A stretch of 64,000 bases of DNA. It comes from a bacterium. GTDB lineage: Bacteria; Electryoneota; RPQS01. Both the position numbers and the translations under genes were made by a program. Shown here one piece after another: positions 1-64,000 of this stretch. The notes beneath the pieces are model-generated. The model did no database searches. It was not told the DNA's origin and worked only from the letters and a program-made list of their open reading frames with translations. The first letter of the stretch is position 1. Each line of letters starts with the position of its first letter. The stretch is taken from assembly GCA_023382385.1 (NCBI GenBank), contig JAHDVH010000002.1, forward strand, positions 200,219 through 264,218, read 5' to 3'.

Positions 1-285
1 CAACAGCACGCCCGGTTCGTGCACAGGGTCGAGTGTTCCCATTTGCACTTCGGTCACGGCACCGCTTTCCTCGTCCCGTACGAGTTCAACGGGCGGAGCG
101 TTCCACTCCAGCAGAATCCGGTCAGGTCGGATTTCCAGCACATTCAGCCCGGGCTTGACCTTCTGCGCCAAAGATTTGCCTGTAAACCCTGCATTCTTTT
201 GGGCATAGGTGAAGCCCTGCCAGACCAGCACGGCCAAACAGGTTAAGAGTATGATTTGTATTTTCTTAGACTTCACAGATGCCAT
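1..285 (-). CDS. Partial secreted protein of unknown function (N-terminal 95 residues)
   Basis: The frame is open from the window edge to an ATG at 285-283, so only the first 95 codons are visible. Residues 1-8 (MASVKSKK) are basic and 9-25 hydrophobic, followed by TYAQ, which looks like a cleavable signal peptide. The mature start is basic and runs into a segment ending GTLDPVHEPGVLL at the edge. That ending faintly resembles gingipain-type propeptides, which often carry a G-x-P-x-LP motif; this is speculation, since the rest is missing. A strong sigma70-like promoter lies upstream at 454-482. No closer ATG or good start exists upstream in frame. It could be another T9SS cargo, but the C-terminus is outside the window. 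Confidence 0.7.
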   Translation of the reverse strand, partial: MASVKSKKIQIILLTCLAVLVWQGFTYAQKNAGFTGKSLAQKVKPGLNVLEIRPDRILLEWNAPPVELVRDEESGAVTEVQMGTLDPVHEPGVLL

Positions 286-453
286 AGCAAGTGCAATAAA
301 CGAGAAATTCGCTAACCACCCCTCCGCTCCATGCATGCCTCAAACAGACCACTCCCGTTGCGGAACACGGCCTGACCAATCGCGAGGTTACATCGAACGG
401 AGAAAAGGTTAGCGAATTTTCGCTGTGGGACTCTCAATATCGATAGACTCACG

Positions 454-482
454 AGTATAGGTATCTTTTTCCAACATGTCAA
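454..482 (-). promoter_or_regulatory. Sigma70-type promoter for the leftward gene
   Basis: On the minus strand TTGACA (482-477) is followed by a 17-base spacer and TATACT (459-454). Perfect -35 and 5/6 -10 at ideal spacing. It points at the partial secreted-protein gene starting at 285, giving a leader of roughly 160 nt. Confidence 0.65.
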
Positions 483-618
483 GCAGATTTGGTCCCTTAA
501 CCGTAGTGTTTATGGGATAATGGGACCCGAACGGGCAGTCAGGGGATGCAGTGCAAATGCCGCACCTCATTTGACCCAGAGCGGGGGTGCGAATCGGCGG
601 CAAATCGGGGCGGTTGCC

Positions 619-647
619 TTGAAGTCCTGCATAAAATTCGCTATAAT
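619..647 (+). promoter_or_regulatory. Sigma70-type promoter of pgi
   Basis: TTGAAG (619-624), 17-base spacer, perfect TATAAT (642-647). The predicted transcript starts near 654 and pgi begins at 703 behind a GGAGGG ribosome site at 687-692. Confidence 0.7.
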
Positions 648-702
648 TCAAGTTCCGCAAACCTGATTTTTCTCGACTTGGCCATCGGAGGGCCAACCCG
701 GT

Positions 703-2067
703 ATGTCTCTGTCCCTGAACTTCAGTTACGCCCATTCTAAAAAGCTTGCCGGTCACGGCATTTCCAATGAGATGCTCAAGCCGACCATTGAGCGCACTTC
801 CAAGGCTCTGGAACACTTGCGCCGTGAGCGCGAGGCGGGTAAGCTCCCGTATCTCGATTTGCCGAACGATACCAAGACCCGCGACGCCTGCAAAGCGATG
901 GCGGCCAAGTTTGAAGGATTTGAGAACTTCTTTTTGTCCGGTATCGGCGGCAGCGCGCTCGGACCGAATGCGATATTCAATGCGCTGGCGCACCCGCTGC
1001 ATAACCTGCTCTCGCCGGCCAAGCGCAAGGGTCGTCCCCGTTTTTTTGTGCTGGACAATGTGGACCCCGTGCAAACGGATGCATTGCTGTCAGCTTGTAA
1101 ACCAGAAAAGACGGTCTACAATATCATTTCCAAGAGCGGTGCGACAGCGGAGACCGCCGCAGCCTCTCTGCTGATCATTGATCAGTTGAAAAAGCGTGTG
1201 GGCAGCGATTGGAAGAAGAACATCGTCTGCACGACGGATCCGCAAAGCGGGGATTTGCGCAAGCTCTGCAACGATGAAGGACTACAGACCTTGCCGCTGC
1301 ATCCGGGAGTGGGCGGTCGCTTTTCGGTTTTAACTCCGGTGGGGCTTTTCCCTTCATACGTGCTTGGTTTCGACGTGGAGGCGATGCTGGCCGGAGCGGC
1401 GGAGATGCGCGAGCGGTGTCTCGATAGCGACGTGCAGAAGAATCCTGCCGCGCAGATGGCGGCGCTGCTCTATCTGTTCGACAGCACGCAGCACAAAAAG
1501 ATGCACGTAATGATGGCCTATGCGAACGGGCTTTACGGGCTGGCGGACTGGTTCCGTCAGATTTGGGCGGAATCCCTCGGAAAGGAAACGGACAACGAAG
1601 GGCGCGTGGTCAATGTCGGTCCGACGCCATTGAAGGCTCTCGGTGCGACCGACCAACACAGTCAGGTGCAGCTGTATATCGAAGGGCCATACGATAAGGT
1701 CTTCCTCTTCCTCGAATGCAAAAAATTCGGCAAGCGGCTCAGACTGCCGGAGCTTTATTCCAATGTTTCGTCGTTGGGCTACTTGGGCGGCCAGACGATG
1801 AACAAACTCATCGCCGCGGAATTTGCGGCAACGCGTGAAGCGCTGGCGCAGCGCGGCCGCCCGTCCATCACGCTGACATTCCCCGAAATTGATGCACACG
1901 CAGTCGGCGAATTTTTCATGCTGTGGGAAATCGTCACGTCGCTGTCCGGCTCGCTCTATCGTATCAATCCTTACGACCAGCCGGGTGTGGAACTTGGCAA
2001 GGTTTTGACTTATGGCCTGATGGGCCGCGCAGGTTTCGAAGACAAGGCCAAGGGGATTAAGGTGTAA
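703..2067 (+). CDS. pgi: Glucose-6-phosphate isomerase
   Basis: Interconverts glucose 6-phosphate and fructose 6-phosphate in the cytoplasm (glycolysis/gluconeogenesis and supply of hexose phosphates for the surface-sugar genes elsewhere in the window). Family hallmarks are visible in order: FFLSGIGGSALGP near residue 75, the phosphate-binding-type ISKSGATAET near 145, GGRFSVLTPVGLFP near 205, and GATDQHSQVQLYIEGP near 315. The length of 454 residues fits the shorter bacterial isomerases rather than the 550-residue E. coli type. ATG at 703 is preceded by GGAGGG and by the promoter at 619-647. It heads a closely packed plus-strand run reaching 9886. Confidence 0.95.
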   Translation: MSLSLNFSYAHSKKLAGHGISNEMLKPTIERTSKALEHLRREREAGKLPYLDLPNDTKTRDACKAMAAKFEGFENFFLSGIGGSALGPNAIFNALAHPLHNLLSPAKRKGRPRFFVLDNVDPVQTDALLSACKPEKTVYNIISKSGATAETAAASLLIIDQLKKRVGSDWKKNIVCTTDPQSGDLRKLCNDEGLQTLPLHPGVGGRFSVLTPVGLFPSYVLGFDVEAMLAGAAEMRERCLDSDVQKNPAAQMAALLYLFDSTQHKKMHVMMAYANGLYGLADWFRQIWAESLGKETDNEGRVVNVGPTPLKALGATDQHSQVQLYIEGPYDKVFLFLECKKFGKRLRLPELYSNVSSLGYLGGQTMNKLIAAEFAATREALAQRGRPSITLTFPEIDAHAVGEFFMLWEIVTSLSGSLYRINPYDQPGVELGKVLTYGLMGRAGFEDKAKGIKV

Positions 2068-2083
2068 CCTCGAAGGAGGGACC

Positions 2084-2647
2084 ATGCGCGTCGCACTGCT
2101 TGGGCTGATTCTGATTTTCTCCGGTTGCGCGCATACTTTGGTGATTGAGAAGAGCTCGCCGCCGGAACGCTATCTGCAAGCGAATCACTTTCTGCACGAC
2201 AGGACGGCGACGGTGAAGTTGCGCACGGGGAGCGACCTGCGGGTGACCGATCTGCACATCGGAAGAGATACGACCGTTTTTTCGATTGACGGGCAGACGG
2301 ACAAAGTGCTGATGATGAACGAGCGGATTCGCGCGATTGCGACGCGCGACCGGGCCAATGCCCTGCGGAACGGTGCGCTCGCGGGAGGAATGGTGGGCAG
2401 CGTGGTCGGATTTTTCGTCGGTGCCTTGGTGGCAGCGATCGATCCTCAAGTTCGCTATAGTGAGCCGAGCGGGCTGCACGGCAAAGAAGAGAACGACCTG
2501 GCCGTCATCCTCGAAGGCGTGGGCATCGGCGCGGGTGTGGGAGCTTTTTCCGGCGGACTGCTGGGCAGTCAGCTGGCAGGTGTTCGTTGTGTTGAATATC
2601 ATTTGGACCCGAAGGACCCCCGAAGATGGGAATATTTGCCTCGATAA
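2084..2647 (+). CDS. Small lipoprotein with glycine-zipper segments
   Basis: The start ATG at 2084 sits behind GAAGGAGGG. Residues 1-15 form a lipoprotein signal (LLGLILIFSGC), with Cys15 the predicted lipidated residue. The middle (residues 35-80) is predicted beta-rich; residues 98-120 and 145-170 are Gly/Ala/Val-rich stretches with GxxxG-like spacing (GALAGGMVGSVVGFFVGAL), typical of glycine-zipper membrane-associated lipoproteins. The length is 187 residues. I do not recognise a characterised family. The last 22 bases overlap the next gene, implying co-expression with the peroxidase. Confidence 0.8.
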   Translation: MRVALLGLILIFSGCAHTLVIEKSSPPERYLQANHFLHDRTATVKLRTGSDLRVTDLHIGRDTTVFSIDGQTDKVLMMNERIRAIATRDRANALRNGALAGGMVGSVVGFFVGALVAAIDPQVRYSEPSGLHGKEENDLAVILEGVGIGAGVGAFSGGLLGSQLAGVRCVEYHLDPKDPRRWEYLPR

Positions 2648-3171
2648 TCATACTTCTGATGCCTTTGATCATGACCGCATCTGATCTCTCATCCATTCCG
2701 TTTCAGACGAATTCCGGCGATACGACGACTCTGGCAGCGTACAAAGGTCAGGTCGTGCTAATCGTCAATACGGCCAGTGAATGCGGACAAACTCCGCAAT
2801 ATGCGGGACTCGAGAAGCTTTACGAAACTTACAAGGAACGCGGCCTGACGGTGATTGCCTTCCCGTCCAACGACTTCGGAAAACAGGAGCCGGGTTCGAA
2901 TGAGGAAATCAAGGAATTCTGCACGACGAATTACGGCGTGACGTTTCCGTTGATGGCGAAGATTCCGGTGCTGGGCGAAGGCAAACATCCGCTCTACAAG
3001 TATCTGGTCGAGCATAGTGAGCCTGCGGAAGAGATACAGTGGAATTTTACGAAGTTCCTGCTCGATCGGAGCGGGAACGTCGCCGCAAGATTTCACTACA
3101 AAGTTAAGCCCGACGCGCCGGAAGTGATTGCCAAGATTGAAGAACTTCTGGGAGCCGCATCGTCGGAATGA
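2626..3171 (+). CDS. Glutathione peroxidase-family thiol peroxidase (cysteine type)
   Basis: Reduces hydroperoxides with thiols; in bacteria the family (BtuE/Gpx) usually works with thioredoxin. Visible motifs: VNTASECGQTPQY around residue 47 with the peroxidatic Cys, the second conserved block TVIAFPSNDFGKQEPG near 80, and the catalytic-tetrad block IQWNFTKFL near 140 (Trp and Asn). A hydrophobic N-terminus (MGIFASIIILLMPLIMTAS) looks like a signal peptide or anchor, so the enzyme is probably exported. The ATG at 2626 lies inside the end of the lipoprotein gene. The stop overlaps the next start as ATGA (3168-3171), so translation is likely coupled. Confidence 0.9.
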   Translation: MGIFASIIILLMPLIMTASDLSSIPFQTNSGDTTTLAAYKGQVVLIVNTASECGQTPQYAGLEKLYETYKERGLTVIAFPSNDFGKQEPGSNEEIKEFCTTNYGVTFPLMAKIPVLGEGKHPLYKYLVEHSEPAEEIQWNFTKFLLDRSGNVAARFHYKVKPDAPEVIAKIEELLGAASSE

Positions 3172-4649
3172 ATCGGAACACAGTGTTTCGACCGGCGGCG
3201 GACCGCTATCTGCCGACGGTCTTCGCGCTCGCTTCGGCAGCCGTCATATTGGTCGTGACTCAGACGTGGGGAATCACTGTTCTGCGCGAGCAGTTTGCGT
3301 TTCTTCAGACTGCCCGCGCGTTGTCGGGCGGCGCTTCGTTTGATTTCTTTGGGACTCCCGCTCCGGCCGGGCCGCTGTGGCCGCTGTTGTTATCGGTTTT
3401 TGCGCGACGTGGCATTGAGTTGGAACTCGCGGCGCGACTCTGGCAGGCAGCGATGGCCGCGCTGCTGGTCTATGTGGTTACACGCTTTTATTTGCGGCAC
3501 ATTCGCTCGCGTGCGGTGGTCGCGGGAGCGGTCATGGCCTTTGCCTGCGGCGTGCTGCTGTTGTCCGAAGCGTTTGCCGTTTCGCCGCTTCTGACGTCGT
3601 TGCTGCTGCTTACGTGCGGGACGCTGGCTTTGGCGCGGTTCCTTTACAATGAAGGCGTCTTTGCGTTCATCTGCTCAGCATTGTTGTTTGGCGCGGCGGC
3701 TTTGCTCTGGATTCCGGCGACGGTGCTTGCACTCGGCGCAGCCTTTGCGATTTTGCTTGGCGGACGCGGTGTGCTGGCGCGGCGTTTTTCGGGAGTGGTG
3801 TTCTTCGCGGCAATCGCGGTGGCACCGGCAGCGTTGGTGTGGATTGCTACGGGACTTCCCAAGCTAACCTTTGACATTTTTGCTTTACGTGAAGCACTTG
3901 AAAGCATTTCGGCGTTCGCATTGATTGCCGGTTGGCCGTTGTGGTTACGCGCGGGCCTGACCGTGCTGTTGTTCGGCGGTCTGCTGTATGTCTATCTCTC
4001 CACGCGCGGCCCGGCGGGTATCGGCCCCGCACTGAAACGACGTGAGCTGCAAGTCTGGGTTCTCTTGAGCTATGTCTGGCTCGCGCACTTGTTGTTGTTT
4101 CCGACGGCCAATACCTTTGTGCCGCTACTCCCATGTTTGATTATCTGGCCCGCGCTGGGTATTGACAGTTTTCGCGATTTCAATCCGTTCAGCTCACTGC
4201 TGCACGGGCGCGGAGCGAAACTTGCGGCGGGACTCTGCGTCGTGCTGTTGCTTGCTCCGCTGTGGCAGACGGTGCTTGCGGGATTGAAACAGTTTCAAGC
4301 AGGAGACGGGTTGCGCGGATTTGCATGGCAGACCGCTCCGCTGTTTCAGGAGCTGCGGGCGTCGGACGGGCAGTTGCTGTATACCGATGCACCTGAGATG
4401 CTTCGCTATATCACGGGGCGAGAGGCGACGGCACTTCCAGCGGATTTGCGGACGCTCAACTTGAGTGAAGGCCGCATTGTGATTCTTGGAGATTCCTGCC
4501 CGCAAGGGCTTTGTCAGGGCGACTCTACGTCGCATCCAACTCTGTCTTTCGCACCGGCACTGACCACACGCGAAGGCATGCTCTACGACATCCGGTTCCG
4601 TCCTCCCGAACCCGCCTTGACGGTCTCGGACACTCTCACAGTTCCGTAA
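3168..4649 (+). CDS. Polytopic membrane protein, probable GT-C type glycosyltransferase
   Basis: A 493-residue protein with about ten hydrophobic helices, starting near residue 15 and ending near 380, then a soluble C-terminal domain of about 100 residues. The layout (first helix, a loop containing FFGTPAPAGPLWPLL, then many helices) is like GT39/ArnT-type transferases that use lipid-linked sugars, where a PxxP-containing first loop carries the catalytic acid; I do not see a clear Asp/Glu there, so the assignment is by architecture only. The start ATG overlaps the peroxidase stop as ATGA. Neighbours include a GT2 transferase at 5938, consistent with surface glycan work. It could also be a hypothetical membrane protein without enzymatic activity. 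Confidence 0.7.
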   Translation: MNRNTVFRPAADRYLPTVFALASAAVILVVTQTWGITVLREQFAFLQTARALSGGASFDFFGTPAPAGPLWPLLLSVFARRGIELELAARLWQAAMAALLVYVVTRFYLRHIRSRAVVAGAVMAFACGVLLLSEAFAVSPLLTSLLLLTCGTLALARFLYNEGVFAFICSALLFGAAALLWIPATVLALGAAFAILLGGRGVLARRFSGVVFFAAIAVAPAALVWIATGLPKLTFDIFALREALESISAFALIAGWPLWLRAGLTVLLFGGLLYVYLSTRGPAGIGPALKRRELQVWVLLSYVWLAHLLLFPTANTFVPLLPCLIIWPALGIDSFRDFNPFSSLLHGRGAKLAAGLCVVLLLAPLWQTVLAGLKQFQAGDGLRGFAWQTAPLFQELRASDGQLLYTDAPEMLRYITGREATALPADLRTLNLSEGRIVILGDSCPQGLCQGDSTSHPTLSFAPALTTREGMLYDIRFRPPEPALTVSDTLTVP

Positions 4650-4676
4650 CATACTTTCCCTACTTTTTTGCAAATC

Positions 4677-5933
4677 ATGAAACTGCTGCACTTCATTGTC
4701 GCATTGTTGCTGTTGTGTGCTTCGGCGTTCGCGCAAGCGACACAACCCGACGCCTCAGTCGGCACACGTCCGGGCGCGTTTTCGCCGCGGTCGCTGGGTC
4801 TGGGTCACACGTTTGTCACCAACCAGTTGGGTTCAGCCGCGCTGATGGGCAATCCGGCGACTCTCGCTCATCAGACCTCGCGCTGGCACATCGGATTGTC
4901 GGCGGACCTGTCGCGCGTCAAGGAAACGCGTTCATATCCGTTTTACGACGCGTTCGACGGTGTGCTCGGCTACAACAACTACGCGTTGAACGACCACCTC
5001 TATTCCAAGCTTGACGGCGGCGCATCGTATCTGCTCAAGCAGGATCAGCTCGATGTCATGGTGCTGTCGGCGGGAACATATTCGGCGTATCAGTTTCAAT
5101 ACACGTATCACGAAGAGGTGAGAAACCGCTTCACGTCCGGCGGCGTGCAGGACTTGATACTGGGGAAGAACCTTTTGGAGGTGGACGGCGACTTGCGCGC
5201 GTTCGCCTTTGGCGCGGCGGCAGCTCAGGGGAAGATGGCGATGGGCTTCAGTCTGGCTTTCTTGACGGGTGACTGGGGCTACGTCAATGGAGTGTATTAC
5301 GCGAGCGAAGATTCGGCAGATCAGGTTTATCGTGCGGATTACTCACCGGACGGGACTCCGGCGGATTTGAATTTTGGAGCGACTTACGATTTGAACGAGC
5401 GGGTGCGATTCGGCGCACGCGCGCTGTTCCCGACGGGCAAGATGAAGTACGAGTTTACGGCGACGAACAGCGTCGGAGATTCGACGACGCGGGTGAAGGG
5501 GACCTCGAGTGCGAAGTATCCGTCGCACATCGCGGCGGGCGTGCAGTATCGTCCGCGCAACGAATACCGTCCGTTGATTTACGGAGAGGCGGAGATTCAC
5601 ACTTACAGCGAAGTCGCAGAGGGGTTTGACGACGTGATCGAGTTTCGCGCAGGCGCAGAGCAGCAGATAGTTCCCGGGACTCCGGCGAGATTCGGAATTG
5701 TCTACGCGACATCGCCGACGGACAAGGATCGCGCGACGACGCTGTTTACGGCGGGAGTGGGTTTCGTGCTGCGCCGGATGCACGCGGATTTCGGTTTGGA
5801 GTTCGGCGAGATGAACTACTCGTCCGACGATCTCTTCCCGCAATCGCTGTATGGCGGCGTGAACCGCAGCGACCGCGATCGCGTGGAGACGGCGCTGTTT
5901 CGCGGCATGCTTTCGCTGAGCTGGGAACTCTGA
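4677..5933 (+). CDS. PorV/FadL-like outer-membrane beta-barrel protein
   Basis: Starting from ATG 4677 the protein opens with a clean signal peptide (MKLLHFIVALLLLCASAFAQ); a TTG nine bases earlier is possible but adds nothing. After it comes SPRSLGLGHTFVTN followed by GSAALMGNPATLA, the start block seen in UPF0164/PorV/FadL-like barrels. The remaining 350 residues alternate polar and aromatic residues as expected for a barrel, ending in MLSLSWEL. PorV is the T9SS shuttle and attachment component, but this protein could equally be a general porin-like member of the family. It lies in the same tight run as the sugar-transferase genes. Confidence 0.75.
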   Translation: MKLLHFIVALLLLCASAFAQATQPDASVGTRPGAFSPRSLGLGHTFVTNQLGSAALMGNPATLAHQTSRWHIGLSADLSRVKETRSYPFYDAFDGVLGYNNYALNDHLYSKLDGGASYLLKQDQLDVMVLSAGTYSAYQFQYTYHEEVRNRFTSGGVQDLILGKNLLEVDGDLRAFAFGAAAAQGKMAMGFSLAFLTGDWGYVNGVYYASEDSADQVYRADYSPDGTPADLNFGATYDLNERVRFGARALFPTGKMKYEFTATNSVGDSTTRVKGTSSAKYPSHIAAGVQYRPRNEYRPLIYGEAEIHTYSEVAEGFDDVIEFRAGAEQQIVPGTPARFGIVYATSPTDKDRATTLFTAGVGFVLRRMHADFGLEFGEMNYSSDDLFPQSLYGGVNRSDRDRVETALFRGMLSLSWEL

Positions 5934-5937
5934 TCGC

Positions 5938-6729
5938 GTGACGCCGTTGCTGACGGTGGGGCTTCCGATTTACAACGCGGAGGCCTATCTTACGGAATGC
6001 CTGCAGTCTATCAAGACGCAGACACTCAAAGAATTCGAAGTGATTGCGATACTGGATTGCCCGACCGACAAGTCGGCGGAGATTCTCCGGCAGCACGCGG
6101 ATTCACGGTTCAGGATACTCGAGAACGAACGGAATCTCGGCACTGCACGAACGATTAACCGGATTATCGAACTCAGCTCGACGGAGCTGCTCGCGCGGAT
6201 GGACTCGGACGACGTCATGTTTCCCGAGCGTCTGCAGCGGCAGTTCGATTATTTGAACGAGCATCCTGAAATCGCGGCGGTCGGGAGTTATTTCAACAAG
6301 ATTGACGAGCGGAGCAGGGAAATCGAGAGTCCTTTTGTGTTTCCTGTGACGCCGGACGAGATTCGCGAGAGGTTTCGGGAGTATGTGTGTTTTCAACACG
6401 GTGCGGCGACGTTTCGGCTCGCTCCGCTGCGCGCGGTCGGTGGATTTGACCACACGCTTGCGGAAGACCTGTATGTCACGCTGAAGCTGTTAGCCGGCGG
6501 GTATCAGCTGGCGAATATTCCCGAGCCGCTGCTCAGCTATCGCATACACAGTCAATCCATAACTTTTGCAGCGGAAGAGGCGACACTTCGCGCCGCGGAT
6601 GAAGCATACCGGATTTACGGGCCGAAGATTTGGGGTGAACGTGCGCCGGATTATGTCGGGGGACGAACCCGCTTGCAGCGATTGAGGCGCCGCATGAAGA
6701 GAAATCTATCAAGAATGTTTACGAAATGA
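5938..6729 (+). CDS. Family 2 glycosyltransferase
   Basis: Transfers a nucleotide-activated sugar on the cytoplasmic side of the membrane; acceptor unknown. The N-terminus reads LLTVGLPIYNAEAYLTECL, the classic GT2 opening. NLGTARTINR near 65 and ARMDSDDVMFPERL near 85 supply the DxD-type metal and nucleotide site. GGFDHTLAEDLYVTLKL near 170 has the ED catalytic-base region. It is 263 residues long, short for the family but complete. The start is GTG at 5938, four bases after the barrel gene. The stop overlaps the next start as ATGA. Confidence 0.9.
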   Translation: MTPLLTVGLPIYNAEAYLTECLQSIKTQTLKEFEVIAILDCPTDKSAEILRQHADSRFRILENERNLGTARTINRIIELSSTELLARMDSDDVMFPERLQRQFDYLNEHPEIAAVGSYFNKIDERSREIESPFVFPVTPDEIRERFREYVCFQHGAATFRLAPLRAVGGFDHTLAEDLYVTLKLLAGGYQLANIPEPLLSYRIHSQSITFAAEEATLRAADEAYRIYGPKIWGERAPDYVGGRTRLQRLRRRMKRNLSRMFTK

Positions 6730-8342
6730 AGAATTGCCTAATTGTCCTGATTCTGATGGTTTGCGCTGTCTCCGCACGGAGCGGGGAAACGTATTCGCTG
6801 GTCATCTGCAATACGAACGACGTGCACGGCGGAGTGGATTCATCGGAAGCATCTTTTATGAATCCCGAGTTTCCGCCCGCATTGGGCGGCGGCGCGTCGC
6901 TGGCGACTTTGGTCAAGCGGATGCGTGCGTATGCCGCGGAACAGGGCAAGGGGTTCCTGTTGCTGGACACGGGCGATATTTTTCAGGGGACGCTGGTCGG
7001 GACGAAGAGCGAAGGCACGGCGGTGATGCGTTTCATGAATGAAGTGAAGTATGACGCGTGGGTGCTCGGCAATCACGAGTTCGATTTAGGCAGAGACGTC
7101 TGCGAACGGTTGATCGCGCAGGCGGAATTCCCCACGTTGTCGTCCAACATCTTCGAGATTGCGGGCAACGATACGCAGCTATACGTCCAGCCGTATCTGA
7201 TCAAGGAATACGGTCCGTTGAAGGTGGGAATTGTGGGGATTACGACGAGCGGGACGCAGCGCGCGAGTTTTGAGGGAAATGTGCGCGATCTCTACTTTGC
7301 GCCAGAAGTGACGTCGCTGGCGGCCTATCGCGACACGTTGCTGAACAAAGGCTGCAACGTGATAATTGCCGCGTGCCATTTAGGGTTGCCGTTCGACCGC
7401 TGGGAAGCTTGGGACGAACTCGAAAGAAAGGCGGCGCAGGGATGGAAGTCGGATTACACGCGCAACGCGTTTGAGTTGGCGCGGCGCGTGCCGGGAATAG
7501 ATGTGTTGTTTGCGGGAGACATTCACGTAGGCTATGTGGAGCCGTGGGTGGATCCGGTGACGCACACACCGTGTTTTCAGGGTTACGGACGCGGCACGAA
7601 TTTAATGTGCGTCGAATTCGAGTTTGACGTCGCGACGGGCCAGCTTTTGGGCTGGAAGAATTTTGCCGACGAGAGCACGTTGATCACACTGTTTTCGGAT
7701 CAGTTTCCGCGCGACCGTGCGATCGCGGAGTGCATAGATACAGTGGTGGCGCGAGTTGAAGTCGGATTCAACGAGAAGATCGGCGAATCGGAGCAGCCGA
7801 TTACACGTATCGGTGAAGGCGAGTCGGCGATGGGGAATCTGGTGAGCGACGCGATGCTGTGGCGGTTGCGGGGGGATATCGCACTGACCAACAAGGGGGG
7901 GGTGCGGACAGATTTGCCGGCGGGAAACATCACGCCGCAGGACGTGTTCAATGTCCTGCCGTTTGACAACACGCTCGGATCGGTGGAAGTGACGGGCGCA
8001 TTCATCAAAGATTTGCTCGAGGATAAGGTAGCCTACGGCGGGAGTGGGCTCTACGTGGCGGGGATGCGCGTGAAAATAGACCGTTCGCGCGAGCGCGGAA
8101 GTCGGGTGATTTCACTGGAGATTGGCGGGAAGCCGTATGTCGCGGAGCAGAGCTACCGGCTGGTGACGACGGATTATTTATTGGAAGGCAACTCGGGGAT
8201 GGAGAAGCTCGCGGCGCTGCGCAGTCAGGCGGCGGTTGAATCGGGCATCTACATGCGCGAGGCTGTTATTGAATATATCAAGTCGCATTCTCCGCTGCGT
8301 CCGGTATTGGACGGCCGCTGGCAGTTTGTGGACAGAAGTTGA
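6726..8342 (+). CDS. Periplasmic 5'-nucleotidase (UshA-like metallophosphatase)
   Basis: Hydrolyses nucleotides or nucleotide sugars in the periplasm. A signal peptide (residues 1-20) is followed by the calcineurin-like dimetal motifs in order: NTNDVHG near 29, LLDTGDIFQGT near 78, LGNHEFDLG near 112, AACHLG near 216, and FAGDIHVGY near 264. The C-terminal half carries the 5'-nucleotidase substrate domain, with SAMGNLVSDAM near 367, ALTNKGGVR near 387 and LPFDNTLGSVEVTG near 413, and a late YRLVTTDYLLEGN. The length of 538 residues is normal for the family. Start and upstream stop overlap (ATGA). Confidence 0.9.
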   Translation: MKNCLIVLILMVCAVSARSGETYSLVICNTNDVHGGVDSSEASFMNPEFPPALGGGASLATLVKRMRAYAAEQGKGFLLLDTGDIFQGTLVGTKSEGTAVMRFMNEVKYDAWVLGNHEFDLGRDVCERLIAQAEFPTLSSNIFEIAGNDTQLYVQPYLIKEYGPLKVGIVGITTSGTQRASFEGNVRDLYFAPEVTSLAAYRDTLLNKGCNVIIAACHLGLPFDRWEAWDELERKAAQGWKSDYTRNAFELARRVPGIDVLFAGDIHVGYVEPWVDPVTHTPCFQGYGRGTNLMCVEFEFDVATGQLLGWKNFADESTLITLFSDQFPRDRAIAECIDTVVARVEVGFNEKIGESEQPITRIGEGESAMGNLVSDAMLWRLRGDIALTNKGGVRTDLPAGNITPQDVFNVLPFDNTLGSVEVTGAFIKDLLEDKVAYGGSGLYVAGMRVKIDRSRERGSRVISLEIGGKPYVAEQSYRLVTTDYLLEGNSGMEKLAALRSQAAVESGIYMREAVIEYIKSHSPLRPVLDGRWQFVDRS

Positions 8343-8383
8343 CGAATTTCATTTCAATTCAGAATAGACTCAGGAGACTGGAC

Positions 8384-9886
8384 ATGCGTTTGCGAGTGTT
8401 TTTGTTGCTGTGTTTGATGGCTCAGGTGGCTATCGGGCAGGTGATGATCAACGAGGTTCTGTATGATACTCAGGGAACCGACGATACATCCATCATGTAT
8501 ACGGAGATTTACGGGCCGGCTGGAACGAACTTAGCGGGTTGGTCGCTGGTGGGCGTCAACGGCAATGGCGGCGCGGTCTACCTGACGGTGAATCTGACGG
8601 GCACGATTCCGAATGACGGCTACTATGTGGTTGGCGGATCGGCCGTGCCGAATGTGGATCAGGTGACACCGCACGATTGGCAGAACGCGGGCGGAACGAG
8701 TGGTCCGCAATGCGACGGTCTGCGTTTGTTGAATAACAGCGGTCAGGTGGTGGATCGGGTTTGCTACGGCGAGTGCGGTGCGAGCGAGACGTGTGACGGC
8801 GAAGGAAACTCCAACGCACCGGATCCGTTCCCGTCCGCGGGAATCAACTACGCGATCGCGCGCATCCCCGATCACACGGACACGGACAACAACGGAGCGG
8901 ATTGGGCGCAGACGGATATTCTGACGCCGGGCGAACCAAATGACGGCGCACCGTGCGATCCGACGGAAGTGACGCTGGAAGAGATTCGCGAGAACGACGA
9001 TCAGGGTGTGCCTGCGATGATTGGCACATTTGTGATTGTGCGCGGGATTGTGAACGTCAACAACTACACATTGGATAGTTTGACAGAATCGAACTTCTTC
9101 ATACAGGATGACAACGCGGGCTGCAACGTCTTTCGCGGCACGGTTCCACAAGGGATTATGGAAGGCGACTGTGTGGAAGTTTCCGGCTGGGTCGCGCAGT
9201 TCAACGGCTTGACGGAACTGGTTTCTTCCGGTGCGGGCAACTGCACGTTCCGCGTGCTGGACCTGGGACACAACGTTCCACTGACACCGCTGGTGCTGAC
9301 CAGTGCATCGTCGTTTGAAGCCTTTGAAGGGATGCTGGCGGAGATTCGCAACGTAACGATAACGGGCGGGGATCCGTGGCCGTCGGGCGCGGGCCAGAAT
9401 GCGACTATCACAGCAACGGATGCGAGCGGCACAATCAGCATTCGGATTGACGGGGACACTCAGGTAGGGACGGTTCCGGCACCCTCCGGCACGTTCACGG
9501 TTCGCGGTATCATCACACAGTTTGACAACACGGCGCCCTACACGGGCAACTATCAGATTACGCCGCGCTATCCGTCGGACATTATCACGGGCACGTCTGC
9601 AGATGATGCGCCGGAGCTGCTGGCGGAGAGCTTCAAACTGTTGTCGAGCTATCCGAATCCGTTCAACGGAGTGACGACGATTGAATTGCTGGTGGGAAGT
9701 GCGCGCGATGTAGACGTGACGATTACCGATGTGCTGGGGCGCGAAGTGTATCGCCGCGTGCTGACGAATCTATCGCCGGGCAATGTCCGCTTCCAGTGGA
9801 CGCCGGAAGGTGCGGCAGGACTTTATTTCCTGCGTGCGCAGGCCGGTGCGAAGATGGAAAGCGCGAAGCTGCTGTACTTGAAATAG
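8384..9886 (+). CDS. T9SS-exported protein with N-terminal lamin-tail-like domain
   Basis: I place the start at ATG 8384 because CAGGAG precedes it and a signal peptide follows at once (MRLRVFLLLCLMAQVAIGQ); the TTG at 8339 would put the signal 15 residues in. Residues 20-150 begin QVMINEVLYDT and contain AGWSLVGVNG, the pattern of lamin-tail (LTD) domains of extracellular proteins. Residues 200-400 hold an OB-fold-like segment (FVIVRGIVNVN..FFIQDD) often found with secreted nucleases, but no nuclease domain is present. The C-terminus has the sorting domain: SSYPNPFNGVTTIELLV, then GREVYRRV, ending AKLLYLK. It is probably secreted and surface-attached; the ligand is unknown. Confidence 0.85.
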   Translation: MRLRVFLLLCLMAQVAIGQVMINEVLYDTQGTDDTSIMYTEIYGPAGTNLAGWSLVGVNGNGGAVYLTVNLTGTIPNDGYYVVGGSAVPNVDQVTPHDWQNAGGTSGPQCDGLRLLNNSGQVVDRVCYGECGASETCDGEGNSNAPDPFPSAGINYAIARIPDHTDTDNNGADWAQTDILTPGEPNDGAPCDPTEVTLEEIRENDDQGVPAMIGTFVIVRGIVNVNNYTLDSLTESNFFIQDDNAGCNVFRGTVPQGIMEGDCVEVSGWVAQFNGLTELVSSGAGNCTFRVLDLGHNVPLTPLVLTSASSFEAFEGMLAEIRNVTITGGDPWPSGAGQNATITATDASGTISIRIDGDTQVGTVPAPSGTFTVRGIITQFDNTAPYTGNYQITPRYPSDIITGTSADDAPELLAESFKLLSSYPNPFNGVTTIELLVGSARDVDVTITDVLGREVYRRVLTNLSPGNVRFQWTPEGAAGLYFLRAQAGAKMESAKLLYLK

Positions 9887-9909
9887 TTTTTCGAAGCAGG
9901 TTGCTGAAG

Positions 9910-9937
9910 CGGGCGGCTCAGGCGAGTCGCCCGTTTT
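9910..9937 (+). terminator. Rho-independent terminator after the pgi-LTD run
   Basis: A GC-rich hairpin (CGGGCGGCTC / GAGTCGCCCG with an AGGC loop, 9910-9933) is followed by TTTT. The 24-base hairpin is identical to the one after nrfH at 16019-16042. Confidence 0.75.
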
Positions 9938-9951
9938 GCTTTGGGGGGAAG

Positions 9952-10524
9952 CTATGCGGGATAGGCACCGAACATCCACTTGAATTCGTGGGTGCGTGGA
10001 GCGTCGTCGTCGTGATATTTTGCGGTGAGGGTGGCAAGGGTGTCGGCAAGTTCCTGAGCAAACGCCGCGCTGGACTCGGGGGACGAGAAGCGAATTTCGC
10101 CGGTTTGCGCAAGCGCGGGGATGTTGCGGTTTTTGGCGGCGGCTGACGTGAGACTCTTGGAAAGATCGCGCATCAGATTTGCGGCCACATGGAACAGGTA
10201 GGTTGCGGAGAATTTGTCCGGCCGAATCTCCGGCTTAGGGGCGAGCGGTCCGAGCACCTCGGGACTGATGTAGATGGTATCTGTTGAACGGACGAGCACG
10301 CGCTCGATGCAGTTTCCTTTACGGCGGTCTTCGATGTGCTTGAGAAAGCCGCGCCGCTCGAGTTCGCGCAGGTGGTAGTTGATCTGTTGGCGGGGCTTGC
10401 CGGTCAGGCGGGCGAGGGAGCTTGCGGAGTTGGGTTCACGCAGGTGTGATAGCAGGTCCAGACGCTCTTCATTAAGGAGAGCTGAAAGCTGGTCTGGGCG
10501 GGAGATGAGTTGCGGCGCATTCAC
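9952..10524 (-). CDS. Winged-helix (ArsR-like) transcriptional regulator
   Basis: A 190-residue cytoplasmic DNA-binding protein. Residues 10-70 form a winged helix: LLNEERLDLLSHLRE, then SLARLTGKPRQQINYHL as the recognition helix, then ERRGFLKHIEDRRKGN as the wing, as in ArsR/HTH_20 regulators. The C-terminal half is alpha-helical with no recognised ligand site. I prefer GTG at 10524 over TTG at 10533 because the -10 box (10537-10532) covers the TTG, so the TTG would not be transcribed; the mRNA then begins at or next to the GTG (leaderless). An inverted repeat at 10551-10568 overlaps the -35 box and suggests autoregulation. Confidence 0.8.
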   Translation of the reverse strand: MNAPQLISRPDQLSALLNEERLDLLSHLREPNSASSLARLTGKPRQQINYHLRELERRGFLKHIEDRRKGNCIERVLVRSTDTIYISPEVLGPLAPKPEIRPDKFSATYLFHVAANLMRDLSKSLTSAAAKNRNIPALAQTGEIRFSSPESSAAFAQELADTLATLTAKYHDDDAPRTHEFKWMFGAYPA

Positions 10525-10531
10525 GAGGACC

Positions 10532-10560
10532 AATATACAACCGAAAAATCAATTTGTCAA
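10532..10560 (-). promoter_or_regulatory. Sigma70-type promoter of the HTH gene, apparently leaderless
   Basis: Minus strand TTGACA (10560-10555), 17-base spacer, TATATT (10537-10532). Transcription should start about 7 bases on, at 10525-10524, exactly at the GTG start codon. Confidence 0.7.
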
Positions 10561-10568
10561 GACAAATT
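10551..10568. promoter_or_regulatory. Inverted-repeat operator over the -35 box
   Basis: AATTTGTC (10551-10558), two bases, GACAAATT (10561-10568): perfect 8-base arms. It covers the -35 element of the HTH gene, a classical position for a repressor site. Confidence 0.6.
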
Positions 10569-10601
10569 TGAAAATTTAGTAAATAGATGTTTTATAAATA
10601 G

Positions 10602-10626
10602 AAAAGACGACACTACATCGTCTTTT
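10602..10626 (-). terminator. Terminator downstream of mutS2
   Basis: AAAAGACGA / TCGTCTTTT with a 7-base loop. Read on the minus strand it ends in TTTTCTATTT, about 90 bases past the mutS2 stop. The hairpin is symmetrical, so it could act in both directions. Confidence 0.65.
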
Positions 10627-10716
10627 TAAGGATTTACGCGATATGGTGGCGACCCGAGGAGAGGCCTGCAAGGAGGCGGCCTCGAGGGAGGGTCAGTATT
10701 TCTTAAGCCGTTGAAA

Positions 10717-13116
10717 TCAGAAGAGCTCGACGATGGTACTGCCGAAATCATCCTGATTTGCGCCGCCGTCATACATCTCTTTGACAAGCGGATGGGTGGC
10801 GAGGAACTCGCGGACGCGCACGCGCAGCGCGCCCGTGCCCTTGCCATGCACGATTTTGACAGACGGATAGCCCTGCTCGGCGGCGACGGCGAGATAGTGG
10901 TCAATGATGGGTATGGCTTCGTCACCCAGCTTGCCGCGTAAATCGAGCTGTCCGGTGATACGGTCGCCGGACATTTTGACATTTACGTTCACGTCGGCAC
11001 TCTTGGGCTTTTTGGGCTGAGCTTGCGGCTGGAAGAGTTTGTGCGCATCAAACCAAAGCCGCATGCCGTTCATTTCCACTTCGACGCGCTTGCCGTTACG
11101 CTGCAGAGCCGTAACAACGCCGTCACCCTCCACCCCTTCGACAGCGACACGCACGCCGGGTTCGATTTTGGGGAGCGGCTTGCGCTCGGGTTGCGGCTGT
11201 TTCAGTTCCTTGGCGGTCTTGTCTTTTTCGGTATCGACTCTCGAGCGAAGCTCGCGGAGTTTTTCGCGGGCGGATTGGACGGCAGCCTTTTCAGCCTGCT
11301 TTTCCTTGATGTCGCGGACGAGTTTTTCGATTTCGCGGCGCGACTCTTCGACCAGTTCTTCAGCTTCATCAAGCGCCTGTTTGCGGGCCTGCGCTTTCGT
11401 CTTCTTGAGTTCTTCACTGCGCTGCTCGTAGAGCCTCGCGAGTCCTTCATACTGAGTCATCTTCAGGTCGCTCTCGCGGCGCAGCTTTTCGTATTCTTCG
11501 ATTTTGCGCGAGAGTTCGCCGACAAGTTCCTCCAAACCAAGTGCGCCGCGATCAAGATAGCCGCGCGCACGCGTCAATACATTTTCGGGGAATCCCACGC
11601 GCTGCGCGATTTCCAGCGCATAGCTTGAGCCGGGCAGACCGGATCGAAAGTGATAGGTGGGCATGAGGCTCTCTTCGTCGAAGGCCATCGAGCCGTTGAC
11701 CATGCCTTCGGTCTCGTGGGCGAAGGCTTTGAGCGCGCCGTGATGTGTAGTGACCAGACTGACCGCGTTCTGCATCGTCCATTCGAGCAGCGTAGCCTGC
11801 GCGAGCGCGGCGCCGATGGCGGGGTCGGTCGAGGAGCCGATTTCGTCCACGAGCAGGAGTTTGGGACGCGTGTCGTCTTCGGTCATCTTACGCAAGCGCG
11901 CGACGTGACCGGTGAAGGTGGAGAGGTCGCCTTCGATGGATTGCGCATCGCCAATGTCGGCCCAGATAGTTGCGAAGTGCGGGAGCATGCTGCCGGGAGC
12001 CGCAGGGATGAAGAAGCCGGCACCGGCCATCAGACTTAAGAGTCCAACGGTTTTCAGTGCGACGGTTTTGCCGCCGGCATTGGGACCGGAGATGACGACG
12101 GTGCACACGGGGGCGACTACTTCGACGGAGAGCGGAACCACTTCCTTGAGTTTGCGTTCGCGGACGCGTTCAATCAGGAGCGGATGTCGTGCTTTCCAGA
12201 GTCGGATGACGTTATGGTCATTCAGTTCGGGCGCGACAGCTTCCCAACGCAGAGCGAGCCGTGCTCGTGCGAAAAGTTCATCCAGCTCGGACATGACCTC
12301 GAGCGAGATGACGATTTCGTCGAGATGTTCATGCACGAGCGCGGTGAGCTTGAGGAGAATTTTGTGGATTTCGCGCTTCTCTTCAAGCTCAAGCTGGCGC
12401 AGGCGATTGGAGAGTGGAAGAGTCTCAACAGGTTCGAGAAAGACGGTCGCACCGGACGCGCTGGTGTCCACCATGACACCCTGCACGCGGTGCTTGGCTT
12501 CATCCCGCACGGGCAGCACGAGTTTGCCTTCGCGAAAGCTGACGACACTGTCCTGCAGATAGCCTTGCTCCGCCCACTTCTGCATGATGGAGTTGATGCG
12601 GTCTTCAAGCTGTTTGTTTTCGCGGCGGCGCTCGGCGCGGATGCGCTTCAGATCGTGTGAGGCATCATCGAAGAGTTCGCCGTCCTGATCGATCGCGGAT
12701 TCAATCTGGCGGGCGATACGGTCATGATCCCAAAGCCGATCAGCGAGACCGGAAAGTTCTGGCAGTTCCGCAGTGCGGTTGTGTAGTTGTCCGCGAACGC
12801 GCGCAATACAGGAGAGAGTCTCGGCGATTTTGCGGAGTTCGAGCGGATCGAGGCTCGCGCCTTCGATACCGGCCCGCGAGAGACTTTCGCGGATATCCGA
12901 AAGTCCGTCGATCTGCAATCCGCCGTCGGTTTCGGTAAGGACGCGCACCATTTCGTGCGTGCGGCGAATGAGAAGTTCGGCGCGTTGGCGCGGGAGGGGC
13001 ACTTCCAGTGACAAAAGCCGCTCCGTCCCAAGAGAAGAAGCGGCCAATCCCGCGGCAATCGTCAGCACGCGCTCCCACTCGAGCGCCTGCAGGGTTTCTT
13101 CGCCGATCACACCCAC
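10717..13116 (-). CDS. mutS2: Endonuclease MutS2
   Basis: A 799-residue MutS paralogue that binds branched DNA (anti-recombination) and in some bacteria splits collided ribosomes. Visible parts: N-terminal core and clamp (1-290); P-loop ATPase with Walker A GPNAGGKT at 344-351 and Walker B LLLVDEIGSSTDPA near 420; a long charged coiled coil (about 520-640, rich in Glu/Lys/Arg); a KOW-like segment near 655-700; and the C-terminal Smr domain with LDLRG near 726 and IVHGKGTGALR near 757. The MutS mismatch-recognition domain is absent, as expected for MutS2. The start overlaps the end of the cvpA-like gene by 10 bases, so both are probably one transcript. Confidence 0.95.
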   Translation of the reverse strand: MGVIGEETLQALEWERVLTIAAGLAASSLGTERLLSLEVPLPRQRAELLIRRTHEMVRVLTETDGGLQIDGLSDIRESLSRAGIEGASLDPLELRKIAETLSCIARVRGQLHNRTAELPELSGLADRLWDHDRIARQIESAIDQDGELFDDASHDLKRIRAERRRENKQLEDRINSIMQKWAEQGYLQDSVVSFREGKLVLPVRDEAKHRVQGVMVDTSASGATVFLEPVETLPLSNRLRQLELEEKREIHKILLKLTALVHEHLDEIVISLEVMSELDELFARARLALRWEAVAPELNDHNVIRLWKARHPLLIERVRERKLKEVVPLSVEVVAPVCTVVISGPNAGGKTVALKTVGLLSLMAGAGFFIPAAPGSMLPHFATIWADIGDAQSIEGDLSTFTGHVARLRKMTEDDTRPKLLLVDEIGSSTDPAIGAALAQATLLEWTMQNAVSLVTTHHGALKAFAHETEGMVNGSMAFDEESLMPTYHFRSGLPGSSYALEIAQRVGFPENVLTRARGYLDRGALGLEELVGELSRKIEEYEKLRRESDLKMTQYEGLARLYEQRSEELKKTKAQARKQALDEAEELVEESRREIEKLVRDIKEKQAEKAAVQSAREKLRELRSRVDTEKDKTAKELKQPQPERKPLPKIEPGVRVAVEGVEGDGVVTALQRNGKRVEVEMNGMRLWFDAHKLFQPQAQPKKPKSADVNVNVKMSGDRITGQLDLRGKLGDEAIPIIDHYLAVAAEQGYPSVKIVHGKGTGALRVRVREFLATHPLVKEMYDGGANQDDFGSTIVELF

Positions 13117-13604
13117 TTCTTTTTCTCCGCCGGTTCCCAGTGCGAAATATCGAAGGCGATTTGTTTGCCGAGTCGGATCAATTTGGATTTGTTCATGTAG
13201 GAGCGCATGTTTCCGCTTTGATCGGCCCAGAGAATGACCATGACGAGCACGCTAATCAACAGGATGCCTTTGGCGGTTCCTCCGAAAAGACCGAGGATGC
13301 GGTCAGGCCATTTGAGTTTGGTACCGTCGATCCACGTATGCAGCCGATGACCGAAATATGCAAAGATGAGATAGACGAGCAGAAAGAAGAGCAGAAAGAC
13401 CAGACCTGACGCCCAGCGCAACTCCCAACCGGGTTCCGCGAGCCGACCGGCGAGTGCCTGCAGTTCATCGCGAAAAATGAGGGTCAGGGCCAAACTGACA
13501 GCAAGGCCGATGGAGATCATCAGCTCGAACAGGAAGCCTCGGCGAATTCCGCTGATGCCGAAGCCGATGATAAGGAAGATGATGAGGATATCGAGAAGAT
13601 GCAT
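13107..13604 (-). CDS. CvpA-family inner-membrane protein
   Basis: 165 residues with four hydrophobic helices in the CvpA order. The protein starts MHLLDILIIFLIIGFGISGI with RRGFLFELM immediately after, then helices near 55-80, 85-105 and 115-140, and a short charged tail. The family is linked to colicin V secretion and in other bacteria to envelope stress tolerance; its biochemical role is unknown. ATG 13604 is preferred over GTG 13643 because family members start right at the first helix and GAGG precedes it. The gene is commonly found next to mutS2 in bacterial genomes, as here. Confidence 0.85.
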   Translation of the reverse strand: MHLLDILIIFLIIGFGISGIRRGFLFELMISIGLAVSLALTLIFRDELQALAGRLAEPGWELRWASGLVFLLFFLLVYLIFAYFGHRLHTWIDGTKLKWPDRILGLFGGTAKGILLISVLVMVILWADQSGNMRSYMNKSKLIRLGKQIAFDISHWEPAEKKKWV

Positions 13605-13660
13605 ATGATGTGGTCCAGCCTCAAAATAGGCAAGCTGAGGCACTGGTGCAAGGGTTCAAG

Positions 13661-13692
13661 AAAAACGCCCGGCGGGAGACTCCGGCCGGGCG
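13661..13692 (-). terminator. Terminator of rpsU
   Basis: On the minus strand CGCCCGGC (13692-13685) pairs with GCCGGGCG (13673-13666), followed by TTTTT (13665-13661). It lies about 20 bases past the rpsU stop. Confidence 0.75.
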
Positions 13693-13713
13693 AAAGAGGC
13701 AGACTTGAACCGA

Positions 13714-13914
13714 TTAGCGGTTTCTCAGCATACGACTGATTTTGCGGATCTTACGCTGACGCTGTCCTTCATCGCGTTTGGCGATTTCGGAGGGTTTCTC
13801 ATAGAACTGCCGACGCCGGACTTCAGACAGAACTCCGGACTTCTCGCAAGACTTTTGGAAGCGGCGGACCAGCCGTTCCATTGGCTCGCCTTCGCGTGCT
13901 TTTACGAAGGGCAT
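13714..13914 (-). CDS. rpsU: 30S ribosomal protein S21
   Basis: A 66-residue basic protein of the small ribosomal subunit, needed for initiation on mRNAs in many bacteria. It starts [19 protein letters not shown], contains [20 protein letters not shown], and ends with a basic tail rich in Arg/Lys, all typical of S21. The ATG at 13914 is chosen because AGGAGGTGA lies 9 bases ahead of it; an in-frame GTG at 13926 is part of that ribosome site and would add only MNAN. A strong promoter is at 13970-13998 and a terminator follows directly, so the gene is monocistronic. Confidence 0.95.
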
Positions 13915-13969
13915 ATTTGCGTTCACCTCCTTTCGCGTGCGGTTAGGACTTTGGGGTTACGGAAATTTG

Positions 13970-13998
13970 AATATACGGAGAGCGGTTTTGAGAGTCAA
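13970..13998 (-). promoter_or_regulatory. Promoter of rpsU
   Basis: Minus strand TTGACT (13998-13993), 17-base spacer, TATATT (13975-13970). The leader is about 50 nt and contains the extended ribosome site AGGAGGTGA. Confidence 0.7.
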
Positions 13999-14122
13999 CC
14001 GTGAGAATGGGTGCAAACATGAACAATAATAAACGATAGAATGCCTCCCGATTGCGCGACTGAAAAATCCGAAATTAAGTTTTTTCATAATTTAGGACAT
14101 CAGAAGTCCATTTAGGGTTGAA

Positions 14123-14151
14123 TTGACAGGAGCAGGGGAGTTGTGTATCTT
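14123..14151 (+). promoter_or_regulatory. Promoter of nrfA-nrfH
   Basis: TTGACA (14123-14128), 17-base spacer, TATCTT (14146-14151). The transcript should start near 14158, 21 bases before the ATG, with AAGGAG at 14166-14171. I see no FNR-type TTGAT-N4-ATCAA palindrome next to it. Confidence 0.7.
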
Positions 14152-14178
14152 AGAGCCTATCATTTAAGGAGATTACTC

Positions 14179-15531
14179 ATGAGAATAGACTATTCCGCAC
14201 GCGGCGCCGCAGCCACCTGGATATTGTTCGTAATAAGCTTGATTGGTGTGCTGTTTGTTGTTTGGCTGCTCACTGATATTTTTGAGAAGAAACAGGAATC
14301 GCGATATTCGTATATCAAGACGCAGGAGCTGGCGTGGGGTGAACCCGACCCCGAAAAGTGGAAGGCGAACTTTCCACGGGAATACACGGCCTATATGAAG
14401 ACGTTGAAGACGTCTGAGCTTGCGGAGATCAGTCCGTACGCGCGGTACGGGGGGTCGGAGTCTTTCTCGAAGCTTGAGAAGGATCCACGGATGGTGCGGC
14501 TGTTCGCGGGGTATGCGTTTTCGATTGACTATAACGAAGAGCGCGGACACATGAACGCGCTGCAGGATATGCTGGAGATCAAGCGTCTGGGCGACAAGAA
14601 GCCGGGCACGTGTATGTCCTGCAAGAGTCCTCAGGTGCCGTTGTTCATAGAGGAGCATGGTGCGGAGGCTTTTTACAAGACTCCGGTGAAAGAGCTTGTG
14701 GAAAAGCACGGCTTCAAGCATTCGGTGTCGTGCGGGGATTGCCACAATTCCGAGACGATGGAACTGTTGGTCCGCAGGCCGGCGTACATCGAGGCACAGG
14801 CTCGGCGCGGCATAGACATCACGAAGCACGACCAGAATTTGAAGCGGACGGACGCCTGCGCGCAATGTCACGTCGAGTATTACTGGCCGAAGGAGACGAA
14901 CTATTTGACGTTCCCGTGGGATAAGGGACTATCGATCGATTCGATCGAGGCCTATTATGACGCGATCGGGTTCTACGATTGGGTGCACGCGGAAACGGGT
15001 GCCAAGATGGTGAAGATGCAGCATCCCGAGTACGAGATGTGGAGCAGTGGAATTCATTCGCGTTCGGGGGTCGGCTGCGCGGATTGCCACATGCCGTATA
15101 CACGTGAGGGATCGATCAAGATTACGGATCACTGGATCCGCTCGCCATACATGAATCTGACAAACGCTTGTTTGACGTGTCACCGCGAGAGCGAGTCTGA
15201 GATGGCGATGCGGATTCGCGAGATACAGGATCGGACGTGGCAGTTGATGGATCGGAGTGAGACGGCAATTATCGCGGCGATTGACGCGATCAAAGCTGCG
15301 ATTGAAGCTGGAGCGAGTGACGCGGAACTTGAAGAGTGCCGTGCGTTGCATCGTCGAGCGCACATCCGCTGGGATTTTGTGTCTGCCGAGAACTCGATGG
15401 GATTCCACAGCCCGCAGGAAGCGACGCGAATGCTTGGTGATGCGATTGATTTCGCGCGGCAGGCTGAACTTTCGGCCACGAAGCTGTTGGCCAAACACGG
15501 TAAGCTCGACGTCGCCGCGAACACCCGCTAA
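14179..15531 (+). CDS. nrfA: Ammonia-forming cytochrome c nitrite reductase, catalytic subunit
   Basis: Reduces nitrite to ammonia with six electrons in the periplasm. Five haem sites are present in the NrfA order: the catalytic CMSCK (145-149, lysine-ligated) and four CxxCH at 185, 227, 300 and 331. Active-site surroundings are intact: HVEYYW right after the third haem and QHPEYEMW..GIHSRSGVGCADCHMPY before and at the fourth. Residues 13-33 form one membrane helix, so the enzyme is probably anchored or has an uncleaved signal. ATG 14179 is chosen over 14143 because AAGGAG precedes it at 7 bases. The length of 450 residues is normal. nrfH follows after 15 bases. Confidence 0.95.
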   Translation: MRIDYSARGAAATWILFVISLIGVLFVVWLLTDIFEKKQESRYSYIKTQELAWGEPDPEKWKANFPREYTAYMKTLKTSELAEISPYARYGGSESFSKLEKDPRMVRLFAGYAFSIDYNEERGHMNALQDMLEIKRLGDKKPGTCMSCKSPQVPLFIEEHGAEAFYKTPVKELVEKHGFKHSVSCGDCHNSETMELLVRRPAYIEAQARRGIDITKHDQNLKRTDACAQCHVEYYWPKETNYLTFPWDKGLSIDSIEAYYDAIGFYDWVHAETGAKMVKMQHPEYEMWSSGIHSRSGVGCADCHMPYTREGSIKITDHWIRSPYMNLTNACLTCHRESESEMAMRIREIQDRTWQLMDRSETAIIAAIDAIKAAIEAGASDAELEECRALHRRAHIRWDFVSAENSMGFHSPQEATRMLGDAIDFARQAELSATKLLAKHGKLDVAANTR

Positions 15532-15546
15532 CTTACGGAGGGCAAG

Positions 15547-16005
15547 ATGAAGAAACCCTCTGGTTTGGCAAGCCTGACGGCGATACTGACGGGCGCATTG
15601 TTGGGGCTGGGGCTGTACACGGCCTACTACAGCAAAGCCTATTCGTATCTGCAGGATGATCCCAAGGCGTGCATGAACTGTCACGTGATGAAAGACGCTT
15701 TTGACGGCTGGCGCACATCGAGTCACCGCAACGTGACGTGCAATGACTGCCACACGCCGCACGACATTGTCGGAAAGTACTTGACGAAGGTCGAACACGG
15801 TGCGCGGCATTCATACGTGTTTACGTTTGAGGATCCGCAGATCTTTCGTTTGAAGAAATCCGGCGAGGAGATTGTGACCAACAACTGTGTGCAATGTCAT
15901 CAGACGATGGTGAATTCCACACTGCCAACACACCCTGAGGATAGGCGGTGTCTGATTTGTCATGAAGGCATCGCGCACGGCAGATTGGCCAACAGGAGAA
16001 GATAA
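15547..16005 (+). CDS. nrfH: Membrane tetrahaem quinol dehydrogenase NrfH
   Basis: NapC/NirT-family subunit that takes electrons from menaquinol and passes them to NrfA at the membrane. One N-terminal helix (8-28) precedes four haem sites: CMNCH (42-46), CNDCH (65-69), CVQCH (114-118), CLICH (135-139). The first is followed by VM, giving the CxxCHxM pattern of NrfH, where the methionine ligates haem 1. The length of 152 residues is typical. GGAGGG precedes the ATG. The order here is A then H, the reverse of the well-known nrfHA operons of Desulfovibrio and Wolinella. A strong terminator follows. Confidence 0.93.
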   Translation: MKKPSGLASLTAILTGALLGLGLYTAYYSKAYSYLQDDPKACMNCHVMKDAFDGWRTSSHRNVTCNDCHTPHDIVGKYLTKVEHGARHSYVFTFEDPQIFRLKKSGEEIVTNNCVQCHQTMVNSTLPTHPEDRRCLICHEGIAHGRLANRRR

Positions 16006-16017
16006 CAGCATCTATAA

Positions 16018-16052
16018 TCGGGCGGCTCAGGCGAGTCGCCCGATTTCTTTTT
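16018..16052 (+). terminator. Terminator of nrfA-nrfH
   Basis: An 11-bp stem (16018-16028 with 16033-16043, one G-T pair) with an AGGC loop, followed by TTTCTTTTT. The inner 24 bases are identical to the hairpin at 9910-9933. Confidence 0.8.
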
Positions 16053-16148
16053 GAATTGTTTCGAAATCAACTGATTAGGGCGCATCGACGCTGATAAAGC
16101 CGTTGCATTGAGTCCTCAAAACTTTGTGGACTGAAGAACGTTGGACTC

Positions 16149-16177
16149 TTGACAATCGTCGAGGGGAGACGTAAATT
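16149..16177 (+). promoter_or_regulatory. Promoter of Cys-rich/beta-helix cassette A
   Basis: TTGACA (16149-16154), 17-base spacer, TAAATT (16172-16177). The first gene starts at 16239 behind AGGAGG (16227-16232). Confidence 0.65.
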
Positions 16178-16238
16178 ACTTTCGGTGCACCAAGGGGAAT
16201 AGTGCATCGGGGAAACTCGCCCAGTCAGGAGGATTTGC

Positions 16239-16754
16239 ATGAAGAGAGCACCATTCACCGTCGCCGCAGGGTTGTGTCTTGCGGTTTTTTTGTGTCCGGG
16301 AATCGGGCGTGCGGATCTTTCGCAGGCGGATTGCTCCGACTGTATCCGCATCACCGATGCCACATGCTCGGATGACGGATGCACGACGTTCTTGACTTCG
16401 AACTGCAGCCGTCGCGAATTCACTCCGGCCTGCGATGGGATCTATGACCTTTATGCGGCGGTAGTCTCCTGCAGTGATGTCTGCGGCAAGTGCCACAGTT
16501 GCGTCAACATATTCAAGCTGGATGGCGCAACTGAGACTTTTCTTGCGAATTGCCACACGCATGAATGTGCGATTGACGATTGCGAAACACCGTGCATTGG
16601 TTCTGTGGAGTTGAATACAAGCAGTGTTTATGTCTTGTACGTCTGCAAGCTGTATTGTCCCGGCTACGCAAACGACTGTGTGGATTGCAATGAGTCGTGC
16701 GAGGCTATTGGCTGTGTTTCCTACGGGCATACGAGCCTGCCATGCACGCCATGA
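16239..16754 (+). CDS. Small cysteine-rich secreted protein (cassette A)
   Basis: 171 residues with a signal peptide (to about residue 26) and 21 cysteines in the mature part, in an acidic background. It has no sorting domain and no family that I recognise. It is clearly homologous to the protein at 49849-50319: both share a G-x-Y-x(4)-A start, a CxxCxSCVxI core, a later CxxxC-x-A/I-x-G segment and a C-terminal SxPC/SCP end. The cysteines are unevenly spaced and not in haem (CxxCH) arrays apart from one CGKCH, so disulfides or metal binding are more likely. Its stop overlaps the start of the beta-helix gene (ATGA at 16751-16754), so the two are translated together. Confidence 0.8.
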   Translation: MKRAPFTVAAGLCLAVFLCPGIGRADLSQADCSDCIRITDATCSDDGCTTFLTSNCSRREFTPACDGIYDLYAAVVSCSDVCGKCHSCVNIFKLDGATETFLANCHTHECAIDDCETPCIGSVELNTSSVYVLYVCKLYCPGYANDCVDCNESCEAIGCVSYGHTSLPCTP

Positions 16755-18358
16755 GTGTACAGTACCTTCGAATAATCATTCTGATGGTTTGGGTGATTAC
16801 TTTTGAATCGGGTATGTGCGAGGTCCTTTCTGTGCCCGGGGAATATCCCACAATTCAGACGGCGCTTGACTCTTCGGCGAGCGGCGACACCATCCTTGTC
16901 GCACCGGGCGTCTATCATGAGTTTCTGCTGGCACCGGCTCACTCGCTGACGTTGAGCGGCTGGTATTCGGGGGATACGCTGCCTGAATTCAGAACGGTTC
17001 TGGATCCGATCCCGACCGGTCTGGATACACCGTCCGCCGCAGTCTTCAGCGGCGACTCGGTTTCCATCATGAATTTCGCCTTTTATAATCGGCCGGAGTA
17101 TCGCGCGTTCGGAGCCTCGACCCGCACGGGCGGTGTGCATTTCAACGGAGTTGCGCTTTTCCTGAAAGATTGCCGCTTTGACTCAGTCTCCCGCGCGATC
17201 AAAGGCGGAGACAGGATCTATGCGAGGCGGTGCATCTTTAACGGCTGTTTCCGGCAATGTATAATGCCGGACGTGGGAGCTATGGTGGATTGCCATGACT
17301 GCTCGTTTGACGGTGAGGGACTCTGGTTTGTGTGGTGCTACAGCGGCTCCACGCTGCGCAACTGCACATTCCGCTGCAACCGGCTGCAGACGGAGTTCGT
17401 GCTCTTTCACGGAAGCAACATCACAATCGCAGACTGCAGGTTTGGCCCGTGTGTAAGCGCCTTTCCCGTTGTGAGTGCCAATCCAATCGAGAATTGCATA
17501 ATCGAGAATTGTGTCTTTGAAGGAATCGAACGGGCGAGTTCGATGATTTGGGTACTTGCGGATTGCGGAGTACCAAGTGAACACATGCAGATACGCATCC
17601 GCGGCAATACCTTCACGGATTATCATGGAATTTCACCGGCGACCGGAACAACAGCAATAAAAGTGGATTGCGACGAACAAGGTCCTTTCATGGTGGGAAT
17701 CATCGAAGACAATGTTTTCATGGATGGCAGTTCGAATCTCGCCACAGGAATAATGGCGAGTGCCACGATACTGGCAAAAGGAAACTTGTTCTTGGATTTA
17801 CTTCCAGTGCAGGTTGCGGATGTTCGTGCCTACCATTCCATTACCGACACCCTTTTCGCCCGAGAAAACGAGTTTTACGGTCCCGGAATTGCGGCTGTCT
17901 CATCTGCTCCCTATTTCGACGCAAGAGAGAATTGGTGGGGGGACTCGACCGGACCATATCACCCGAACTTGAATCCAAACGGTTTAGGGACGGAAGTTGG
18001 AAACGGAGTGGTGTTCGAACCCTGGCTGACGATGCATCCCGATTCCAGCGAAGACACGACCGAAGTCGAGAGTGACAGATTGCCGGCCGCTCTGCCGCAG
18101 GTATTTTCGCTGAACGCATTCCCGAATCCGTTCAACGGAGTGACGACGCTCTCGTTTACGCTCGGTCGCGAGCAGGCCGTCGAGATCAGGATCTTCGACC
18201 TGCTCGGGAAGCAGGTGGAGTCATTGGTCAATGAACGGTTCACAGCGGGAACACATCACATCATGTTCGAAGGAAGCGAATTGCCCAGCGGCCTATACTT
18301 CGCGAGATTGGTGACTCCGCAGACTTCCACCACGACGAAGCTGATTCTACTCAAGTAG
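16751..18358 (+). CDS. T9SS-exported right-handed beta-helix protein (cassette A)
   Basis: 535 residues from ATG 16751, which overlaps the previous stop as ATGA; an in-frame ATG at 16742 is the alternative. Residues 1-24 are a signal peptide. The opening LSVPGEYPTIQTALDSS and GDTILVAPGVYHE is the typical start of pectate-lyase-like beta-helix (NosD/PbH1) surface proteins. Repeats with Cys- and Asn-containing turns (NCTFRC, DCRFGPC, NCVFEG, GNTFTD, DNVFMD, ENEFYG) run to about 390, then ENWWGDSTGPYHPNLNP closes the helix. The sorting domain follows: LNAFPNPFNGVTTLSFTL to the final LILLK. No catalytic motif is visible; adhesion or glycan binding is plausible. Its paralogue is at 48287-49897. 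Confidence 0.85.
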   Translation: MSVQYLRIIILMVWVITFESGMCEVLSVPGEYPTIQTALDSSASGDTILVAPGVYHEFLLAPAHSLTLSGWYSGDTLPEFRTVLDPIPTGLDTPSAAVFSGDSVSIMNFAFYNRPEYRAFGASTRTGGVHFNGVALFLKDCRFDSVSRAIKGGDRIYARRCIFNGCFRQCIMPDVGAMVDCHDCSFDGEGLWFVWCYSGSTLRNCTFRCNRLQTEFVLFHGSNITIADCRFGPCVSAFPVVSANPIENCIIENCVFEGIERASSMIWVLADCGVPSEHMQIRIRGNTFTDYHGISPATGTTAIKVDCDEQGPFMVGIIEDNVFMDGSSNLATGIMASATILAKGNLFLDLLPVQVADVRAYHSITDTLFARENEFYGPGIAAVSSAPYFDARENWWGDSTGPYHPNLNPNGLGTEVGNGVVFEPWLTMHPDSSEDTTEVESDRLPAALPQVFSLNAFPNPFNGVTTLSFTLGREQAVEIRIFDLLGKQVESLVNERFTAGTHHIMFEGSELPSGLYFARLVTPQTSTTTKLILLK

Positions 18359-18382
18359 CCTCGCCAGAGGAAAGAGAAACAA

Positions 18383-18406
18383 AAGCCCGCTCGAATGAGC
18401 GGGCTT
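18383..18406. terminator. Bidirectional terminator between cassette A and DUF3078 gene
   Basis: Perfect 10-bp stem AAGCCCGCTC / GAGCGGGCTT with a GAAT loop, between two convergent genes. Confidence 0.75.
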
Positions 18407-18432
18407 GTCAGTTTTGCGAAAGTGCGGAAGAA

Positions 18433-19362
18433 TTACTTCGCGGTCTCTTTCTCGTAGTTGGCGAAGTTGTAGACAATCCCGACTGAGAGTGCCTGCTTCA
18501 GGCGGCCACCGAGGTCCACTTCTTTGTCGTACAGCAATTGCCATGCGAGTCCGACATTGATCAGCGAAGAAACCTTCACTCTGAAGATGTTGTCCCAATT
18601 GGCATCCGCGGTTTTCCAGTAGTCATTGGGAAGCTCATCTTTCTTCGAATTAAAGAGCGCCTGAAACAGCGTCAGTTTTGAGTTAAAGCTGTATTTGCTG
18701 TTAGCGGAACCGAGGAGCAAGTCCGTGACCCATTCCACACCGCCGTCCACCGTAGTCTCGGAAAGTGTAGCGGGTTCCGCGCTCAAGGTATCCGCAGGGT
18801 CGTCAAATCGTACGATGCGTTGACGCAAACCGAGACCGAGTCGGGTGGTCAGCTTGGTCTGGTCGGGCACTTCAATAATCGTTCTGGCAAGACCGGACGA
18901 TTCGGTCAGCTCAATCGGATTCACGTAACGAGACGTGTACGGACTGGAGGCATCCAGAAACTGTGATTCGAAGGTGAATGCGAAATAGGGATCGGCGAAC
19001 CAACCCTTGGTCAATTTCATGATCGCATCGTAGCGAATCTTATCTTCCGATTTGGTCGGTTTCTGCCAGTCTTTGGTTTCCTTGTGCTGAATGTGAGTCT
19101 GTCCAAAGGACAACTTCACGTCATGCTGCGTGTACCAATTGCGCGTGAGTTGACGGCTGGAGATACTGTTGTAGAAGGCAGTCCAATTGATCGAACCGGC
19201 TTCGCCACCCGTCCAGTTGTCAGAATACGAAGATTGCGTTGTCACGAGGCCGGTTGAGATGTCCGTTTTCCACGGACCCGGATCCGGTTGTGCGGCATGA
19301 GCAAGTGCGCAAATCAGACAAGTCGCGAGGAAAGCCAACGGCATTCTCATAGACATATTCAT
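18433..19362 (-). CDS. DUF3078-family outer-membrane-associated protein
   Basis: 309 residues with a signal peptide ending ALAHAAQ. The following SSYSDNWTGGEAGSINWTAF is the signature of DUF3078, a family of predicted beta-barrel proteins in the Bacteroidota/FCB group with no assigned function. The rest alternates in short strands rich in aromatic residues, ending in a strand-like YNFANYEKETAK. Five ATGs lie close together; I take 19362, which follows GGAA, since the in-frame TTG at 19374 overlaps the mscL stop region. It is 12 bases behind mscL and probably co-transcribed with it. Confidence 0.8.
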   Translation of the reverse strand: MNMSMRMPLAFLATCLICALAHAAQPDPGPWKTDISTGLVTTQSSYSDNWTGGEAGSINWTAFYNSISSRQLTRNWYTQHDVKLSFGQTHIQHKETKDWQKPTKSEDKIRYDAIMKLTKGWFADPYFAFTFESQFLDASSPYTSRYVNPIELTESSGLARTIIEVPDQTKLTTRLGLGLRQRIVRFDDPADTLSAEPATLSETTVDGGVEWVTDLLLGSANSKYSFNSKLTLFQALFNSKKDELPNDYWKTADANWDNIFRVKVSSLINVGLAWQLLYDKEVDLGGRLKQALSVGIVYNFANYEKETAK

Positions 19363-19374
19363 TTCCAAGGTCAA

Positions 19375-19800
19375 TTACTTTTTCAACAAATCACGAATCT
19401 CTTCAAGCAGCATTTCGGACTTCGGCGGCGGCGGCGGCGCGGCGGGCGCGGCCTGTTCCTTGCGGCGAGCGGCATTCATGGCTTTGACGAGAATGAAGAT
19501 TGCGAACGCAGTGATCAGGAAGGTGACAATCGCATTGAACCAGTCGCCCCACGCCATGACCACCGCACCGGCAGCCTGCGCGGCAGCTAATGATGGATAC
19601 GGCCCAGCCGTGGTTCCCTGCTTGATAACCAGGAATAGATTGGAGAAATCGACATTGCCCAGCAACAGTCCGATAGGGGGCATAATGATGCCATTTACCA
19701 GCTTGGAAACAATGGGGCCGAAAGCGGCGCCCATGATGATACCAACGGCCATGTCCAGGACATTGCCGCGCATCGCAAACTCTTTGAATTCCTTTAACAT
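19375..19800 (-). CDS. mscL: Large-conductance mechanosensitive channel
   Basis: Emergency osmotic release valve in the inner membrane, working as a homopentamer. It starts MLKEFKEFAMRGNVLDMAVG and continues GIIMGAAFGPIVSKLVNGIIMPP, the hallmark first helix. The periplasmic loop (VIKQGTTAGPYPSLAAAQAAG) leads to the second helix near 75-100, then a charged tail with a Pro-rich linker and a C-terminal helix bundle segment (EMLLEEIRDLLKK). The length is 141 residues, normal. ATG 19800 is chosen because GGGAG precedes it; upstream in-frame codons lack family similarity. Confidence 0.95.
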   Translation of the reverse strand: MLKEFKEFAMRGNVLDMAVGIIMGAAFGPIVSKLVNGIIMPPIGLLLGNVDFSNLFLVIKQGTTAGPYPSLAAAQAAGAVVMAWGDWFNAIVTFLITAFAIFILVKAMNAARRKEQAAPAAPPPPPKSEMLLEEIRDLLKK

Positions 19801-19834
19801 ACGTAACTCCCTGTGAAGTGAGGCGGTATATTGT

Positions 19835-19863
19835 AATATATGGCTATCTATGTTCAGAAACAA
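19835..19863 (-). promoter_or_regulatory. Probable promoter of mscL
   Basis: Minus strand TTGTTT (19863-19858), 17-base spacer, TATATT (19840-19835). The -35 is weak; the -10 is good. Confidence 0.45.
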
Positions 19864-19878
19864 ACATCCTGAAAACAA

Positions 19879-19908
19879 GCAGGGCCGTCACAAAGTGACG
19901 GCCCTTGC
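19879..19908 (-). terminator. Terminator of the TPR-thioredoxin-fold gene
   Basis: GCAGGGCCGTCA pairs with TGACGGCCCTTGC (one bulge) around a CAAAG loop. On the minus strand it is followed by TTGTTTTC. It lies 20 bases past the stop at 19929. Confidence 0.75.
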
Positions 19909-19928
19909 TGCAAAATATTTGCAATCGC

Positions 19929-21026
19929 CTACATTCCGGCCTGCACGTGCTCCGACAGCCAGATGGTCGTCTCGAGCAAATCAGTCTCGTGTCCTGCCCC
20001 GTAGACAAGAGCATGCACAAAGCCATCGGCGCCGATTACGTAAATGCAGGGACGCTTGGCCGCATTCAAATCGAGATCCAAGGCTTCCTCACTCTGCACA
20101 AAGTTGATGCGCCAGCGCGTGCCGTTGCGGTCCGTTTCGGAAATGACTTCAGGCGCATTGGCAGCATTCCCGCCGACATTGATCGCATAGACCGGCCATT
20201 TGATCTTGTTCTCGCCGATAGCCTTGTTTATCTCTGCAAGCGAATTATTTATGCAGATCTCCGAACCCATTGACCAGTAAATCAAGAGCGAAACATGCCC
20301 GCGCAAGTCCGACGGTTTCACCTTCTCGGCGGGTTTGCCTACAGTCGCGAGTTCCACATCTATCGGGTGATCAGGGACGATGCCATTGATTAAAGCGAAG
20401 TATGCTTCGGCGTCGCGCTGAATCAAGTAGATATCGAGCAGTCGGGTGCGGGTTGTTTCATCCTGTGAATCGGCAATTAAACTGGATTCATAGGCTTCTC
20501 GCGCACGCGCAAGATCTCCCTGCTCGTCGTAGAACATTCCCAGAAAATTGTAGCCTTCAGGCCGTGAAGGATCCTCGAGGATGGACTGCTCGATCCGCGC
20601 GCGCACCAACTCGTAATCCGGCTGCTCCTTGTGCCACTCGGTGGCCATGTAGCACAGCCAGAGGAAGGAATTGTGCGGTTCCCGTTCGACCCACGCCGCA
20701 ACTTGCTCTTCCGGCAACTGGAAATTTGTCGCACGCGCGTACAGATAGAAACTCGCAGCGTTGTTCAGCCGCTCATAACGCTGGCGAAAGAACTCAGGTG
20801 CGTCAGGAAGAAGTTTAGCAATCGCGACTTGCACTTCCTTTCCCGCCGCGACATCGTTGGGAAACTGCTCAAGCAAGGCCAGTCCACGTTCCAACCGTGT
20901 CGCGGAGTCAAGAGCGAAGAGATTCGCCTCTGCTACGGCTTGTTCGGCACGAGTTCGCACAACAGGCACCGGAGTGGCGGCATGTGACGTAAACGCCACA
21001 ATCAACAATGTGATGAGGATTGGCAT
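19929..21026 (-). CDS. Secreted TPR protein with a redox-dead thioredoxin-like domain
   Basis: 365 residues from ATG 21026 (AGGAGCC upstream; signal peptide MPILITLLIVAFTSHA). Residues 60-235 are TPR-like helices with PSRPEGYNFLGMFYDEQGDLARAREAYESS at the centre. Residues 250-365 have the thioredoxin fold of TlpA/ResA-like proteins, but where the active site CxxC should be the sequence reads IYWSMGSEICINN, so the redox pair is lost. It is a full-length paralogue of the protein at 47121-48218, also 365 residues, which keeps WCGPC. I infer a non-enzymatic, possibly chaperone or binding, role in the periplasm. The substrate is unknown. Confidence 0.8.
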   Translation of the reverse strand: MPILITLLIVAFTSHAATPVPVVRTRAEQAVAEANLFALDSATRLERGLALLEQFPNDVAAGKEVQVAIAKLLPDAPEFFRQRYERLNNAASFYLYARATNFQLPEEQVAAWVEREPHNSFLWLCYMATEWHKEQPDYELVRARIEQSILEDPSRPEGYNFLGMFYDEQGDLARAREAYESSLIADSQDETTRTRLLDIYLIQRDAEAYFALINGIVPDHPIDVELATVGKPAEKVKPSDLRGHVSLLIYWSMGSEICINNSLAEINKAIGENKIKWPVYAINVGGNAANAPEVISETDRNGTRWRINFVQSEEALDLDLNAAKRPCIYVIGADGFVHALVYGAGHETDLLETTIWLSEHVQAGM

Positions 21027-21110
21027 GAGTGGCTCCTGAATAGTATTACAAGATAGCACTCCCGCAGGTCCTCGGCAAGACGCGCAGACTAAGAATCTCC
21101 CGAACAGAAA

Positions 21111-21132
21111 GGCCCGCTCTGAAGAGCGGGCC
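21111..21132 (-). terminator. Terminator of the Lys-rich/zinc-ribbon gene
   Basis: GGCCCGCTC / GAGCGGGCC with a TGAA loop, 6 bases past the stop at 21139. Read on the minus strand it is followed by TTTCTG, a weak T-tract. Confidence 0.6.
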
Positions 21133-21138
21133 CGAAAC

Positions 21139-22014
21139 TTAGTAATCGTCGTCTCCACCGGAATCATCGCTGCCGCCGTATCCGGAATAGTCTTCATCGC
21201 GTTTACGAGCGGCAACACGGCGTTTCAGACAGTTGAAACAGACACGCTCAATCGACAACCATCCAAACTGCTGTCCGCAGTCCACACAGGTCTGTTGGCG
21301 GGGCGGCAGCCGCTTGGGACGCGGAGGAAGCGGCGCGGGCGCAGGCGGGCCGATCAGGTCCGGGTCTAGAATCAGCGTGCCGGACACCGGATCAAGGTCA
21401 TCAATGAGATCTTCAACCTCCTCGATCTCTTCTTCACCCTCCATATCCTCAACCAGAAACTCCTCGGTCGCACTTCGCTTCTTGCCGCGCACCGGTTTGC
21501 GGGCTGCGTCGCGCTTGCGCTTCTTCGCTTGGCTCGAACCTTCATCCTCATCGTCTTCACCGTCCGAGGCGGCAAAAACATCCTCAATCGAAGCTGGATC
21601 AAACAAGACCTCATCTTCATCGAAGAGGTCATCATCCTCGATATCAATATCCGGAACAATTGCTTTCACAGGGGCGGGTTCTGCGCGATCTGTTTTCGGC
21701 TTGCGACCGCGTGGTGCAGGGGACGGCTCTTTCTGAGTGGCAGGAGGGGCTGTCGTTTTTGCGGCTTTCACCGGACTTGCCGTCTTGACTGCCGGCTTCG
21801 TCGTTTTCGTGGCTGCCTTGCCGCTCTTCTTTGGGGTGTCTTCCCCGCTCTTCGGAGTCTTAGTCAATTTCGTCTTAGTCGGCTTTTCAGGGGTTTTCTT
21901 TGTGGACTTGGCAGTGTTCGGCTTAGCCCCCTTTTTCGGAGCGGACTTCGCAGAGGAGTCAGAACTTTTCGACTTCCCTTTTGTTTGGGGGGGCGGATTC
22001 TTGCGCGGAGCCAT
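21139..22014 (-). CDS. Lys/Ala/Pro-rich protein with acidic middle and C-terminal zinc ribbon
   Basis: 291 residues from ATG 22014; a longer frame upstream lacks a ribosome site. Residues 1-130 are very rich in Lys, Ala, Pro, Ser and Thr, like histone H1 tails (TKTTKPAVKTASPVKAAKT). Residues 135-225 alternate acidic blocks (DIEDDDLFDEDEVLF, EGEEEIEEVEDLIDDLD) with a basic patch KKRKRDAARK. Residues 245-275 form a CxxC...CxxC zinc ribbon (CVDCGQQFGWLSIERVCFNC) and the end is Gly/Asp-rich. It is probably cytoplasmic and disordered except for the ribbon, which resembles the short zinc ribbons found on nucleic-acid-binding proteins. A function in nucleoid or RNA binding is inference only. Confidence 0.75.
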   Translation of the reverse strand: MAPRKNPPPQTKGKSKSSDSSAKSAPKKGAKPNTAKSTKKTPEKPTKTKLTKTPKSGEDTPKKSGKAATKTTKPAVKTASPVKAAKTTAPPATQKEPSPAPRGRKPKTDRAEPAPVKAIVPDIDIEDDDLFDEDEVLFDPASIEDVFAASDGEDDEDEGSSQAKKRKRDAARKPVRGKKRSATEEFLVEDMEGEEEIEEVEDLIDDLDPVSGTLILDPDLIGPPAPAPLPPRPKRLPPRQQTCVDCGQQFGWLSIERVCFNCLKRRVAARKRDEDYSGYGGSDDSGGDDDY

Positions 22015-22344
22015 CGCGAATTTTACCTCGCTTTCGAACGAATTTGGGCGGCCATTTGCCTCTACCTGTGCAGTAACGTGAACCTGCCTGCACAAGTTCC
22101 CGGACACTTGACCGGGCGCTCGCTGTCTGCGGGCAGAGCGAACCAATATAGCCGACCTGCAGGCAAGCTGTCAAGTGACGAGTAAGGGGCTCCGAACGAA
22201 GTTTCTGCTTGTTGTATTATTTATTATATTGTAAAAATTATACTTAAATGACTGCAATTCACTTCGGCATCGTACCCCAAGAGGCATAGCCTGGGATCAC
22301 GGGATACAAGTGGACTTGGCACCTTACTTGCGACAGTTCCTAAG
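22015..22344. other. AT-rich divergent intergenic region
   Basis: 330 bases between the leftward Lys-rich gene and the rightward kinase gene. The stretch 22205-22248 is very AT-rich and has several TATAAT/TACAAT-like words on the minus strand (for example TTGCAG, 18 bases, TACAAT), so promoters are likely here, but I cannot choose one. No coding sequence is supported. Confidence 0.4.
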
Positions 22345-23994
22345 ATGCAAATGACCGAGATCCCAAGAGGACCAAGTTCGGAAAAGGCTGTTCAGATCGG
22401 AATCTCAGAACCGGCCGAGGAAATCGGAGCCGCAGCAGTGGGAAAACTACTGTTTGTCTCGATGAACCCGGACTCCGTCAGAACCCCGATCCAGCAGCTT
22501 AAGTGGCACGGCCTCGAAGTCCGCATAACTTCCAGCACGCTGAATGCGCTGGGGTTGATTGCCGACTACGACCCCGAAGTGCTCTGGCTGCACGATTTGG
22601 ACAGCGAACTGTCGCTCGAAGAAATTCTGGACGCTCTGAAGATACCGCGACAGATCAACCCGATTGCGGTGATCATCTCGCCCGGACTGAATGCCCGAAC
22701 ACGTTGCATCGATTTTGGACCGAGCGACGAGGTACTTGATCTGCAATCGTGCGCCGATGCGCCGACGCAGTTGCTGCAGTTCGTAAAACTTGCGAAACTT
22801 GAGCGGCAGGTCATCCGGCGCGAGCGCGAGATCTTTGATTCGCTTCCCAATGCGTTGCTGGTTGTCGACCGTAAACTGACCCTGTGGAAAGTGAATCGCC
22901 GTGTCAGTCAACTTCTCGAGATCGCTGATCCCGACTTCCGCCGGAAAGCCCTCGGCCGACCGTTGGGATCCGCCTTCGCTGCGGCGGGACTTGCGAAAGA
23001 CGAAAAGTCGGCATTCCCGCAGTTAGTGGGAAGCATCAAAGAGTGTATGCGATCCGGGCGCGAACGATTTCGCGCAAAGGAGACGATCGGCGGTACGGAG
23101 CGACTCCTGTCGGGCGAGATCACGCCGCTCGTGCATAGCCCCGAACATGTGCTGATTGACCTGCGCGACATTACCGCCGACGAACAGGCCGTGCTTGCCG
23201 GTGCGCGCCGCGAACGACTCGCGACCATCGGTAATCTTGCGGTCGGAGTCGCACACGAAATACAGAATCCGAACACGTTCAGCCGCGTGAATGCCGCAAA
23301 CTTGAAGATGATGTTTGATGCGCTTCGTCCGCTCCTTGCGCAAACGGCGAAGGATGTCGGAAGCAGGATTGGCAATCTGCCTGTGGACGTGTTTTTGAGC
23401 AAGATGAGCGAAGCCATTTCCGCAGTGGACATGGCAAGCCGTCGGATTGAATCCGTGTTGGGCACCTTGAAATCATTCGGCCGCGAGGATGACGGTCAAC
23501 CGGACTCGGTGGAACTAAAGTCAGTCATCGGCGAGGCCGTGATGCTGGTCGGGCACGAAGCCCGCGGCAAGGCGGAGATTCAGATCACATTGCCCGATAC
23601 GCTGCCGCCTGTCACGGCTCACGCGACCGGATTGTCACAGGTGTTGGTGAACTTGCTGCAAAACGCATTACAGGCGTTTGACGCGCCGGGTCCGCAGGCG
23701 AGACGGAACGGCCCTGCGTGCATTCGCATCACCTGTGAAGCGATTAATGAAGATGAAGTGATTCTTGCGGTGGCGGATAACGGTCCGGGAATACCCGAAT
23801 CGCTTCAACAGAAGATCTTTCGCCCCTACTTTACGACGAAGCCTCAAGGTCAAGGGACGGGCCTCGGGCTTTCGATATCTACGGATATGCTGCACGGGTT
23901 CGGCGGGGATATGACTCTGCGCAGCCGTGAAGGCGAAGGGGCTACCTTTTACATCAAGCTGCGGCGGTTCGAAGCACCGCCGGTCAATTCATAA
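22345..23994 (+). CDS. Sensor histidine kinase with PAS and degenerate receiver domains
   Basis: 549-residue soluble kinase, no membrane helix. Residues 30-150 resemble a receiver-like fold without phospho-acceptor signature (KLLFVSMNPDSVRTPI..VLWLHDLD). A PAS domain lies at about 160-275 (IFDSLPNALLVVDRKLTLW). The dimerisation/phosphoacceptor motif is GNLAVGVAHEIQNPN near 305, with His the phosphorylated residue. The HATPase has the N-box LLQNALQAF, G1 VADNGPGIP, then FFTTK-like PYFTTKPQGQGTGLGLS. It is followed after 9 bases by a receiver-only response regulator, so the two form a two-component pair. The first ATG lacks a clear ribosome site; ATG at 22351 is an alternative. Confidence 0.88.
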   Translation: MQMTEIPRGPSSEKAVQIGISEPAEEIGAAAVGKLLFVSMNPDSVRTPIQQLKWHGLEVRITSSTLNALGLIADYDPEVLWLHDLDSELSLEEILDALKIPRQINPIAVIISPGLNARTRCIDFGPSDEVLDLQSCADAPTQLLQFVKLAKLERQVIRREREIFDSLPNALLVVDRKLTLWKVNRRVSQLLEIADPDFRRKALGRPLGSAFAAAGLAKDEKSAFPQLVGSIKECMRSGRERFRAKETIGGTERLLSGEITPLVHSPEHVLIDLRDITADEQAVLAGARRERLATIGNLAVGVAHEIQNPNTFSRVNAANLKMMFDALRPLLAQTAKDVGSRIGNLPVDVFLSKMSEAISAVDMASRRIESVLGTLKSFGREDDGQPDSVELKSVIGEAVMLVGHEARGKAEIQITLPDTLPPVTAHATGLSQVLVNLLQNALQAFDAPGPQARRNGPACIRITCEAINEDEVILAVADNGPGIPESLQQKIFRPYFTTKPQGQGTGLGLSISTDMLHGFGGDMTLRSREGEGATFYIKLRRFEAPPVNS

Positions 23995-24003
23995 GGAGCA
24001 GGC

Positions 24004-24438
24004 ATGGCCTACAAGGTAATGATCGTGGACGACGAGGAATTGATTCTGTCCTCGCTTGAAACGTTTCTCACGCTGCGCGGTTTTGAGGTCGCGACGTGCA
24101 AGGATCCTCTCGAAGCGCTTGAGCGCATCGAGTTCGAAAAGTTTCACGTGATCCTGATGGATATCAATATGCCGCAGATGACGGGCATCGAGCTGTTGAA
24201 ACGAGTCAAGACGGCGCGGCCTACGGTGCAGGTGATCATGATGACCGCATACACCACAATTCAAAAGTGTATCGAGTGCGTCGAACGCGGCGCCAGCGAC
24301 TACCTGCTGAAGCCCTTCGAGAATATGGAAGAGTTGGGAGACTTGATCGAAGAAACCAGTCGCCGCGTGGCGCGCTGGGAAGAAATTGCCAAGGAGAGTC
24401 TGCGCAATCCCCGCGACGTCACCGCACATCAATTGTAA
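24004..24438 (+). CDS. Receiver-only response regulator (CheY-like)
   Basis: 144 residues: a single receiver domain. Acidic pocket IVDDEE at 7-12, phospho-acceptor Asp53 in ILMDINMP, the switch Thr in IMMTAY near 81, and Lys in LLKPF near 104. A C-terminal helix of about 25 residues follows but no DNA-binding or enzymatic output domain, so the target is reached by protein contact. AAGGAGC precedes the ATG. It lies directly behind the kinase gene and is the likely phosphorylation partner. Confidence 0.92.
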   Translation: MAYKVMIVDDEELILSSLETFLTLRGFEVATCKDPLEALERIEFEKFHVILMDINMPQMTGIELLKRVKTARPTVQVIMMTAYTTIQKCIECVERGASDYLLKPFENMEELGDLIEETSRRVARWEEIAKESLRNPRDVTAHQL

Positions 24439-24444
24439 TGTATA

Positions 24445-24466
24445 GAGGCGGAATGCCTTCCGCCTC
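24445..24466. terminator. Hairpin after the response regulator
   Basis: Perfect 9-bp stem GAGGCGGAA / TTCCGCCTC with a TGCC loop, 6 bases after the stop. There is no T-tract directly behind it, so it may be an mRNA-stabilising hairpin; the true terminator is more likely the next hairpin at 24508. Confidence 0.45.
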
Positions 24467-24507
24467 ATTGTGGATTTCCTCGCGGCAACGAAGGTCGCGA
24501 CAAAATG

Positions 24508-24541
24508 AAACCGCAAGCACGGGATGTGTTTGCGGTTTTTT
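24508..24541. terminator. Terminator between convergent genes
   Basis: AAACCGCAA / TTGCGGTTT with a 13-base loop, followed by TTT and preceded by a partial A-tract, so it can serve the kinase operon and the barrel gene coming from the right. Confidence 0.75.
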
Positions 24542-24584
24542 GCGTTTGATCTGCACGTCCGGAGGCCGCACTGGGCTTTGGACT

Positions 24585-25220
24585 CTAAAAGTATATCTGC
24601 GCGCCGAGCAGGTAGGTCAGATAGGAAATTTTGAACTCAACATCTATGTTGTCCGACTCGAAGGCTGCCGTATACCGATGATACTGCACGCCCGCGTTAA
24701 ACATCAACGGCAACTCCGGCAGCCGCGCGGACCCGCCGCCTTCGATGAACCAGCCCCACGTATTGTCGGAGGTCAGCTCTTCAATCAAATCGTCAACCGG
24801 ACCTTGCTGCTTGAAAACTCCCTTGGTCTTGCCGACACTGACACCTCCGCCCACAGTCGGAGTCAACGGAGTGGCCAGCGTTCCCAAGATGTGCCAGCGA
24901 AAACCTGCCAGCCAGCGGCTGTTATTCCTCCATTCGACATCACCGTCGGGTTGCCGCTCATCGAAATCCACGATACGATAACCGACATACAACTGTCCGT
25001 TGTCCGATACCGCGCCAATGTTGAACTCTCCGCCCATCACTCCGGCCGCATTGCCGTTAAAGGTTCCCTCGACATCGTCGGCTGCTTCTCCAAAATCACC
25101 GGTCGGAGCATTCCACTGCGCACTCGCTCCCAGAAACAGGTGCGGAACTTGAGCTTTTGCGCACGAAGCGCTAAGACCGAGAACCGCAAGCATCATGAGT
25201 ATTCTCTTCATGCTGCACAT
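24585..25220 (-). CDS. Predicted outer-membrane beta-barrel protein
   Basis: 211 residues. GAGGTGAT precedes ATG 25220; a second ATG at 25211 is possible. A signal peptide runs to about AKAQ at residue 24. The mature part is built from alternating strands (LFLGASAQWNAPTGDF, GQLYVGYRIVDF, WLAGFRWHILG, GWFIEGGGSARL) and ends with YLLGAQIYF, the aromatic C-terminal strand of OMP-type barrels. Roughly eight strands fit the size, as in OmpW/OmpX-like barrels. No specific family recognised. Confidence 0.75.
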   Translation of the reverse strand: MCSMKRILMMLAVLGLSASCAKAQVPHLFLGASAQWNAPTGDFGEAADDVEGTFNGNAAGVMGGEFNIGAVSDNGQLYVGYRIVDFDERQPDGDVEWRNNSRWLAGFRWHILGTLATPLTPTVGGGVSVGKTKGVFKQQGPVDDLIEELTSDNTWGWFIEGGGSARLPELPLMFNAGVQYHRYTAAFESDNIDVEFKISYLTYLLGAQIYF

Positions 25221-25358
25221 GGATCACCTCGTCGCTTATGAGACATCATGTTCATGCAAGCAAAATCACATTCATCCGACTTCCTGTTAAACCTCACACG
25301 GTCTGCAATGGTTCCTCACGACTGAAACACCTGACACATCTGTCCGTACAAAATTGAA

Positions 25359-25390
25359 ACCGCAAACTCTAACTGAGTTTGCGGTCTTTT
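25359..25390. terminator. Terminator, probably of the rfb operon
   Basis: ACCGCAAACTC / GAGTTTGCGGT, perfect 11-bp stem with a 5-base loop, CTTTT on the plus side and TTTCAATTTT on the minus side. On the minus strand it lies about 200 bases past rfbB. On the plus strand it has no gene to serve. Confidence 0.6.
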
Positions 25391-25431
25391 GCTCCGGAAA
25401 AGTCTTTTATTCACTTAGTCGAGGAGGCCGC

Positions 25432-25554
25432 ATGCCTCTCCAATTCGGCCCCTTGGTGCGTAACTTCAATGCCAATTCGTCTCAATTAGTTATTGAACAA
25501 ATGGTTACTCGTTACGCTATTTTTGGGAACAAACACTTGACAACAGGCGTATGA
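25432..25554 (+). CDS. Possible 40-residue ORF
   Basis: ATG 25432 stands 4 bases behind GAGGAGG, a near-perfect ribosome site. The peptide starts MPLQFGPLVRNFNANSSQ and has no signal or membrane segment. No promoter is visible and no family is recognised. It lies between leftward genes. The ribosome site could be chance. Confidence 0.2.
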   Translation: MPLQFGPLVRNFNANSSQLVIEQMVTRYAIFGNKHLTTGV

Positions 25555-25590
25555 TGTATTATATTGACACCACTTCACGCGCCCCACCGC

Positions 25591-26607
25591 TCAAGCCCGC
25601 TCCAACGGTTTGTAGTGCTTTTCCATCCAAGCCTTGTAGTCCGCCTGTTTTAGTTTGATATCCCGCCACCACTCTTCGTGCTCGAGATACCACTTCACGG
25701 TCTTCTCAAGTCCCTGCATAAAGTTGTGTTTCTTCACCCAGCCTAACTTCTGAATCTTCTCGGTATCCACCGCATAACGGCGGTCGTGGCCGGGCCGATC
25801 CTGCACATACGTGATCAGCTCTTCCCCCTTGCTCAAGAGCTTCAGAATCGCGTGCGTAACGTCGATATTATACTCTTCGTTGTGCGACCCGCAGTTGTAG
25901 ATCTCGCCGACCGCCCCTTTCTGCAGCACCAAATCCAGCCCGTCGCATTGATCTTCCACAAACAGCCAATCCCTCACCTGCTTGCCGTCTCCGTAGACAG
26001 GCACAGGCTTATTCTCGATTAGATTCGTGACAAACAGCGGGACCAGCTTCTCGGGATATTGATACGGCCCGAAGTTATTCGACGAGCGCGTGATCAGCAC
26101 GGGCAAACCGTAAGTGACAAAATACGAACGCGCGAGCAATTCGCCGCCGGCTTTCGCTGAGGAATACGGCGATGACGGCGAGAGCGGATCGGTCTCCTTG
26201 AAGTAGCCTTCCAGCCGCGAGCCGTAGACTTCGTCGGTCGATATGTGCAGAAAGCGCTCGACTTTTCGCCGCCGCGCCTCTTCGCACAGCACATACACGC
26301 CTTTGACGTTAGTCATCACAAACAGATCGCCCGCGTGAATCGAACGGTCAACGTGCGTTTCGGCGGCGAAGTTCACCACCGCGTCGCAGCCCTCCATCGC
26401 TTCGGCCACCTTCTTCTCGTCGCAGATATCGCCGTGCACAAACCGGTAGCGCGCGTCACTCTCAACGTCTTTCAAATTGTCGAGATTCCCCGCATATGTC
26501 AGCGCGTCCAGATTCGTAATTTTCAAGTGCGGATACTTTTTCAACATATACCGCACAAAGTTGGAGCCAATAAACCCGGCCCCTCCGGTTACAAGCAGGT
26601 GGTTCAT
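25591..26607 (-). CDS. rfbB: dTDP-glucose 4,6-dehydratase
   Basis: Second step of dTDP-L-rhamnose synthesis: dTDP-glucose to dTDP-4-keto-6-deoxyglucose, NAD-dependent, cytoplasmic. Motifs: NAD-binding TGGAGFIGSNFVRYML at 7-22, THVDRSIH near 85, STDEVYGS near 123 with the catalytic Thr/Asp region, and YSSAKAGGELL near 148 carrying the Tyr-x3-Lys pair; RSSNNFGPYQYPEKLVPLF near 177. The length of 338 residues is normal. ATG 26607 matches the family start; earlier in-frame codons run into the nuclease gene. It is separated from its partners rfbC/D/A by a restriction-modification block. Confidence 0.95.
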   Translation of the reverse strand: MNHLLVTGGAGFIGSNFVRYMLKKYPHLKITNLDALTYAGNLDNLKDVESDARYRFVHGDICDEKKVAEAMEGCDAVVNFAAETHVDRSIHAGDLFVMTNVKGVYVLCEEARRRKVERFLHISTDEVYGSRLEGYFKETDPLSPSSPYSSAKAGGELLARSYFVTYGLPVLITRSSNNFGPYQYPEKLVPLFVTNLIENKPVPVYGDGKQVRDWLFVEDQCDGLDLVLQKGAVGEIYNCGSHNEEYNIDVTHAILKLLSKGEELITYVQDRPGHDRRYAVDTEKIQKLGWVKKHNFMQGLEKTVKWYLEHEEWWRDIKLKQADYKAWMEKHYKPLERA

Positions 26608-26614
26608 GAAATGC

Positions 26615-27565
26615 TCAAGACTCGTGTCCAAAGTCCATCAAATAGAGATCTCCATCAATCTTATAGAAAGTTACGTCGGTTCTACCGTACCTCTTCAAGT
26701 CTGCGAGAGTAACGGGTGCACCTGACGTCACTCCTAATCGCTTCCGGAAGTATTTACCTAATATACTGTTATTCTCTGGCGTATGAATTCCCTTTCGATT
26801 ATCTTGAGCCATAGTACACCAGAAGATCTCACCATCGTCTGTTTGAACAAGAAACCAATGCGATCTCGGAGGGAAGAAGTAAGGATCAGCCTTATGAATG
26901 GAAGCCTGCACTGGAATGTACGCCTGATCCGGGTCCCGACCGGGCCGTTGTCCCCAGTTCAAGCCTGAGTGCCAGTGCATGCCACCCCTGGTAGGCAGCA
27001 AACTTACTTTCACTTGCTGAACGCTGTCGTCCCTATCAGCGATGCCATGATCAAGTCTCGCTCTGTTTATGGCTACTTGATCTCTCGTTACCTTAGTGAC
27101 ATACTCCTGCGCCTTCTCTGAACGGCATTCAACAGAGCGAATGTTTTGCGCAAGTAGAGCATGATACCGCCTTATTGCAAGAGGGTCGCATTCAACGATA
27201 CACTCACGGTTGTCCCTAAAACCTCCCCAAGTGAAGTTCGCCGAACCTGCGAACCCTGCACGCGAAGTTGCGCCATCGAAATATGCGTAGCACTTTGCGT
27301 GGCATGGCGTCGCATCCAAGAAATACCTACACTCAAACCTCTCTTTGAATCGATCTGACAAATCGATAAAACCTCTGTGGTCGGGCTCTGCTACGCCCGA
27401 CCGTGTTACCATTCCTACAAGTAACTGAACGTTGAGCTTGGAAGAAGTTTCCAAGATGTGTTTTGCAAACGCCGCACTGGCAAAACCACTTACGCAATAT
27501 AGCGTACTTGAAGACTTCACTATCGAATCACCAAAAACAATATCATATAGATTTTCCGTTAACAT
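26615..27565 (-). CDS. NgoFVII/PLD-type restriction endonuclease
   Basis: 316 residues. The N-terminal half is a phospholipase D-type nuclease domain with one HxK(x4)D(x6)GSxN motif, seen as HAKCYAYFDGATSRAGFAGSANFTWGGF split over about residues 108-136; the His is the expected nucleophile, usually active as a dimer. The C-terminal half (GLNWGQR near 200, AYIPVQASI, FFPPRSHWFLVQTDDGE, LGKYFRKRLGV near 280) matches the NgoFVII-family DNA-recognition region as I know it. It starts inside the end of the methylase gene (overlap of 7 bases), so nuclease and methylase are co-expressed. The recognition sequence cannot be read from here; NgoFVII itself cuts GCSGC. Confidence 0.85.
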   Translation of the reverse strand: MLTENLYDIVFGDSIVKSSSTLYCVSGFASAAFAKHILETSSKLNVQLLVGMVTRSGVAEPDHRGFIDLSDRFKERFECRYFLDATPCHAKCYAYFDGATSRAGFAGSANFTWGGFRDNRECIVECDPLAIRRYHALLAQNIRSVECRSEKAQEYVTKVTRDQVAINRARLDHGIADRDDSVQQVKVSLLPTRGGMHWHSGLNWGQRPGRDPDQAYIPVQASIHKADPYFFPPRSHWFLVQTDDGEIFWCTMAQDNRKGIHTPENNSILGKYFRKRLGVTSGAPVTLADLKRYGRTDVTFYKIDGDLYLMDFGHES

Positions 27566-28692
27566 TCGTCTAGAGTCCTCACTGTGTCAAGGAAGTCTGA
27601 TTGAGTATGAATGTGATCTAGATTCGCTTCTACGTGATCGTAGGATACGCCTACAAGTGTTTTGAGAACAGACGTGCATATCAGTCGCGCCGCATGTGGA
27701 GGTACCGCCATGCCAATTTGTTTTCGAACAGATTCTTTTGAACCCTCAAAGACAAAAGTATCGGGAAATGTTTGGAGTCGTGCGCGCTCTCTGTTCGTTA
27801 GCGCCCTCGGTTCCTTCCAATGATACACATGCGTGCCACCTCCGCCACTACCTGTTACAGTATAAGCCGGCTTATAGGGGTCGAGCCTTTTATAAATGTG
27901 GCTCATTCTGACGTTCGGCACGTTTAGACGAAGATGCCTTGGAACGTTTTCGTGCCAAGCATTCCCGCCTGGAGGTATGTGGCGCAATCTCTCAATTACA
28001 GATTTGGATTGGCGCGTGTGTTCATGATTTGCGGCGTCATGAGGAATTGGAGGACACTCCAGAGCATCATAGGCAGTCTTCCTAAATTCAGGGGTTGTTG
28101 GTGCTGGCACCTTGAATTTGAGGTCAAGATCTGTTCTTATGCCGACTATGAGCACCCTGTGTCTGGTTTGTGGAACTCCGTAATCTTCAAATTTATAGAG
28201 ATGCGCCGTTAAATTGTAACCAAATCCAGCGTGTTTGAGGTCATCTAGAATCGAGACGAAAGCTCTTCCTTCATTAGCGCTTCGCAGTCCAGAAACGTTC
28301 TCAGCAACAAACCAAACTGGCTTGTGCACTTCTAAGACTCTTACTCCGTAACGATACAGAGGACCAAAGTTTCCATTAAGGCCAAGTTGTTCACCAACCA
28401 TGCTGTAGTCGTTGCACGGAAAACCGAACGCAAGTGCATCTATACTGCGTAGAGAATCAATGTCCAAACTCCGCACATCACGATTAATAACGAGCTCTGG
28501 TGATTGAGGACAAATGTTTCTACGAAACGTTGCACAAGAGTCCGCATCAATGTCATTCGCCCAACAAGAAACGATTCTATACTCAACACCCTTGTACCTA
28601 ATGCACGAGTTTGTCGCTCCTAGTGATAGTCCACCGGGTCCGCTAAACAACTCGCCAAGTCTGAAACTGCATGTCCCCTCGCTAATTTGCAC
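27559..28692 (-). CDS. DNA (cytosine-5) methyltransferase
   Basis: 377 residues. Conserved m5C motifs in order: I ELFSGPGGLSLG near 14, IV AFGFPCNDYSMVG near 88 (catalytic Cys in the PC pair; PCN rather than the common PCQ), VI VAENVSGL near 128, VIII PQTRHRVLIVG near 174, and X KQIGMAVPPHAA near 330. Motif IX is likely near RALTNRERARLQTFPD. The target-recognition region is about 185-290. It protects the host from the NgoFVII-type nuclease encoded next. The start overlaps the end of vsr by 11 bases. Base composition is visibly more AT-rich than the flanking rfb genes, a sign of transfer. Confidence 0.93.
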   Translation of the reverse strand: MQISEGTCSFRLGELFSGPGGLSLGATNSCIRYKGVEYRIVSCWANDIDADSCATFRRNICPQSPELVINRDVRSLDIDSLRSIDALAFGFPCNDYSMVGEQLGLNGNFGPLYRYGVRVLEVHKPVWFVAENVSGLRSANEGRAFVSILDDLKHAGFGYNLTAHLYKFEDYGVPQTRHRVLIVGIRTDLDLKFKVPAPTTPEFRKTAYDALECPPIPHDAANHEHTRQSKSVIERLRHIPPGGNAWHENVPRHLRLNVPNVRMSHIYKRLDPYKPAYTVTGSGGGGTHVYHWKEPRALTNRERARLQTFPDTFVFEGSKESVRKQIGMAVPPHAARLICTSVLKTLVGVSYDHVEANLDHIHTQSDFLDTVRTLDEC

Positions 28693-29089
28693 AGCGCATC
28701 CTCTTTGCCAAAAGCCTTCTAAGTTTGTAATCCTCTTTCGTCTCGCATTCCCACACTATGACAACTTTCCATCCCATCGTGGTCAAGACCTCGCAAACCT
28801 CTCTGAATCTCAAGACATTCCGTTTGAGCTTCGTTCCCCAGTACTCCGTGTTAGTCAATGGCATGCTTGCGCGTCGACATCTTTCGTGCTGGTGCCAAAA
28901 GCAACCATTCACAAAAACAACTACTCTGTGCGACTTAAGGACAATATCAGGCTTCCCGGGCAGATTCGCGTCATGTAGCCGAAAACGGTACCCCATACAA
29001 TGTAGAATAGATCGAACTCGCAACTCAGGTTGTGTATCTTTCGATCTAATCCGAGACATATTCCTGGATCTTTGAGAACGCGAGACCAT
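28682..29089 (-). CDS. vsr: Very short patch repair (Vsr) endonuclease
   Basis: 135 residues. Nicks next to T:G mismatches that arise when 5-methylcytosine deaminates, repairing the mutations caused by the neighbouring methylase. The full family signature is present: SRNMSRIRSKDTQPELRVRS at 8-27, PGKPDIVLKSHRVVVFVNGC around 44-63 with the catalytic Asp, and FWHQHERC with zinc-binding His/Cys. The ATG at 29089 follows GAGAGG, 18 bases behind the rfbC stop. It is the first gene of the inserted block in transcription order. Confidence 0.95.
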   Translation of the reverse strand: MVSRSQRSRNMSRIRSKDTQPELRVRSILHCMGYRFRLHDANLPGKPDIVLKSHRVVVFVNGCFWHQHERCRRASMPLTNTEYWGTKLKRNVLRFREVCEVLTTMGWKVVIVWECETKEDYKLRRLLAKRMRCAN

Positions 29090-29107
29090 GTCAGCCTCTC
29101 CATCCCT

Positions 29108-29563
29108 CTACTTAAACACAATATCCCAGTTATACGGAATCTTCGGGTCGTCGAAGGCAGCGCGGTGTTCGTCGGGATTCTGATAATCATACAGATGATC
29201 CGGACAATTGACCACCACGCTTTCCGATTCGCTGATGCACTTCCAGCCGTGATAAACTCCCGGCGGAATAACGATCAGCATCGGATTGTATTCCCCCACG
29301 AAAAACTCGTTGATCTCACCTTTCGTCGGTGAATCCTCGCGCGCATCGTAGAGCACGACCTTGATCATCCCCTTCACGCACGTCATCTGATCCGACTGCT
29401 TCTTGTGAAAGTGCCACGCCTTGACCACACCCGGATAGTTGGTGGTCATATAAACCTGCGCAATCGTCAGATAATCCGGATCGTCCTTGCGCAAAATCTC
29501 CATCAGCCGCCCCCGCTCGTCGGGAATCAGCCGCAATTTCTTTGTTACAACGCCTTGAATCAT
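29108..29563 (-). CDS. rfbC: dTDP-4-dehydrorhamnose 3,5-epimerase family cupin
   Basis: Third step of dTDP-rhamnose synthesis in the operon logic. A 151-residue cupin with VKAWHFHKKQSDQMTCVKG near 47-65, VVLYDAREDSPTKGEINEFF near 69-88, and PPGVYHGWKC near 100. It belongs to the short branch of the family that lacks the classical RGLHYQ motif and is some 30 residues shorter than E. coli RfbC, so the exact stereochemistry of the product is not certain; it may epimerise at one position or act on another dTDP-keto-sugar. It lies 23 bases behind rfbD. Confidence 0.85.
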   Translation of the reverse strand: MIQGVVTKKLRLIPDERGRLMEILRKDDPDYLTIAQVYMTTNYPGVVKAWHFHKKQSDQMTCVKGMIKVVLYDAREDSPTKGEINEFFVGEYNPMLIVIPPGVYHGWKCISESESVVVNCPDHLYDYQNPDEHRAAFDDPKIPYNWDIVFK

Positions 29564-29586
29564 GTCTCTCGGTTTCTTCCTCTATC

Positions 29587-30426
29587 TTACCTTTTCAAAT
29601 AGTCTTTCAAACCCTCTTCCCACGTCGGCATCTCGTTGCCCAAAGCCAGCGCGTAAAGCGCAGGGGACAGCCGCGAATTCTTCGGACGCGGCGCCGGACG
29701 CGGATGCTCCTTTGACGTGCACGGCATCACCGGAGTCGTCACGCCTTTCAACTCGAGCGCTTTCTTCGCAAATTCATACCATGTCGTGTAGCCCTGATTC
29801 GTGACGTGATACGTGCCGAACGCGCCGCTCTCGCTGATCCGGATCAACTCCGGCACGAGATCGGCCACAAACGTCGGTGAACCGTGCTGATCGTTCACAA
29901 CTTTCAATTCGTCGCGTTCGCGCGCGAGCTTCAAAATCGTCTCAATGAAGTTCGGGCCGTTCTTTCCGCACAACCACGACACGCGCACGATATAAAACCA
30001 CGGACAGATTGCACGCACGAATTGCTCACCCGCGTATTTCGACTTGCCGTAGACGCTGCGCGGATTGCCCGCATCCCATTCGTCGTAAGGCGAGTCCTTC
30101 GTGCCGTCAAAAATGTAATCGGTCGAAACATACAAGAGCGGCACACCGAGCGACTCGGCCGCCAACGCCATATTCTGTGTGCCGATCGCGTTGACGCGCA
30201 TCGCCTGCTCGGGATCGGTTTCACACTGATCGACGTTTGTGAACGCGGCGCAGTGGAAAATAAACTCCGGATCGGCTTCGCCCGCAAGTCTCAATACGCG
30301 TTCGCGGTCGGTGATGTCCACTTCCGGCAGACTGAAACCCGTAACTTCGTCTCCCTGATCTTCGCAGGCCAGCGACAGCTCGCTGCCCAGCATGCCGAGC
30401 TGTCCGGTGATAAGAATGCGGCGCAT
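29587..30426 (-). CDS. rfbD: dTDP-4-dehydrorhamnose reductase
   Basis: Last step of dTDP-L-rhamnose synthesis, NAD(P)H-dependent, cytoplasmic. Short-chain-type extended reductase: ILITGQLGMLGSELSLACE at 4-22 (nucleotide site), HCAAFTNVDQCE near 58-69, YVSTDYIFDGTKDSPYDEWD near 100 with the catalytic region, and VYGKSKYAGEQ near 129 with Tyr-x3-Lys. 279 residues, normal. It starts 4 bases after the membrane-protein gene stop. Confidence 0.93.
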   Translation of the reverse strand: MRRILITGQLGMLGSELSLACEDQGDEVTGFSLPEVDITDRERVLRLAGEADPEFIFHCAAFTNVDQCETDPEQAMRVNAIGTQNMALAAESLGVPLLYVSTDYIFDGTKDSPYDEWDAGNPRSVYGKSKYAGEQFVRAICPWFYIVRVSWLCGKNGPNFIETILKLARERDELKVVNDQHGSPTFVADLVPELIRISESGAFGTYHVTNQGYTTWYEFAKKALELKGVTTPVMPCTSKEHPRPAPRPKNSRLSPALYALALGNEMPTWEEGLKDYLKR

Positions 30427-30429
30427 ATT

Positions 30430-31569
30430 CTAAGCTGTTGTGCGTGGTGTGATATTCAGCAAAACAAATGTCAAAGCGGCGGGAATCAGCGGCCCGAAGT
30501 AGTTCGCGCCCTCCCACACCGCGAACTCGAACTGATTGGCCTGCAAATCTCCCAGCGCCGACCAGAACATCGTAACAAGCAGCGAGACCAGGACTCCCTT
30601 GATCCACATCCGCTCACTCAGTTCCGTACGCAACGCCAGATAGAGCAGCGTCGCCGCGGTCGTGAGGAGAGATACAATTTCCAGCGTCGGCCCGAGCATT
30701 CCCTTCGCCCAGAAGAATCGCGTCAGCGGAAAATAGCGTTCCGGATTCCACAGGTAAAACGGCAATTGAATCAGAACGAACAGCCCGATCGCCGCGAATC
30801 CATAGGCAAACCCGCTCTTGCTGCTCTTGCGCAAAAGAAAACCCGCGATCAAAGCGAGCAAATAGCCGAACACAATGCGCGAACTCGTAACGCACGCAGA
30901 AAGCAGCGCGCTGAAAGACTTCGCAACCACTCCGCCCCTCGTCCACGCGCGGAAACTCCAAATCGTCACGAGCAGAAACGCGCAGCCCATCGCAAGCATA
31001 TCCGATCCTGTCACGGATAATTCCCAGAACACCGGCGCGCTGAAACACAGAATCAGAAAGAGCGTACCGAGTCGCAAGCCGAACCACAGCGCGATACAAC
31101 CCGCCGTCACCGCGACCCATACGGGCGACAGCAACTCCATCGCCTGCGCAAACACGAACGGTAGCGACAGCACAATCCACCCCGGCCCGGCACTCACCCA
31201 CTCCTGCTTGAACGTCTCGCCTTCGTAAGGATTCAATCCCTGCACCAGTCGTTCGCCGCCGACCACCAGCGCATCATCCTGCGGACTTCCCCGTCCCTCA
31301 AATTTCAGCGCGTCCGCATACGGATAAACAGTCATATTGAGTATGACATGCAGCGCAATTAATGAGACGAACAGCACGCGCGAATTGAACAGACGCCTGA
31401 AACTTTTCGTGCGCACCAGCCACGCGTAGACGGCAAATGCGGCGACAAAATAGAGCGGAATCAGAACGTGCAGCGACTCGGGCAGATACTTGAGCAGTGC
31501 TCTTAGCGAAGGAACCTGCAGACTCCAAAGGAGCAGCCACGGTCGCCAGTCGAGGATAGAGCGCGCCAC
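30430..31569 (-). CDS. Polytopic membrane protein, probable glycosyltransferase (GT87-like)
   Basis: 379 residues with about ten hydrophobic helices. A soluble loop at about 88-118 contains PQDDALVVGGERLVQGLNPYEG, typical of GT87/DUF2029-type membrane transferases (the DxxxxGxxxxxGxxPY pattern) that use lipid-linked sugars in the outer leaflet. It sits inside the rhamnose operon, directly before rfbD, so a role in placing a sugar on a surface glycan is reasonable. I see no diagnostic catalytic residue beyond that loop. Confidence 0.72.
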   Translation of the reverse strand: MARSILDWRPWLLLWSLQVPSLRALLKYLPESLHVLIPLYFVAAFAVYAWLVRTKSFRRLFNSRVLFVSLIALHVILNMTVYPYADALKFEGRGSPQDDALVVGGERLVQGLNPYEGETFKQEWVSAGPGWIVLSLPFVFAQAMELLSPVWVAVTAGCIALWFGLRLGTLFLILCFSAPVFWELSVTGSDMLAMGCAFLLVTIWSFRAWTRGGVVAKSFSALLSACVTSSRIVFGYLLALIAGFLLRKSSKSGFAYGFAAIGLFVLIQLPFYLWNPERYFPLTRFFWAKGMLGPTLEIVSLLTTAATLLYLALRTELSERMWIKGVLVSLLVTMFWSALGDLQANQFEFAVWEGANYFGPLIPAALTFVLLNITPRTTA

Positions 31570-31575
31570 GAAAAA

Positions 31576-32307
31576 TTAGTCGAGCGAGTAGCTGGCCTTG
31601 ACTACGGCGGTGATATCCTTCTCTTTCGAGGACGTGTCATAGTAGCCGTAGTCGGAGACGTCGGTCGAGTTGCGCGGCGTGACTTGAAAGACACCCATGC
31701 GCGCATCGCGCAGTTCGCCAAGCTTTGCGCCCGACGATTCGGCCATGACTTTTGCACGTTCGGCGGCGTCCTTCATCGCTTCACCGAGCATTTCGATGCG
31801 CAGATCGGCGAGCTTGGTATACAGATACTGCGCGCCCCACGATTGAAACGGCACGCCTTCGCTGATCAGTTGATCTGATTTCTTGATCAACTCGCCGACC
31901 GCATCCACGCGCGTCGAACGAATCTCAAATGTCTGATTCACACGAAAGCCGAGAATCCGGCCCGTAAAATTGCCGTACTGATTGTATTCCTGAATCTGCT
32001 CACTCGACACAGGTTTCATGGTCAGTTCGGCATCGGGAACTCCGTTCTCCTTGAAGAACTTCTGCACTCGTTCGCCGTGCGCGCGCACCGACTGATAGGC
32101 CTCCTGCTGTGTGGCCTCCTGTGCGGTGACGTTGCCCGACCAGACAATCAGATCCGCGACAATCGGCCGTTTTGCCGAACCTGTGACGGAAATCATGTCG
32201 CCGACTTTGCGCATCTCGACCAATTGATGACCGAGAACAAATGACGCGGCCACTATCGCAATCGCGATAAAGAACAAGCCGCCGTTGTTGTCTTTTGTGT
32301 CTGCCAT
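31576..32307 (-). CDS. SIMPL (DUF541) domain protein
   Basis: 243 residues. One N-terminal membrane anchor (about 11-28) and then a periplasmic SIMPL domain: DMISVTGSAKRPIVADLIVW near 37-56, helical AHGERVQKFFKENGVPDAEL, GFRVNQTFEIRSTRVDAVG near 120-140, and EAMKDAAERAKVMAESSGAKLGEL split over about 175-200. The family (YggE in E. coli) is tied to oxidative stress and membrane quality control but has no defined biochemistry. It lies between rfbA and the membrane transferase; whether it serves the rhamnose pathway is unknown. Confidence 0.85.
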   Translation of the reverse strand: MADTKDNNGGLFFIAIAIVAASFVLGHQLVEMRKVGDMISVTGSAKRPIVADLIVWSGNVTAQEATQQEAYQSVRAHGERVQKFFKENGVPDAELTMKPVSSEQIQEYNQYGNFTGRILGFRVNQTFEIRSTRVDAVGELIKKSDQLISEGVPFQSWGAQYLYTKLADLRIEMLGEAMKDAAERAKVMAESSGAKLGELRDARMGVFQVTPRNSTDVSDYGYYDTSSKEKDITAVVKASYSLD

Positions 32308-32369
32308 ATGTGACTACTTTCGCGTCATCCGGAACGAAGTGACGGATGACAAAAGTGGGACGTATTCCC

Positions 32370-33116
32370 TTAAAACCAATTCTCCTTCAAGTCCGGCTTG
32401 ACCTGCTCGGCTACCAACCGCGACGCGCGATAGAGCGATGGAAACGTCCCCGCGTCCGTCCACCAGCCTTCGATGGTGGATGAGGTCAGCGTCCCCTCGC
32501 GCAGGTAGGCGTTGTTCACGTCCGTGATTTCGAGTTCGCCGCGCGCGGAGGGTTTCAGAGTCGAAATGATCTCGTAAACGTGCGCGTCGTACATATAGAC
32601 GCCGATGACCGCGAGATTCGACTTGGGAGCCTTCGGCTTCTCTTCAATCGATAGCACCTTGCCGCTCTTGTCCACTTCGGCAACGCCGAAGCGCTGCGGG
32701 TCATGAACTTCTTTCAGCAGAATCTTCGCGCCTTTTTTCTGCGCTTTGAATTCATCCACATGCGGCTTAATGGAATTCTCGAGAATGTTGTCGCCGAGAA
32801 TCACGCAAATCGGATCGTCGCCGGTGAATTCGCGCGCGAGCCTGAGCGCGTCCGCGATGCCGCCTTCGCCTTCCTGATACGCGTAATTGATGAACGACAG
32901 CCCGAACGCCTTGCCGTTGCCCAAAAGATTCAAAAAGTCACCCGCATAGTGTCCGCCGGTGACGACCACGATTTCATTGATGCCCGCGTCGACGAGCGTC
33001 TGAATCGGAAAATAGATCATCGGCCGGTCGTAGACGGGCAGCAGATGCTTATTGGTGATTTTGGTCAACGGCAGCATGCGCGTACCGAGACCGCCCGCAA
33101 GGATAACACCCTTCAT
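32370..33116 (-). CDS. rfbA: Glucose-1-phosphate thymidylyltransferase
   Basis: First step of dTDP-rhamnose synthesis: dTTP plus glucose 1-phosphate to dTDP-glucose. Nucleotidyltransferase motifs: MKGVILAGGLGTRMLPLT at 1-18, then NKHLLPVYDRPMIYFPI near 22-38, ICVILGDNILENS near 103 with the metal Asp, FGVAEVDKSGKVLSIEEKP near 144, and EGWWTDAGTFPSL near 216. The 248-residue length is shorter than E. coli RmlA (about 290); it lacks the C-terminal allosteric helical extension, as in StrD-like short forms. No sign of truncation. Confidence 0.92.
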   Translation of the reverse strand: MKGVILAGGLGTRMLPLTKITNKHLLPVYDRPMIYFPIQTLVDAGINEIVVVTGGHYAGDFLNLLGNGKAFGLSFINYAYQEGEGGIADALRLAREFTGDDPICVILGDNILENSIKPHVDEFKAQKKGAKILLKEVHDPQRFGVAEVDKSGKVLSIEEKPKAPKSNLAVIGVYMYDAHVYEIISTLKPSARGELEITDVNNAYLREGTLTSSTIEGWWTDAGTFPSLYRASRLVAEQVKPDLKENWF

Positions 33117-33171
33117 GTGGAGTAGTCAAAAATGTAAAGTGAGAATGTGGAAGAAATTGAAAATGCTGCAA

Positions 33172-33627
33172 TCAGCGCGGCGCATTGGGTGCGGCTTCAC
33201 GCTGCCTCATCTCCTGACCGCGAACAATGACAAACGCGACCAGCGAAACGAGAAAGAACACGAGCAGCGCCCACGCGATGCCTTGAATCGTGCCGACAAT
33301 CGAGCGGTAGATTTCCAGCGTCCACGTCTCGTTGTTCAACACCGGCGGCTGCCACTCCTGGCCTTCGTGCTTCTGCTCGACACCGGGCCGATCCACCCAG
33401 CGGCCCTGCGATCCTTCGGTGTATTGCTCGAGTTTGTAGAGATTCACGCCCGAGCTGACTCCGACCACGATGACGGCGAACAGGATGTACCGCTGCCACG
33501 CGGCGGAAATGTCGTCCCGCAGCACGCGCGTCAGGATACCGCCGATGGACTTGCGAAAGACCAGCGCCACGATCACGCTCGTGAGCAGGGACGTGATCAA
33601 TGTGGCAAATAATAGTGAGAAGAACAT
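33172..33627 (-). CDS. Small membrane protein of unknown function
   Basis: 151 residues with three hydrophobic helices (about 5-25, 45-63 and 107-135) and a periplasmic or cytoplasmic loop of 40 residues between the second and third (SGVNLYKLEQYTEGSQGRW). The tail is basic and ends in NAPR. No family recognised. It starts 8 bases after the upstream gene stop and sits in the same operon as rfbA. Confidence 0.65.
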   Translation of the reverse strand: MFFSLLFATLITSLLTSVIVALVFRKSIGGILTRVLRDDISAAWQRYILFAVIVVGVSSGVNLYKLEQYTEGSQGRWVDRPGVEQKHEGQEWQPPVLNNETWTLEIYRSIVGTIQGIAWALLVFFLVSLVAFVIVRGQEMRQREAAPNAPR

Positions 33628-33635
33628 GATGTCTC

Positions 33636-34007
33636 CTAAAAGTGCAAATCGCCGCTGACCAGCGCGCCCGGCTCAACGTGCGGACCATTTAGAATGGCGC
33701 GGCGCGTACTTTCGTCAACATCGTCGAGAAAGAAATTCCATTCGCGATGGTCTTCGGGTTTCAATCCCTGCTCAACGATGCGCACGCGCTTGACCAAATC
33801 GAGGTCCTCTTTAGGCACGCGATAGCGCGGCACGATCACCCCCAGCACATGAAACTGCTTGCTGCCCGCTTCCTGAACAATCAGACACTTGCGGTCCGAC
33901 ACCTGCCCATACCCCCAGCCCACAGCCGCGAACGCCCGAATCGATGCCTCGGGTCGCGTGAGGTAGATGTTAAGTCGGCAAGTGCCCTCGGAAATGGTTC
34001 CGAGCAT
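33636..34007 (-). CDS. Conserved-looking small protein of unknown function
   Basis: 123 residues from ATG 34007. It starts MLGTISEGTCRLNIYLTRPE, with FAAVGWGYGQVSDRKCLIVQ and a C-terminal EWNFFLDDVDESTRRAIL. The fold is unclear; a mixed alpha/beta soluble protein is likely. A longer open frame to 34457 exists but its N-terminal 150 residues have no protein-like character and cross the divergent promoter region, so I reject it. It is the first gene of the leftward operon that leads into rfbA. Confidence 0.6.
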   Translation of the reverse strand: MLGTISEGTCRLNIYLTRPEASIRAFAAVGWGYGQVSDRKCLIVQEAGSKQFHVLGVIVPRYRVPKEDLDLVKRVRIVEQGLKPEDHREWNFFLDDVDESTRRAILNGPHVEPGALVSGDLHF

Positions 34008-34068
34008 ACGGCCTCCGCACGGGTCAGGGGTTCCGCAAAGGGGAAAAATCGGACTACAGCAAGTCAAA

Positions 34069-34097
34069 AAGTTAACGATTCCTCGCCGGAGAGTCAA
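34069..34097 (-). promoter_or_regulatory. Promoter of the leftward (rfb) operon
   Basis: Minus strand TTGACT (34097-34092), 17-base spacer, TAACTT (34074-34069). It lies about 60 bases before the first gene of the run that contains rfbA, rfbD, rfbC and rfbB. Confidence 0.5.
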
Positions 34098-34137
34098 GCT
34101 AACTTCCTCTCTTTTCTTAGCTTGGGAGCTGTTTCGC

Positions 34138-34166
34138 TTGCATTTGCGCGGCGGGAAAGTTACCTT
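34138..34166 (+). promoter_or_regulatory. Promoter of the DUF2520 gene, apparently leaderless
   Basis: TTGCAT (34138-34143), 17-base spacer, TACCTT (34161-34166). Transcription would begin about 7 bases on, at 34173, which is the A of the ATG start codon. No ribosome site is present. Confidence 0.5.
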
Positions 34167-34172
34167 TTCGGG

Positions 34173-35015
34173 ATGGCTGCAACTCGATTTTACCTGATTG
34201 GACCCGGCGCTGTAGGCAAGGTGCTCGCCCGCCGGCTCGTAAACTCCGGCTGGCAATGCGCAGGCGTCTGCGGTCGCGGCTCCGCGGCGGGCCGCAGATT
34301 GGCCAAGGAGCTTCGCGCGGGCTACGTCTCGTCGGTGGAACACGTTCGGTTGGACCGAGGTTTCATCCTGCTGGCGGTCGGCACGGGACAACTGGCGTCT
34401 GTTACTAAAGAACTTGCCAAACAAGACCTTAACTGGTCGCGTATCAAAGTCCTGCATCTGAGCGGCACCCTGGACACCAAGCCGCTTTTACCTCTGTCCA
34501 AGCTTGGCGCAACGGTCGGAGCTTGTCATCCCTACATGACGTTCCCGAGGTTTTCAGGGGTCGTCCGAGCCGGATCCAAGGAGGAGCGCCACGATGTTTC
34601 CTTCCCGTTGATTTTCGGGATTGACGGAGATACCAAAGGACTTGCGGCTTGCCGAAAACTTGCTAAAGCCTGTGGTGGCAAGAGTTTAGTCGTGCAGGGC
34701 AGCGACCGTGTAGCCTACCACGCCTCTGCCGTATTGGCGTGCACGCTGCTGGGCGCAAATCTTGTAATGGCCGAGACGATCCTGAAGAAGCTTGGTCTTG
34801 ACCCAAACGTTTCGCGCGAGGCGGTCCTGTCGATTGCTCAGGAAACCCTAAGCAACTTTGCGGAGTATGGAATAGACCGGTCATGGACCGGCCCGGCGGT
34901 GCGGGGCGACCGCCAGACCATCGCGGCGCACGTGCGGGCGATAGGCAAGCTGGACCCGGAAGCCGCCAAGGTCTATAAGATGCTTTCGGAATGGGTTATT
35001 AAAAGGCGGGTGTAG
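34173..35015 (+). CDS. Rossmann-fold / DUF2520-type putative oxidoreductase
   Basis: 280 residues from ATG 34173. It begins MAATRFYLIGPGAVGKVLAR, a GxGxxG nucleotide-binding site, continues with FILLAVGTGQLASVTKELA, and a central VLHLSGTLDTKPLLPLSKLG with GACHPYMTFPRF, the layout of the Rossmann-like (PF10727) plus DUF2520 pair. The C-terminal helical half (YHASAVLACTLLGANLVMAE) resembles the dimerisation domain of ketopantoate/pyrroline-carboxylate reductase relatives. Substrate unknown. The predicted mRNA is leaderless. Confidence 0.85.
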   Translation: MAATRFYLIGPGAVGKVLARRLVNSGWQCAGVCGRGSAAGRRLAKELRAGYVSSVEHVRLDRGFILLAVGTGQLASVTKELAKQDLNWSRIKVLHLSGTLDTKPLLPLSKLGATVGACHPYMTFPRFSGVVRAGSKEERHDVSFPLIFGIDGDTKGLAACRKLAKACGGKSLVVQGSDRVAYHASAVLACTLLGANLVMAETILKKLGLDPNVSREAVLSIAQETLSNFAEYGIDRSWTGPAVRGDRQTIAAHVRAIGKLDPEAAKVYKMLSEWVIKRRV

Positions 35016-35117
35016 GCTTACGATGAGTCCGCGATTCTCACGACAAGTAGCCTCAAACCTTGCATGGCAAGTAGCTTTCTACTCTTGATTTTCTTCTTTT
35101 CATTTCATTAGGATTTC

Positions 35118-36686
35118 ATGCCCGAAATCACCAAGAAAATTCTCTGGGCGGACGACGAGATTGACCTGCTGGAAGCGCATGTCCTGTTCTTAGGACAGCA
35201 CGGCTACGCGGTCACCGGCGTCACGAACGGAGACGACGCCATCTCGAAAGTGGATAGCGAGTCGTTCGACTGCGTGTTGCTCGACGAACACATGCCCGGT
35301 CTGGACGGACTGGAGACAGCGGACCTCATCAAAACCAAGCGTCCCGATTTGCCCGTGATCATGATCACGAAGTCGGAAGAAGAGTCGTTAATGGACGACG
35401 CGCTCGGAGCCAAAATCGCCGACTACCTGACCAAGCCGGTCAATCCGACACAGATTCTCGTCGCTCTGAAGAAAGTCATTGACAAATCGTCCATCGAGCA
35501 GCGAATCACGACGCGAGATTATCTGGTCGAGTTTCGTGAGATTGCCATGAAGCTCAACGAGAGTCCGGGCTGGCGGGACTGGGCGGATATTCATTCGCGG
35601 CTGTCGTGGTGGGATATTCAACTTGACCGCCTACCGGACGAAGGGCTGAAGCAATCGCTCGAAGGCCAGCGCACCGAATGCAATGTCGAGTTCGGCAAGT
35701 TCATCGAGAAGCATTACGAGAATTGGGTCTGGGAGCAGAGCGAGCGTCCGCCGCTCTCTGTGGACGTCGTGCAGAAATTCGTCGCGCCACGCCTGAAGGC
35801 GGGCGAGAAGGTGCTCTATCTGGTGATGGACTGCATGCGCTATGACCAGTGGATGGCGATTGAGCCGCTGCTCTATGACAACTTTCGCGTGACACGCGAC
35901 TTTCACTTTTCAATTCTGCCGACGGCAACGCCCTACAGCCGCAACGCACTGTTCGCCGGATTGTTTCCCTCGGAAATCGAGAAAGAGATTCCCGGACTTT
36001 GGCAATCGGCGGATGAAGATGAAGGCAGCTCGAACCGCTTTGAGCGGCAGCTGCTGGACATGCAGCTGCAGAGATTGGGAATCACCGTCGAACCGGAAGC
36101 ACGTTACGTCAAAGTGCTGGACCCCGAAGAAGCCTTGGTGACGGCCAAGAAGGTGTCGCAGTTCTTCGATCGCAAGCTGGTGTCGATGGTGTTCAACTTC
36201 GTGGACATGCTCGGTCACGGCCGCAGTCATTCCGACGTGCTGCGCGAGATTCTGCCGCACGAAGCCGGCTATCGGTCGGTCATCAAGGCGTGGTTCGAGC
36301 ATTCGAGCCTGCGGCAGATTCTGCAAGCGTTTGCCAGACAAGGCTGGACGGTGATTGTAACCAGCGACCACGGCTCGATTCGCGGGCAGAAAGGCGCGAA
36401 AGTGCTCTCGGACCGCGAAGCATCGACATCGCTGCGTTACAAGTACGGCCGCAATCTGCGCGTGGACAAACGACAGGCGCTCGTTGTTCCGCAGCCTGAG
36501 AATTTCAAATTGCCCAAGCGCGGCATGAACACGGGTTACATCGTCGCGAAGGAAAATTACTATTTCGTGTATCCGACCAACTACAACAAATATCTTTCGC
36601 TCTATAAGGACAGCTTCCAGCACGGCGGTGTTTCTCTCGAAGAGATGATTCTGCCGGTCGCCATCCTTGAAGGCAAAGGGGCATAA
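35118..36686 (+). CDS. porX: PorX-type response regulator (receiver plus PglZ/alkaline-phosphatase-like domain)
   Basis: 522 residues. Receiver domain 1-120: ILWADDE at 8-14, phospho-acceptor Asp56 in VLLDEHMP, Thr84, Lys106. After a helical linker comes the alkaline-phosphatase-superfamily (PglZ) domain with LYLVMDCMRYDQW near 233, the nucleophile region LPTATPYSRNALFAG with Thr271, FVDMLGHGRSH near 372 and VTSDHGS near 417. In Bacteroidota PorX is the regulator of T9SS and its effector domain is a zinc phosphodiesterase acting on oligonucleotides; all metal-site regions look intact here. AGGA precedes the ATG. Given six T9SS cargo genes in this window, a role in T9SS control is a good inference. 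No PorY partner is adjacent. Confidence 0.9.
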   Translation: MPEITKKILWADDEIDLLEAHVLFLGQHGYAVTGVTNGDDAISKVDSESFDCVLLDEHMPGLDGLETADLIKTKRPDLPVIMITKSEEESLMDDALGAKIADYLTKPVNPTQILVALKKVIDKSSIEQRITTRDYLVEFREIAMKLNESPGWRDWADIHSRLSWWDIQLDRLPDEGLKQSLEGQRTECNVEFGKFIEKHYENWVWEQSERPPLSVDVVQKFVAPRLKAGEKVLYLVMDCMRYDQWMAIEPLLYDNFRVTRDFHFSILPTATPYSRNALFAGLFPSEIEKEIPGLWQSADEDEGSSNRFERQLLDMQLQRLGITVEPEARYVKVLDPEEALVTAKKVSQFFDRKLVSMVFNFVDMLGHGRSHSDVLREILPHEAGYRSVIKAWFEHSSLRQILQAFARQGWTVIVTSDHGSIRGQKGAKVLSDREASTSLRYKYGRNLRVDKRQALVVPQPENFKLPKRGMNTGYIVAKENYYFVYPTNYNKYLSLYKDSFQHGGVSLEEMILPVAILEGKGA

Positions 36687-37875
36687 CCAACTTCTCTCAC
36701 ACTTGCTGATTTTCATATCCGTCGTTGTCACGATTCTCGGGCTGCTTCACTGGTTTCTGTACACCCGTTTAGTTTCCGCACTCGAAATCACCTCTCCCGC
36801 AATTCTCTGGCCGCTGCGCATCGCCGCAGCCTTCCTTGCGGTTTCCTACATTCTCGTCCGGATACTCGAACAGAAGTTCCCCGGCGCGCTTGCCCACGCT
36901 CTCGATTGGATCGCATCCATCTGGATCGGCATGATGTGGCAGTTCCTGTGGATCACGTTCCTGTTTTTCCTCGTCAAGATCGTGCTGGTGATTTCCGGCG
37001 TCTGGGGCAATCAGACGCTCGAGACGCACGTCCTGATTGGCCGGTATAGCTTTTATTTTGTGACGACTGTGGTCGTGCTGTTGTGCGGCTACGGAATATA
37101 CAAGGCAACCGGACCGGCGCGCGTGGTCGAAGTGGACGTTCCGGTCAAAGGGTTTCGCCCTGAGTGGCGCAATTTCACCATCGCCATGCTCGCCGACTTT
37201 CATGCGAGCAACACAAACGGTGAATCACGCATCGCAATGTGGTGCGAACAGGTGACGGGATTGAAGCCGGACCTGATTCTCGCGCCCGGAGACATCGTTG
37301 ACACGCCGGCCAATCAGATACCGGAAGTAGCCAACGGTTTCCGCAAACTTGCCGCTCCGTTGGGCGTGTTCAGCACGACGGGAAATCATGAATACTACGT
37401 AGGGCTTGGGCCGGCGATAGACCTCATGAGGCGCGGCGGGTTTCAAGTCTTGATGAATGAGACGCGCGAGCTTCCGAACGGAATTCGCATTTCAGGAATC
37501 GAAGATCGCACAGCCAGACAGATGGGCCGTCCGCTTCCGGCATTTCTGAGCTTGATTCCGGATGATGACACCTCTGATGTGCAAGTGCTCTTGATGCACA
37601 CTCCCGGCACGGGCGACGTGCAGCGGGCGATTGACGCAGGTTTTGATCTGGTGGTGAGCGGACATACGCACGGCGGTCAGATGTTTCCATTCACGATGTT
37701 CACGAAGATGGCATTCCCGTATCACCACGGATTGTATAAGGTCGGTGACGGCTATCAGCTCACTACCTGCGGGATTGGCTACTGGGGACCGCCGATGCGC
37801 ATTGGAAAGCCGCCGGAAATCATGCTGATCCGGTTTGTGCCGGACAGCGAACCGGCCCGCTGCGAGTGGAAGTGA
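36667..37875 (+). CDS. Membrane-anchored metallophosphoesterase
   Basis: 402 residues. Four to five N-terminal helices (about 10-160) precede a calcineurin-like domain: TIAMLADFHASN near 178 (DxH), LAPGDIVDTPANQ near 205 (GDxxD), STTGNHEYYVG near 237 (GNHE), and VVSGHTHGGQMFPF near 323 (GHTHGGQ). This is the YkuE/YaeI-like architecture. The start is a TTG at 36667 inside the end of porX (20-base overlap); another start a little downstream is possible because the first dozen codons are not conserved-looking. Coupling to porX suggests a shared pathway; substrate unknown. Confidence 0.85.
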   Translation: MKAKGHNQLLSHLLIFISVVVTILGLLHWFLYTRLVSALEITSPAILWPLRIAAAFLAVSYILVRILEQKFPGALAHALDWIASIWIGMMWQFLWITFLFFLVKIVLVISGVWGNQTLETHVLIGRYSFYFVTTVVVLLCGYGIYKATGPARVVEVDVPVKGFRPEWRNFTIAMLADFHASNTNGESRIAMWCEQVTGLKPDLILAPGDIVDTPANQIPEVANGFRKLAAPLGVFSTTGNHEYYVGLGPAIDLMRRGGFQVLMNETRELPNGIRISGIEDRTARQMGRPLPAFLSLIPDDDTSDVQVLLMHTPGTGDVQRAIDAGFDLVVSGHTHGGQMFPFTMFTKMAFPYHHGLYKVGDGYQLTTCGIGYWGPPMRIGKPPEIMLIRFVPDSEPARCEWK

Positions 37876-37884
37876 CCAATAAAC

Positions 37885-37912
37885 AAAGCCCGTCTCGAAA
37901 GAGACGGGCTTT
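37885..37912. terminator. Bidirectional terminator between convergent genes
   Basis: Perfect 12-bp stem AAAGCCCGTCTC / GAGACGGGCTTT with a GAAA tetraloop, between the phosphoesterase and pseudo-subtilase genes. Confidence 0.8.
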
Positions 37913-37949
37913 CACATCAGACGCGCGCATACGTCGCGCTTCACACTTG

Positions 37950-40367
37950 CTACTTCACGGCGGTCACTTGAAAGTAGAAGCGCTCATACGGAATTTGATC
38001 GAAGGGCACGAACAGCGCGGTATCTTTGACGGTCGAGAACAGATGTTCGGGCGCAAAGACATGAGTCTGGTCGCCGGACATATAGACTTTGTACGATGAG
38101 GCACCGGCAGACGCGTTCCACGTCAACTGCACACCGGTTTCAGAAGGAGTGAGCGAGAGATTCTTGGGCGGTTCGGGCGCGTCTTGTTTGCCTTCAATCC
38201 TGATGTCATCGACGGCCGCCTCCACGAGTGACGGCGGCGCGTAGTCTTCCGCGATGAATTGCAGAACCATCTGGTCGGTGGATTCGATGAAGTCTTTCAA
38301 CTTCAATTCGACGCGTTGCCAACCGTTCGTGCTGACGGAAGTCTGAATGAGATTCGTCCATGTCTCTCCGCCGTCATTGGAAATCTGCACACGGAAGAAG
38401 TCTCCGCCCTTCTGCGGCCCGCGATCGTTCGAGTATGCGTAGGCAAAAGAGAGTTTCGCGTCCGAGAGATTGTCGAGACGAAAGACTGGTGACCGCAACG
38501 TCGTCTTGCCGCCATCCACGTCATGCGCTCCGGCCGGTTCGTTGGGGAACGCTCCGTTTCCCGTGACAAAGCAGAAGCTGCCATAGGCGGTGGCATCTTC
38601 GCCGACCTGCACGACGGAACCGTTCTCTTTGGACGGCACAGGAATCGCGCGGGTCCAGACACCGGCCGTCGCGTCGTCGCCGACGACACCCAGAATGAAA
38701 CCGCGATCCACTTCCGCGTCGTCGGCAATCCCGAGTTCAAGCTGCACCGTCACAGAGCGCTCTTCGCGCTGCCGGACGGTAATCGAATCGGGTGCGACAT
38801 AGTCGATGAAGCCGAATCGCGCAACGTACAGCGCGAACGATTGGCCTTCGGGAATCTGGTTGAACCGGAATTTTCCTTCGGCGTTAGTCGTCGCGATGTA
38901 ACTGCCTGAGCTTGAGACCAGGAATACCCGCGAGCCGGGAATTGATCTTCCCCCGTAGCGGATAGTGCCGGACACGGTTCCAGTCCTGCTTGAAGACGCT
39001 GCCAGATCGACCGCCGCCGCCACATCCAGCAATCCGAAACCAAACTCGTTATCTTCTCCGGTAACACCCAAGTCACGCGCTGAAAGCTGCAGAGCAATTT
39101 TCGCAGCGGACGGTGTCATGTCGGGATTCACCTGTCTCATCAGTGCGCACGTCCCCGCGACATATCCCGCCGCACACAGACTTCCACTCGCCCTCACAAA
39201 ACCGTCCCGTCCTGCGCTGCGGACATCCACTCCCGGCGCAGACAGATCGGGCTTGGTGCTCTTGCGATCACACGGCGAGGGACCTCTGCTGCTGCGCGGA
39301 TCCAATGCCGGAACGCCGGTTGTATTGACATTTCCGATTGCGAAAAAAGTCTGTGATTCACTTGGTCGCGCGGCCGGAAGATGGATGGAACCGCGTCCCA
39401 AGTCTCCGTGATCGCCCGCAGCCCAAATCAGAATAGTGCCAAGCTGTTCTGTATTCACAAAGCTCCCCCACGCGGCCTCCGGCAGAGCGGAAGTGCAGGA
39501 ATCGCCGACCTCCCATGCCTGAACGATTACATCAGGAACGTTCGCGAAGTCTCCCTTGAGAGCAGTTTGCAGAGCGTGGATGACATCCGACACGCGCGAT
39601 TCTTTACCACAAGCCAGCGGAAACAGCCGCCATTGCGCTTCGGGAGCCACACCAACCGTATCACCTTTGTCCCGATCAACACCTATTGCACAACCGAGCA
39701 GAATTGAAGCGGCATCGCCACAGTAAGCGGGCATCAATACGGTATCCATGCCGACGGAGCGATTCTTCCAGACCGAATGCCCCGAATCGACGGGCGCACC
39801 AATCACACCAACCATCGAACCTGCACCCGTCGTCCCTTTTTCCCACGCCTGCGGTGCGCCGATTTGTTTGAGAGCCTCATCCGTTGCCAGCAGTTTCGTT
39901 TCAGACCGGGAAGCGGATAGCGGCTCAATCGGCAGCACGATCTCATCCAGCCCGACCTCACTCACTGTCTCGAAGTTCGCAATCAGCTCCGCTCCGGCTT
40001 TGGTTGCCCTGACCCGGAACATGTTCGAGAGCCAGAGCGGCTTCACCTCATCAATCATTCCGTTGCGTTCGAGAATCTGCAGCGACGACTGCACGGTCTG
40101 AAACGCCTGTCTGGCAGCCGCCTCGAGGGTGTCTTTCAGCGCCAAATGTTGGTCCGCAAAGCTGACTTGCCGCCCCCTGAACCAGCGATCCCGCACTCCA
40201 TTGAGGTCAACTTGCGGTGAAAGAGCCACTAAGACCGGCAACTTCTCCTGCTCCCCGACTTGGGCATACGCATCGGCCAAACCCGAAGTCAGCATACCGG
40301 CGTGGGTCAGCGTCGCACCTGCCAACAGGGCGACAAAGGCGGCAATCAGGAGTTTTTGCCAACGCAT
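37950..40367 (-). CDS. Secreted subtilisin-like pseudoprotease with C-terminal beta domains
   Basis: 805 residues with a signal peptide (1-23). A peptidase S8 fold spans about 160-460, but the catalytic positions are lost: the Asp block reads MVGVIGAPVDSGH (Gly190 where Asp is expected), the HGTHVAG block is replaced by ASILLGCAIG before GVAPEAQ, the oxyanion Asn block reads IWAAGDHG, and the GTSMAAPHVAG block reads GSLCAAGYVAG (Leu397 in place of Ser). Flanking fold residues (KPDLSAPGVDV, FGFGLLDVAAAV) are kept, so this is not a decayed gene. Then follow a carboxypeptidase-regulatory-like domain (GTVSGTIRYGGRSIPG), a beta-sandwich, and a fibronectin type III domain to the end. There is no T9SS sorting motif. 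A binding or inhibitory role is inferred. Confidence 0.85.
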   Translation of the reverse strand: MRWQKLLIAAFVALLAGATLTHAGMLTSGLADAYAQVGEQEKLPVLVALSPQVDLNGVRDRWFRGRQVSFADQHLALKDTLEAAARQAFQTVQSSLQILERNGMIDEVKPLWLSNMFRVRATKAGAELIANFETVSEVGLDEIVLPIEPLSASRSETKLLATDEALKQIGAPQAWEKGTTGAGSMVGVIGAPVDSGHSVWKNRSVGMDTVLMPAYCGDAASILLGCAIGVDRDKGDTVGVAPEAQWRLFPLACGKESRVSDVIHALQTALKGDFANVPDVIVQAWEVGDSCTSALPEAAWGSFVNTEQLGTILIWAAGDHGDLGRGSIHLPAARPSESQTFFAIGNVNTTGVPALDPRSSRGPSPCDRKSTKPDLSAPGVDVRSAGRDGFVRASGSLCAAGYVAGTCALMRQVNPDMTPSAAKIALQLSARDLGVTGEDNEFGFGLLDVAAAVDLAASSSRTGTVSGTIRYGGRSIPGSRVFLVSSSGSYIATTNAEGKFRFNQIPEGQSFALYVARFGFIDYVAPDSITVRQREERSVTVQLELGIADDAEVDRGFILGVVGDDATAGVWTRAIPVPSKENGSVVQVGEDATAYGSFCFVTGNGAFPNEPAGAHDVDGGKTTLRSPVFRLDNLSDAKLSFAYAYSNDRGPQKGGDFFRVQISNDGGETWTNLIQTSVSTNGWQRVELKLKDFIESTDQMVLQFIAEDYAPPSLVEAAVDDIRIEGKQDAPEPPKNLSLTPSETGVQLTWNASAGASSYKVYMSGDQTHVFAPEHLFSTVKDTALFVPFDQIPYERFYFQVTAVK

Positions 40368-40423
40368 AAATCTAAAGGGTTGTTATCGTTTTGGTTCGAG
40401 TCGAAACTAATTTGAGAATATAC

Positions 40424-40453
40424 AAAAACCTGCAGCCTCAAGCAACCGCAGGT
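40424..40453 (-). terminator. Possible terminator of the kinase operon
   Basis: On the minus strand ACCTGC (40453-40448) pairs with GCAGGT (40433-40428), followed by TTTTG. The stem is short (6 bp) with a 14-base loop that can pair partly inside. Confidence 0.45.
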
Positions 40454-40481
40454 CAAATGAATTTCAAGTTACCCGGAGTGC

Positions 40482-42182
40482 CTAAAGATTGCACATCGAT
40501 TCACTATGAATTGGAAATGCCAGAGTAATCTTCGTGCCGATGTTCAGGGCGGATTCCAGCTTCAGCTCGGCTCCATGAATGTCCGCGATATTCTTCACAA
40601 TGCTCATGCCCAGTCCCGTCCCGCGCTCACCCTTGGTCGAGTAGTAAGGCTCGAATATCTTGGCTTGATGCTCCGGGGCAATGCCTTCTCCGGTATCGGC
40701 GATACTGACTTCGACGCGCTCCATGTTCCGGTGAGCAGAAATAGTCAACCTGCCTCTTTCGACAGACTCCATGGCGTGCACAGAATTGATAATCATGTTG
40801 ATGAACGCCGATTCAAGCCCGTGCGGATCACCAAACACCCACAGGTCTTCCTCCAAATCGAGCACTAACGAAAAGTCACTATCCGCGTCGTTTTTGCGGT
40901 AACCGCGCAAACTTCCCGTTGTGGTTTCAAGCATATCCACAACTGAAGTCAGCAGTTGCTTCATGTCCAACACGCGAAAGTCCGGATCAGCCGGTTTGGT
41001 CAAGTGCCGCAGATTGTGCGCGATCTTCTCGATGCGTTCAGTCAAAGCGCCGATGGTTTCGAGGTCCCGTTTCATCGGTTCGCTGAGATTGAGTCCTTCC
41101 CGCTCCAGTCGCATGGTCAGCAATTCGATTCGACCTTTTACGGGTTGCAGACTGTTGTTAATCTCATGCGCGATGCCACCCGCAAGCTGATTGACAGTAG
41201 AGCGTTTTTCGGCTTCGACAACCTGACTTTCGAGACGTTTCTGCGCCGTCACATCTTCGAGGTTCAATCCTGCACGCTCGCGACCGTCATGGGACCGCTG
41301 TAATTTGAAGAAAGAATAGGCCAGCGACCGATCTCCCAATTTGAGGGAATGCCGCCCCGTTTCACCGGTTTGGCGGAACTGTTCATGCGCCTTTCGCAGT
41401 TTGGCGATGGCCAACGGGTCGCAACCTGCTTTGTCGAGAGAGGAGCCGATGCGCAGACCGCCGCCCAGCAATTCGACGGCTTGTGGATTTGCGAAGTCCA
41501 CCATTCCGTCGCGGTCAAGCACCAGCACTCCGTGCGGCATACTCTGCAGAATCGTTCCCAGATACTCCTGCAGATCCTTGTAGCGCGCCTTCGTGTCTTT
41601 TTCGCCTTCATACAACCGCGCATTTTCCAGCGCGATGGCCGAGAGACGTACGAACGTCTCGAACAGCACGAGGCTGGATTGGTCGAACACTCCGGCGAGC
41701 TTGGTCGTGTCAACGTAGGCGACGCCCAATAGTTTGCCCTTCGAGATCAACGGTGCTCCCATCAGGGAACGCACCTGCATCTTTGCGATCGACTGCTGAC
41801 GTCCCAGATCGGAGGCACCGATCACGTCGTTGATCAGGATCGGCTGCCGAGCTTCCATTACGCGGCGAATAATCGTCTGTGATGCCGCAGACTCCGCGTC
41901 ATCGATGTCTTCATCCATATTACGAGCGACCGTAAACCGCCACTCGCCGTTGGTTCCGACAAGGACGAGAAATCCTCGCTCGGCACCAGTCAACTCGATC
42001 GCCGCCGACATGGCGCGGTCCAGAATTGTCTCGGGCGTCATATCGTGGTTGATGTCTTCGATCAGCGCCGAGAGCTTGGCAAGGCTTTCGACCATGCCGT
42101 CTTCGTGCAAGACCGAGCCAGCCGCAGGACTGGATTCAGGTGCCAAATCGTTCAAATCGTCAAAGTAATCCAGTGCCATCAT
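40482..42182 (-). CDS. GAF-PAS sensor histidine kinase
   Basis: 566-residue soluble kinase. GAF domain about 45-200 (ERGFLVLVGTNGEWRF, SLMGAPLISKGKLLGVAYVD), a PAS domain about 210-320 (ILQSMPHGVLVLDRDGMVDF), phosphoacceptor motif NQLAGGIAHEINNSLQPVKG near 342, and HATPase with INSVHAM (N-box), IADTGEGIAPEHQAKIFEPY, and STKGERGTGLGMSIV. No response regulator is adjacent. Its start ATG shares a base with the stop of the Ser/Thr kinase gene (TAATG), so the two are translationally coupled, and the kinase may feed into or receive from it. Confidence 0.9.
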   Translation of the reverse strand: MMALDYFDDLNDLAPESSPAAGSVLHEDGMVESLAKLSALIEDINHDMTPETILDRAMSAAIELTGAERGFLVLVGTNGEWRFTVARNMDEDIDDAESAASQTIIRRVMEARQPILINDVIGASDLGRQQSIAKMQVRSLMGAPLISKGKLLGVAYVDTTKLAGVFDQSSLVLFETFVRLSAIALENARLYEGEKDTKARYKDLQEYLGTILQSMPHGVLVLDRDGMVDFANPQAVELLGGGLRIGSSLDKAGCDPLAIAKLRKAHEQFRQTGETGRHSLKLGDRSLAYSFFKLQRSHDGRERAGLNLEDVTAQKRLESQVVEAEKRSTVNQLAGGIAHEINNSLQPVKGRIELLTMRLEREGLNLSEPMKRDLETIGALTERIEKIAHNLRHLTKPADPDFRVLDMKQLLTSVVDMLETTTGSLRGYRKNDADSDFSLVLDLEEDLWVFGDPHGLESAFINMIINSVHAMESVERGRLTISAHRNMERVEVSIADTGEGIAPEHQAKIFEPYYSTKGERGTGLGMSIVKNIADIHGAELKLESALNIGTKITLAFPIHSESMCNL

Positions 42183-45100
42183 TAATCATCCTTTTTCATC
42201 GCTGTACGCAAGGCCACTACTTCCTCCTTGAAACGGAGGATCTGCGGTGCTTTCAGATAAGCATCCTGTTGCTCTTCGGGTAACTTCGCCGCGATGGACT
42301 TCAGGATGCTGATAGCTTTGCCGAACTCTTCAAGCGCGCGTTTGAGTTGTCCCTCGGCGGCATGCTGCCTCGCCAGACCCCAATGGAATCGCCAGGCCAA
42401 ATATGGATAGACAGAGACCTTTCGCAAAGCGACCTGTTTGTCGCTTCCTTCGAGCTTTTCTCCCGCGTAGAAGACCGCAATCATCTGTGTGCGCGCGGCC
42501 GAGTAGGGATCCCATTTGATTTCCGCGACTTTTCGGGCGGCTTCAAGCCGTGAGCGCACGTCCTCATCGTGACCAAATTCCGCTGCGATCCTGCAATGCG
42601 TCAAATGCAGATTGATCAGTGCCAACGGGTCGGCTTCGTTCGCCATGAGCAGTTGTGCGCGTTCGACCGCCTCAATCGCCTTGTCATGCTCGCCGCGCCG
42701 CGCGAAGAGACTCGCGAGTCCTTCCCACGCCTGACCTTCACTCTTGCGCGTTCCGAGGGAAGAAGACAAGCGCTGAGCTTCGGTTAAGACATTTTCGGCA
42801 TCTTCCAGAGCTTCCAGCGTGGAGAGCAGCTTGCCCATGTAAATCATGGGTTCAAGCTGCGATTCTTGATCCCCGATGGCCTCCGCCAGCTTGACAGCTT
42901 CTTTCAAGTAGGCCTGCGCGCGCGTATAATCTGCACGATGATAGGCAAGTTCACCGAGATTGCTTAATGTCTCAACCTGTTCGCGCGTGTTCTCCAGCTT
43001 GCGAAATAGCGCGAGCGACTTCAGATAGTATTCTTCCGCTTCGCGCAGCGCGCCGGTTTCCAGCGCGTCCACACCGAGATTGTTGTAGATTCCCGCCAAG
43101 CGGTGCACGTCATCAATTTCTTTTGAAATCTCGGCACAACGTTCCCACAGAGATCTCGCGCGCAACCGATCCCCGGATTGCGCGGCAAGCACTCCGAGAT
43201 TGTTATACATGTTCGCAACACCCCTTTTGTCGCCAAGTCCTTCCAGAACTTCGAGACAACGATGCCAGTAGGTTCGCGCAACGTCCGAGTCGCCGCGATA
43301 GAAGGCCAACGCGCCGACGGTATTGAGCAGCAGAGCAAATCCGGCATCATTGGAGTTCGGTTTCACTCTGACTAATCCCTCTTCCGCAAGCTCGCGCGCC
43401 TGTTCCCCTTCGCCGCGTTTGAAATGAATCCACGCCAGCGTCCCATAGACCGGACCTGCCGCATCGCGGCACGCTTCGCCGACGAGCGGACGACAGTTTC
43501 TGAGAATGCTCTCCGCGCGATCCGATTCTCCAAGCTTCTCGAGCAGAGCGGCATAACGTGACAGATAGATCAGGTTTTCCGGAGTAGGCGGAGCATTCCC
43601 CTGATCGACGAGTCCGCCAAGCAACTCCACTGACTTGGTCAAGTCTCCTTCGATGTATTCGAGTCTCGACCACGAAATGAGCACGATGTTTCGATGGGAT
43701 GCCGGAACCAAGGCCCTGCTTTCCTCAAGCAGCTTGCGCACCCACGCCGTCCTTCCTCGCAGGAGGGCGGTTTCCAACAACTCTCCGGCCCGTTCGGGTG
43801 GTATTCTGAAAGCGCCGGAGAGAAAGTCGTGGAATAGCAGTGCTTCAAGCTTGCTCTCTTCATCGGCATCTTCTGCGGACGACCACAGCCGATAAAGCAT
43901 CGCGTGAGCAGCACGACGCTCTTTTGTCGATAATTTCGCATGCAGCAGTAGCTTGATCGCGTCCCGACAGATATTTAGTCCTTGAGGCGATTCGTGAATC
44001 CACCCCATGTCGGCGATGTTTCGAATCAAGACGTCGGGGAATACTGCAGGCTCCGAACTAAACAGCCCGATCGCCACGCTCTGCGGCACGGGACGCAGAG
44101 AACAGGCGAGCGTATTCAGGAAAGTCCGCGCACATTCCGGCAATTCGCGCAAGGCGTCGCGCACCAGTTCCTCAATATGGCGGTGCACCGGAAGCGACCA
44201 CCTTCCCGGCAGGAGTTCCCATCCGAACAGGCCGATACGAAGCCGCTCAGACTTCACCAACTCATCCAACGCCGCCTCCAATGCCGAGGGATATCCCAAT
44301 GTGTGTCCCAGCATTTTTCTGACGAAGTCGGGCGGAAAACTATTGTCCGGGAATGTCGATTTAACAAACTCGGTGACACCAGTTTCGTCAAGCGGGTGCA
44401 GGGATATCTGTCTCCAGCGTGCAAACGGCTCCGGCACGCCCTGCGAAAAAGCACCGGCGATTATCCAAACACAGTCGCAACACTCCGGCGCGGCCTGCAA
44501 CTCTGAGATCCTGTCAAAGGGCAACGCTTCGGCATCGGGAATCAAGAGAACATCCCCGCATTGACTCTTCGGAGGAAGCTCCCGCAATTGCGTCACCACG
44601 CGAGTCTTGAAGCCCGCTAATGTGAGCTCCACGGCAAATTCCTTGAGCATGCGTGTCCTGCCTAACCCGGCGCGCGCGCGGATCAGCAGGTTTGCAGGTC
44701 GCACCCCGTTCTTCAGTGAATCACGCACCTCGGCAAGCACTTGTCTTGCTTCAACGTTCGTAACCGACCCCGAAGAGGAGATGTAGGAACGGCGCGTTTC
44801 GGGAGACTCATAATCGAAGTTCGTGCCGTCACGCTCGTTGAGCAGGGCGATAGTATGCCGCGCCGAAGGTGGCCGCTCCGCAGGATTAGGCTGAATGAGA
44901 CTGAGAATCACGTCCGCCAACCCGACTGGAAGGTCGGGGCGGAAGCGCAAGGGATGTGGAATCTCCCGCTTGGTCCGCAATTTTGCTCCGGCAAGCGCAT
45001 CATCGTCGGTGAAGGGCATTCGTCCGACGGCAAGGCGATACATCAAGACGCCGAGGGCATAGAGATCGGTCGCCACAGTTGCTTGGCCTGTGGAAAACAG

Positions 45101-45646
45101 CTCGGGTGCCATGTAGTCTAACGTGCCGCCTGTTTCGCAGATCGTGTCCGAACCGTTCATCCTGGACGCCAAACCGAAATCCACCAGCTTCAACAGGGTG
45201 AATTCCCCCTGGGGATTCAGTCTGGCCAGAACATTGTCCGGCTTGATGTCGCGGTGCAGCAGTCCGCGGCTGTGCAGAAAGGCCAAGGCGCGGCATAGGC
45301 AGACCAGCGCGGAGCGCAGTTGCTCGGGAGTCCAAACCGGAGTGATTTGGCTGAGCGGCTTGCCATCCACAAATTCAGAGGTGAAGTAGTAGCCATTCTT
45401 GATGCCAGTCAATGCTCCGAAGTCAAAGACCGACGGAATGTGCGGGTGTACGACACCGCGCATGGTTCTGAACTCCGCGCGGAAGTTCTCGAGTGCCACT
45501 TCATCTTCGACGTTGCGCAGCAGCTTGAGCGCAAGAATCTGATTACTGCGCCGCGTGTCGACAACGAGATACACGACTCCCATCCCGCCTGACCCGATGG
45601 TCCGCAGTACTTGATATCTTGCATCAATGAAGGAGGAGTCGTGCAT
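42182..45646 (-). CDS. Ser/Thr protein kinase fused to STAND-like ATPase and TPR repeats
   Basis: 1154 residues from ATG 45646 (TTG 45652 adds two). N-terminal Hanks kinase (10-270): glycine loop IGSGGMGVVY at 17-26, Lys41 in LALKLL, HRDIKPDNVL at 131-140, DFG 156-158, APE near 180; the kinase looks active. Residues 295-560 resemble the ATPase of STAND/AAA16 regulators, but the Walker A reads RARAGLGRT near 324-331, with Arg in place of the usual Lys, so nucleotide binding may be weak. From about 630 to 1130 there are TPR repeats (NMYNNLGVLAAQSGD, YNNLGVDALETGALREAE). No membrane segment. Cytoplasmic signalling hub whose output is probably the overlapping histidine kinase gene. Confidence 0.9.
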   Translation of the reverse strand: MHDSSFIDARYQVLRTIGSGGMGVVYLVVDTRRSNQILALKLLRNVEDEVALENFRAEFRTMRGVVHPHIPSVFDFGALTGIKNGYYFTSEFVDGKPLSQITPVWTPEQLRSALVCLCRALAFLHSRGLLHRDIKPDNVLARLNPQGEFTLLKLVDFGLASRMNGSDTICETGGTLDYMAPELFSTGQATVATDLYALGVLMYRLAVGRMPFTDDDALAGAKLRTKREIPHPLRFRPDLPVGLADVILSLIQPNPAERPPSARHTIALLNERDGTNFDYESPETRRSYISSSGSVTNVEARQVLAEVRDSLKNGVRPANLLIRARAGLGRTRMLKEFAVELTLAGFKTRVVTQLRELPPKSQCGDVLLIPDAEALPFDRISELQAAPECCDCVWIIAGAFSQGVPEPFARWRQISLHPLDETGVTEFVKSTFPDNSFPPDFVRKMLGHTLGYPSALEAALDELVKSERLRIGLFGWELLPGRWSLPVHRHIEELVRDALRELPECARTFLNTLACSLRPVPQSVAIGLFSSEPAVFPDVLIRNIADMGWIHESPQGLNICRDAIKLLLHAKLSTKERRAAHAMLYRLWSSAEDADEESKLEALLFHDFLSGAFRIPPERAGELLETALLRGRTAWVRKLLEESRALVPASHRNIVLISWSRLEYIEGDLTKSVELLGGLVDQGNAPPTPENLIYLSRYAALLEKLGESDRAESILRNCRPLVGEACRDAAGPVYGTLAWIHFKRGEGEQARELAEEGLVRVKPNSNDAGFALLLNTVGALAFYRGDSDVARTYWHRCLEVLEGLGDKRGVANMYNNLGVLAAQSGDRLRARSLWERCAEISKEIDDVHRLAGIYNNLGVDALETGALREAEEYYLKSLALFRKLENTREQVETLSNLGELAYHRADYTRAQAYLKEAVKLAEAIGDQESQLEPMIYMGKLLSTLEALEDAENVLTEAQRLSSSLGTRKSEGQAWEGLASLFARRGEHDKAIEAVERAQLLMANEADPLALINLHLTHCRIAAEFGHDEDVRSRLEAARKVAEIKWDPYSAARTQMIAVFYAGEKLEGSDKQVALRKVSVYPYLAWRFHWGLARQHAAEGQLKRALEEFGKAISILKSIAAKLPEEQQDAYLKAPQILRFKEEVVALRTAMKKDD

Positions 45647-45739
45647 TGTCAACTTGTTGGGTTGGCGATCACTACCAGACCGATAAAGCGTGGAAAATCC
45701 GCAACCGAATCAAACAATCGGGTTCACGCGGATTCACAG

Positions 45740-45769
45740 AAAACAAAAACCCGGCCAGAATTGACCGGG
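45740..45769 (-). terminator. Terminator of the lipoprotein gene at 45791
   Basis: On the minus strand CCCGG (45769-45765) pairs with CCGGG (45754-45750), extended by TCA/TGG-type pairs, followed by TTTTTGTTTT. Confidence 0.7.
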
Positions 45770-45790
45770 CAGGTTTGATGGTGAAATTGA

Positions 45791-46390
45791 CTAACTATCC
45801 ACACGTTGGGTAATCACATAGCGGCTGAAGTGGTTTGTCTGGACGACCAGTTCGTTCCGGCCGCCGCGCCATTGGTACTGCACCTCTTCAACGGTACCGT
45901 CATCGTGCACGTAGAGCGGCACCAGATTGTCGTAATTGTAGTCGGAGGGCAAATTGAGCGCTCGGATATCCCACACGATGTTCAAGTAACCATTGAAGTG
46001 TGTGGGGTGGGGGTAGAAATCTGCAACTCCGATACAGCGAGCCGGAGAAACGATTTGCAGCACCATTTCATTCGGTAGTGTTCCCGGGAGCCACTCAAGG
46101 CGGACGATGCCCTGCAAATTCAGGCTTCCGCCCTGATGCGGTCTGGCAAATCGTTCAGCGAGCATACTGTCACAGTTATCGTCGAGCGAAGTTACGGCAT
46201 AATTAAGAGCGCGCAGGCCTTGATTCTCAATTGCAGCGATGGTCTCTTCGATCGGAGCGTAGAAGTTGTTTCCCGCGTTCTCAATCGTTGGGTTGCTTGC
46301 GGTCGGAGAACTCAAGTCGGAGCAGCTTACCGCGAACACAAGAACTACCAATAGGGTAGCCAGCTTTAGTGTGTATGTACGTTTCTTCAT
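45791..46390 (-). CDS. Lipoprotein of unknown function
   Basis: 199 residues. Residues 1-23 form a lipoprotein signal (basic MKKRTYTLK, hydrophobic LLVVLVFAVSC, Cys23 lipidated). Then a Ser/Pro/Thr/Asn linker and a mostly beta domain (ALNYAVTSLDDNCD, LNIVWDIRALNLPSDYNYDN, VPLYVHDDGTVEEVQYQW) ending NHFSRYVITQRVDS. The end resembles surface carbohydrate- or calcium-binding beta domains only in general style. I do not recognise the family. It stands alone with its own terminator. Confidence 0.75.
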   Translation of the reverse strand: MKKRTYTLKLATLLVVLVFAVSCSDLSSPTASNPTIENAGNNFYAPIEETIAAIENQGLRALNYAVTSLDDNCDSMLAERFARPHQGGSLNLQGIVRLEWLPGTLPNEMVLQIVSPARCIGVADFYPHPTHFNGYLNIVWDIRALNLPSDYNYDNLVPLYVHDDGTVEEVQYQWRGGRNELVVQTNHFSRYVITQRVDS

Positions 46391-46613
46391 TTGACTCTTT
46401 CACTTGCGAGTTTTACTGAATCGGGTTGATGAATCGCAACGTGTATGCCAACTATGTTAAGTGTGTTTGACTTCAGAAAACAGCAATTTGGAATACTGAC
46501 ACTCGCGACGGCTGGTTCATATCAGCACATGCATCATGAATTCGGTACAATGTGGTTTCGAGCGGGTGAAACGAACCAATCGCTCCAGTAGCCCGAGCAT
46601 AAGCACTAAGCAG

Positions 46614-46650
46614 AACTCCCGCACAGCTTGCTCAAGGCTGTGCGGGAGTT
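46614..46650. repeat. Perfect 14-bp inverted repeat
   Basis: AACTCCCGCACAGC (46614-46627) and its complement (46637-46650) around a 9-base loop. No T-tract on either side, so it is not a typical terminator. Confidence 0.65.
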
Positions 46651-46717
46651 GTCGAGGATGCACATGCAGCGTGCGGAGGTGACAATCAGACTTTCGAAAA
46701 GCTCTTCTGTTAGACCT

Positions 46718-46753
46718 TCCCGGGCGGCAGCCGGAAGACCACCGCCCGGGAAA
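46718..46753. repeat. Perfect 11-bp inverted repeat
   Basis: TTCCCGGGCGG (46718-46728) and CCGCCCGGGAA (46743-46753) around a 14-base loop. Strong stem without a T-tract. Confidence 0.6.
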
Positions 46754-47061
46754 CCACGGAACCAACCAAGAGTCAGGCGAAGGTAACTTGATGATAATTT
46801 GACCGTCGTAAAGAGGGGCAGTCTCCGCAAAGTCAGCACCTGTGATTGGGGGGATTGCGCCACTTCCATGTTGATGTAGGGCAACCCATGTGCCAAGTAT
46901 AGTAGATGTAGCGAGGAATTCTTTCTATTTGTTTTTTAGTGTCTTGTGCGCGCCTTTTTGAAGGACTGTGCTTAGCAGAAATTTGCAAACGTAGTGAAAT
47001 GAGCAACTCCATAGTTCTTAACAACCGCCGTGGCTCAAATGACATACTTCCGGGGCAAGAC

Positions 47062-47090
47062 TTTCCATTTCCAAGCAAACGTTGTATCTT
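47062..47090 (+). promoter_or_regulatory. Promoter of the TPR-thioredoxin gene
   Basis: TTTCCA (47062-47067), 17-base spacer, TATCTT (47085-47090). The gene starts at 47121 behind GGAGG at 47112-47116. Confidence 0.5.
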
Positions 47091-47120
47091 GTCGACACAC
47101 GAACCCTGAACGGAGGAATG

Positions 47121-48218
47121 ATGAGATACATACTAATTAGTCTTGCCCTGCTCGCAGCGGCTCTTGCTTGGGCGACCGAACCCCAACCTTCGGTCAAGTC
47201 TGCCGGCGAGTTGGCATGGGAAGCGATTCCCAACACAATTCCGGATGATCAACAAGTCCAAACTGCTCGACAGTTCTTGGACCAATATCCTGATGATATT
47301 CCATTGCTGCGCAGCGTGCAGAACGTCCTGAATCGGAAGTCCGACCTGACGCTTGACTTCTGGAAAGAACGCATGGACGCAAACCCGACATCGGCGAACC
47401 GCTATCTATATGCGCGCAAAAGCGGAGATCCGCAGATCATGAGGGAGCAGGCGCGGCTCATGATGCGGCGCGACAAAGGTAACTTTTGGGGTTACTATCT
47501 TGCCGCAGTGGCGGAGTTAAGTAAGGACAAGCCCGACTTGAAAGTGGTGACCGACTATTTCGAAAAGGCCATTGCCAAAGACCCCTCTCGTCCAGAGGGA
47601 TGGGGCTATGCAGCACAGGCTTACGAGGAGCTGAAAGACTGGGACAACGCCTTGCGGATGTATGAGGCGGCGATGGTCGTCGACCCAAGCGACAAACACC
47701 CCAAGATGGCTATTCTGGGAATATATGCTCAGCAGAAGGACGCGGACAAGTATTTCGCGCTTGTGGCGGAGCTGCTTCCCAAGGAGCCGCCGCTTGACAT
47801 TAGTCTCGAACGATACAACTCGGATGTCTTATTGACCACCAATGACCTCAAGACCGACTACACAGTCTTAGAGGTGTTCGCATACTGGTGCGGGCCGTGC
47901 GTGCGGGTCGCGTTGCCGGAAATGAATAAGCTCGCCGAAGCCGGCGCTCTTCCCTTCCCCTTCTATCCAGTGCATGCGGAAGGCAAGAACGAAGGCGGCC
48001 TTGCCTTAATGGATTCCAATGACGTCACGGGTCGGGAGTGGCATCTGAACTTTGTTTTCGGTGACCAACAGTTGAACGAACGGCTTTCGGTGGTGGCCTA
48101 TCCTTCATTCTATGTGATTGACAATGAGGCACGACCGGTGGCCATTCTGGTCGGGCATTCCGAAAGCACGATTGACATCCTCGAATGGCTGATTATTGAA
48201 GCAAAGAAGCGCACGTAA
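47121..48218 (+). CDS. Secreted TPR protein with thioredoxin domain (active WCGPC)
   Basis: 365 residues from ATG 47121, 4 bases behind GGAGG (ATG 47118 is too close to it). Signal peptide MRYILISLALLAAALAWATE. TPR-like helices occupy about 60-235, including DPSRPEGWGYAAQAYEELKD. The thioredoxin-like domain follows (about 245-365) with EVFAYWCGPCVRVALPEMNK carrying the intact CGPC active site and VVAYPSFYVID with the cis-Pro region. It is a periplasmic disulfide oxidoreductase of the TlpA/ResA type, though the partner is unknown. The paralogue at 19929-21026 has the same length and layout but no active-site cysteines. Cassette B with its Cys-rich protein lies just downstream on the other strand. 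Confidence 0.88.
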   Translation: MRYILISLALLAAALAWATEPQPSVKSAGELAWEAIPNTIPDDQQVQTARQFLDQYPDDIPLLRSVQNVLNRKSDLTLDFWKERMDANPTSANRYLYARKSGDPQIMREQARLMMRRDKGNFWGYYLAAVAELSKDKPDLKVVTDYFEKAIAKDPSRPEGWGYAAQAYEELKDWDNALRMYEAAMVVDPSDKHPKMAILGIYAQQKDADKYFALVAELLPKEPPLDISLERYNSDVLLTTNDLKTDYTVLEVFAYWCGPCVRVALPEMNKLAEAGALPFPFYPVHAEGKNEGGLALMDSNDVTGREWHLNFVFGDQQLNERLSVVAYPSFYVIDNEARPVAILVGHSESTIDILEWLIIEAKKRT

Positions 48219-48238
48219 GCGGCGCATCGCTTTGCAGA

Positions 48239-48264
48239 AAAGCCCGCTTATAAGAGCGGGCTTT
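48239..48264. terminator. Bidirectional terminator between convergent genes
   Basis: AAAGCCCGCT / AGCGGGCTTT, 10-bp stem with a 6-base loop. It serves both the thioredoxin gene and cassette B. Confidence 0.75.
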
Positions 48265-48286
48265 CTCGTGGTGGGGTTGCTGGAAA

Positions 48287-49897
48287 CTATCTGAGCAAGA
48301 CGAGCTTGGTCACGGCGTTGTCGCGAGCGGTGCTAAGGTGCACAAAGTAAACCCCACTGGCAATGCCGCTCATGTCAACGGAAACTTGATGATGCCCCGC
48401 CGCGTATACGGACTCCGGCAGCGTGGATACTACTCTCCCTAAGATGTCGAACACTCCCAGCTTTACGCGTGACGCACGTTCGAGCGAAAATGTGAGCAGG
48501 GTGGTGCCATTGAAGGGATTGGGATGTGCGGCGAGACTCAAGAGAGTAGGAGCCGCTTCGACCTGCTCAGATGCTGAGGCGACGGAATCCGCATGCCATG
48601 GAACAAACTGAACGACGCCTGTCAGTGTATCGCCTAACCCTGAGGGATTCAGCGTCTCGTGAAACGGCCCCGACGTGTGCCCCCAATAGTTGAAACGCGC
48701 ATCCGTGGACGCGGATCCATCCAGCGCATAACCGCATGAGGCGAAGTGATTGTCCCGCAAAAGTGCAGGAGTTTCCTGCCACCAGTTTCCGGAAACTATC
48801 GAGGGAAGACCGTTCAGGCTGTCCCTCTCGAAACGATTATAGACGATCCGCACGGGCGAAGTCACCGAGGTGGAAATGTCGTCCACCGCAAAAACCCCTG
48901 AGCACTCAACAAAGGAATTGCCGTAAATCAACGCGCCATGTTGTAAGTCGCCCGGAGTTACCAGCCCGACAACTCCCTGTGCGGCAAGACCTGTATCGAG
49001 TCCCCGGCAGCGAACGAAGGTATTGCCCGCAATCCGTACAGAGTCACCTTCGCTCGAGGACACGTAGAGCGTATGATAGCCGTAGTTACAGTCAGTAAAT
49101 GCATTACCTTCAAACTGAATGACTCCGTCGCTTAAATAGACGACTTCCCGCGAAGGCAACGTCGTGACCGGACCGAAAACGCAATTGCTAATGGAGTGTG
49201 GCCCAAACGTGCAGGTGAGCAGCGTACGCCGACCGGTAGACGAGAAAGTGCAGGAGTCGATAGATGAACAGACCGAGGACACTACCGGTGTTTCGCTGTC
49301 CCCGACACCGTGGAACAGGCAGTGCCGAGCGGACAGGCAGTTGCCCGCTCGCATTGATACACAACGCCCGCTCAATCCGCGGAATTCACAATCCTTCAGC
49401 TCAATCAGCGCTTCGAGACTGTCCGGCACGTGCCGGAAGCCGTCGACCATCTCGGCAAAAACGCAGTTCACGATTCTGACGCTATCCGCCCAACCTCGAA
49501 CACCATGCCTGCCGCTATTGCGGATCTCAAAGTTCTCTATTCGTGCGGATGCAAAGTATGGTATTGAGAGGGCTGCCATCGTGTCTGCGGCCTCAAGACT
49601 GGACGGATCGAGTGTCGGTCTCAAGACTTCACCGGAGTCACTCAGTAGCTCTCCAATCAACGCAAAGGCTAACGGCGGTGCGACTACGATTTCTTCGTAT
49701 GTCCCGAATGACACAAACAGCGTGTCTCCGTGACCAAGGCTATCCAGACCTGCCTGAATGGTCGGAGCATCGGCGGGAACCGAGATGACTCGCCCATCAA
49801 CCGTACCTGTCGGCACGAGCAACAATGCCGACAACGTCACGAGTGCAGCTATGGACAACTTGCGATTCCGCTGACAATATTGCCGTAAGCCTTGCAA
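48287..49897 (-). CDS. T9SS-exported right-handed beta-helix protein (cassette B)
   Basis: 536 residues, paralogue of 16751-18358 (535 residues). The start TTG at 49897 has GGAG five bases ahead and supplies the basic signal-peptide head (CQRNRK) before IAALVTLSALLLVPTG. It begins ISVPADAPTIQAGLDSL and GDTLFVSFGTYEE, carries the repeated turns (NCVFAEM, DCEFRG, HCLFHG, SCTFSS, NCVFGP, GNAFTD, GNTFVR, GNSFVE), and ends the helix at FNYWGHTSGPFHETLNPSGLGD. The sorting domain is SLAAHPNPFNGTTLLTFSL to the final LVLLR. No catalytic motif seen. The 49-base overlap with the upstream Cys-rich gene indicates coupled translation. Confidence 0.83.
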   Translation of the reverse strand: MQGLRQYCQRNRKLSIAALVTLSALLLVPTGTVDGRVISVPADAPTIQAGLDSLGHGDTLFVSFGTYEEIVVAPPLAFALIGELLSDSGEVLRPTLDPSSLEAADTMAALSIPYFASARIENFEIRNSGRHGVRGWADSVRIVNCVFAEMVDGFRHVPDSLEALIELKDCEFRGLSGRCVSMRAGNCLSARHCLFHGVGDSETPVVSSVCSSIDSCTFSSTGRRTLLTCTFGPHSISNCVFGPVTTLPSREVVYLSDGVIQFEGNAFTDCNYGYHTLYVSSSEGDSVRIAGNTFVRCRGLDTGLAAQGVVGLVTPGDLQHGALIYGNSFVECSGVFAVDDISTSVTSPVRIVYNRFERDSLNGLPSIVSGNWWQETPALLRDNHFASCGYALDGSASTDARFNYWGHTSGPFHETLNPSGLGDTLTGVVQFVPWHADSVASASEQVEAAPTLLSLAAHPNPFNGTTLLTFSLERASRVKLGVFDILGRVVSTLPESVYAAGHHQVSVDMSGIASGVYFVHLSTARDNAVTKLVLLR

Positions 49898-50319
49898 GAT
49901 AGCTCCTCGCAGTACGCCTCGACATCAACTTCACTGCACGCGCGAAGTTGGACTCTAATTTCGTAGCTCCCCGGGGAAAGCTGCAGTTGGCAGACTTTGC
50001 AGCACGTTTCGGAGCAAACAGCACTGTTGGTGCAGTCCGCAACATAGCTTCCGGCCGACGTGTAGATTGCGACACACGATGCACAGTGTTCGCAGTTCGA
50101 TTCGCCGCAATCAGTCCACGCTTTGATTGTGTACGTCCCGAAGCAAACGACCGTGAAGGAGGTAGAGGCAAACCCGCTTGCATAGTCACAAGTCAAAGTA
50201 CCCGCGCACGTTTCGTCTTTCGTGCCAGCGGCAAGATGGCAGCCAGGGTCATCCGCCTGTGCGAGCACAATCGAACTGAAAGCGAACATCGCCCATACAA
50301 ACCAAATCAGATTCCTCAT
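49849..50319 (-). CDS. Small cysteine-rich secreted protein (cassette B)
   Basis: 156 residues with a signal peptide (MRNLIWFVWAMFAFSSIVLAQ) and 17 cysteines in the mature part. Homologous to 16239-16754: GTYTIKAWTDC matches GIYDLYAAVVSC, CEHCASCVAI matches CGKCHSCVNI, CEELSCKAYGNIVSGIASCP matches CNESCEAIGCVSYG..PC. It has no sorting domain, unlike its beta-helix partner. The N-terminal 40 residues differ between the two copies. Function unknown; disulfide-rich or metal-binding. It is transcribed from the promoter at 50374-50402. Confidence 0.8.
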   Translation of the reverse strand: MRNLIWFVWAMFAFSSIVLAQADDPGCHLAAGTKDETCAGTLTCDYASGFASTSFTVVCFGTYTIKAWTDCGESNCEHCASCVAIYTSAGSYVADCTNSAVCSETCCKVCQLQLSPGSYEIRVQLRACSEVDVEAYCEELSCKAYGNIVSGIASCP

Positions 50320-50373
50320 AACAGCCCCCTATCTCAATGGAACCCTGCACCTCGCCTCAAAGACACGGCTCAA

Positions 50374-50402
50374 TGGATATCAAAAGAAAGTGAAATTGTC
50401 AA
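50374..50402 (-). promoter_or_regulatory. Probable promoter of cassette B
   Basis: Minus strand TTGACA (50402-50397), 17-base spacer, TATCCA (50379-50374). The -35 is perfect; the -10 is weak. Confidence 0.5.
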
Positions 50403-50466
50403 GGGGAAGATAGCGGTCAGCAGATATTGCACCGCAATGCCTTGAATACACTTCAGTTCGTGGATG

Positions 50467-50495
50467 AAAAAAAATCAGGCGGCATATCTGCCGCC
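50467..50495 (-). terminator. Terminator of the lipoprotein pair
   Basis: On the minus strand GGCGGCA (50495-50489) pairs with TGCCGCC (50484-50478) around a 4-base loop, followed by TGATTTTTTTT. A strong terminator. Confidence 0.85.
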
Positions 50496-50520
50496 CGATT
50501 TGTGTCTTCTTGCTGGCAAG

Positions 50521-50814
50521 CTACTTGGTCACCGTCACCGTCTGCGGGTAGATGGTCACCCAGCTCGTGATAATTGAGATCACCACATCGTCAATTCCCA
50601 TCTGCGTCTTGATGTCGTAGTTCTGAGCACCGCCCGCCAGTGCCTGCGAATCAACTTCCGTCAGCGGAACCAGACCCCACAGGATGAACCACTGTTTTTT
50701 CTTTTTGGCGACTCCCGAGGACGCACCGCTGCCCACCTGATGATTGAATGTGTAGCAGCCGCTAAGCGCCGCACAGAGGATCGCAATCATCGCGAATCTC
50801 ACAAGCTTCTTCAT
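50521..50814 (-). CDS. Bor-like small lipoprotein
   Basis: 97 residues from ATG 50814. Lipoprotein signal to Cys20 (LVRFAMIAILCAALSGC). The remainder follows the Bor/Iss pattern: KKKKQWFILWGLVPLTEVDS, then LAGGAQNYDIKTQMGIDDVV, then IISIITSWVTIYPQTVTV, comparable to the lambda Bor segment with FFVSGI, the GGAE turn and the GIYTP strand. Bor proteins sit on the outer membrane and are linked to serum resistance in enteric bacteria; relatives in other phyla have no assigned role. It lies 50 bases behind the larger lipoprotein gene. Confidence 0.75.
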   Translation of the reverse strand: MKKLVRFAMIAILCAALSGCYTFNHQVGSGASSGVAKKKKQWFILWGLVPLTEVDSQALAGGAQNYDIKTQMGIDDVVISIITSWVTIYPQTVTVTK

Positions 50815-50864
50815 AAACGAGCCTTTCTTTGTTGATGCGGGTTTCGGACTTCCGTCTATCTGCT

Positions 50865-51461
50865 TCAAGGATAGAGTTTGCGAATTGATCCGAGCGACGA
50901 TTCAACAGCACGAGCTTCGTCGGCCCACATCGCGCGCGGTACGGTGTAATCCAAGCTCACCGGTTCGTCGGCATGCAGGATAATTTTCAAATGCACCAGC
51001 GACTCGCTGATGCCCATGATCTGCAGCGCCTCCACCCCGCCGAGCGACAGCCACGCCTCTGAGAACTGCGCTTCCGCTCGCTGCGAGCGATAAACTCGTG
51101 CGACTTCACCCGCCCACGGGATAAAGTTCGCGCCGAGATCCACTGCTTTGGAAAATGTGCTGACAAGCAATAACGGGCCGCCACCTTCGCGCCGAAAGGC
51201 CGAGACAGGTGCAAGCCCCAGCTCACTGGTATCCCGCGCTGCGACGCTGATCAGCGTCTCGAACATCTCTCCCTCCAACGGCACCCATCCCTTTGGTACC
51301 CGGAATGCGATTCCGCCTGCCCGCGCAGAGTCTCCAAGCTTCGTGGTGTCTACCGTAAACTCAAGCTCCTCCCACACGCCTTCCCTCTTCTCAACTTTCT
51401 TGCCGGTGGAACAGGAAGAAATGAGCACAATCAGCGCGATAAAGAGCATGACGTGTTTCAT
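50865..51461 (-). CDS. Lipoprotein of unknown function
   Basis: 198 residues from ATG 51461; the longer frame upstream has no signal sequence in the right place. Lipoprotein signal MKHVMLFIALIVLISSCS, Cys17. The mature part has a segment FRVPKGWVPLEGEMFETLIS typical of surface proteins that resemble photosystem-II PsbP-like or DUF1795-type folds, and beta strands ending SSLGSIRKLYP. The family is not certain. It precedes the Bor-like lipoprotein with which it is probably co-transcribed. Confidence 0.7.
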   Translation of the reverse strand: MKHVMLFIALIVLISSCSTGKKVEKREGVWEELEFTVDTTKLGDSARAGGIAFRVPKGWVPLEGEMFETLISVAARDTSELGLAPVSAFRREGGGPLLLVSTFSKAVDLGANFIPWAGEVARVYRSQRAEAQFSEAWLSLGGVEALQIMGISESLVHLKIILHADEPVSLDYTVPRAMWADEARAVESSLGSIRKLYP

Positions 51462-51510
51462 GCAGCGAAGATAATACAAATCCGTAAGACCCGCAAGGGA
51501 AAACGAGAAA

Positions 51511-51536
51511 CGGGGCAAGTCTCTCGACTTGCCCCG
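51511..51536 (-). terminator. Terminator of the thioester-domain T9SS gene
   Basis: CGGGGCAAGT / ACTTGCCCCG, 10-bp stem with a 6-base loop; minus-strand read continues TTTCTCGTTTTCC. It lies about 50 bases past the stop at 51586. A related GGGGCAAG hairpin lies after the next T9SS gene (53532-53567). Confidence 0.7.
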
Positions 51537-51585
51537 CATCATCAACAAAGCCTTCGCGGGTCTTGGACCCCGCGATGACTCACGC

Positions 51586-53202
51586 TTACTTCAGGAGCAC
51601 CATCTTCTTCTGAGCCGTGAACGAACCTGCCGTCAAACGATACAGGTAGACACCTGACGTCAGATTGCCGCCGTCGAAGTTCACCGTGTACGAACCAGCA
51701 CTCAACGTGCCGTTCACCAGCGTTGCTACTTCCTGACCAGCGATGTTGTAAATCGACAAGGTCACGTTCGCGGATTCCATCAAGTCAAAGCGAATCGACG
51801 TCTCGGGGTTGAACGGGTTCGGATAGTTCTGATACAACGCAAACTCCGACACCACACTGCCGCCCGAACGCGGCGTCGCGGACGCCGTCGCCAGCACTTC
51901 GCGCTCGCCGGAAATCGTCACGCTCGCCAGTTCATACACGTAGGTTACGCCGCTGGTGACATTGGCATCGAAGTAGGAGTAGCTTGAGCCGATAGCGCTG
52001 TTGGCTGCGGATACTTGCTCAACCAACACACCATTACGTGAGAGTTCGAAGCGATCCAGTTCGGATTCGGAAGAGGTCCGCCAGGCCACGGTGATGCCAT
52101 GCGCACCGGCCGTCGCCGTAAACGATGCCAATTCCACAGGCAGGAAGCTGTCGCCCGGGATATCCAGAACTTCACACACTTCACAGCGGTCGCCGCTGAT
52201 CAGCACCAGAATCTGCGAGGCAGAACCCGGGCACGGCTCGAGCTTCAACGGCCAGATGCCGTCGGAGCAGACCTGCAAACGCACATCCGAATACGAATCG
52301 CTGACCGGCTGGCTGATGCAGACATGCACCTGACCGAGGGCATCGGTGAATTCGCCGGTCGTGCTGAGCGCGCCGATATTGTTCAACTCTGCAAGATCAA
52401 CCCAAACGCCGGAAACAGACGTATTACCAACGCTCAGCGCGTAGGCGCCGCGCACCAAAGTAATCGTCGCGCAAATCGTCGCCGTGCCGCCTTCAATCAC
52501 CACAGGATCCGTGGCGATGAGGAACTGGTCGCCGCAATTCACAACGTTCTTGGCAACACCCGTCGGATTCAAGCTCGGATCGTAGCCCAACGCGTCCAAC
52601 ACAACCAAATTGGCCGGACTGTTGTTCAACGGGTCGTTGTTGAACACGGTGTTGACATACGGATAGACCGGAGCGTCGCCCACATTGGGATAGCCGCGTC
52701 CATCGTTAATGTTTACGTACGGAATGCCGTTATTCGGGCCGCCGCTACGGTCGGTCGAGAGCTTCCAAATCGAAAGCTGCTTGATCCGGTCGGTCTGAGC
52801 GTCCACCGCGTCGTACGTGGAGAAGATCCACGCGACAGCGGGAATCACAGCGGGGTAGGTATTGTCGACCACACACGGATCGATCTGAACACAATACGGA
52901 TGGAGGTTCAGCGTGTGGTTCAAGTCTGTGCAGTAGGTGTAGAACGTATCCGGCAGGCTGGCGCAGTTCGTGGTTGTGAAGCACATCGAAGACAAGCGGA
53001 AATTAGTGCTTCCCCCGGGGAACAGCGTAATGCTGGCGTGCGGGCCGTACACGTAGCTCTGGAAATCCACAATGCACTGGTCGTCCAAAGCGATGACCGG
53101 ACCGCGTTCTTCATCAGCCACGATCGGCGCGTTCACCTCAAGCGAAGCAAGGGCCGCCGTTGCCATCAAGAGAACTACGAAAACTCGGATCATTTTCATC
53201 AT
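51586..53202 (-). CDS. T9SS-exported protein with a thioester-domain-like region
   Basis: 538 residues. Signal peptide (1-19). Residues 85-150 resemble the thioester domains of Gram-positive adhesins: Cys91 in TFYTYCTDLN and Gln142 in RIKQLSIWKL, matching the YC[TIV]D and Q-x-A/S-I-W positions whose side chains form the isopeptide-like thioester. The middle is beta-rich and carries several Cys pairs. Then a fibronectin-like module (SFTATAGAHGITVAWRTSS), and the sorting domain YQNYPNPFNPETSIRFDL to KKMVLLK. The last 100 residues are almost identical, DNA included, to those of the next T9SS gene. Likely a surface protein that may attach covalently to a target; this is inference. Confidence 0.8.
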   Translation of the reverse strand: MMKMIRVFVVLLMATAALASLEVNAPIVADEERGPVIALDDQCIVDFQSYVYGPHASITLFPGGSTNFRLSSMCFTTTNCASLPDTFYTYCTDLNHTLNLHPYCVQIDPCVVDNTYPAVIPAVAWIFSTYDAVDAQTDRIKQLSIWKLSTDRSGGPNNGIPYVNINDGRGYPNVGDAPVYPYVNTVFNNDPLNNSPANLVVLDALGYDPSLNPTGVAKNVVNCGDQFLIATDPVVIEGGTATICATITLVRGAYALSVGNTSVSGVWVDLAELNNIGALSTTGEFTDALGQVHVCISQPVSDSYSDVRLQVCSDGIWPLKLEPCPGSASQILVLISGDRCEVCEVLDIPGDSFLPVELASFTATAGAHGITVAWRTSSESELDRFELSRNGVLVEQVSAANSAIGSSYSYFDANVTSGVTYVYELASVTISGEREVLATASATPRSGGSVVSEFALYQNYPNPFNPETSIRFDLMESANVTLSIYNIAGQEVATLVNGTLSAGSYTVNFDGGNLTSGVYLYRLTAGSFTAQKKMVLLK

Positions 53203-53609
53203 TTGATTCCTTTTGCAGTCTATATCAATCTATCAATTACAATCCGTTACACACAAAAACACACTCCCCGCCTAAGAGGGGAATACATCCCAAATCTATA
53301 ACAACCTCCAACGAATGTCAAGTGACTAACTCCTACTCGTGAAATAATCCGCGTTTTCCGCAAATTCAACACGACCGAGGCTTGATGAAACCTTCAGATT
53401 GTAAGCAGTTGATTCAATTAAGAATCCCGCTCGTACTCAAAGAAGAACTTAAATATCAGCTGGTAATTTGCTCTTGGACAAAGCAAAACTGACCCATCCC
53501 TCCTTTGTGCAACTCCTCTCCTCGAAGGAAGGGCAGACGGGGCAAGCCATAAGACTTGCCCCGTGCCTTCCAGTTAACCTTTCGACCGAGCGACTCCCAA
53601 TATGCAGAA
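53203..53609. other. Intergenic region between two T9SS genes
   Basis: 407 bases, mostly AT-rich. It contains the upstream region of the 51586 gene (AAGGAATC ribosome site before the start) and the terminator of the CHRD gene at 53532-53567. I found no promoter of good quality and no coding sequence. Confidence 0.5.
53532..53567 (-). terminator. Terminator of the CHRD T9SS gene
   Basis: ACGGGGCAAG / CTTGCCCCGT with an 8-base loop, extended by GGCA/TGCC around one bulged base. It is about 45 bases past the stop. The T-tract on the minus strand is weak. Confidence 0.65.
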
Positions 53610-55214
53610 CTACTTGAGTAGCACCATCTTCTTCTGCGCCGTGAACGAACCTGCCGTCAAACGATACAGGTAGACACCCGAAGTCAGATTGCCGCCGTCG
53701 AAGTTCACCGTGTGCGAACCAGCACTCAACGTGCCGTTCACCAGCGTTGCTACTTCCTGACCGGCGATGTTGTAAATCGACAAGGTCACGTTCGCCGATT
53801 CCATCAAGTCAAAGCGAATCGACGTCTCGGGGTTGAACGGGTTCGGATAGTTCTGATACAACGCAAACTCCGACACCACACTGCCGCCCGAACGCGGCGT
53901 CGCGGACGCCGTCGCCAGCACTTCGCGCGTGCCATCCAGATTCACGGCCACAAGAGTATAGGAATATGTGACTCCGTTCTGCGCCGTCTCGTCCGTCCAA
54001 GAGTAACTTGCGCCGGTCGAGGAATTGTGCGCGGCCGACGATTGAAGCAGACTTCCGTCGCGCTGCACTTCAAAGCGGTCGAGATTTGATTCGGACGCGG
54101 TGCTCCACTGGAGCTGCACTTGATTGTCACCAGCAATCGCGGAGAAGTCGTTCAACTCAACCGGCAGAATGAAGTCCAGCGTGACACAGATGCAGCCATC
54201 GCCGCGAATTTCCAGCCAGAAGACGCCGTTTGTAATCTGCCACTCTCCACCGAAGAACTCCTGAATATAGGTGGACGGATCGCAATCCACATCACACGGA
54301 TTTGAGCAGCCCAGCCGCTTGGTAACCACCGGATATTGGCCGGGAGCCAGATTGAAGACACGAATCCGCGAACTGCGGTCGGGACAAAGCGCAATACACA
54401 TCGAGACTCCGACATCAGTCACCGCATCGAAGTTTGCATCTTCAGGGATGCAGATTTCGACAATCTGCCCGCGGATCTCACCGCCGGGGTAAGTCGAAGT
54501 ATGCGCGTTCACATACAGCAGGTCAGTATGGAACTGGGTGACGTTGCCTGCAGCAAGTGCCCACGAACCGAATGCGCCGGTATTAGAGAGATTCAGGAGG
54601 CCGTGCACAACCCCGCCATTCGTTCCTGCAGGAGCGGCATGAATATGTGCGGCAGTCACATCGCCCGTCAGCCCGCTCCACTTGATGGCATAATCCAGCG
54701 CAGTTTCCGTGCTGTTCAGGTCGAACCAGCCGAAGCCGACACCTGTCGCTGGATTGGGCGGAACCTCTTGCTGACCGCTCAAGAGCGCCACGCGGGTTCC
54801 GCGAGTTAAAATCTGCCCGCGAATGTCGCCGCCGGGATTGACATCTGTGTGGATGTTTACATAGAGGCCGTGCGCGTTCAAGCTGGCTATCTGTGCAGGG
54901 GTCAATCCAGCCCATACACCGTTGGCGCCCGTAGCGGTCAGGTTTTGCAGCGGATGCAGCACTCCGCCATTGACTCCCACGCCGCCCGTGTGAATGTGTC
55001 CATTCGTCAAGTTGCCGGTCAGGCCACTGTACCACAGCACATAGTGGAGGTCGTTCCCAATCAGTTCAAACCTGCCGATTCCCGAACCAACGCTTCCCGT
55101 CGGCGGGTTTTCCTGCGCACCATTCAGGTAGGTGAAGTGGGTGTACGGCCCCGCGAGGACGCTCAAGGCCGAAAACAGGACTCCGGCAAACAATAGTGTC
55201 AATTTACGGTACAT
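53610..55214 (-). CDS. T9SS-exported protein with two CHRD domains
   Basis: 534 residues. Signal peptide to about residue 21. CHRD domain 1 at about 25-135 (TYLNGAQENPPTGS, GHIHTGGVGVNGGVLHPL, GLYVNIHTDVNPGGDIRGQI) and CHRD domain 2 at about 145-255 (LLSGQQEVPPNPATG, AHIHAAPAGTNGGVVHGL, YVNAHTSTYPGGEIRGQI). CHRD is the chordin domain, found in many bacterial extracellular proteins with unknown function. A Cys-containing linker (270-350), a fibronectin-like module and the sorting domain (YPNPFNPETSIRFDL to KKMVLLK) follow. The upstream region has an inverted repeat GTTGAC/GTCAAC at 55251-55269. Confidence 0.87.
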   Translation of the reverse strand: MYRKLTLLFAGVLFSALSVLAGPYTHFTYLNGAQENPPTGSVGSGIGRFELIGNDLHYVLWYSGLTGNLTNGHIHTGGVGVNGGVLHPLQNLTATGANGVWAGLTPAQIASLNAHGLYVNIHTDVNPGGDIRGQILTRGTRVALLSGQQEVPPNPATGVGFGWFDLNSTETALDYAIKWSGLTGDVTAAHIHAAPAGTNGGVVHGLLNLSNTGAFGSWALAAGNVTQFHTDLLYVNAHTSTYPGGEIRGQIVEICIPEDANFDAVTDVGVSMCIALCPDRSSRIRVFNLAPGQYPVVTKRLGCSNPCDVDCDPSTYIQEFFGGEWQITNGVFWLEIRGDGCICVTLDFILPVELNDFSAIAGDNQVQLQWSTASESNLDRFEVQRDGSLLQSSAAHNSSTGASYSWTDETAQNGVTYSYTLVAVNLDGTREVLATASATPRSGGSVVSEFALYQNYPNPFNPETSIRFDLMESANVTLSIYNIAGQEVATLVNGTLSAGSHTVNFDGGNLTSGVYLYRLTAGSFTAQKKMVLLK

Positions 55215-55250
55215 AGTTGCTCCTCGGGCTTTCGATACCTGTCATTTAAA

Positions 55251-55269
55251 GTTGACCAATTCTGTCAAC
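55251..55269. promoter_or_regulatory. Inverted repeat upstream of the CHRD gene
   Basis: GTTGAC / GTCAAC with a 7-base spacer, about 40-55 bases before the start at 55214. On the minus strand it contains TTGACA. Candidate regulator site or -35 region. Confidence 0.35.
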
Positions 55270-55455
55270 TTATTATAACATTGATGCCGCATCGAAGCAA
55301 GACTTGGAGACTCGAAATCACTGTAGAGTGCGCGCCACGCACCGTGTTTAACTCAAGCAGAAACAAGCGAACGGCAGGGACATTTCTGCCACTGCATTGG
55401 TGCTTCCTCTCCTGCCTTTATTGCTCTTGGTTTTTCGTTGTTTAGAAACAAGAAA

Positions 55456-55483
55456 GCGGGGCGAACCCAAAGGCTCGCCCCGC
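55456..55483 (-). terminator. Terminator of the PPC/P-domain T9SS gene
   Basis: GCGGGGCGA / TCGCCCCGC, 9-bp stem with a 10-base loop; minus-strand read continues TTTCTTGTTTC. It lies about 55 bases past the stop. Confidence 0.65.
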
Positions 55484-55536
55484 CATATCCGACTGTCGCC
55501 GTAACGGGATTCAAGACCCGCAACGGTCAATCTTCA

Positions 55537-58173
55537 TTACTTCAGCAACAACATCTTGTGCTGCGCGCTGAAGCCGTTAGCTTCCATCTTGTACAGATAG
55601 AGGCCGCTCGACAGACCAGCCGCATCGAACGATACGACATGACGGCCCGCGTTCATCGTTCCGTTCACCAATTCGGCGACCTTTTGACCCATCACGTTGT
55701 AAACCGTGAGGCTCACCTGACCGGCTTCCACCAAGTCAAAGGAGATGTTCGTCGTCGGGTTGAACGGGTTCGGGTAGTTCTGATACAACGCATACTCACT
55801 GACAACACCAGCGCCACCCTGCGGAGTCGCCTCAAGCGAGCCGAGCAATTCGCGGCCGCCGTTGACGTCCACAGCATACAGGCTGTATTGATAGGCAAGA
55901 CCGTTGGTCAGGCCATTGTCGGTCCACGAGTAGTTGGCACCCGTCGCGCTGTTGGTCGCATCAATCGTGGCAACCATCGCGCCGTTGCGCTCGACCACGA
56001 ACGCGTCGTTGTCCGACTCGGAAGCCGTCACCCAGTTCAGCGTGACATTGCCGTCACCTGCAACTGCCGTGAAGCTTGACAGCTCAACACTCAGGATGAT
56101 ATCGTAGCTGATGTTGAGGCTGACGCAGTGCACGTAGCCCGTGTCACCGGCCGCATCATCAAAGATATAGAGTTCCCAGATTCCGAGGGCATTGAAGCCG
56201 TCCGCACCTGCGAGGGCTTCGGCGGGGATGAAGCTGCCGTTAAACGGCGCCACACCTGAAGCAATCGGGGTCACGGCTTCGTCGTCCAGCGTCGTCACCC
56301 AGAAGTTGTCGCCACTGCTTCCGACATCTTCGAAGAGCGTCAGCGTGTCCTGCCACGGGGTGATCAGGTAAACATCAAGGTCGCCGTCGAAGGTGTGCGT
56401 AATCGCGAGGCACACATCGAGATCGGTGATTTGATACTGCTGTTCCACATTGAAGAAGAACGACGACGGGCCAGAAGAGGCACCGGCACCGAACGGAATC
56501 TTGCCCAGGCAGGTTCCCTGCACCTGAGCGAGGTTCGGACCGGACACATCGGGGCACGGGCATTCGAACTGACCGCAGACGGTGGTCAACGAATACTGTG
56601 ACTGACCTGCAGCCACGTAGCGATCCACGGCAATCCAACCGCCGGGCCACGGGGTGCAACCACCGAATGTGGCAGCGGCGAAGAAGGAACCAGCCGGGGT
56701 GGTGCACAGACCGGCGGCAGTCGTCGCCACACGGAAGGCCACCGTTGATGGCGGATAGACGGAGCAGTCCGCGCCGTCACGGATAATCACGGTCATGGTC
56801 TGGCTGCCGGTCGTGGCCGGAACATACCAGTAATCACGCTCGGTACCCGGGCAGAGCACGCCGTAATAGGTGTAGTTGCAATCCAGCGAGAGGATATTGG
56901 CAGCGTCAGCACACGTGCCGTTCGGCTCCATTTCCAGCGGCGTTCCGCACGGCTGAAGCGTGGAGCACTCGACAGGGTTGGTCGTGCACGGGCCAAGGCT
57001 CGTCACCTTTAGCACGTAATCGTTGACGTTGTAGTTATACACCTTGATGTAGTAGGTGCCGGGATTCAGACAGAAAGCCTTCAACGCGTCAAAGGAGCAG
57101 CCGCCATCGTCGTCACCGCCGATGGAATCGCTGCAGCTCGACCACAGCGAGAAGCGGCCGTCCACAGCGCCCAACGGGGCGGCGGTGTTGCTCGGATACA
57201 GACCGGAGATGCAGTGACCGGCTTCGCGGCCGCCGACAAAGATTCGTACAGAGTCAACTTGAGAAAGCGTAAAGCTGTACCAGTCGGGAGTCGTCGTCGC
57301 AGAGATGTAAGCGCTGTCACCCAGCACGGAATCGCCGACTGCGAGAGCCTGGGCAGTCTGGCACGTTGCATGTGCAACACCGCTCTCGCCGACCGGGCAC
57401 TCGATCAGCGAAATGGAGAACTCATAGGGATCAACTATGCCTGCCGTCGAAGCCGACGTGCCGACATGGATCCAATACTGAACACCTGCGGTCAGGGTGA
57501 CACGCAGATAGGTCACGCGGCTGGCAGGTTCATTGCAGTCCGTTGCAACCGTTCCCGACGAGAAGCCGACGCTGGTCGCACCGGCACAGCAGGAGCCGCT
57601 CATGACACGAATTGCGGCCACCGCGGCCGTCGCACCCGTGCGCGACGCGCGCAAGAAGTAATAGCCCGAAACCGACGGGGTAATCGTGTAGTACACTTCG
57701 TTGTACGGAGAGGCCGCGCCGACGGAGCACTCATTGTCTCCGTCCAGCACGCCGGTATCCGAATAGGTCTGGCCGTAGCTCAGCGGCGGAATGACCGTCG
57801 CGTCGGCACAATTGCCCGCCGTATCCACACCGCCCTGATCCAGATTTCCACCTTCGTCACGAACTTCGGGCGTAAAAGCCGACCAGCTCATGGTTGCGGA
57901 AAGGTCATTCAGTTCGGTCAGTTCGGCAGCCGTGGCGATTCCGAGCACCGCACGCTCGAACAGCGCGTGATAGCGGACCTTCATGGCTTCATACGCGGCA
58001 ATGTCGTCAACCGTTGCCTCGGTTGTCAATGCCGGATGCACAGGCGGCGCCACTTGCAGAACAGGCTGGACACCCGCCGGCAGACTTGCTTCACCCTTGT
58101 CGGATTTCACCGTTTCCGCGTAGGCCAAACAGGCCACGGCGGCAAGTAAAATCAATACAATCAGTCTTTTCAT
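55537..58173 (-). CDS. T9SS-exported protein with pre-peptidase and proprotein-convertase P-domains
   Basis: 878 residues from ATG 58173 (AAGGAG upstream). Signal peptide MKRLIVLILLAAVACLAYAE. Three beta modules of pre-peptidase C-terminal (PPC) style follow at about 115-260, 265-410 and 415-545, recognisable by repeated EVYYTITPSVSGYYFLRAS and DWYSFTLSQVDSVRI strands. A P/homo-B domain spans about 565-720 (FDGDLDVYLITPWQDTLTLF, LGIWELYIFDDAAGDTG). Then a fibronectin-like module and the sorting domain YQNYPNPFNPTTNISFDL to KMLLLK. No protease domain is present although P-domains usually go with one. Cys-rich, probably disulfide-stabilised, surface-exposed. Confidence 0.85.
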   Translation of the reverse strand: MKRLIVLILLAAVACLAYAETVKSDKGEASLPAGVQPVLQVAPPVHPALTTEATVDDIAAYEAMKVRYHALFERAVLGIATAAELTELNDLSATMSWSAFTPEVRDEGGNLDQGGVDTAGNCADATVIPPLSYGQTYSDTGVLDGDNECSVGAASPYNEVYYTITPSVSGYYFLRASRTGATAAVAAIRVMSGSCCAGATSVGFSSGTVATDCNEPASRVTYLRVTLTAGVQYWIHVGTSASTAGIVDPYEFSISLIECPVGESGVAHATCQTAQALAVGDSVLGDSAYISATTTPDWYSFTLSQVDSVRIFVGGREAGHCISGLYPSNTAAPLGAVDGRFSLWSSCSDSIGGDDDGGCSFDALKAFCLNPGTYYIKVYNYNVNDYVLKVTSLGPCTTNPVECSTLQPCGTPLEMEPNGTCADAANILSLDCNYTYYGVLCPGTERDYWYVPATTGSQTMTVIIRDGADCSVYPPSTVAFRVATTAAGLCTTPAGSFFAAATFGGCTPWPGGWIAVDRYVAAGQSQYSLTTVCGQFECPCPDVSGPNLAQVQGTCLGKIPFGAGASSGPSSFFFNVEQQYQITDLDVCLAITHTFDGDLDVYLITPWQDTLTLFEDVGSSGDNFWVTTLDDEAVTPIASGVAPFNGSFIPAEALAGADGFNALGIWELYIFDDAAGDTGYVHCVSLNISYDIILSVELSSFTAVAGDGNVTLNWVTASESDNDAFVVERNGAMVATIDATNSATGANYSWTDNGLTNGLAYQYSLYAVDVNGGRELLGSLEATPQGGAGVVSEYALYQNYPNPFNPTTNISFDLVEAGQVSLTVYNVMGQKVAELVNGTMNAGRHVVSFDAAGLSSGLYLYKMEANGFSAQHKMLLLK

Positions 58174-58242
58174 ACTTTCTCCTTCAGGACATTTTTTCGT
58201 TGCGCGGCAACATTTTTCGCAGACTCCCACCTAATGACCATA

Positions 58243-58271
58243 AATATATTTAGCATACCGGCTGATGTCAA
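58243..58271 (-). promoter_or_regulatory. Promoter of the PPC/P-domain T9SS gene
   Basis: Minus strand TTGACA (58271-58266), 17-base spacer, TATATT (58248-58243). Perfect -35 and 5/6 -10. Confidence 0.7.
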
Positions 58272-58659
58272 TGGAGTCCGATTTCAAACTAAAAAAACTC
58301 TCGAACCAAGCTATTATGGGTCTGCAAAACTGACCCTATTACAAACAAGGGCATACACCATTTCAATTGTTCAACTCATCAGCAACAAACCGATGCAATC
58401 TGCACGAACTGGAGGCATTTGCTCTTCGGGAAAAGCAATCGGTAAGTGGAAGCAAATTCCTGAATGAATCCGGCATGGGTCAGGACAATTGTCGGTGATT
58501 CTTGAGGAACATGCTGGACATCAGCCGGAAGTCTATTCAAAACAACCCTTGATCTCGTTGGGAGATGAGTTGCAAGTATCAGCGGCTTTGTTAAGTAAAG
58601 TACTGGGTTTGGCTTAGGCTCTTTGCAGAGGTCTTGATCGAACTCTAAACCAAAAGAAG

Positions 58660-58687
58660 CGGCCCGTCAGAAAGGGATGACGGGCCG
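58660..58687. terminator. Isolated hairpin, terminator-like on the minus strand
   Basis: CGGCCCGTCA / TGACGGGCCG, perfect 10-bp stem with an 8-base loop. On the minus strand it is followed by CTTCTTTTGG. No gene ends nearby on either strand. Confidence 0.4.
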
Positions 58688-58782
58688 TCCAGGCGGATGC
58701 GGATCCCCGGGACCCACAACCCACTTTTTAGTCTGTTGCTTTCAATTCTAAGAGATTCCGTTCGAGAGTCAAGAGGCAGGAT

Positions 58783-58811
58783 TTGATTCTCGGGGTCGGG
58801 TTGGTTATTTT
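58783..58811 (+). promoter_or_regulatory. Promoter of the SpoIIE phosphatase gene, near-leaderless
   Basis: TTGATT (58783-58788), 17-base spacer, TATTTT (58806-58811). Transcription would begin near 58818, 0-5 bases before the ATG at 58821. No ribosome site is present. Confidence 0.5.
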
Positions 58812-58820
58812 GTGGCAAGT

Positions 58821-61412
58821 ATGGACCAAGACGTAAAAAGCATCGGACAGGACAGCGTCGCCCAAACGAAGTGGCTGGCGATTGCCCGCGCGGCGGCTGG
58901 AACGGCCGGCCTGCTCCTGCTGACTATTCTTGCGGCCTTCATGGCTCAAGAGCAGTCGGCCCTGAAGCAATACCGGACTGCAGGCGTTCTCCAGTCGGAG
59001 TTCTCTGCTGTAGTGACCGCCACTGGGGATAGCGTGCGAACTTTCTCGGTGGTGAAACCGGTGGACTTTCCGTCCGGCGTCTACCCACAGGCGGGCGACA
59101 CGATTATCTGGATAGGCGCGGAACGTGCCACACCCGACGTGTGGCGGTCATATTTCCACCGCGTGCTCCCACCGGACACGCAGATTGTGCTGACCGTCAG
59201 CGGTCCGCAAGGAGTGCACGACTTCGTTGTCCGGACAGCCGTGGAGCGCGCGGCCAGTTACTTTATGCTGACCCTGATCGATGTTTTGCGGTTTCTCATC
59301 GCTTTGGGTTTCATCGGTGTCGGACTGTGGGCATTTTTCGCGCAGCCGAACTCAACGCCTGTGCGCATCTTCGCGTGGTTTTGCTTTACGATGACGGCGG
59401 CGATGATTGCCGGTGTCAGCGTTATGCCGACCTACTATGCTTCATTCCGCATACCGGGACTGAATGGCGCACGGCAGGCATTAGGCGTTTTCGCGCTGGG
59501 AATTCCTGTGCTCTGGCTGCACCTGCAGTTTGTCTTCCCGCGAATACTGAGGTTTGTGCGTCGCCACCGAGGATGGGTCTATCCGGTCATCTATGCGCCA
59601 TGGGCCGTTGCAGTAATTGCTGCCGCACTTGCCTCGGGAAAGTGGATGGATGTGTCGCTCGCCGATACGATCGCGACGGTCAGCCTCGCGCCGCTGCTGG
59701 TTTGGCTGATACTGGGATTTGTGATTCTCTTCCGGAGGTTCCGCAACACCTCCGACCGGATTGAAAAGCGGCAACTGCGTTTGATTCTCTGGGGCACGGG
59801 TATCGGCATCGGCGGATTTCTTGCGCTGATTCTTCTGTTGAATGTTTTCAGCGGCTGGTTTTCCGGCAACACGATGCGGACGCTCGGAGCTATCGTCATC
59901 GGCTTCTCGATGCTCTTGTTCACACCGATTTCCTATGCTTATGCGTTCGGACGTTATCGGCTGCTTGAAGTTCAAGGCAGAGTCAAGCGCGGCACGCGCT
60001 ACCTTTTGACGAGCAGCATTGTCCTGGTGGTGTTTCTGGGACTCGTTTACGTGATTGGAGAATATGCGCTGAGCGCCTTGGGAGTATCGGGGCGGATGCC
60101 GACGATGGCGCTGGCTCTGCTGCTGGCTTTCGGAATCAGTCCTGCGCGGAGGCGATTGCAGGCCGAGGTGGAGCGGCGGTTCTATCCGGAGCGCCGCAAG
60201 TTGCGCGACAAGCTCGAACAGGCGCTGGAAGGGTCCTCATCACTGGGAAGCCGCAAAGCTTTTCTCGAGAAGTTTTCCGAGCAGGTGCGCGAAAGTCTGC
60301 ATGTGGAAGCGGTGCAGCCCGTTCTTGCCGGGGAGAACGGCGGAGGATTCCTGTGCGGGAATGCGCGCCCGACACCGTTCACCCATCAGAGCGATTTCCT
60401 GACCAGAATTGTCCGCGAGCGGCGTCCGGTCTTTGTGGATGAAGTGGTTGCCAGCGGAAAGACTCAGGTGCTTGAAGAAGAACTTGAGTGGCTCTCCGGA
60501 AACAAAGTCGCGGTCGTGCTGCCGCTGATGACTCAGCAGCGGTTGGCGGGATTTCTCGCTCTCGGGTATAAGACCGATCGGGAAGACTACGCGCCTGAGG
60601 AAATCAGTATTCTGACCAATCTCGCGCCACAAGTCGCGCTGGCCAGCGAGAATCTGCGCCTGCTTGAGGAGAATGTCGAGAAGCGCAGGCTTGAAGAACA
60701 GATGCAGATGGCGCGGCGCATTCAGGAAGGATTTCTGCCTCAAGTCCTGCCCGACACAATCGGTTTGGAGATTGCGACGCACAATCGTTTCTCGTTGGAT
60801 GTTGCCGGAGACTATTTCGATGTAATGTCGCTGCCGGACGGACAGACACTGGTGGCCATCGCGGATGTTTCAGGCAAGGGTGCGGGAGCCGCGCTGCTGA
60901 TGGCGAACCTGCAGGCTTCGCTGCGCACGACAGTCGAGGTCGGCATCCCGTTGACGAAGTCTATTGCACAGGTAAACAATCTAATCTTCCGCAACACGCC
61001 GCCCGAACAGTATATCACGTTCGTGGCGGTGCGCTTCGATCCTCGCGAAAATGAACTCTGCTTCGTGAATGCGGGTCACAATCCCCCGCTGCTGGTGCGA
61101 GCGGACGGCAAGGTAGAGGAACTTCCTCCGACCGGATTGATACTTGGAGCGATTCCCGACGTCCAATATGAAAAGATGCACGTCGCATTTAATCCGGGTG
61201 ATCTACTCGTGCTCTATACGGACGGCGTGAGCGAGGCCATGAACGATGCGGAGGAGGAGTATGGCGACCGGCGCATTCGCGAGCTTGCGGCGAAGCTGCG
61301 CCATGAGACGGTTGCGCGCATCATCGATGAAATTGAGCAGGATGTCGAACGCTTCTGCGGGCGCGTGCCGATGGAAGACGACTCCACGATGGTAGTGGTC
61401 AAACGAATATAG
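58821..61412 (+). CDS. Membrane SpoIIE/RsbU-type protein phosphatase with PDZ-like and GAF domains
   Basis: 863 residues from ATG 58821 (GTG 58812 falls inside or before the predicted transcript start). One N-terminal helix (about 20-40), a PDZ-like extracellular domain (about 50-150: VYPQAGDTIIWIGAERATP), seven to eight helices (150-420), a GAF-like domain (about 450-610: LEEELEWLSGNKVAVVLPLM), a coiled coil (EENVEKRRLEEQMQMARRIQEGFLPQ), and a PP2C/SpoIIE catalytic domain with LDVAGDYFDVMSLPDG, VAIADVSGKGAGAALLMA, NAGHNPPLL, DLLVLYTDGVSEAMN and a final DDSTMVVVKRI. Dephosphorylates anti-sigma-antagonist type partners in known systems; the partner is not in this window. Confidence 0.88.
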   Translation: MDQDVKSIGQDSVAQTKWLAIARAAAGTAGLLLLTILAAFMAQEQSALKQYRTAGVLQSEFSAVVTATGDSVRTFSVVKPVDFPSGVYPQAGDTIIWIGAERATPDVWRSYFHRVLPPDTQIVLTVSGPQGVHDFVVRTAVERAASYFMLTLIDVLRFLIALGFIGVGLWAFFAQPNSTPVRIFAWFCFTMTAAMIAGVSVMPTYYASFRIPGLNGARQALGVFALGIPVLWLHLQFVFPRILRFVRRHRGWVYPVIYAPWAVAVIAAALASGKWMDVSLADTIATVSLAPLLVWLILGFVILFRRFRNTSDRIEKRQLRLILWGTGIGIGGFLALILLLNVFSGWFSGNTMRTLGAIVIGFSMLLFTPISYAYAFGRYRLLEVQGRVKRGTRYLLTSSIVLVVFLGLVYVIGEYALSALGVSGRMPTMALALLLAFGISPARRRLQAEVERRFYPERRKLRDKLEQALEGSSSLGSRKAFLEKFSEQVRESLHVEAVQPVLAGENGGGFLCGNARPTPFTHQSDFLTRIVRERRPVFVDEVVASGKTQVLEEELEWLSGNKVAVVLPLMTQQRLAGFLALGYKTDREDYAPEEISILTNLAPQVALASENLRLLEENVEKRRLEEQMQMARRIQEGFLPQVLPDTIGLEIATHNRFSLDVAGDYFDVMSLPDGQTLVAIADVSGKGAGAALLMANLQASLRTTVEVGIPLTKSIAQVNNLIFRNTPPEQYITFVAVRFDPRENELCFVNAGHNPPLLVRADGKVEELPPTGLILGAIPDVQYEKMHVAFNPGDLLVLYTDGVSEAMNDAEEEYGDRRIRELAAKLRHETVARIIDEIEQDVERFCGRVPMEDDSTMVVVKRI

Positions 61413-61434
61413 CACGCAGCCTCTTTCACAATGC

Positions 61435-61466
61435 AAGAGGGAGCCGCGAGGCTCCCTCTTCTTTTG
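61435..61466. terminator. Bidirectional terminator between convergent genes
   Basis: AAGAGGGAGCC / GGCTCCCTCTT, 11-bp stem with a GCGA loop, followed by CTTTTG on the plus strand. Confidence 0.8.
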
Positions 61467-61512
61467 TACGTAATCCGCCGAGAAACATCCTGCGGCGATA
61501 GTTACAAAGCGG

Positions 61513-62301
61513 TTATATCTGGTAAAACTCCACGCGGCGAGTTTTGAAAGTGTCGTTGTAGGGGTTGATGGTTTTGTTATCCGCAAGCTTCGGGTCGATT
61601 TCAACGGTCAACACATCTGTGGCAGTGACCTCGGCGGACGCGAGCAGTTCACCCTGTGTTCCGACAATTACGCTGCGACCGGTGAACCGCACCGAACGGC
61701 CGTCACGCTCCTCTGTACCGATCCGATTAGCCGTCGCGGCAAACACGTTATTCTCAAAGCAGCGCGTCACCATGGCGGCCTGACCGTTCGGCAGGACCAG
61801 ATTGGACGGATGCGCGACAATCTGCGCCCCGCGCAACGCCAACGTGCGCATCACTTCCGGGAAGCGCCAGTCAAAGCAGATCATCACGCCCACGCGCGCA
61901 ACGCCGATATCAAACACGGTAAACGGCAGGTCGCCGGGGTCAAAGCGTGTGACTTCCTTGTCGTACAAGTGAACCTTCCGGTAACGTCCCACTTCGCCGT
62001 TCGGTCCCATGAAGACAGAACTGTTATAGACTTTATCTCCTTCCCGTTCAATCAGCCCCATAACCATGTGGCAGTTGCGTTCGCGGCAAAGCCGCTGCAG
62101 CCACTTCGCACTGGGACCGTTGGGAAGTTCTTCAGCCAATTCAAGACTTTCGCTCCGTCCCCGTGCTTCATAGCCGGTGAGAGCGAGTTCCGGCAGCACC
62201 CACAGGTCTGCCTTGCGATCTCCGAGTAATCTCTCAACTTGTTTTTGATTACCTTCGATGTCCCCGAATACGGGGTCAGTTTGCACGATGCCGAGAATCA
62301 T
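61513..62301 (-). CDS. Nitrilase-family (carbon-nitrogen hydrolase) amidase
   Basis: 262 residues. The Glu-Lys-Cys triad is visible: LWVLPELALTGYE near 33 (Glu), GRYRKVHLYDKE near 108 (Lys), and GVMICFDWRFPEVMR near 138 (Cys). The length and motifs fit the Nit2/omega-amidase and YafV branch, which hydrolyse omega-amides of keto acids or similar small amides, but the substrate cannot be decided from sequence. Cytoplasmic. It lies 23 bases behind a lipoprotein gene and is the last gene of the arsS operon. Confidence 0.9.
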   Translation of the reverse strand: MILGIVQTDPVFGDIEGNQKQVERLLGDRKADLWVLPELALTGYEARGRSESLELAEELPNGPSAKWLQRLCRERNCHMVMGLIEREGDKVYNSSVFMGPNGEVGRYRKVHLYDKEVTRFDPGDLPFTVFDIGVARVGVMICFDWRFPEVMRTLALRGAQIVAHPSNLVLPNGQAAMVTRCFENNVFAATANRIGTEERDGRSVRFTGRSVIVGTQGELLASAEVTATDVLTVEIDPKLADNKTINPYNDTFKTRRVEFYQI

Positions 62302-62324
62302 AGGTGTTCGTCAATGTACAGTGA

Positions 62325-62897
62325 TTAGCCTCGAACGGTCTTCGCCGCCTCGGCAATGTATAGGGGTAATTGTTGCGGGGCTGTGACGGTCCATGACCGG
62401 CGTCCAGCCTCAGTTAAAGTTGCGTTGTCAGGATTGGTTTCGCCTGCAGGCAATTTAGGGGCGCGCAGAATCAGCAACTCGCCGGCCTTGAGCGTCACGG
62501 TCTGGCTCTTACCTCCGGTGTAGGGCGGCGACTTACGCAGCCAGGCGCTGGCACGGATTTCATACTCGCCCGGCGGAATGTTCAGCAGAGTGATTGTGCT
62601 CGATGATGCGAGCGGAATTCGAGGCAGACGGTCCGTATCCTGCGCTCCTTTCAGTTTGACGAGCGACAACCATTCGCCTTCCCCTTCCGGCTTCGGGAAG
62701 ACCACCAAACAAGCCGACTGACCGGCGCGCAGCACGGAACCTTTTGCATCCACCGACGTCGGGGTCTCGGTTGCCGGTGTTTCAGTCTTGGGGGCTTCAG
62801 TCGTCGCCTGCGGTTCAGTTTTCTTGGAACCGCAACCCGCCAGCAACAGCGCCGTCATGCCCGTTAAGAGAAAAGCGATAGATGTGAGTCGTCTCAT
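62325..62897 (-). CDS. Lipoprotein of unknown function
   Basis: 190 residues. Lipoprotein signal to Cys22 (LLTGMTALLLAGC). A Thr/Glu/Pro-rich linker (EPQATTEAPKTETPATETPT) is followed by a beta domain with ITLLNIPPGEYEIRASAWL and LKAGELLILRAPKLPAGE, which looks like a carboxypeptidase-regulatory or PEGA-type beta-sandwich. The start ATG shares its A with the stop of the upstream gene (TGATG), so translation is coupled. Role unknown. Confidence 0.75.
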   Translation of the reverse strand: MRRLTSIAFLLTGMTALLLAGCGSKKTEPQATTEAPKTETPATETPTSVDAKGSVLRAGQSACLVVFPKPEGEGEWLSLVKLKGAQDTDRLPRIPLASSSTITLLNIPPGEYEIRASAWLRKSPPYTGGKSQTVTLKAGELLILRAPKLPAGETNPDNATLTEAGRRSWTVTAPQQLPLYIAEAAKTVRG

Positions 62898-63565
62898 CAG
62901 AGTTCCGAAGGGTTTGTTGTGAAGCGTTTCCAGTCTTCGATGGTGTCAATGTCGGTGAGCACAGGCAGAAGTTTGTGTTGAACCCCTGCCTGCTTGAGCC
63001 GCGCCAGCGTCTCAGGCAGCAGCCGCTCAGTGCTCCACGGCAGTTCCGCAAAAAGTTCGGGAACAATCTGCGTCATCCCGAGCAGATAATACCCGCCATC
63101 CGCCGCCGGACCGAGCACAATAGGATACTCTTCCAAGATACGAAATGCCTGCGAAAGATGCTCAGGTGTCAAAGCGGGGCAATCGGAGCCGACCAACACA
63201 ACACGCCGCGCTCCACTCTGAAACGCCCGAATAGCCGCCACGCACATTCGCTGGCCGAGGTCCCCTTCTGACTGCTGTGAAAAGAACGGTCGGGTTCCGA
63301 AATAGTTTTGCGCTTCTACGAAATCGAACGGCTCCGCAAAGGAGACTTCGACATCAATCTGCTCGGGCAGGTTGTCCAGCAGTTTGCGGCAGCAGGCCAC
63401 CAGTTTCAAATAGATTTCCAGCGCGCGCTCCGGACCGTCAGTGGACGCGATGCGCGTTTTGACCTTACCCGCTTCCGGCATCCTCGCCAGACAAACCAGT
63501 GTATCCGTGCTGAGTTCCCCGCGACCGCGAGGAGACGCATGGCGGGAGTTTGTGCCGCTCATCAT
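62897..63565 (-). CDS. Arsenosugar-type glycosyltransferase (DUF2064)
   Basis: 222 residues from ATG 63565, which overlaps the arsS stop as ATGA (ATG 63562 is an alternative). Nucleotidyl/glycosyltransferase A fold of DUF2064: LVCLARMPEAGKVKTRIA near 28-45, DLGQRMCVAAIRAFQSGAR near 103, VVLVGSDCPALTPEHLSQAF near 123, and VLGPAADGGYYLLGM near 148 with the metal-binding DGG region. In arsenosugar gene clusters the partner of ArsS is a transferase of this family (TIGR04282). It may build a sugar on the arsenic compound. DUF2064 members also occur elsewhere, so the assignment rests on arsS next to it. Confidence 0.87.
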   Translation of the reverse strand: MMSGTNSRHASPRGRGELSTDTLVCLARMPEAGKVKTRIASTDGPERALEIYLKLVACCRKLLDNLPEQIDVEVSFAEPFDFVEAQNYFGTRPFFSQQSEGDLGQRMCVAAIRAFQSGARRVVLVGSDCPALTPEHLSQAFRILEEYPIVLGPAADGGYYLLGMTQIVPELFAELPWSTERLLPETLARLKQAGVQHKLLPVLTDIDTIEDWKRFTTNPSEL

Positions 63566-64000
63566 TGCGCGACCGCTCCACCGCACGACGAACCCGCACC
63601 CGCCGTGCAACCGTAGCAATGGTTGCGGGTGACGATTTCGCGCCGATGCAACTCCCTGCTCCACTGGGAAATGTGCTTCGGCATGCCGTGATTGACCGTC
63701 AATCCGAGCATCTGATTGAAGTCGCAGTCGTAGAGAAATCCCTGCCAGTCCACGGAAATTTGCGTCCGGCACATGACCTTGCGCGCCGCGGCGGGATTAA
63801 ACGCCCAGACGAGTTCGGTCATATATGAATCATAATCACCTGACGTCAGCAGAAAATCGAGAAAACGTCCGATCGGCATATTCGTAATGCAATATAGGTG
63901 GTTGAACACCACGCCGTGCTCGTTCCAGAGAATCCACCTGTATTTCTCCTCAAGCTTGCGCTGATCCGGCGGAAGCGAGGCTCCGCCGGAATTGTATACC
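63562..64000 (-). CDS. arsS: Radical SAM protein ArsS, C-terminal part (cut by the window edge)
   Basis: Only the last 146 codons are present; the frame is open to 64000. The tail carries VYNSGGASLPPDQRKLEEKY, VVFNHLYCITNMPIGRF, FNPAAARKVMCRTQISVDW, YDCDFNQML and the end HCYGCTAGAGSSCGGA, all characteristic of ArsS (arsenosugar biosynthesis radical SAM, TIGR04167). The radical SAM CxxxCxxC part lies beyond the window. ArsS is thought to transfer an adenosyl-derived group to methylated arsenic. The stop overlaps the start of the DUF2064 gene, making one operon with the lipoprotein and nitrilase genes. Confidence 0.92.
   Translation of the reverse strand, partial: VYNSGGASLPPDQRKLEEKYRWILWNEHGVVFNHLYCITNMPIGRFLDFLLTSGDYDSYMTELVWAFNPAAARKVMCRTQISVDWQGFLYDCDFNQMLGLTVNHGMPKHISQWSRELHRREIVTRNHCYGCTAGAGSSCGGAVAQ

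Follow-up and report, generated by a model that had tools for sequence, protein, structure and literature searches.

Type A cargos of the T9SS, such as AmyB, RemA and the gingipains, carry a TIGR04183/PF18962 tail. The known cargos of this type are described as being collected via the tail by the PorV shuttle (PMC12618676), and the proteins moved by the T9SS are folded (PMC9251779). The nearest described arrangement to the one discussed here is that of the type B CTD and PorP/SprF pairs, e.g., SprB-SprF and PG1035-PorP, in which the genes of cargo and dedicated partner are likewise neighbours, with many paralogous pairs and few orphans (PMC9143113, PMC12618676). In those pairs the partner is an outer-membrane barrel of 14 strands, and the cargo has a type B tail (PMC9143113, PMC12618676). 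In hitchhiker (piggyback) export of folded complexes, as with the Tat-exported hydrogenase and in peroxisomal import (cited in PMC9251779), a subunit that lacks a signal goes out with the one that bears it. No described case of such export by the T9SS was found in the literature search, nor any mention of type A cargos with small partners that lack a tail, in a search that mostly covered literature other than subscription journals.

The locus considered here lies in a window of 64,000 nucleotides, which is the whole stretch of DNA analysed, from a bacterial genome (the home genome, G000; 2.9 Mb, 98% complete). It consists of a gene for a small secreted protein followed by a gene for a beta-helix protein. 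Judged by its type A tail and by the SprA translocon of the genome, the beta-helix partner is a predicted type A T9SS cargo; the SprA/Sov match (TIGR04189) is one open frame of 2108 aa, which scores 714 bits where the cut-off is 200. This is in contrast to the known type A cargos in that each beta-helix cargo of a cassette has a small, tail-less partner encoded upstream. The type A tail alone matches on the beta-helix cargo, with no match to the type B CTD (TIGR04131), and the paired small partners, which are secreted, soluble-looking and 130-180 aa long, have no match to the PorP family of FadL-like barrels. Hitchhiker export is the mechanism proposed here: the export signal is present on one of the two proteins only, and their co-inheritance suggests that they may form a complex.

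Organization of the cassettes

The window contains two cassettes, A and B, with the following features.

16227..16232, + strand: AGGAGG ribosome-binding site of the small gene of cassette A
16239..16754, + strand: small gene of cassette A, 171 aa, no T9SS tail
16751..18358, + strand: beta-helix gene of cassette A, 535 aa, overlaps the small gene by ATGA
17201..17662, + strand: Pfam Beta_helix match of cassette A, residues 151-304
18119..18346, + strand: type A T9SS sorting domain of cassette A, residues 457-532
48287..49858, - strand: beta-helix gene of cassette B, 523 aa from a probable TTG start at 49858
48299..48523, - strand: type A T9SS sorting domain of cassette B
49849..50319, - strand: small gene of cassette B, 156 aa, 17 Cys

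The small protein of cassette A has a Sec signal peptide at its N-terminus (by inspection) and 23 cysteines, 21 of which lie past the predicted signal peptide; the 21 cysteines counted in the initial annotation are those of the mature part. The ATGA overlap described there is present as well, with the ATG of the beta-helix gene at 16751 and no ribosome-binding site ahead of it. The large protein matches Beta_helix (1.5e-9) and Por_Secre_tail (4e-11) in Pfam and the type A profile TIGR04183 (1e-10). The assignment of the sorting signal to the larger partner alone was borne out: the sorting domains of A and B both exceed the curated cut-offs (TIGR04183/PF18962), and none of 32 small proteins has a Pfam or NCBIfam match to a C-terminal sorting domain.

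Cassette B had been described as a second, diverged copy of the same pair at 48287-50319. The large proteins of A and B indeed share 31% identity over their full length (E 7e-53), and the small proteins share 28% (pairwise E 3e-4) and are firmly connected via intermediates. The ATGA junction does not extend to this copy, which has no ATG for the large gene at the junction; the longest open reading frame begins at 49897 on the - strand, and the likely start is the TTG at 49858, which gives an overlap of 10 bases with the small gene.

Among the Cys-rich small genes as a group (type 1 below), a ribosome-binding site precedes 23 of 24, versus none of 16 beta-helix starts at the junction, and many junctions are ATGA or fall within 10 bases. 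Because the ribosome-binding site is on the small gene only, translation looks coupled, and the layout, as read from the junctions, is that expected for termination-reinitiation with a fixed stoichiometry.

We also note that proteins with TPR and thioredoxin-like domains are encoded near both cassettes (19929-21218 and 47082-48218). The one beside cassette B keeps CGPC, and the one near cassette A looks, by eye, like a relative without it. The slot between the nrfAH and DUF3078/MscL genes that houses cassette A (13500-20000; L048) is occupied by a cassette in both congeneric genomes. These two are not orthologous: the cassette of the other genome (G001) is related to home-genome cassette C2:823 (72% and 61% identity), and cassette A groups with C2:587 rather than with the G001 cassette of the same slot. 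Whole cassettes seem to move or to get replaced between slots.

Pairing of small genes and T9SS genes

A search of the home genome with the two window small proteins as queries, and then with an alignment, found 10 Cys-rich small genes. Each of the 10 is followed directly, on its own strand, by a gene that encodes a T9SS tail; nine of the partners are beta-helix proteins and one is a subtilase. This is more than chance, because all 10 are paired though the genome has only 118 sorting domains above cut-off in 2.9 Mb. The subtilase-T9SS partner (L012; G000 C5:72059-75657) is 1035 aa long and constitutes a natural partner swap. Another home-genome cassette (L011, or C2:491; G000 C2:489948-491992) is decaying: in-frame TAG codons interrupt the small and the large gene alike, and the frame is broken close to where the small gene starts.

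A profile of 32 small proteins matched in 6 of 386 genomes, all within the window's own taxonomic family, and for 30 of the 36 matches the next gene downstream encodes a T9SS or beta-helix protein. The congeneric genome G001 holds thirteen pairs, in two of which (L054, L056) the beta-helix tail is broken or missing. The six small genes that have no T9SS neighbour comprise five in G008 and one in G003; those of G008 are a tandem run of four and a single one (L060, L061). A divergent subfamily of the small protein is encoded at L086 (1418-1963) and L087 (about 1370-1819). The L087 gene precedes a different, non-beta-helix T9SS gene, and the L086 copy has no T9SS neighbour.

The reverse test started from the beta-helix protein. 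A profile of the beta-helix partners, together with the pairs already collected, yielded 60 relatives from the family that are full-length or nearly so. For 55 of these genes, a small secreted gene ends no more than some tens of bases from the beta-helix start, and five are without one. All 14 intact beta-helix partners of the home genome have a small gene ahead, and so does a 15th, which is decayed and falls outside the 60; retention of the pair merely because there are two copies was rejected on these 15. For comparison, about none of 10 other, non-beta-helix T9SS genes has a credible small upstream neighbour on our reading. Four of the 10 are in the window and six elsewhere, none was chosen for a small neighbour, and two flagged open reading frames beside them are artefacts inside other genes.

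Chance neighbourhood is thus excluded by the counts within the home genome and across the family. The pairing, which had been thought to have been kept through duplication and divergence on the basis of the two window copies, was retained over many duplications and survives the test for coincidence in both directions (30/36 and 55/60). It is less exclusive than proposed, since the Cys-rich protein is encoded once beside a subtilase-T9SS gene, once beside another T9SS protein, and six times with no T9SS neighbour. With five beta-helix genes unpaired as well, the pair is not obligate.

The small protein

No match to the small protein was found in Pfam, NCBIfam or PDB, and homology to known small Cys-rich families or solved structures was rejected accordingly. 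Across 27 diverged copies, 14 Cys columns are conserved in at least 80%. By a crude cleavage rule, the mature cysteines are even in number in 24 of 28 small proteins, which favours disulfides over metal. Both window proteins are among the odd ones, so there is room in them for one free Cys.

AlphaFold models, built on the two window sequences only, are all-beta with 7-8 strands in two runs and of low confidence (pTM 0.54 and 0.58; mean pLDDT 53 and 59). Foldseek searches with these models returned beta-sandwich matches only, none of them significant (best E 7e-3). The models resemble the beta-sandwiches of Pre-peptidase C-terminal, CBM6 and TNF-like domains, which have no sequence match to the small proteins and differ from them in Cys content. 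The predicted fold is a disulfide-stapled beta-sandwich, with low confidence in its details.

Types of small partner

The small genes ahead of the 55 paired beta-helix genes are of at least four sequence types: type 1, which is Cys-rich (27 genes), type 2 (8), type 3 (13), type 4 (4) and three unclassified genes. Type 2 proteins have 6-13 mature Cys and type 3 proteins few. Cys-richness had been taken as a general property of the pair, which does not hold: elsewhere on the tree of this beta-helix the small partners have 2-13 mature Cys, and some of them are perhaps unrelated. A high Cys content thus characterises one branch and not the cassette as such. Profiles of the mature parts only were compared with shuffled controls, which reached at most 1.8%; type 1 matched type 2 at 80% probability (E 1e-5) and type 4 at 62% (E 7e-5), and type 3 matched no other type. 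The comparison suggests that types 1, 2 and 4 are distant relatives.

In some other families of the phylum, small secreted genes lie directly ahead of beta-helix T9SS genes, for example at L142, L144 and L160, and so the arrangement may be phylum-wide. By inspection, these small proteins are unrelated in sequence.

Co-inheritance of the two partners

A maximum-likelihood tree was built from the 60 beta-helix proteins, and small-gene type was mapped onto it; the 55 paired genes require four changes of type, the minimum for five labels, and no exchange of types between beta-helix clades is seen. Treating the five genes without a partner as a sixth label gives nine changes against a shuffled mean of 30. 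These five are scattered over the tree, as separate losses would give. One of them (L088) adjoins the same ferritin gene as its tree sister, cassette C2:721, and because the slot is common to both, the small gene was probably lost there.

Pairwise distances were compared for the 27 type-1 pairs. Those of the small protein and of the beta-helix body correlate at r = 0.81 (Mantel p 0.0002). Between the body and its own sorting domain r is only 0.44, and it is 0.28 between the small protein and the sorting domain. Length-matched pieces of the body give r 0.65-0.82 with the small protein, not far from the 0.74-0.84 that they give with the rest of the body. In its evolution the small protein thus behaves as if it belonged to the beta-helix body, and the two diverge equally (mean identity 0.31 for the small protein, 0.30 for the partner). 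Nearest neighbours agree between the small and large trees in 12 of 27 cases; hence the fine branching is not identical, through noise or occasional recombination.

Linked duplication alone gives congruent trees, and congruence is therefore no proof of contact. The sorting domain, however, is covalently attached to the body and yet decoupled from it, and so linkage alone does not hold parts together. The low correlation of the sorting domain may come from its short length or from gene conversion, and the length-matched controls oppose length alone. Tail exchange or gene conversion among the genome's 118 sorting domains is suggested, because the divergence of the sorting domains of type-1 partners, both window copies included, correlates poorly with that of their own bodies.

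Proposed mechanism and alternatives

We propose that the two genes form a cassette, retained by vertical descent, for a surface complex of two subunits, in which the small protein would be exported as a passenger; we put the probability of this reading at about one half. The gene order, the coupling layout, the co-inheritance and the missing tail of the small protein are its observed basis. The small protein would be translated first, from its strong ribosome-binding site, and ribosomes that end the small gene would re-initiate on the beta-helix gene, fixing the ratio. Both proteins would enter the periplasm by Sec. There the small protein would take on a beta-sandwich fold, held by some nine or more disulfides, and may dock on the beta-helix body. 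The complex would then cross the SprA/Sov pore on the type A sorting domain of the beta-helix protein, with the tail-less small protein as its passenger. On the surface the small protein may be kept as a variable module, perhaps ligand-binding. Binding to the beta-helix, and co-export with it, are what we infer from these features. The long inheritance of both genes as one unit makes it probable that the small protein is a dedicated subunit exported on its partner. Of the three roles proposed initially, namely cargo partner, metal- or disulfide-rich surface domain and maturation factor, the coevolution favours a subunit of the body, and the even cysteines favour the disulfide version over the metal one.

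In the main rival reading, the small protein would act in the periplasm as a maturation factor, i.e., a dedicated chaperone or thiol partner that stays in the cell and assists the beta-helix protein in folding or in remaining competent for export. First and coupled translation, the lack of a sorting domain and tight co-inheritance with the body rather than the sorting domain would all fit such a factor. Yet five beta-helix genes, scattered over the tree, do without it, six small genes are kept with no T9SS gene beside them and one is partnered with a subtilase; a divergence equal to that of the partner is fast for a chaperone, and no thioredoxin-type domain was detected in the small protein. 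The subtilase pairing, the partnerless copies and the equal divergence count somewhat against this role, which we regard as unlikely, with a chance slightly better than one in five. Marginally more doubtful is that the two are separately exported envelope proteins with a common ecological role, such as binding of the same substrate, and no contact, the operon serving for co-expression alone. Unpaired small genes, including the tandem run of four in one genus, and the lone beta-helix genes are what such independence would produce; a distance correlation as high as that inside the beta-helix body, and small types never swapped between beta-helix clades, are not.

Two further readings concern what the small gene is for. 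The up to 22 cysteines, with CxxC pairs, bring to mind a metallothionein-like metal-binding protein displayed on the surface by the beta-helix, but export to an oxidising compartment, the mostly even number of Cys, the predicted beta-sandwich and the related small types with far fewer Cys make this very improbable. The strong ribosome-binding site on the small gene only would also suit an upstream gene that acts mainly as a translational leader and whose protein matters little. This is nearly refuted by signs of selection on the protein, that is, conserved Cys columns, even Cys, and the conservation of both signal peptide and full length although identity is about 31%. A polymorphic toxin/immunity pair looks improbable: the beta-helix aligns over its full length and lacks a variable, toxin-like C-terminus.

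Implications

In work on the T9SS, a type A cargo is regarded as one chain, recognised through its tail. We suggest tentatively, at somewhat less than even odds, that the cassettes represent a class of modular T9SS surface complexes with two subunits, of which the small one, clade-specific, never exchanged between clades and tail-less, is carried through the T9SS pore by its beta-helix partner, and that this would be the first hitchhiker export by the T9SS. The small-protein family named here is absent from existing family libraries. A conserved, duplicated and coupled tail-less partner would make the co-export of folded complexes directly testable, and the cassette gives a function-linked unit to the large unannotated surface repertoire, with its 118 sorting domains, of these uncultured bacteria.
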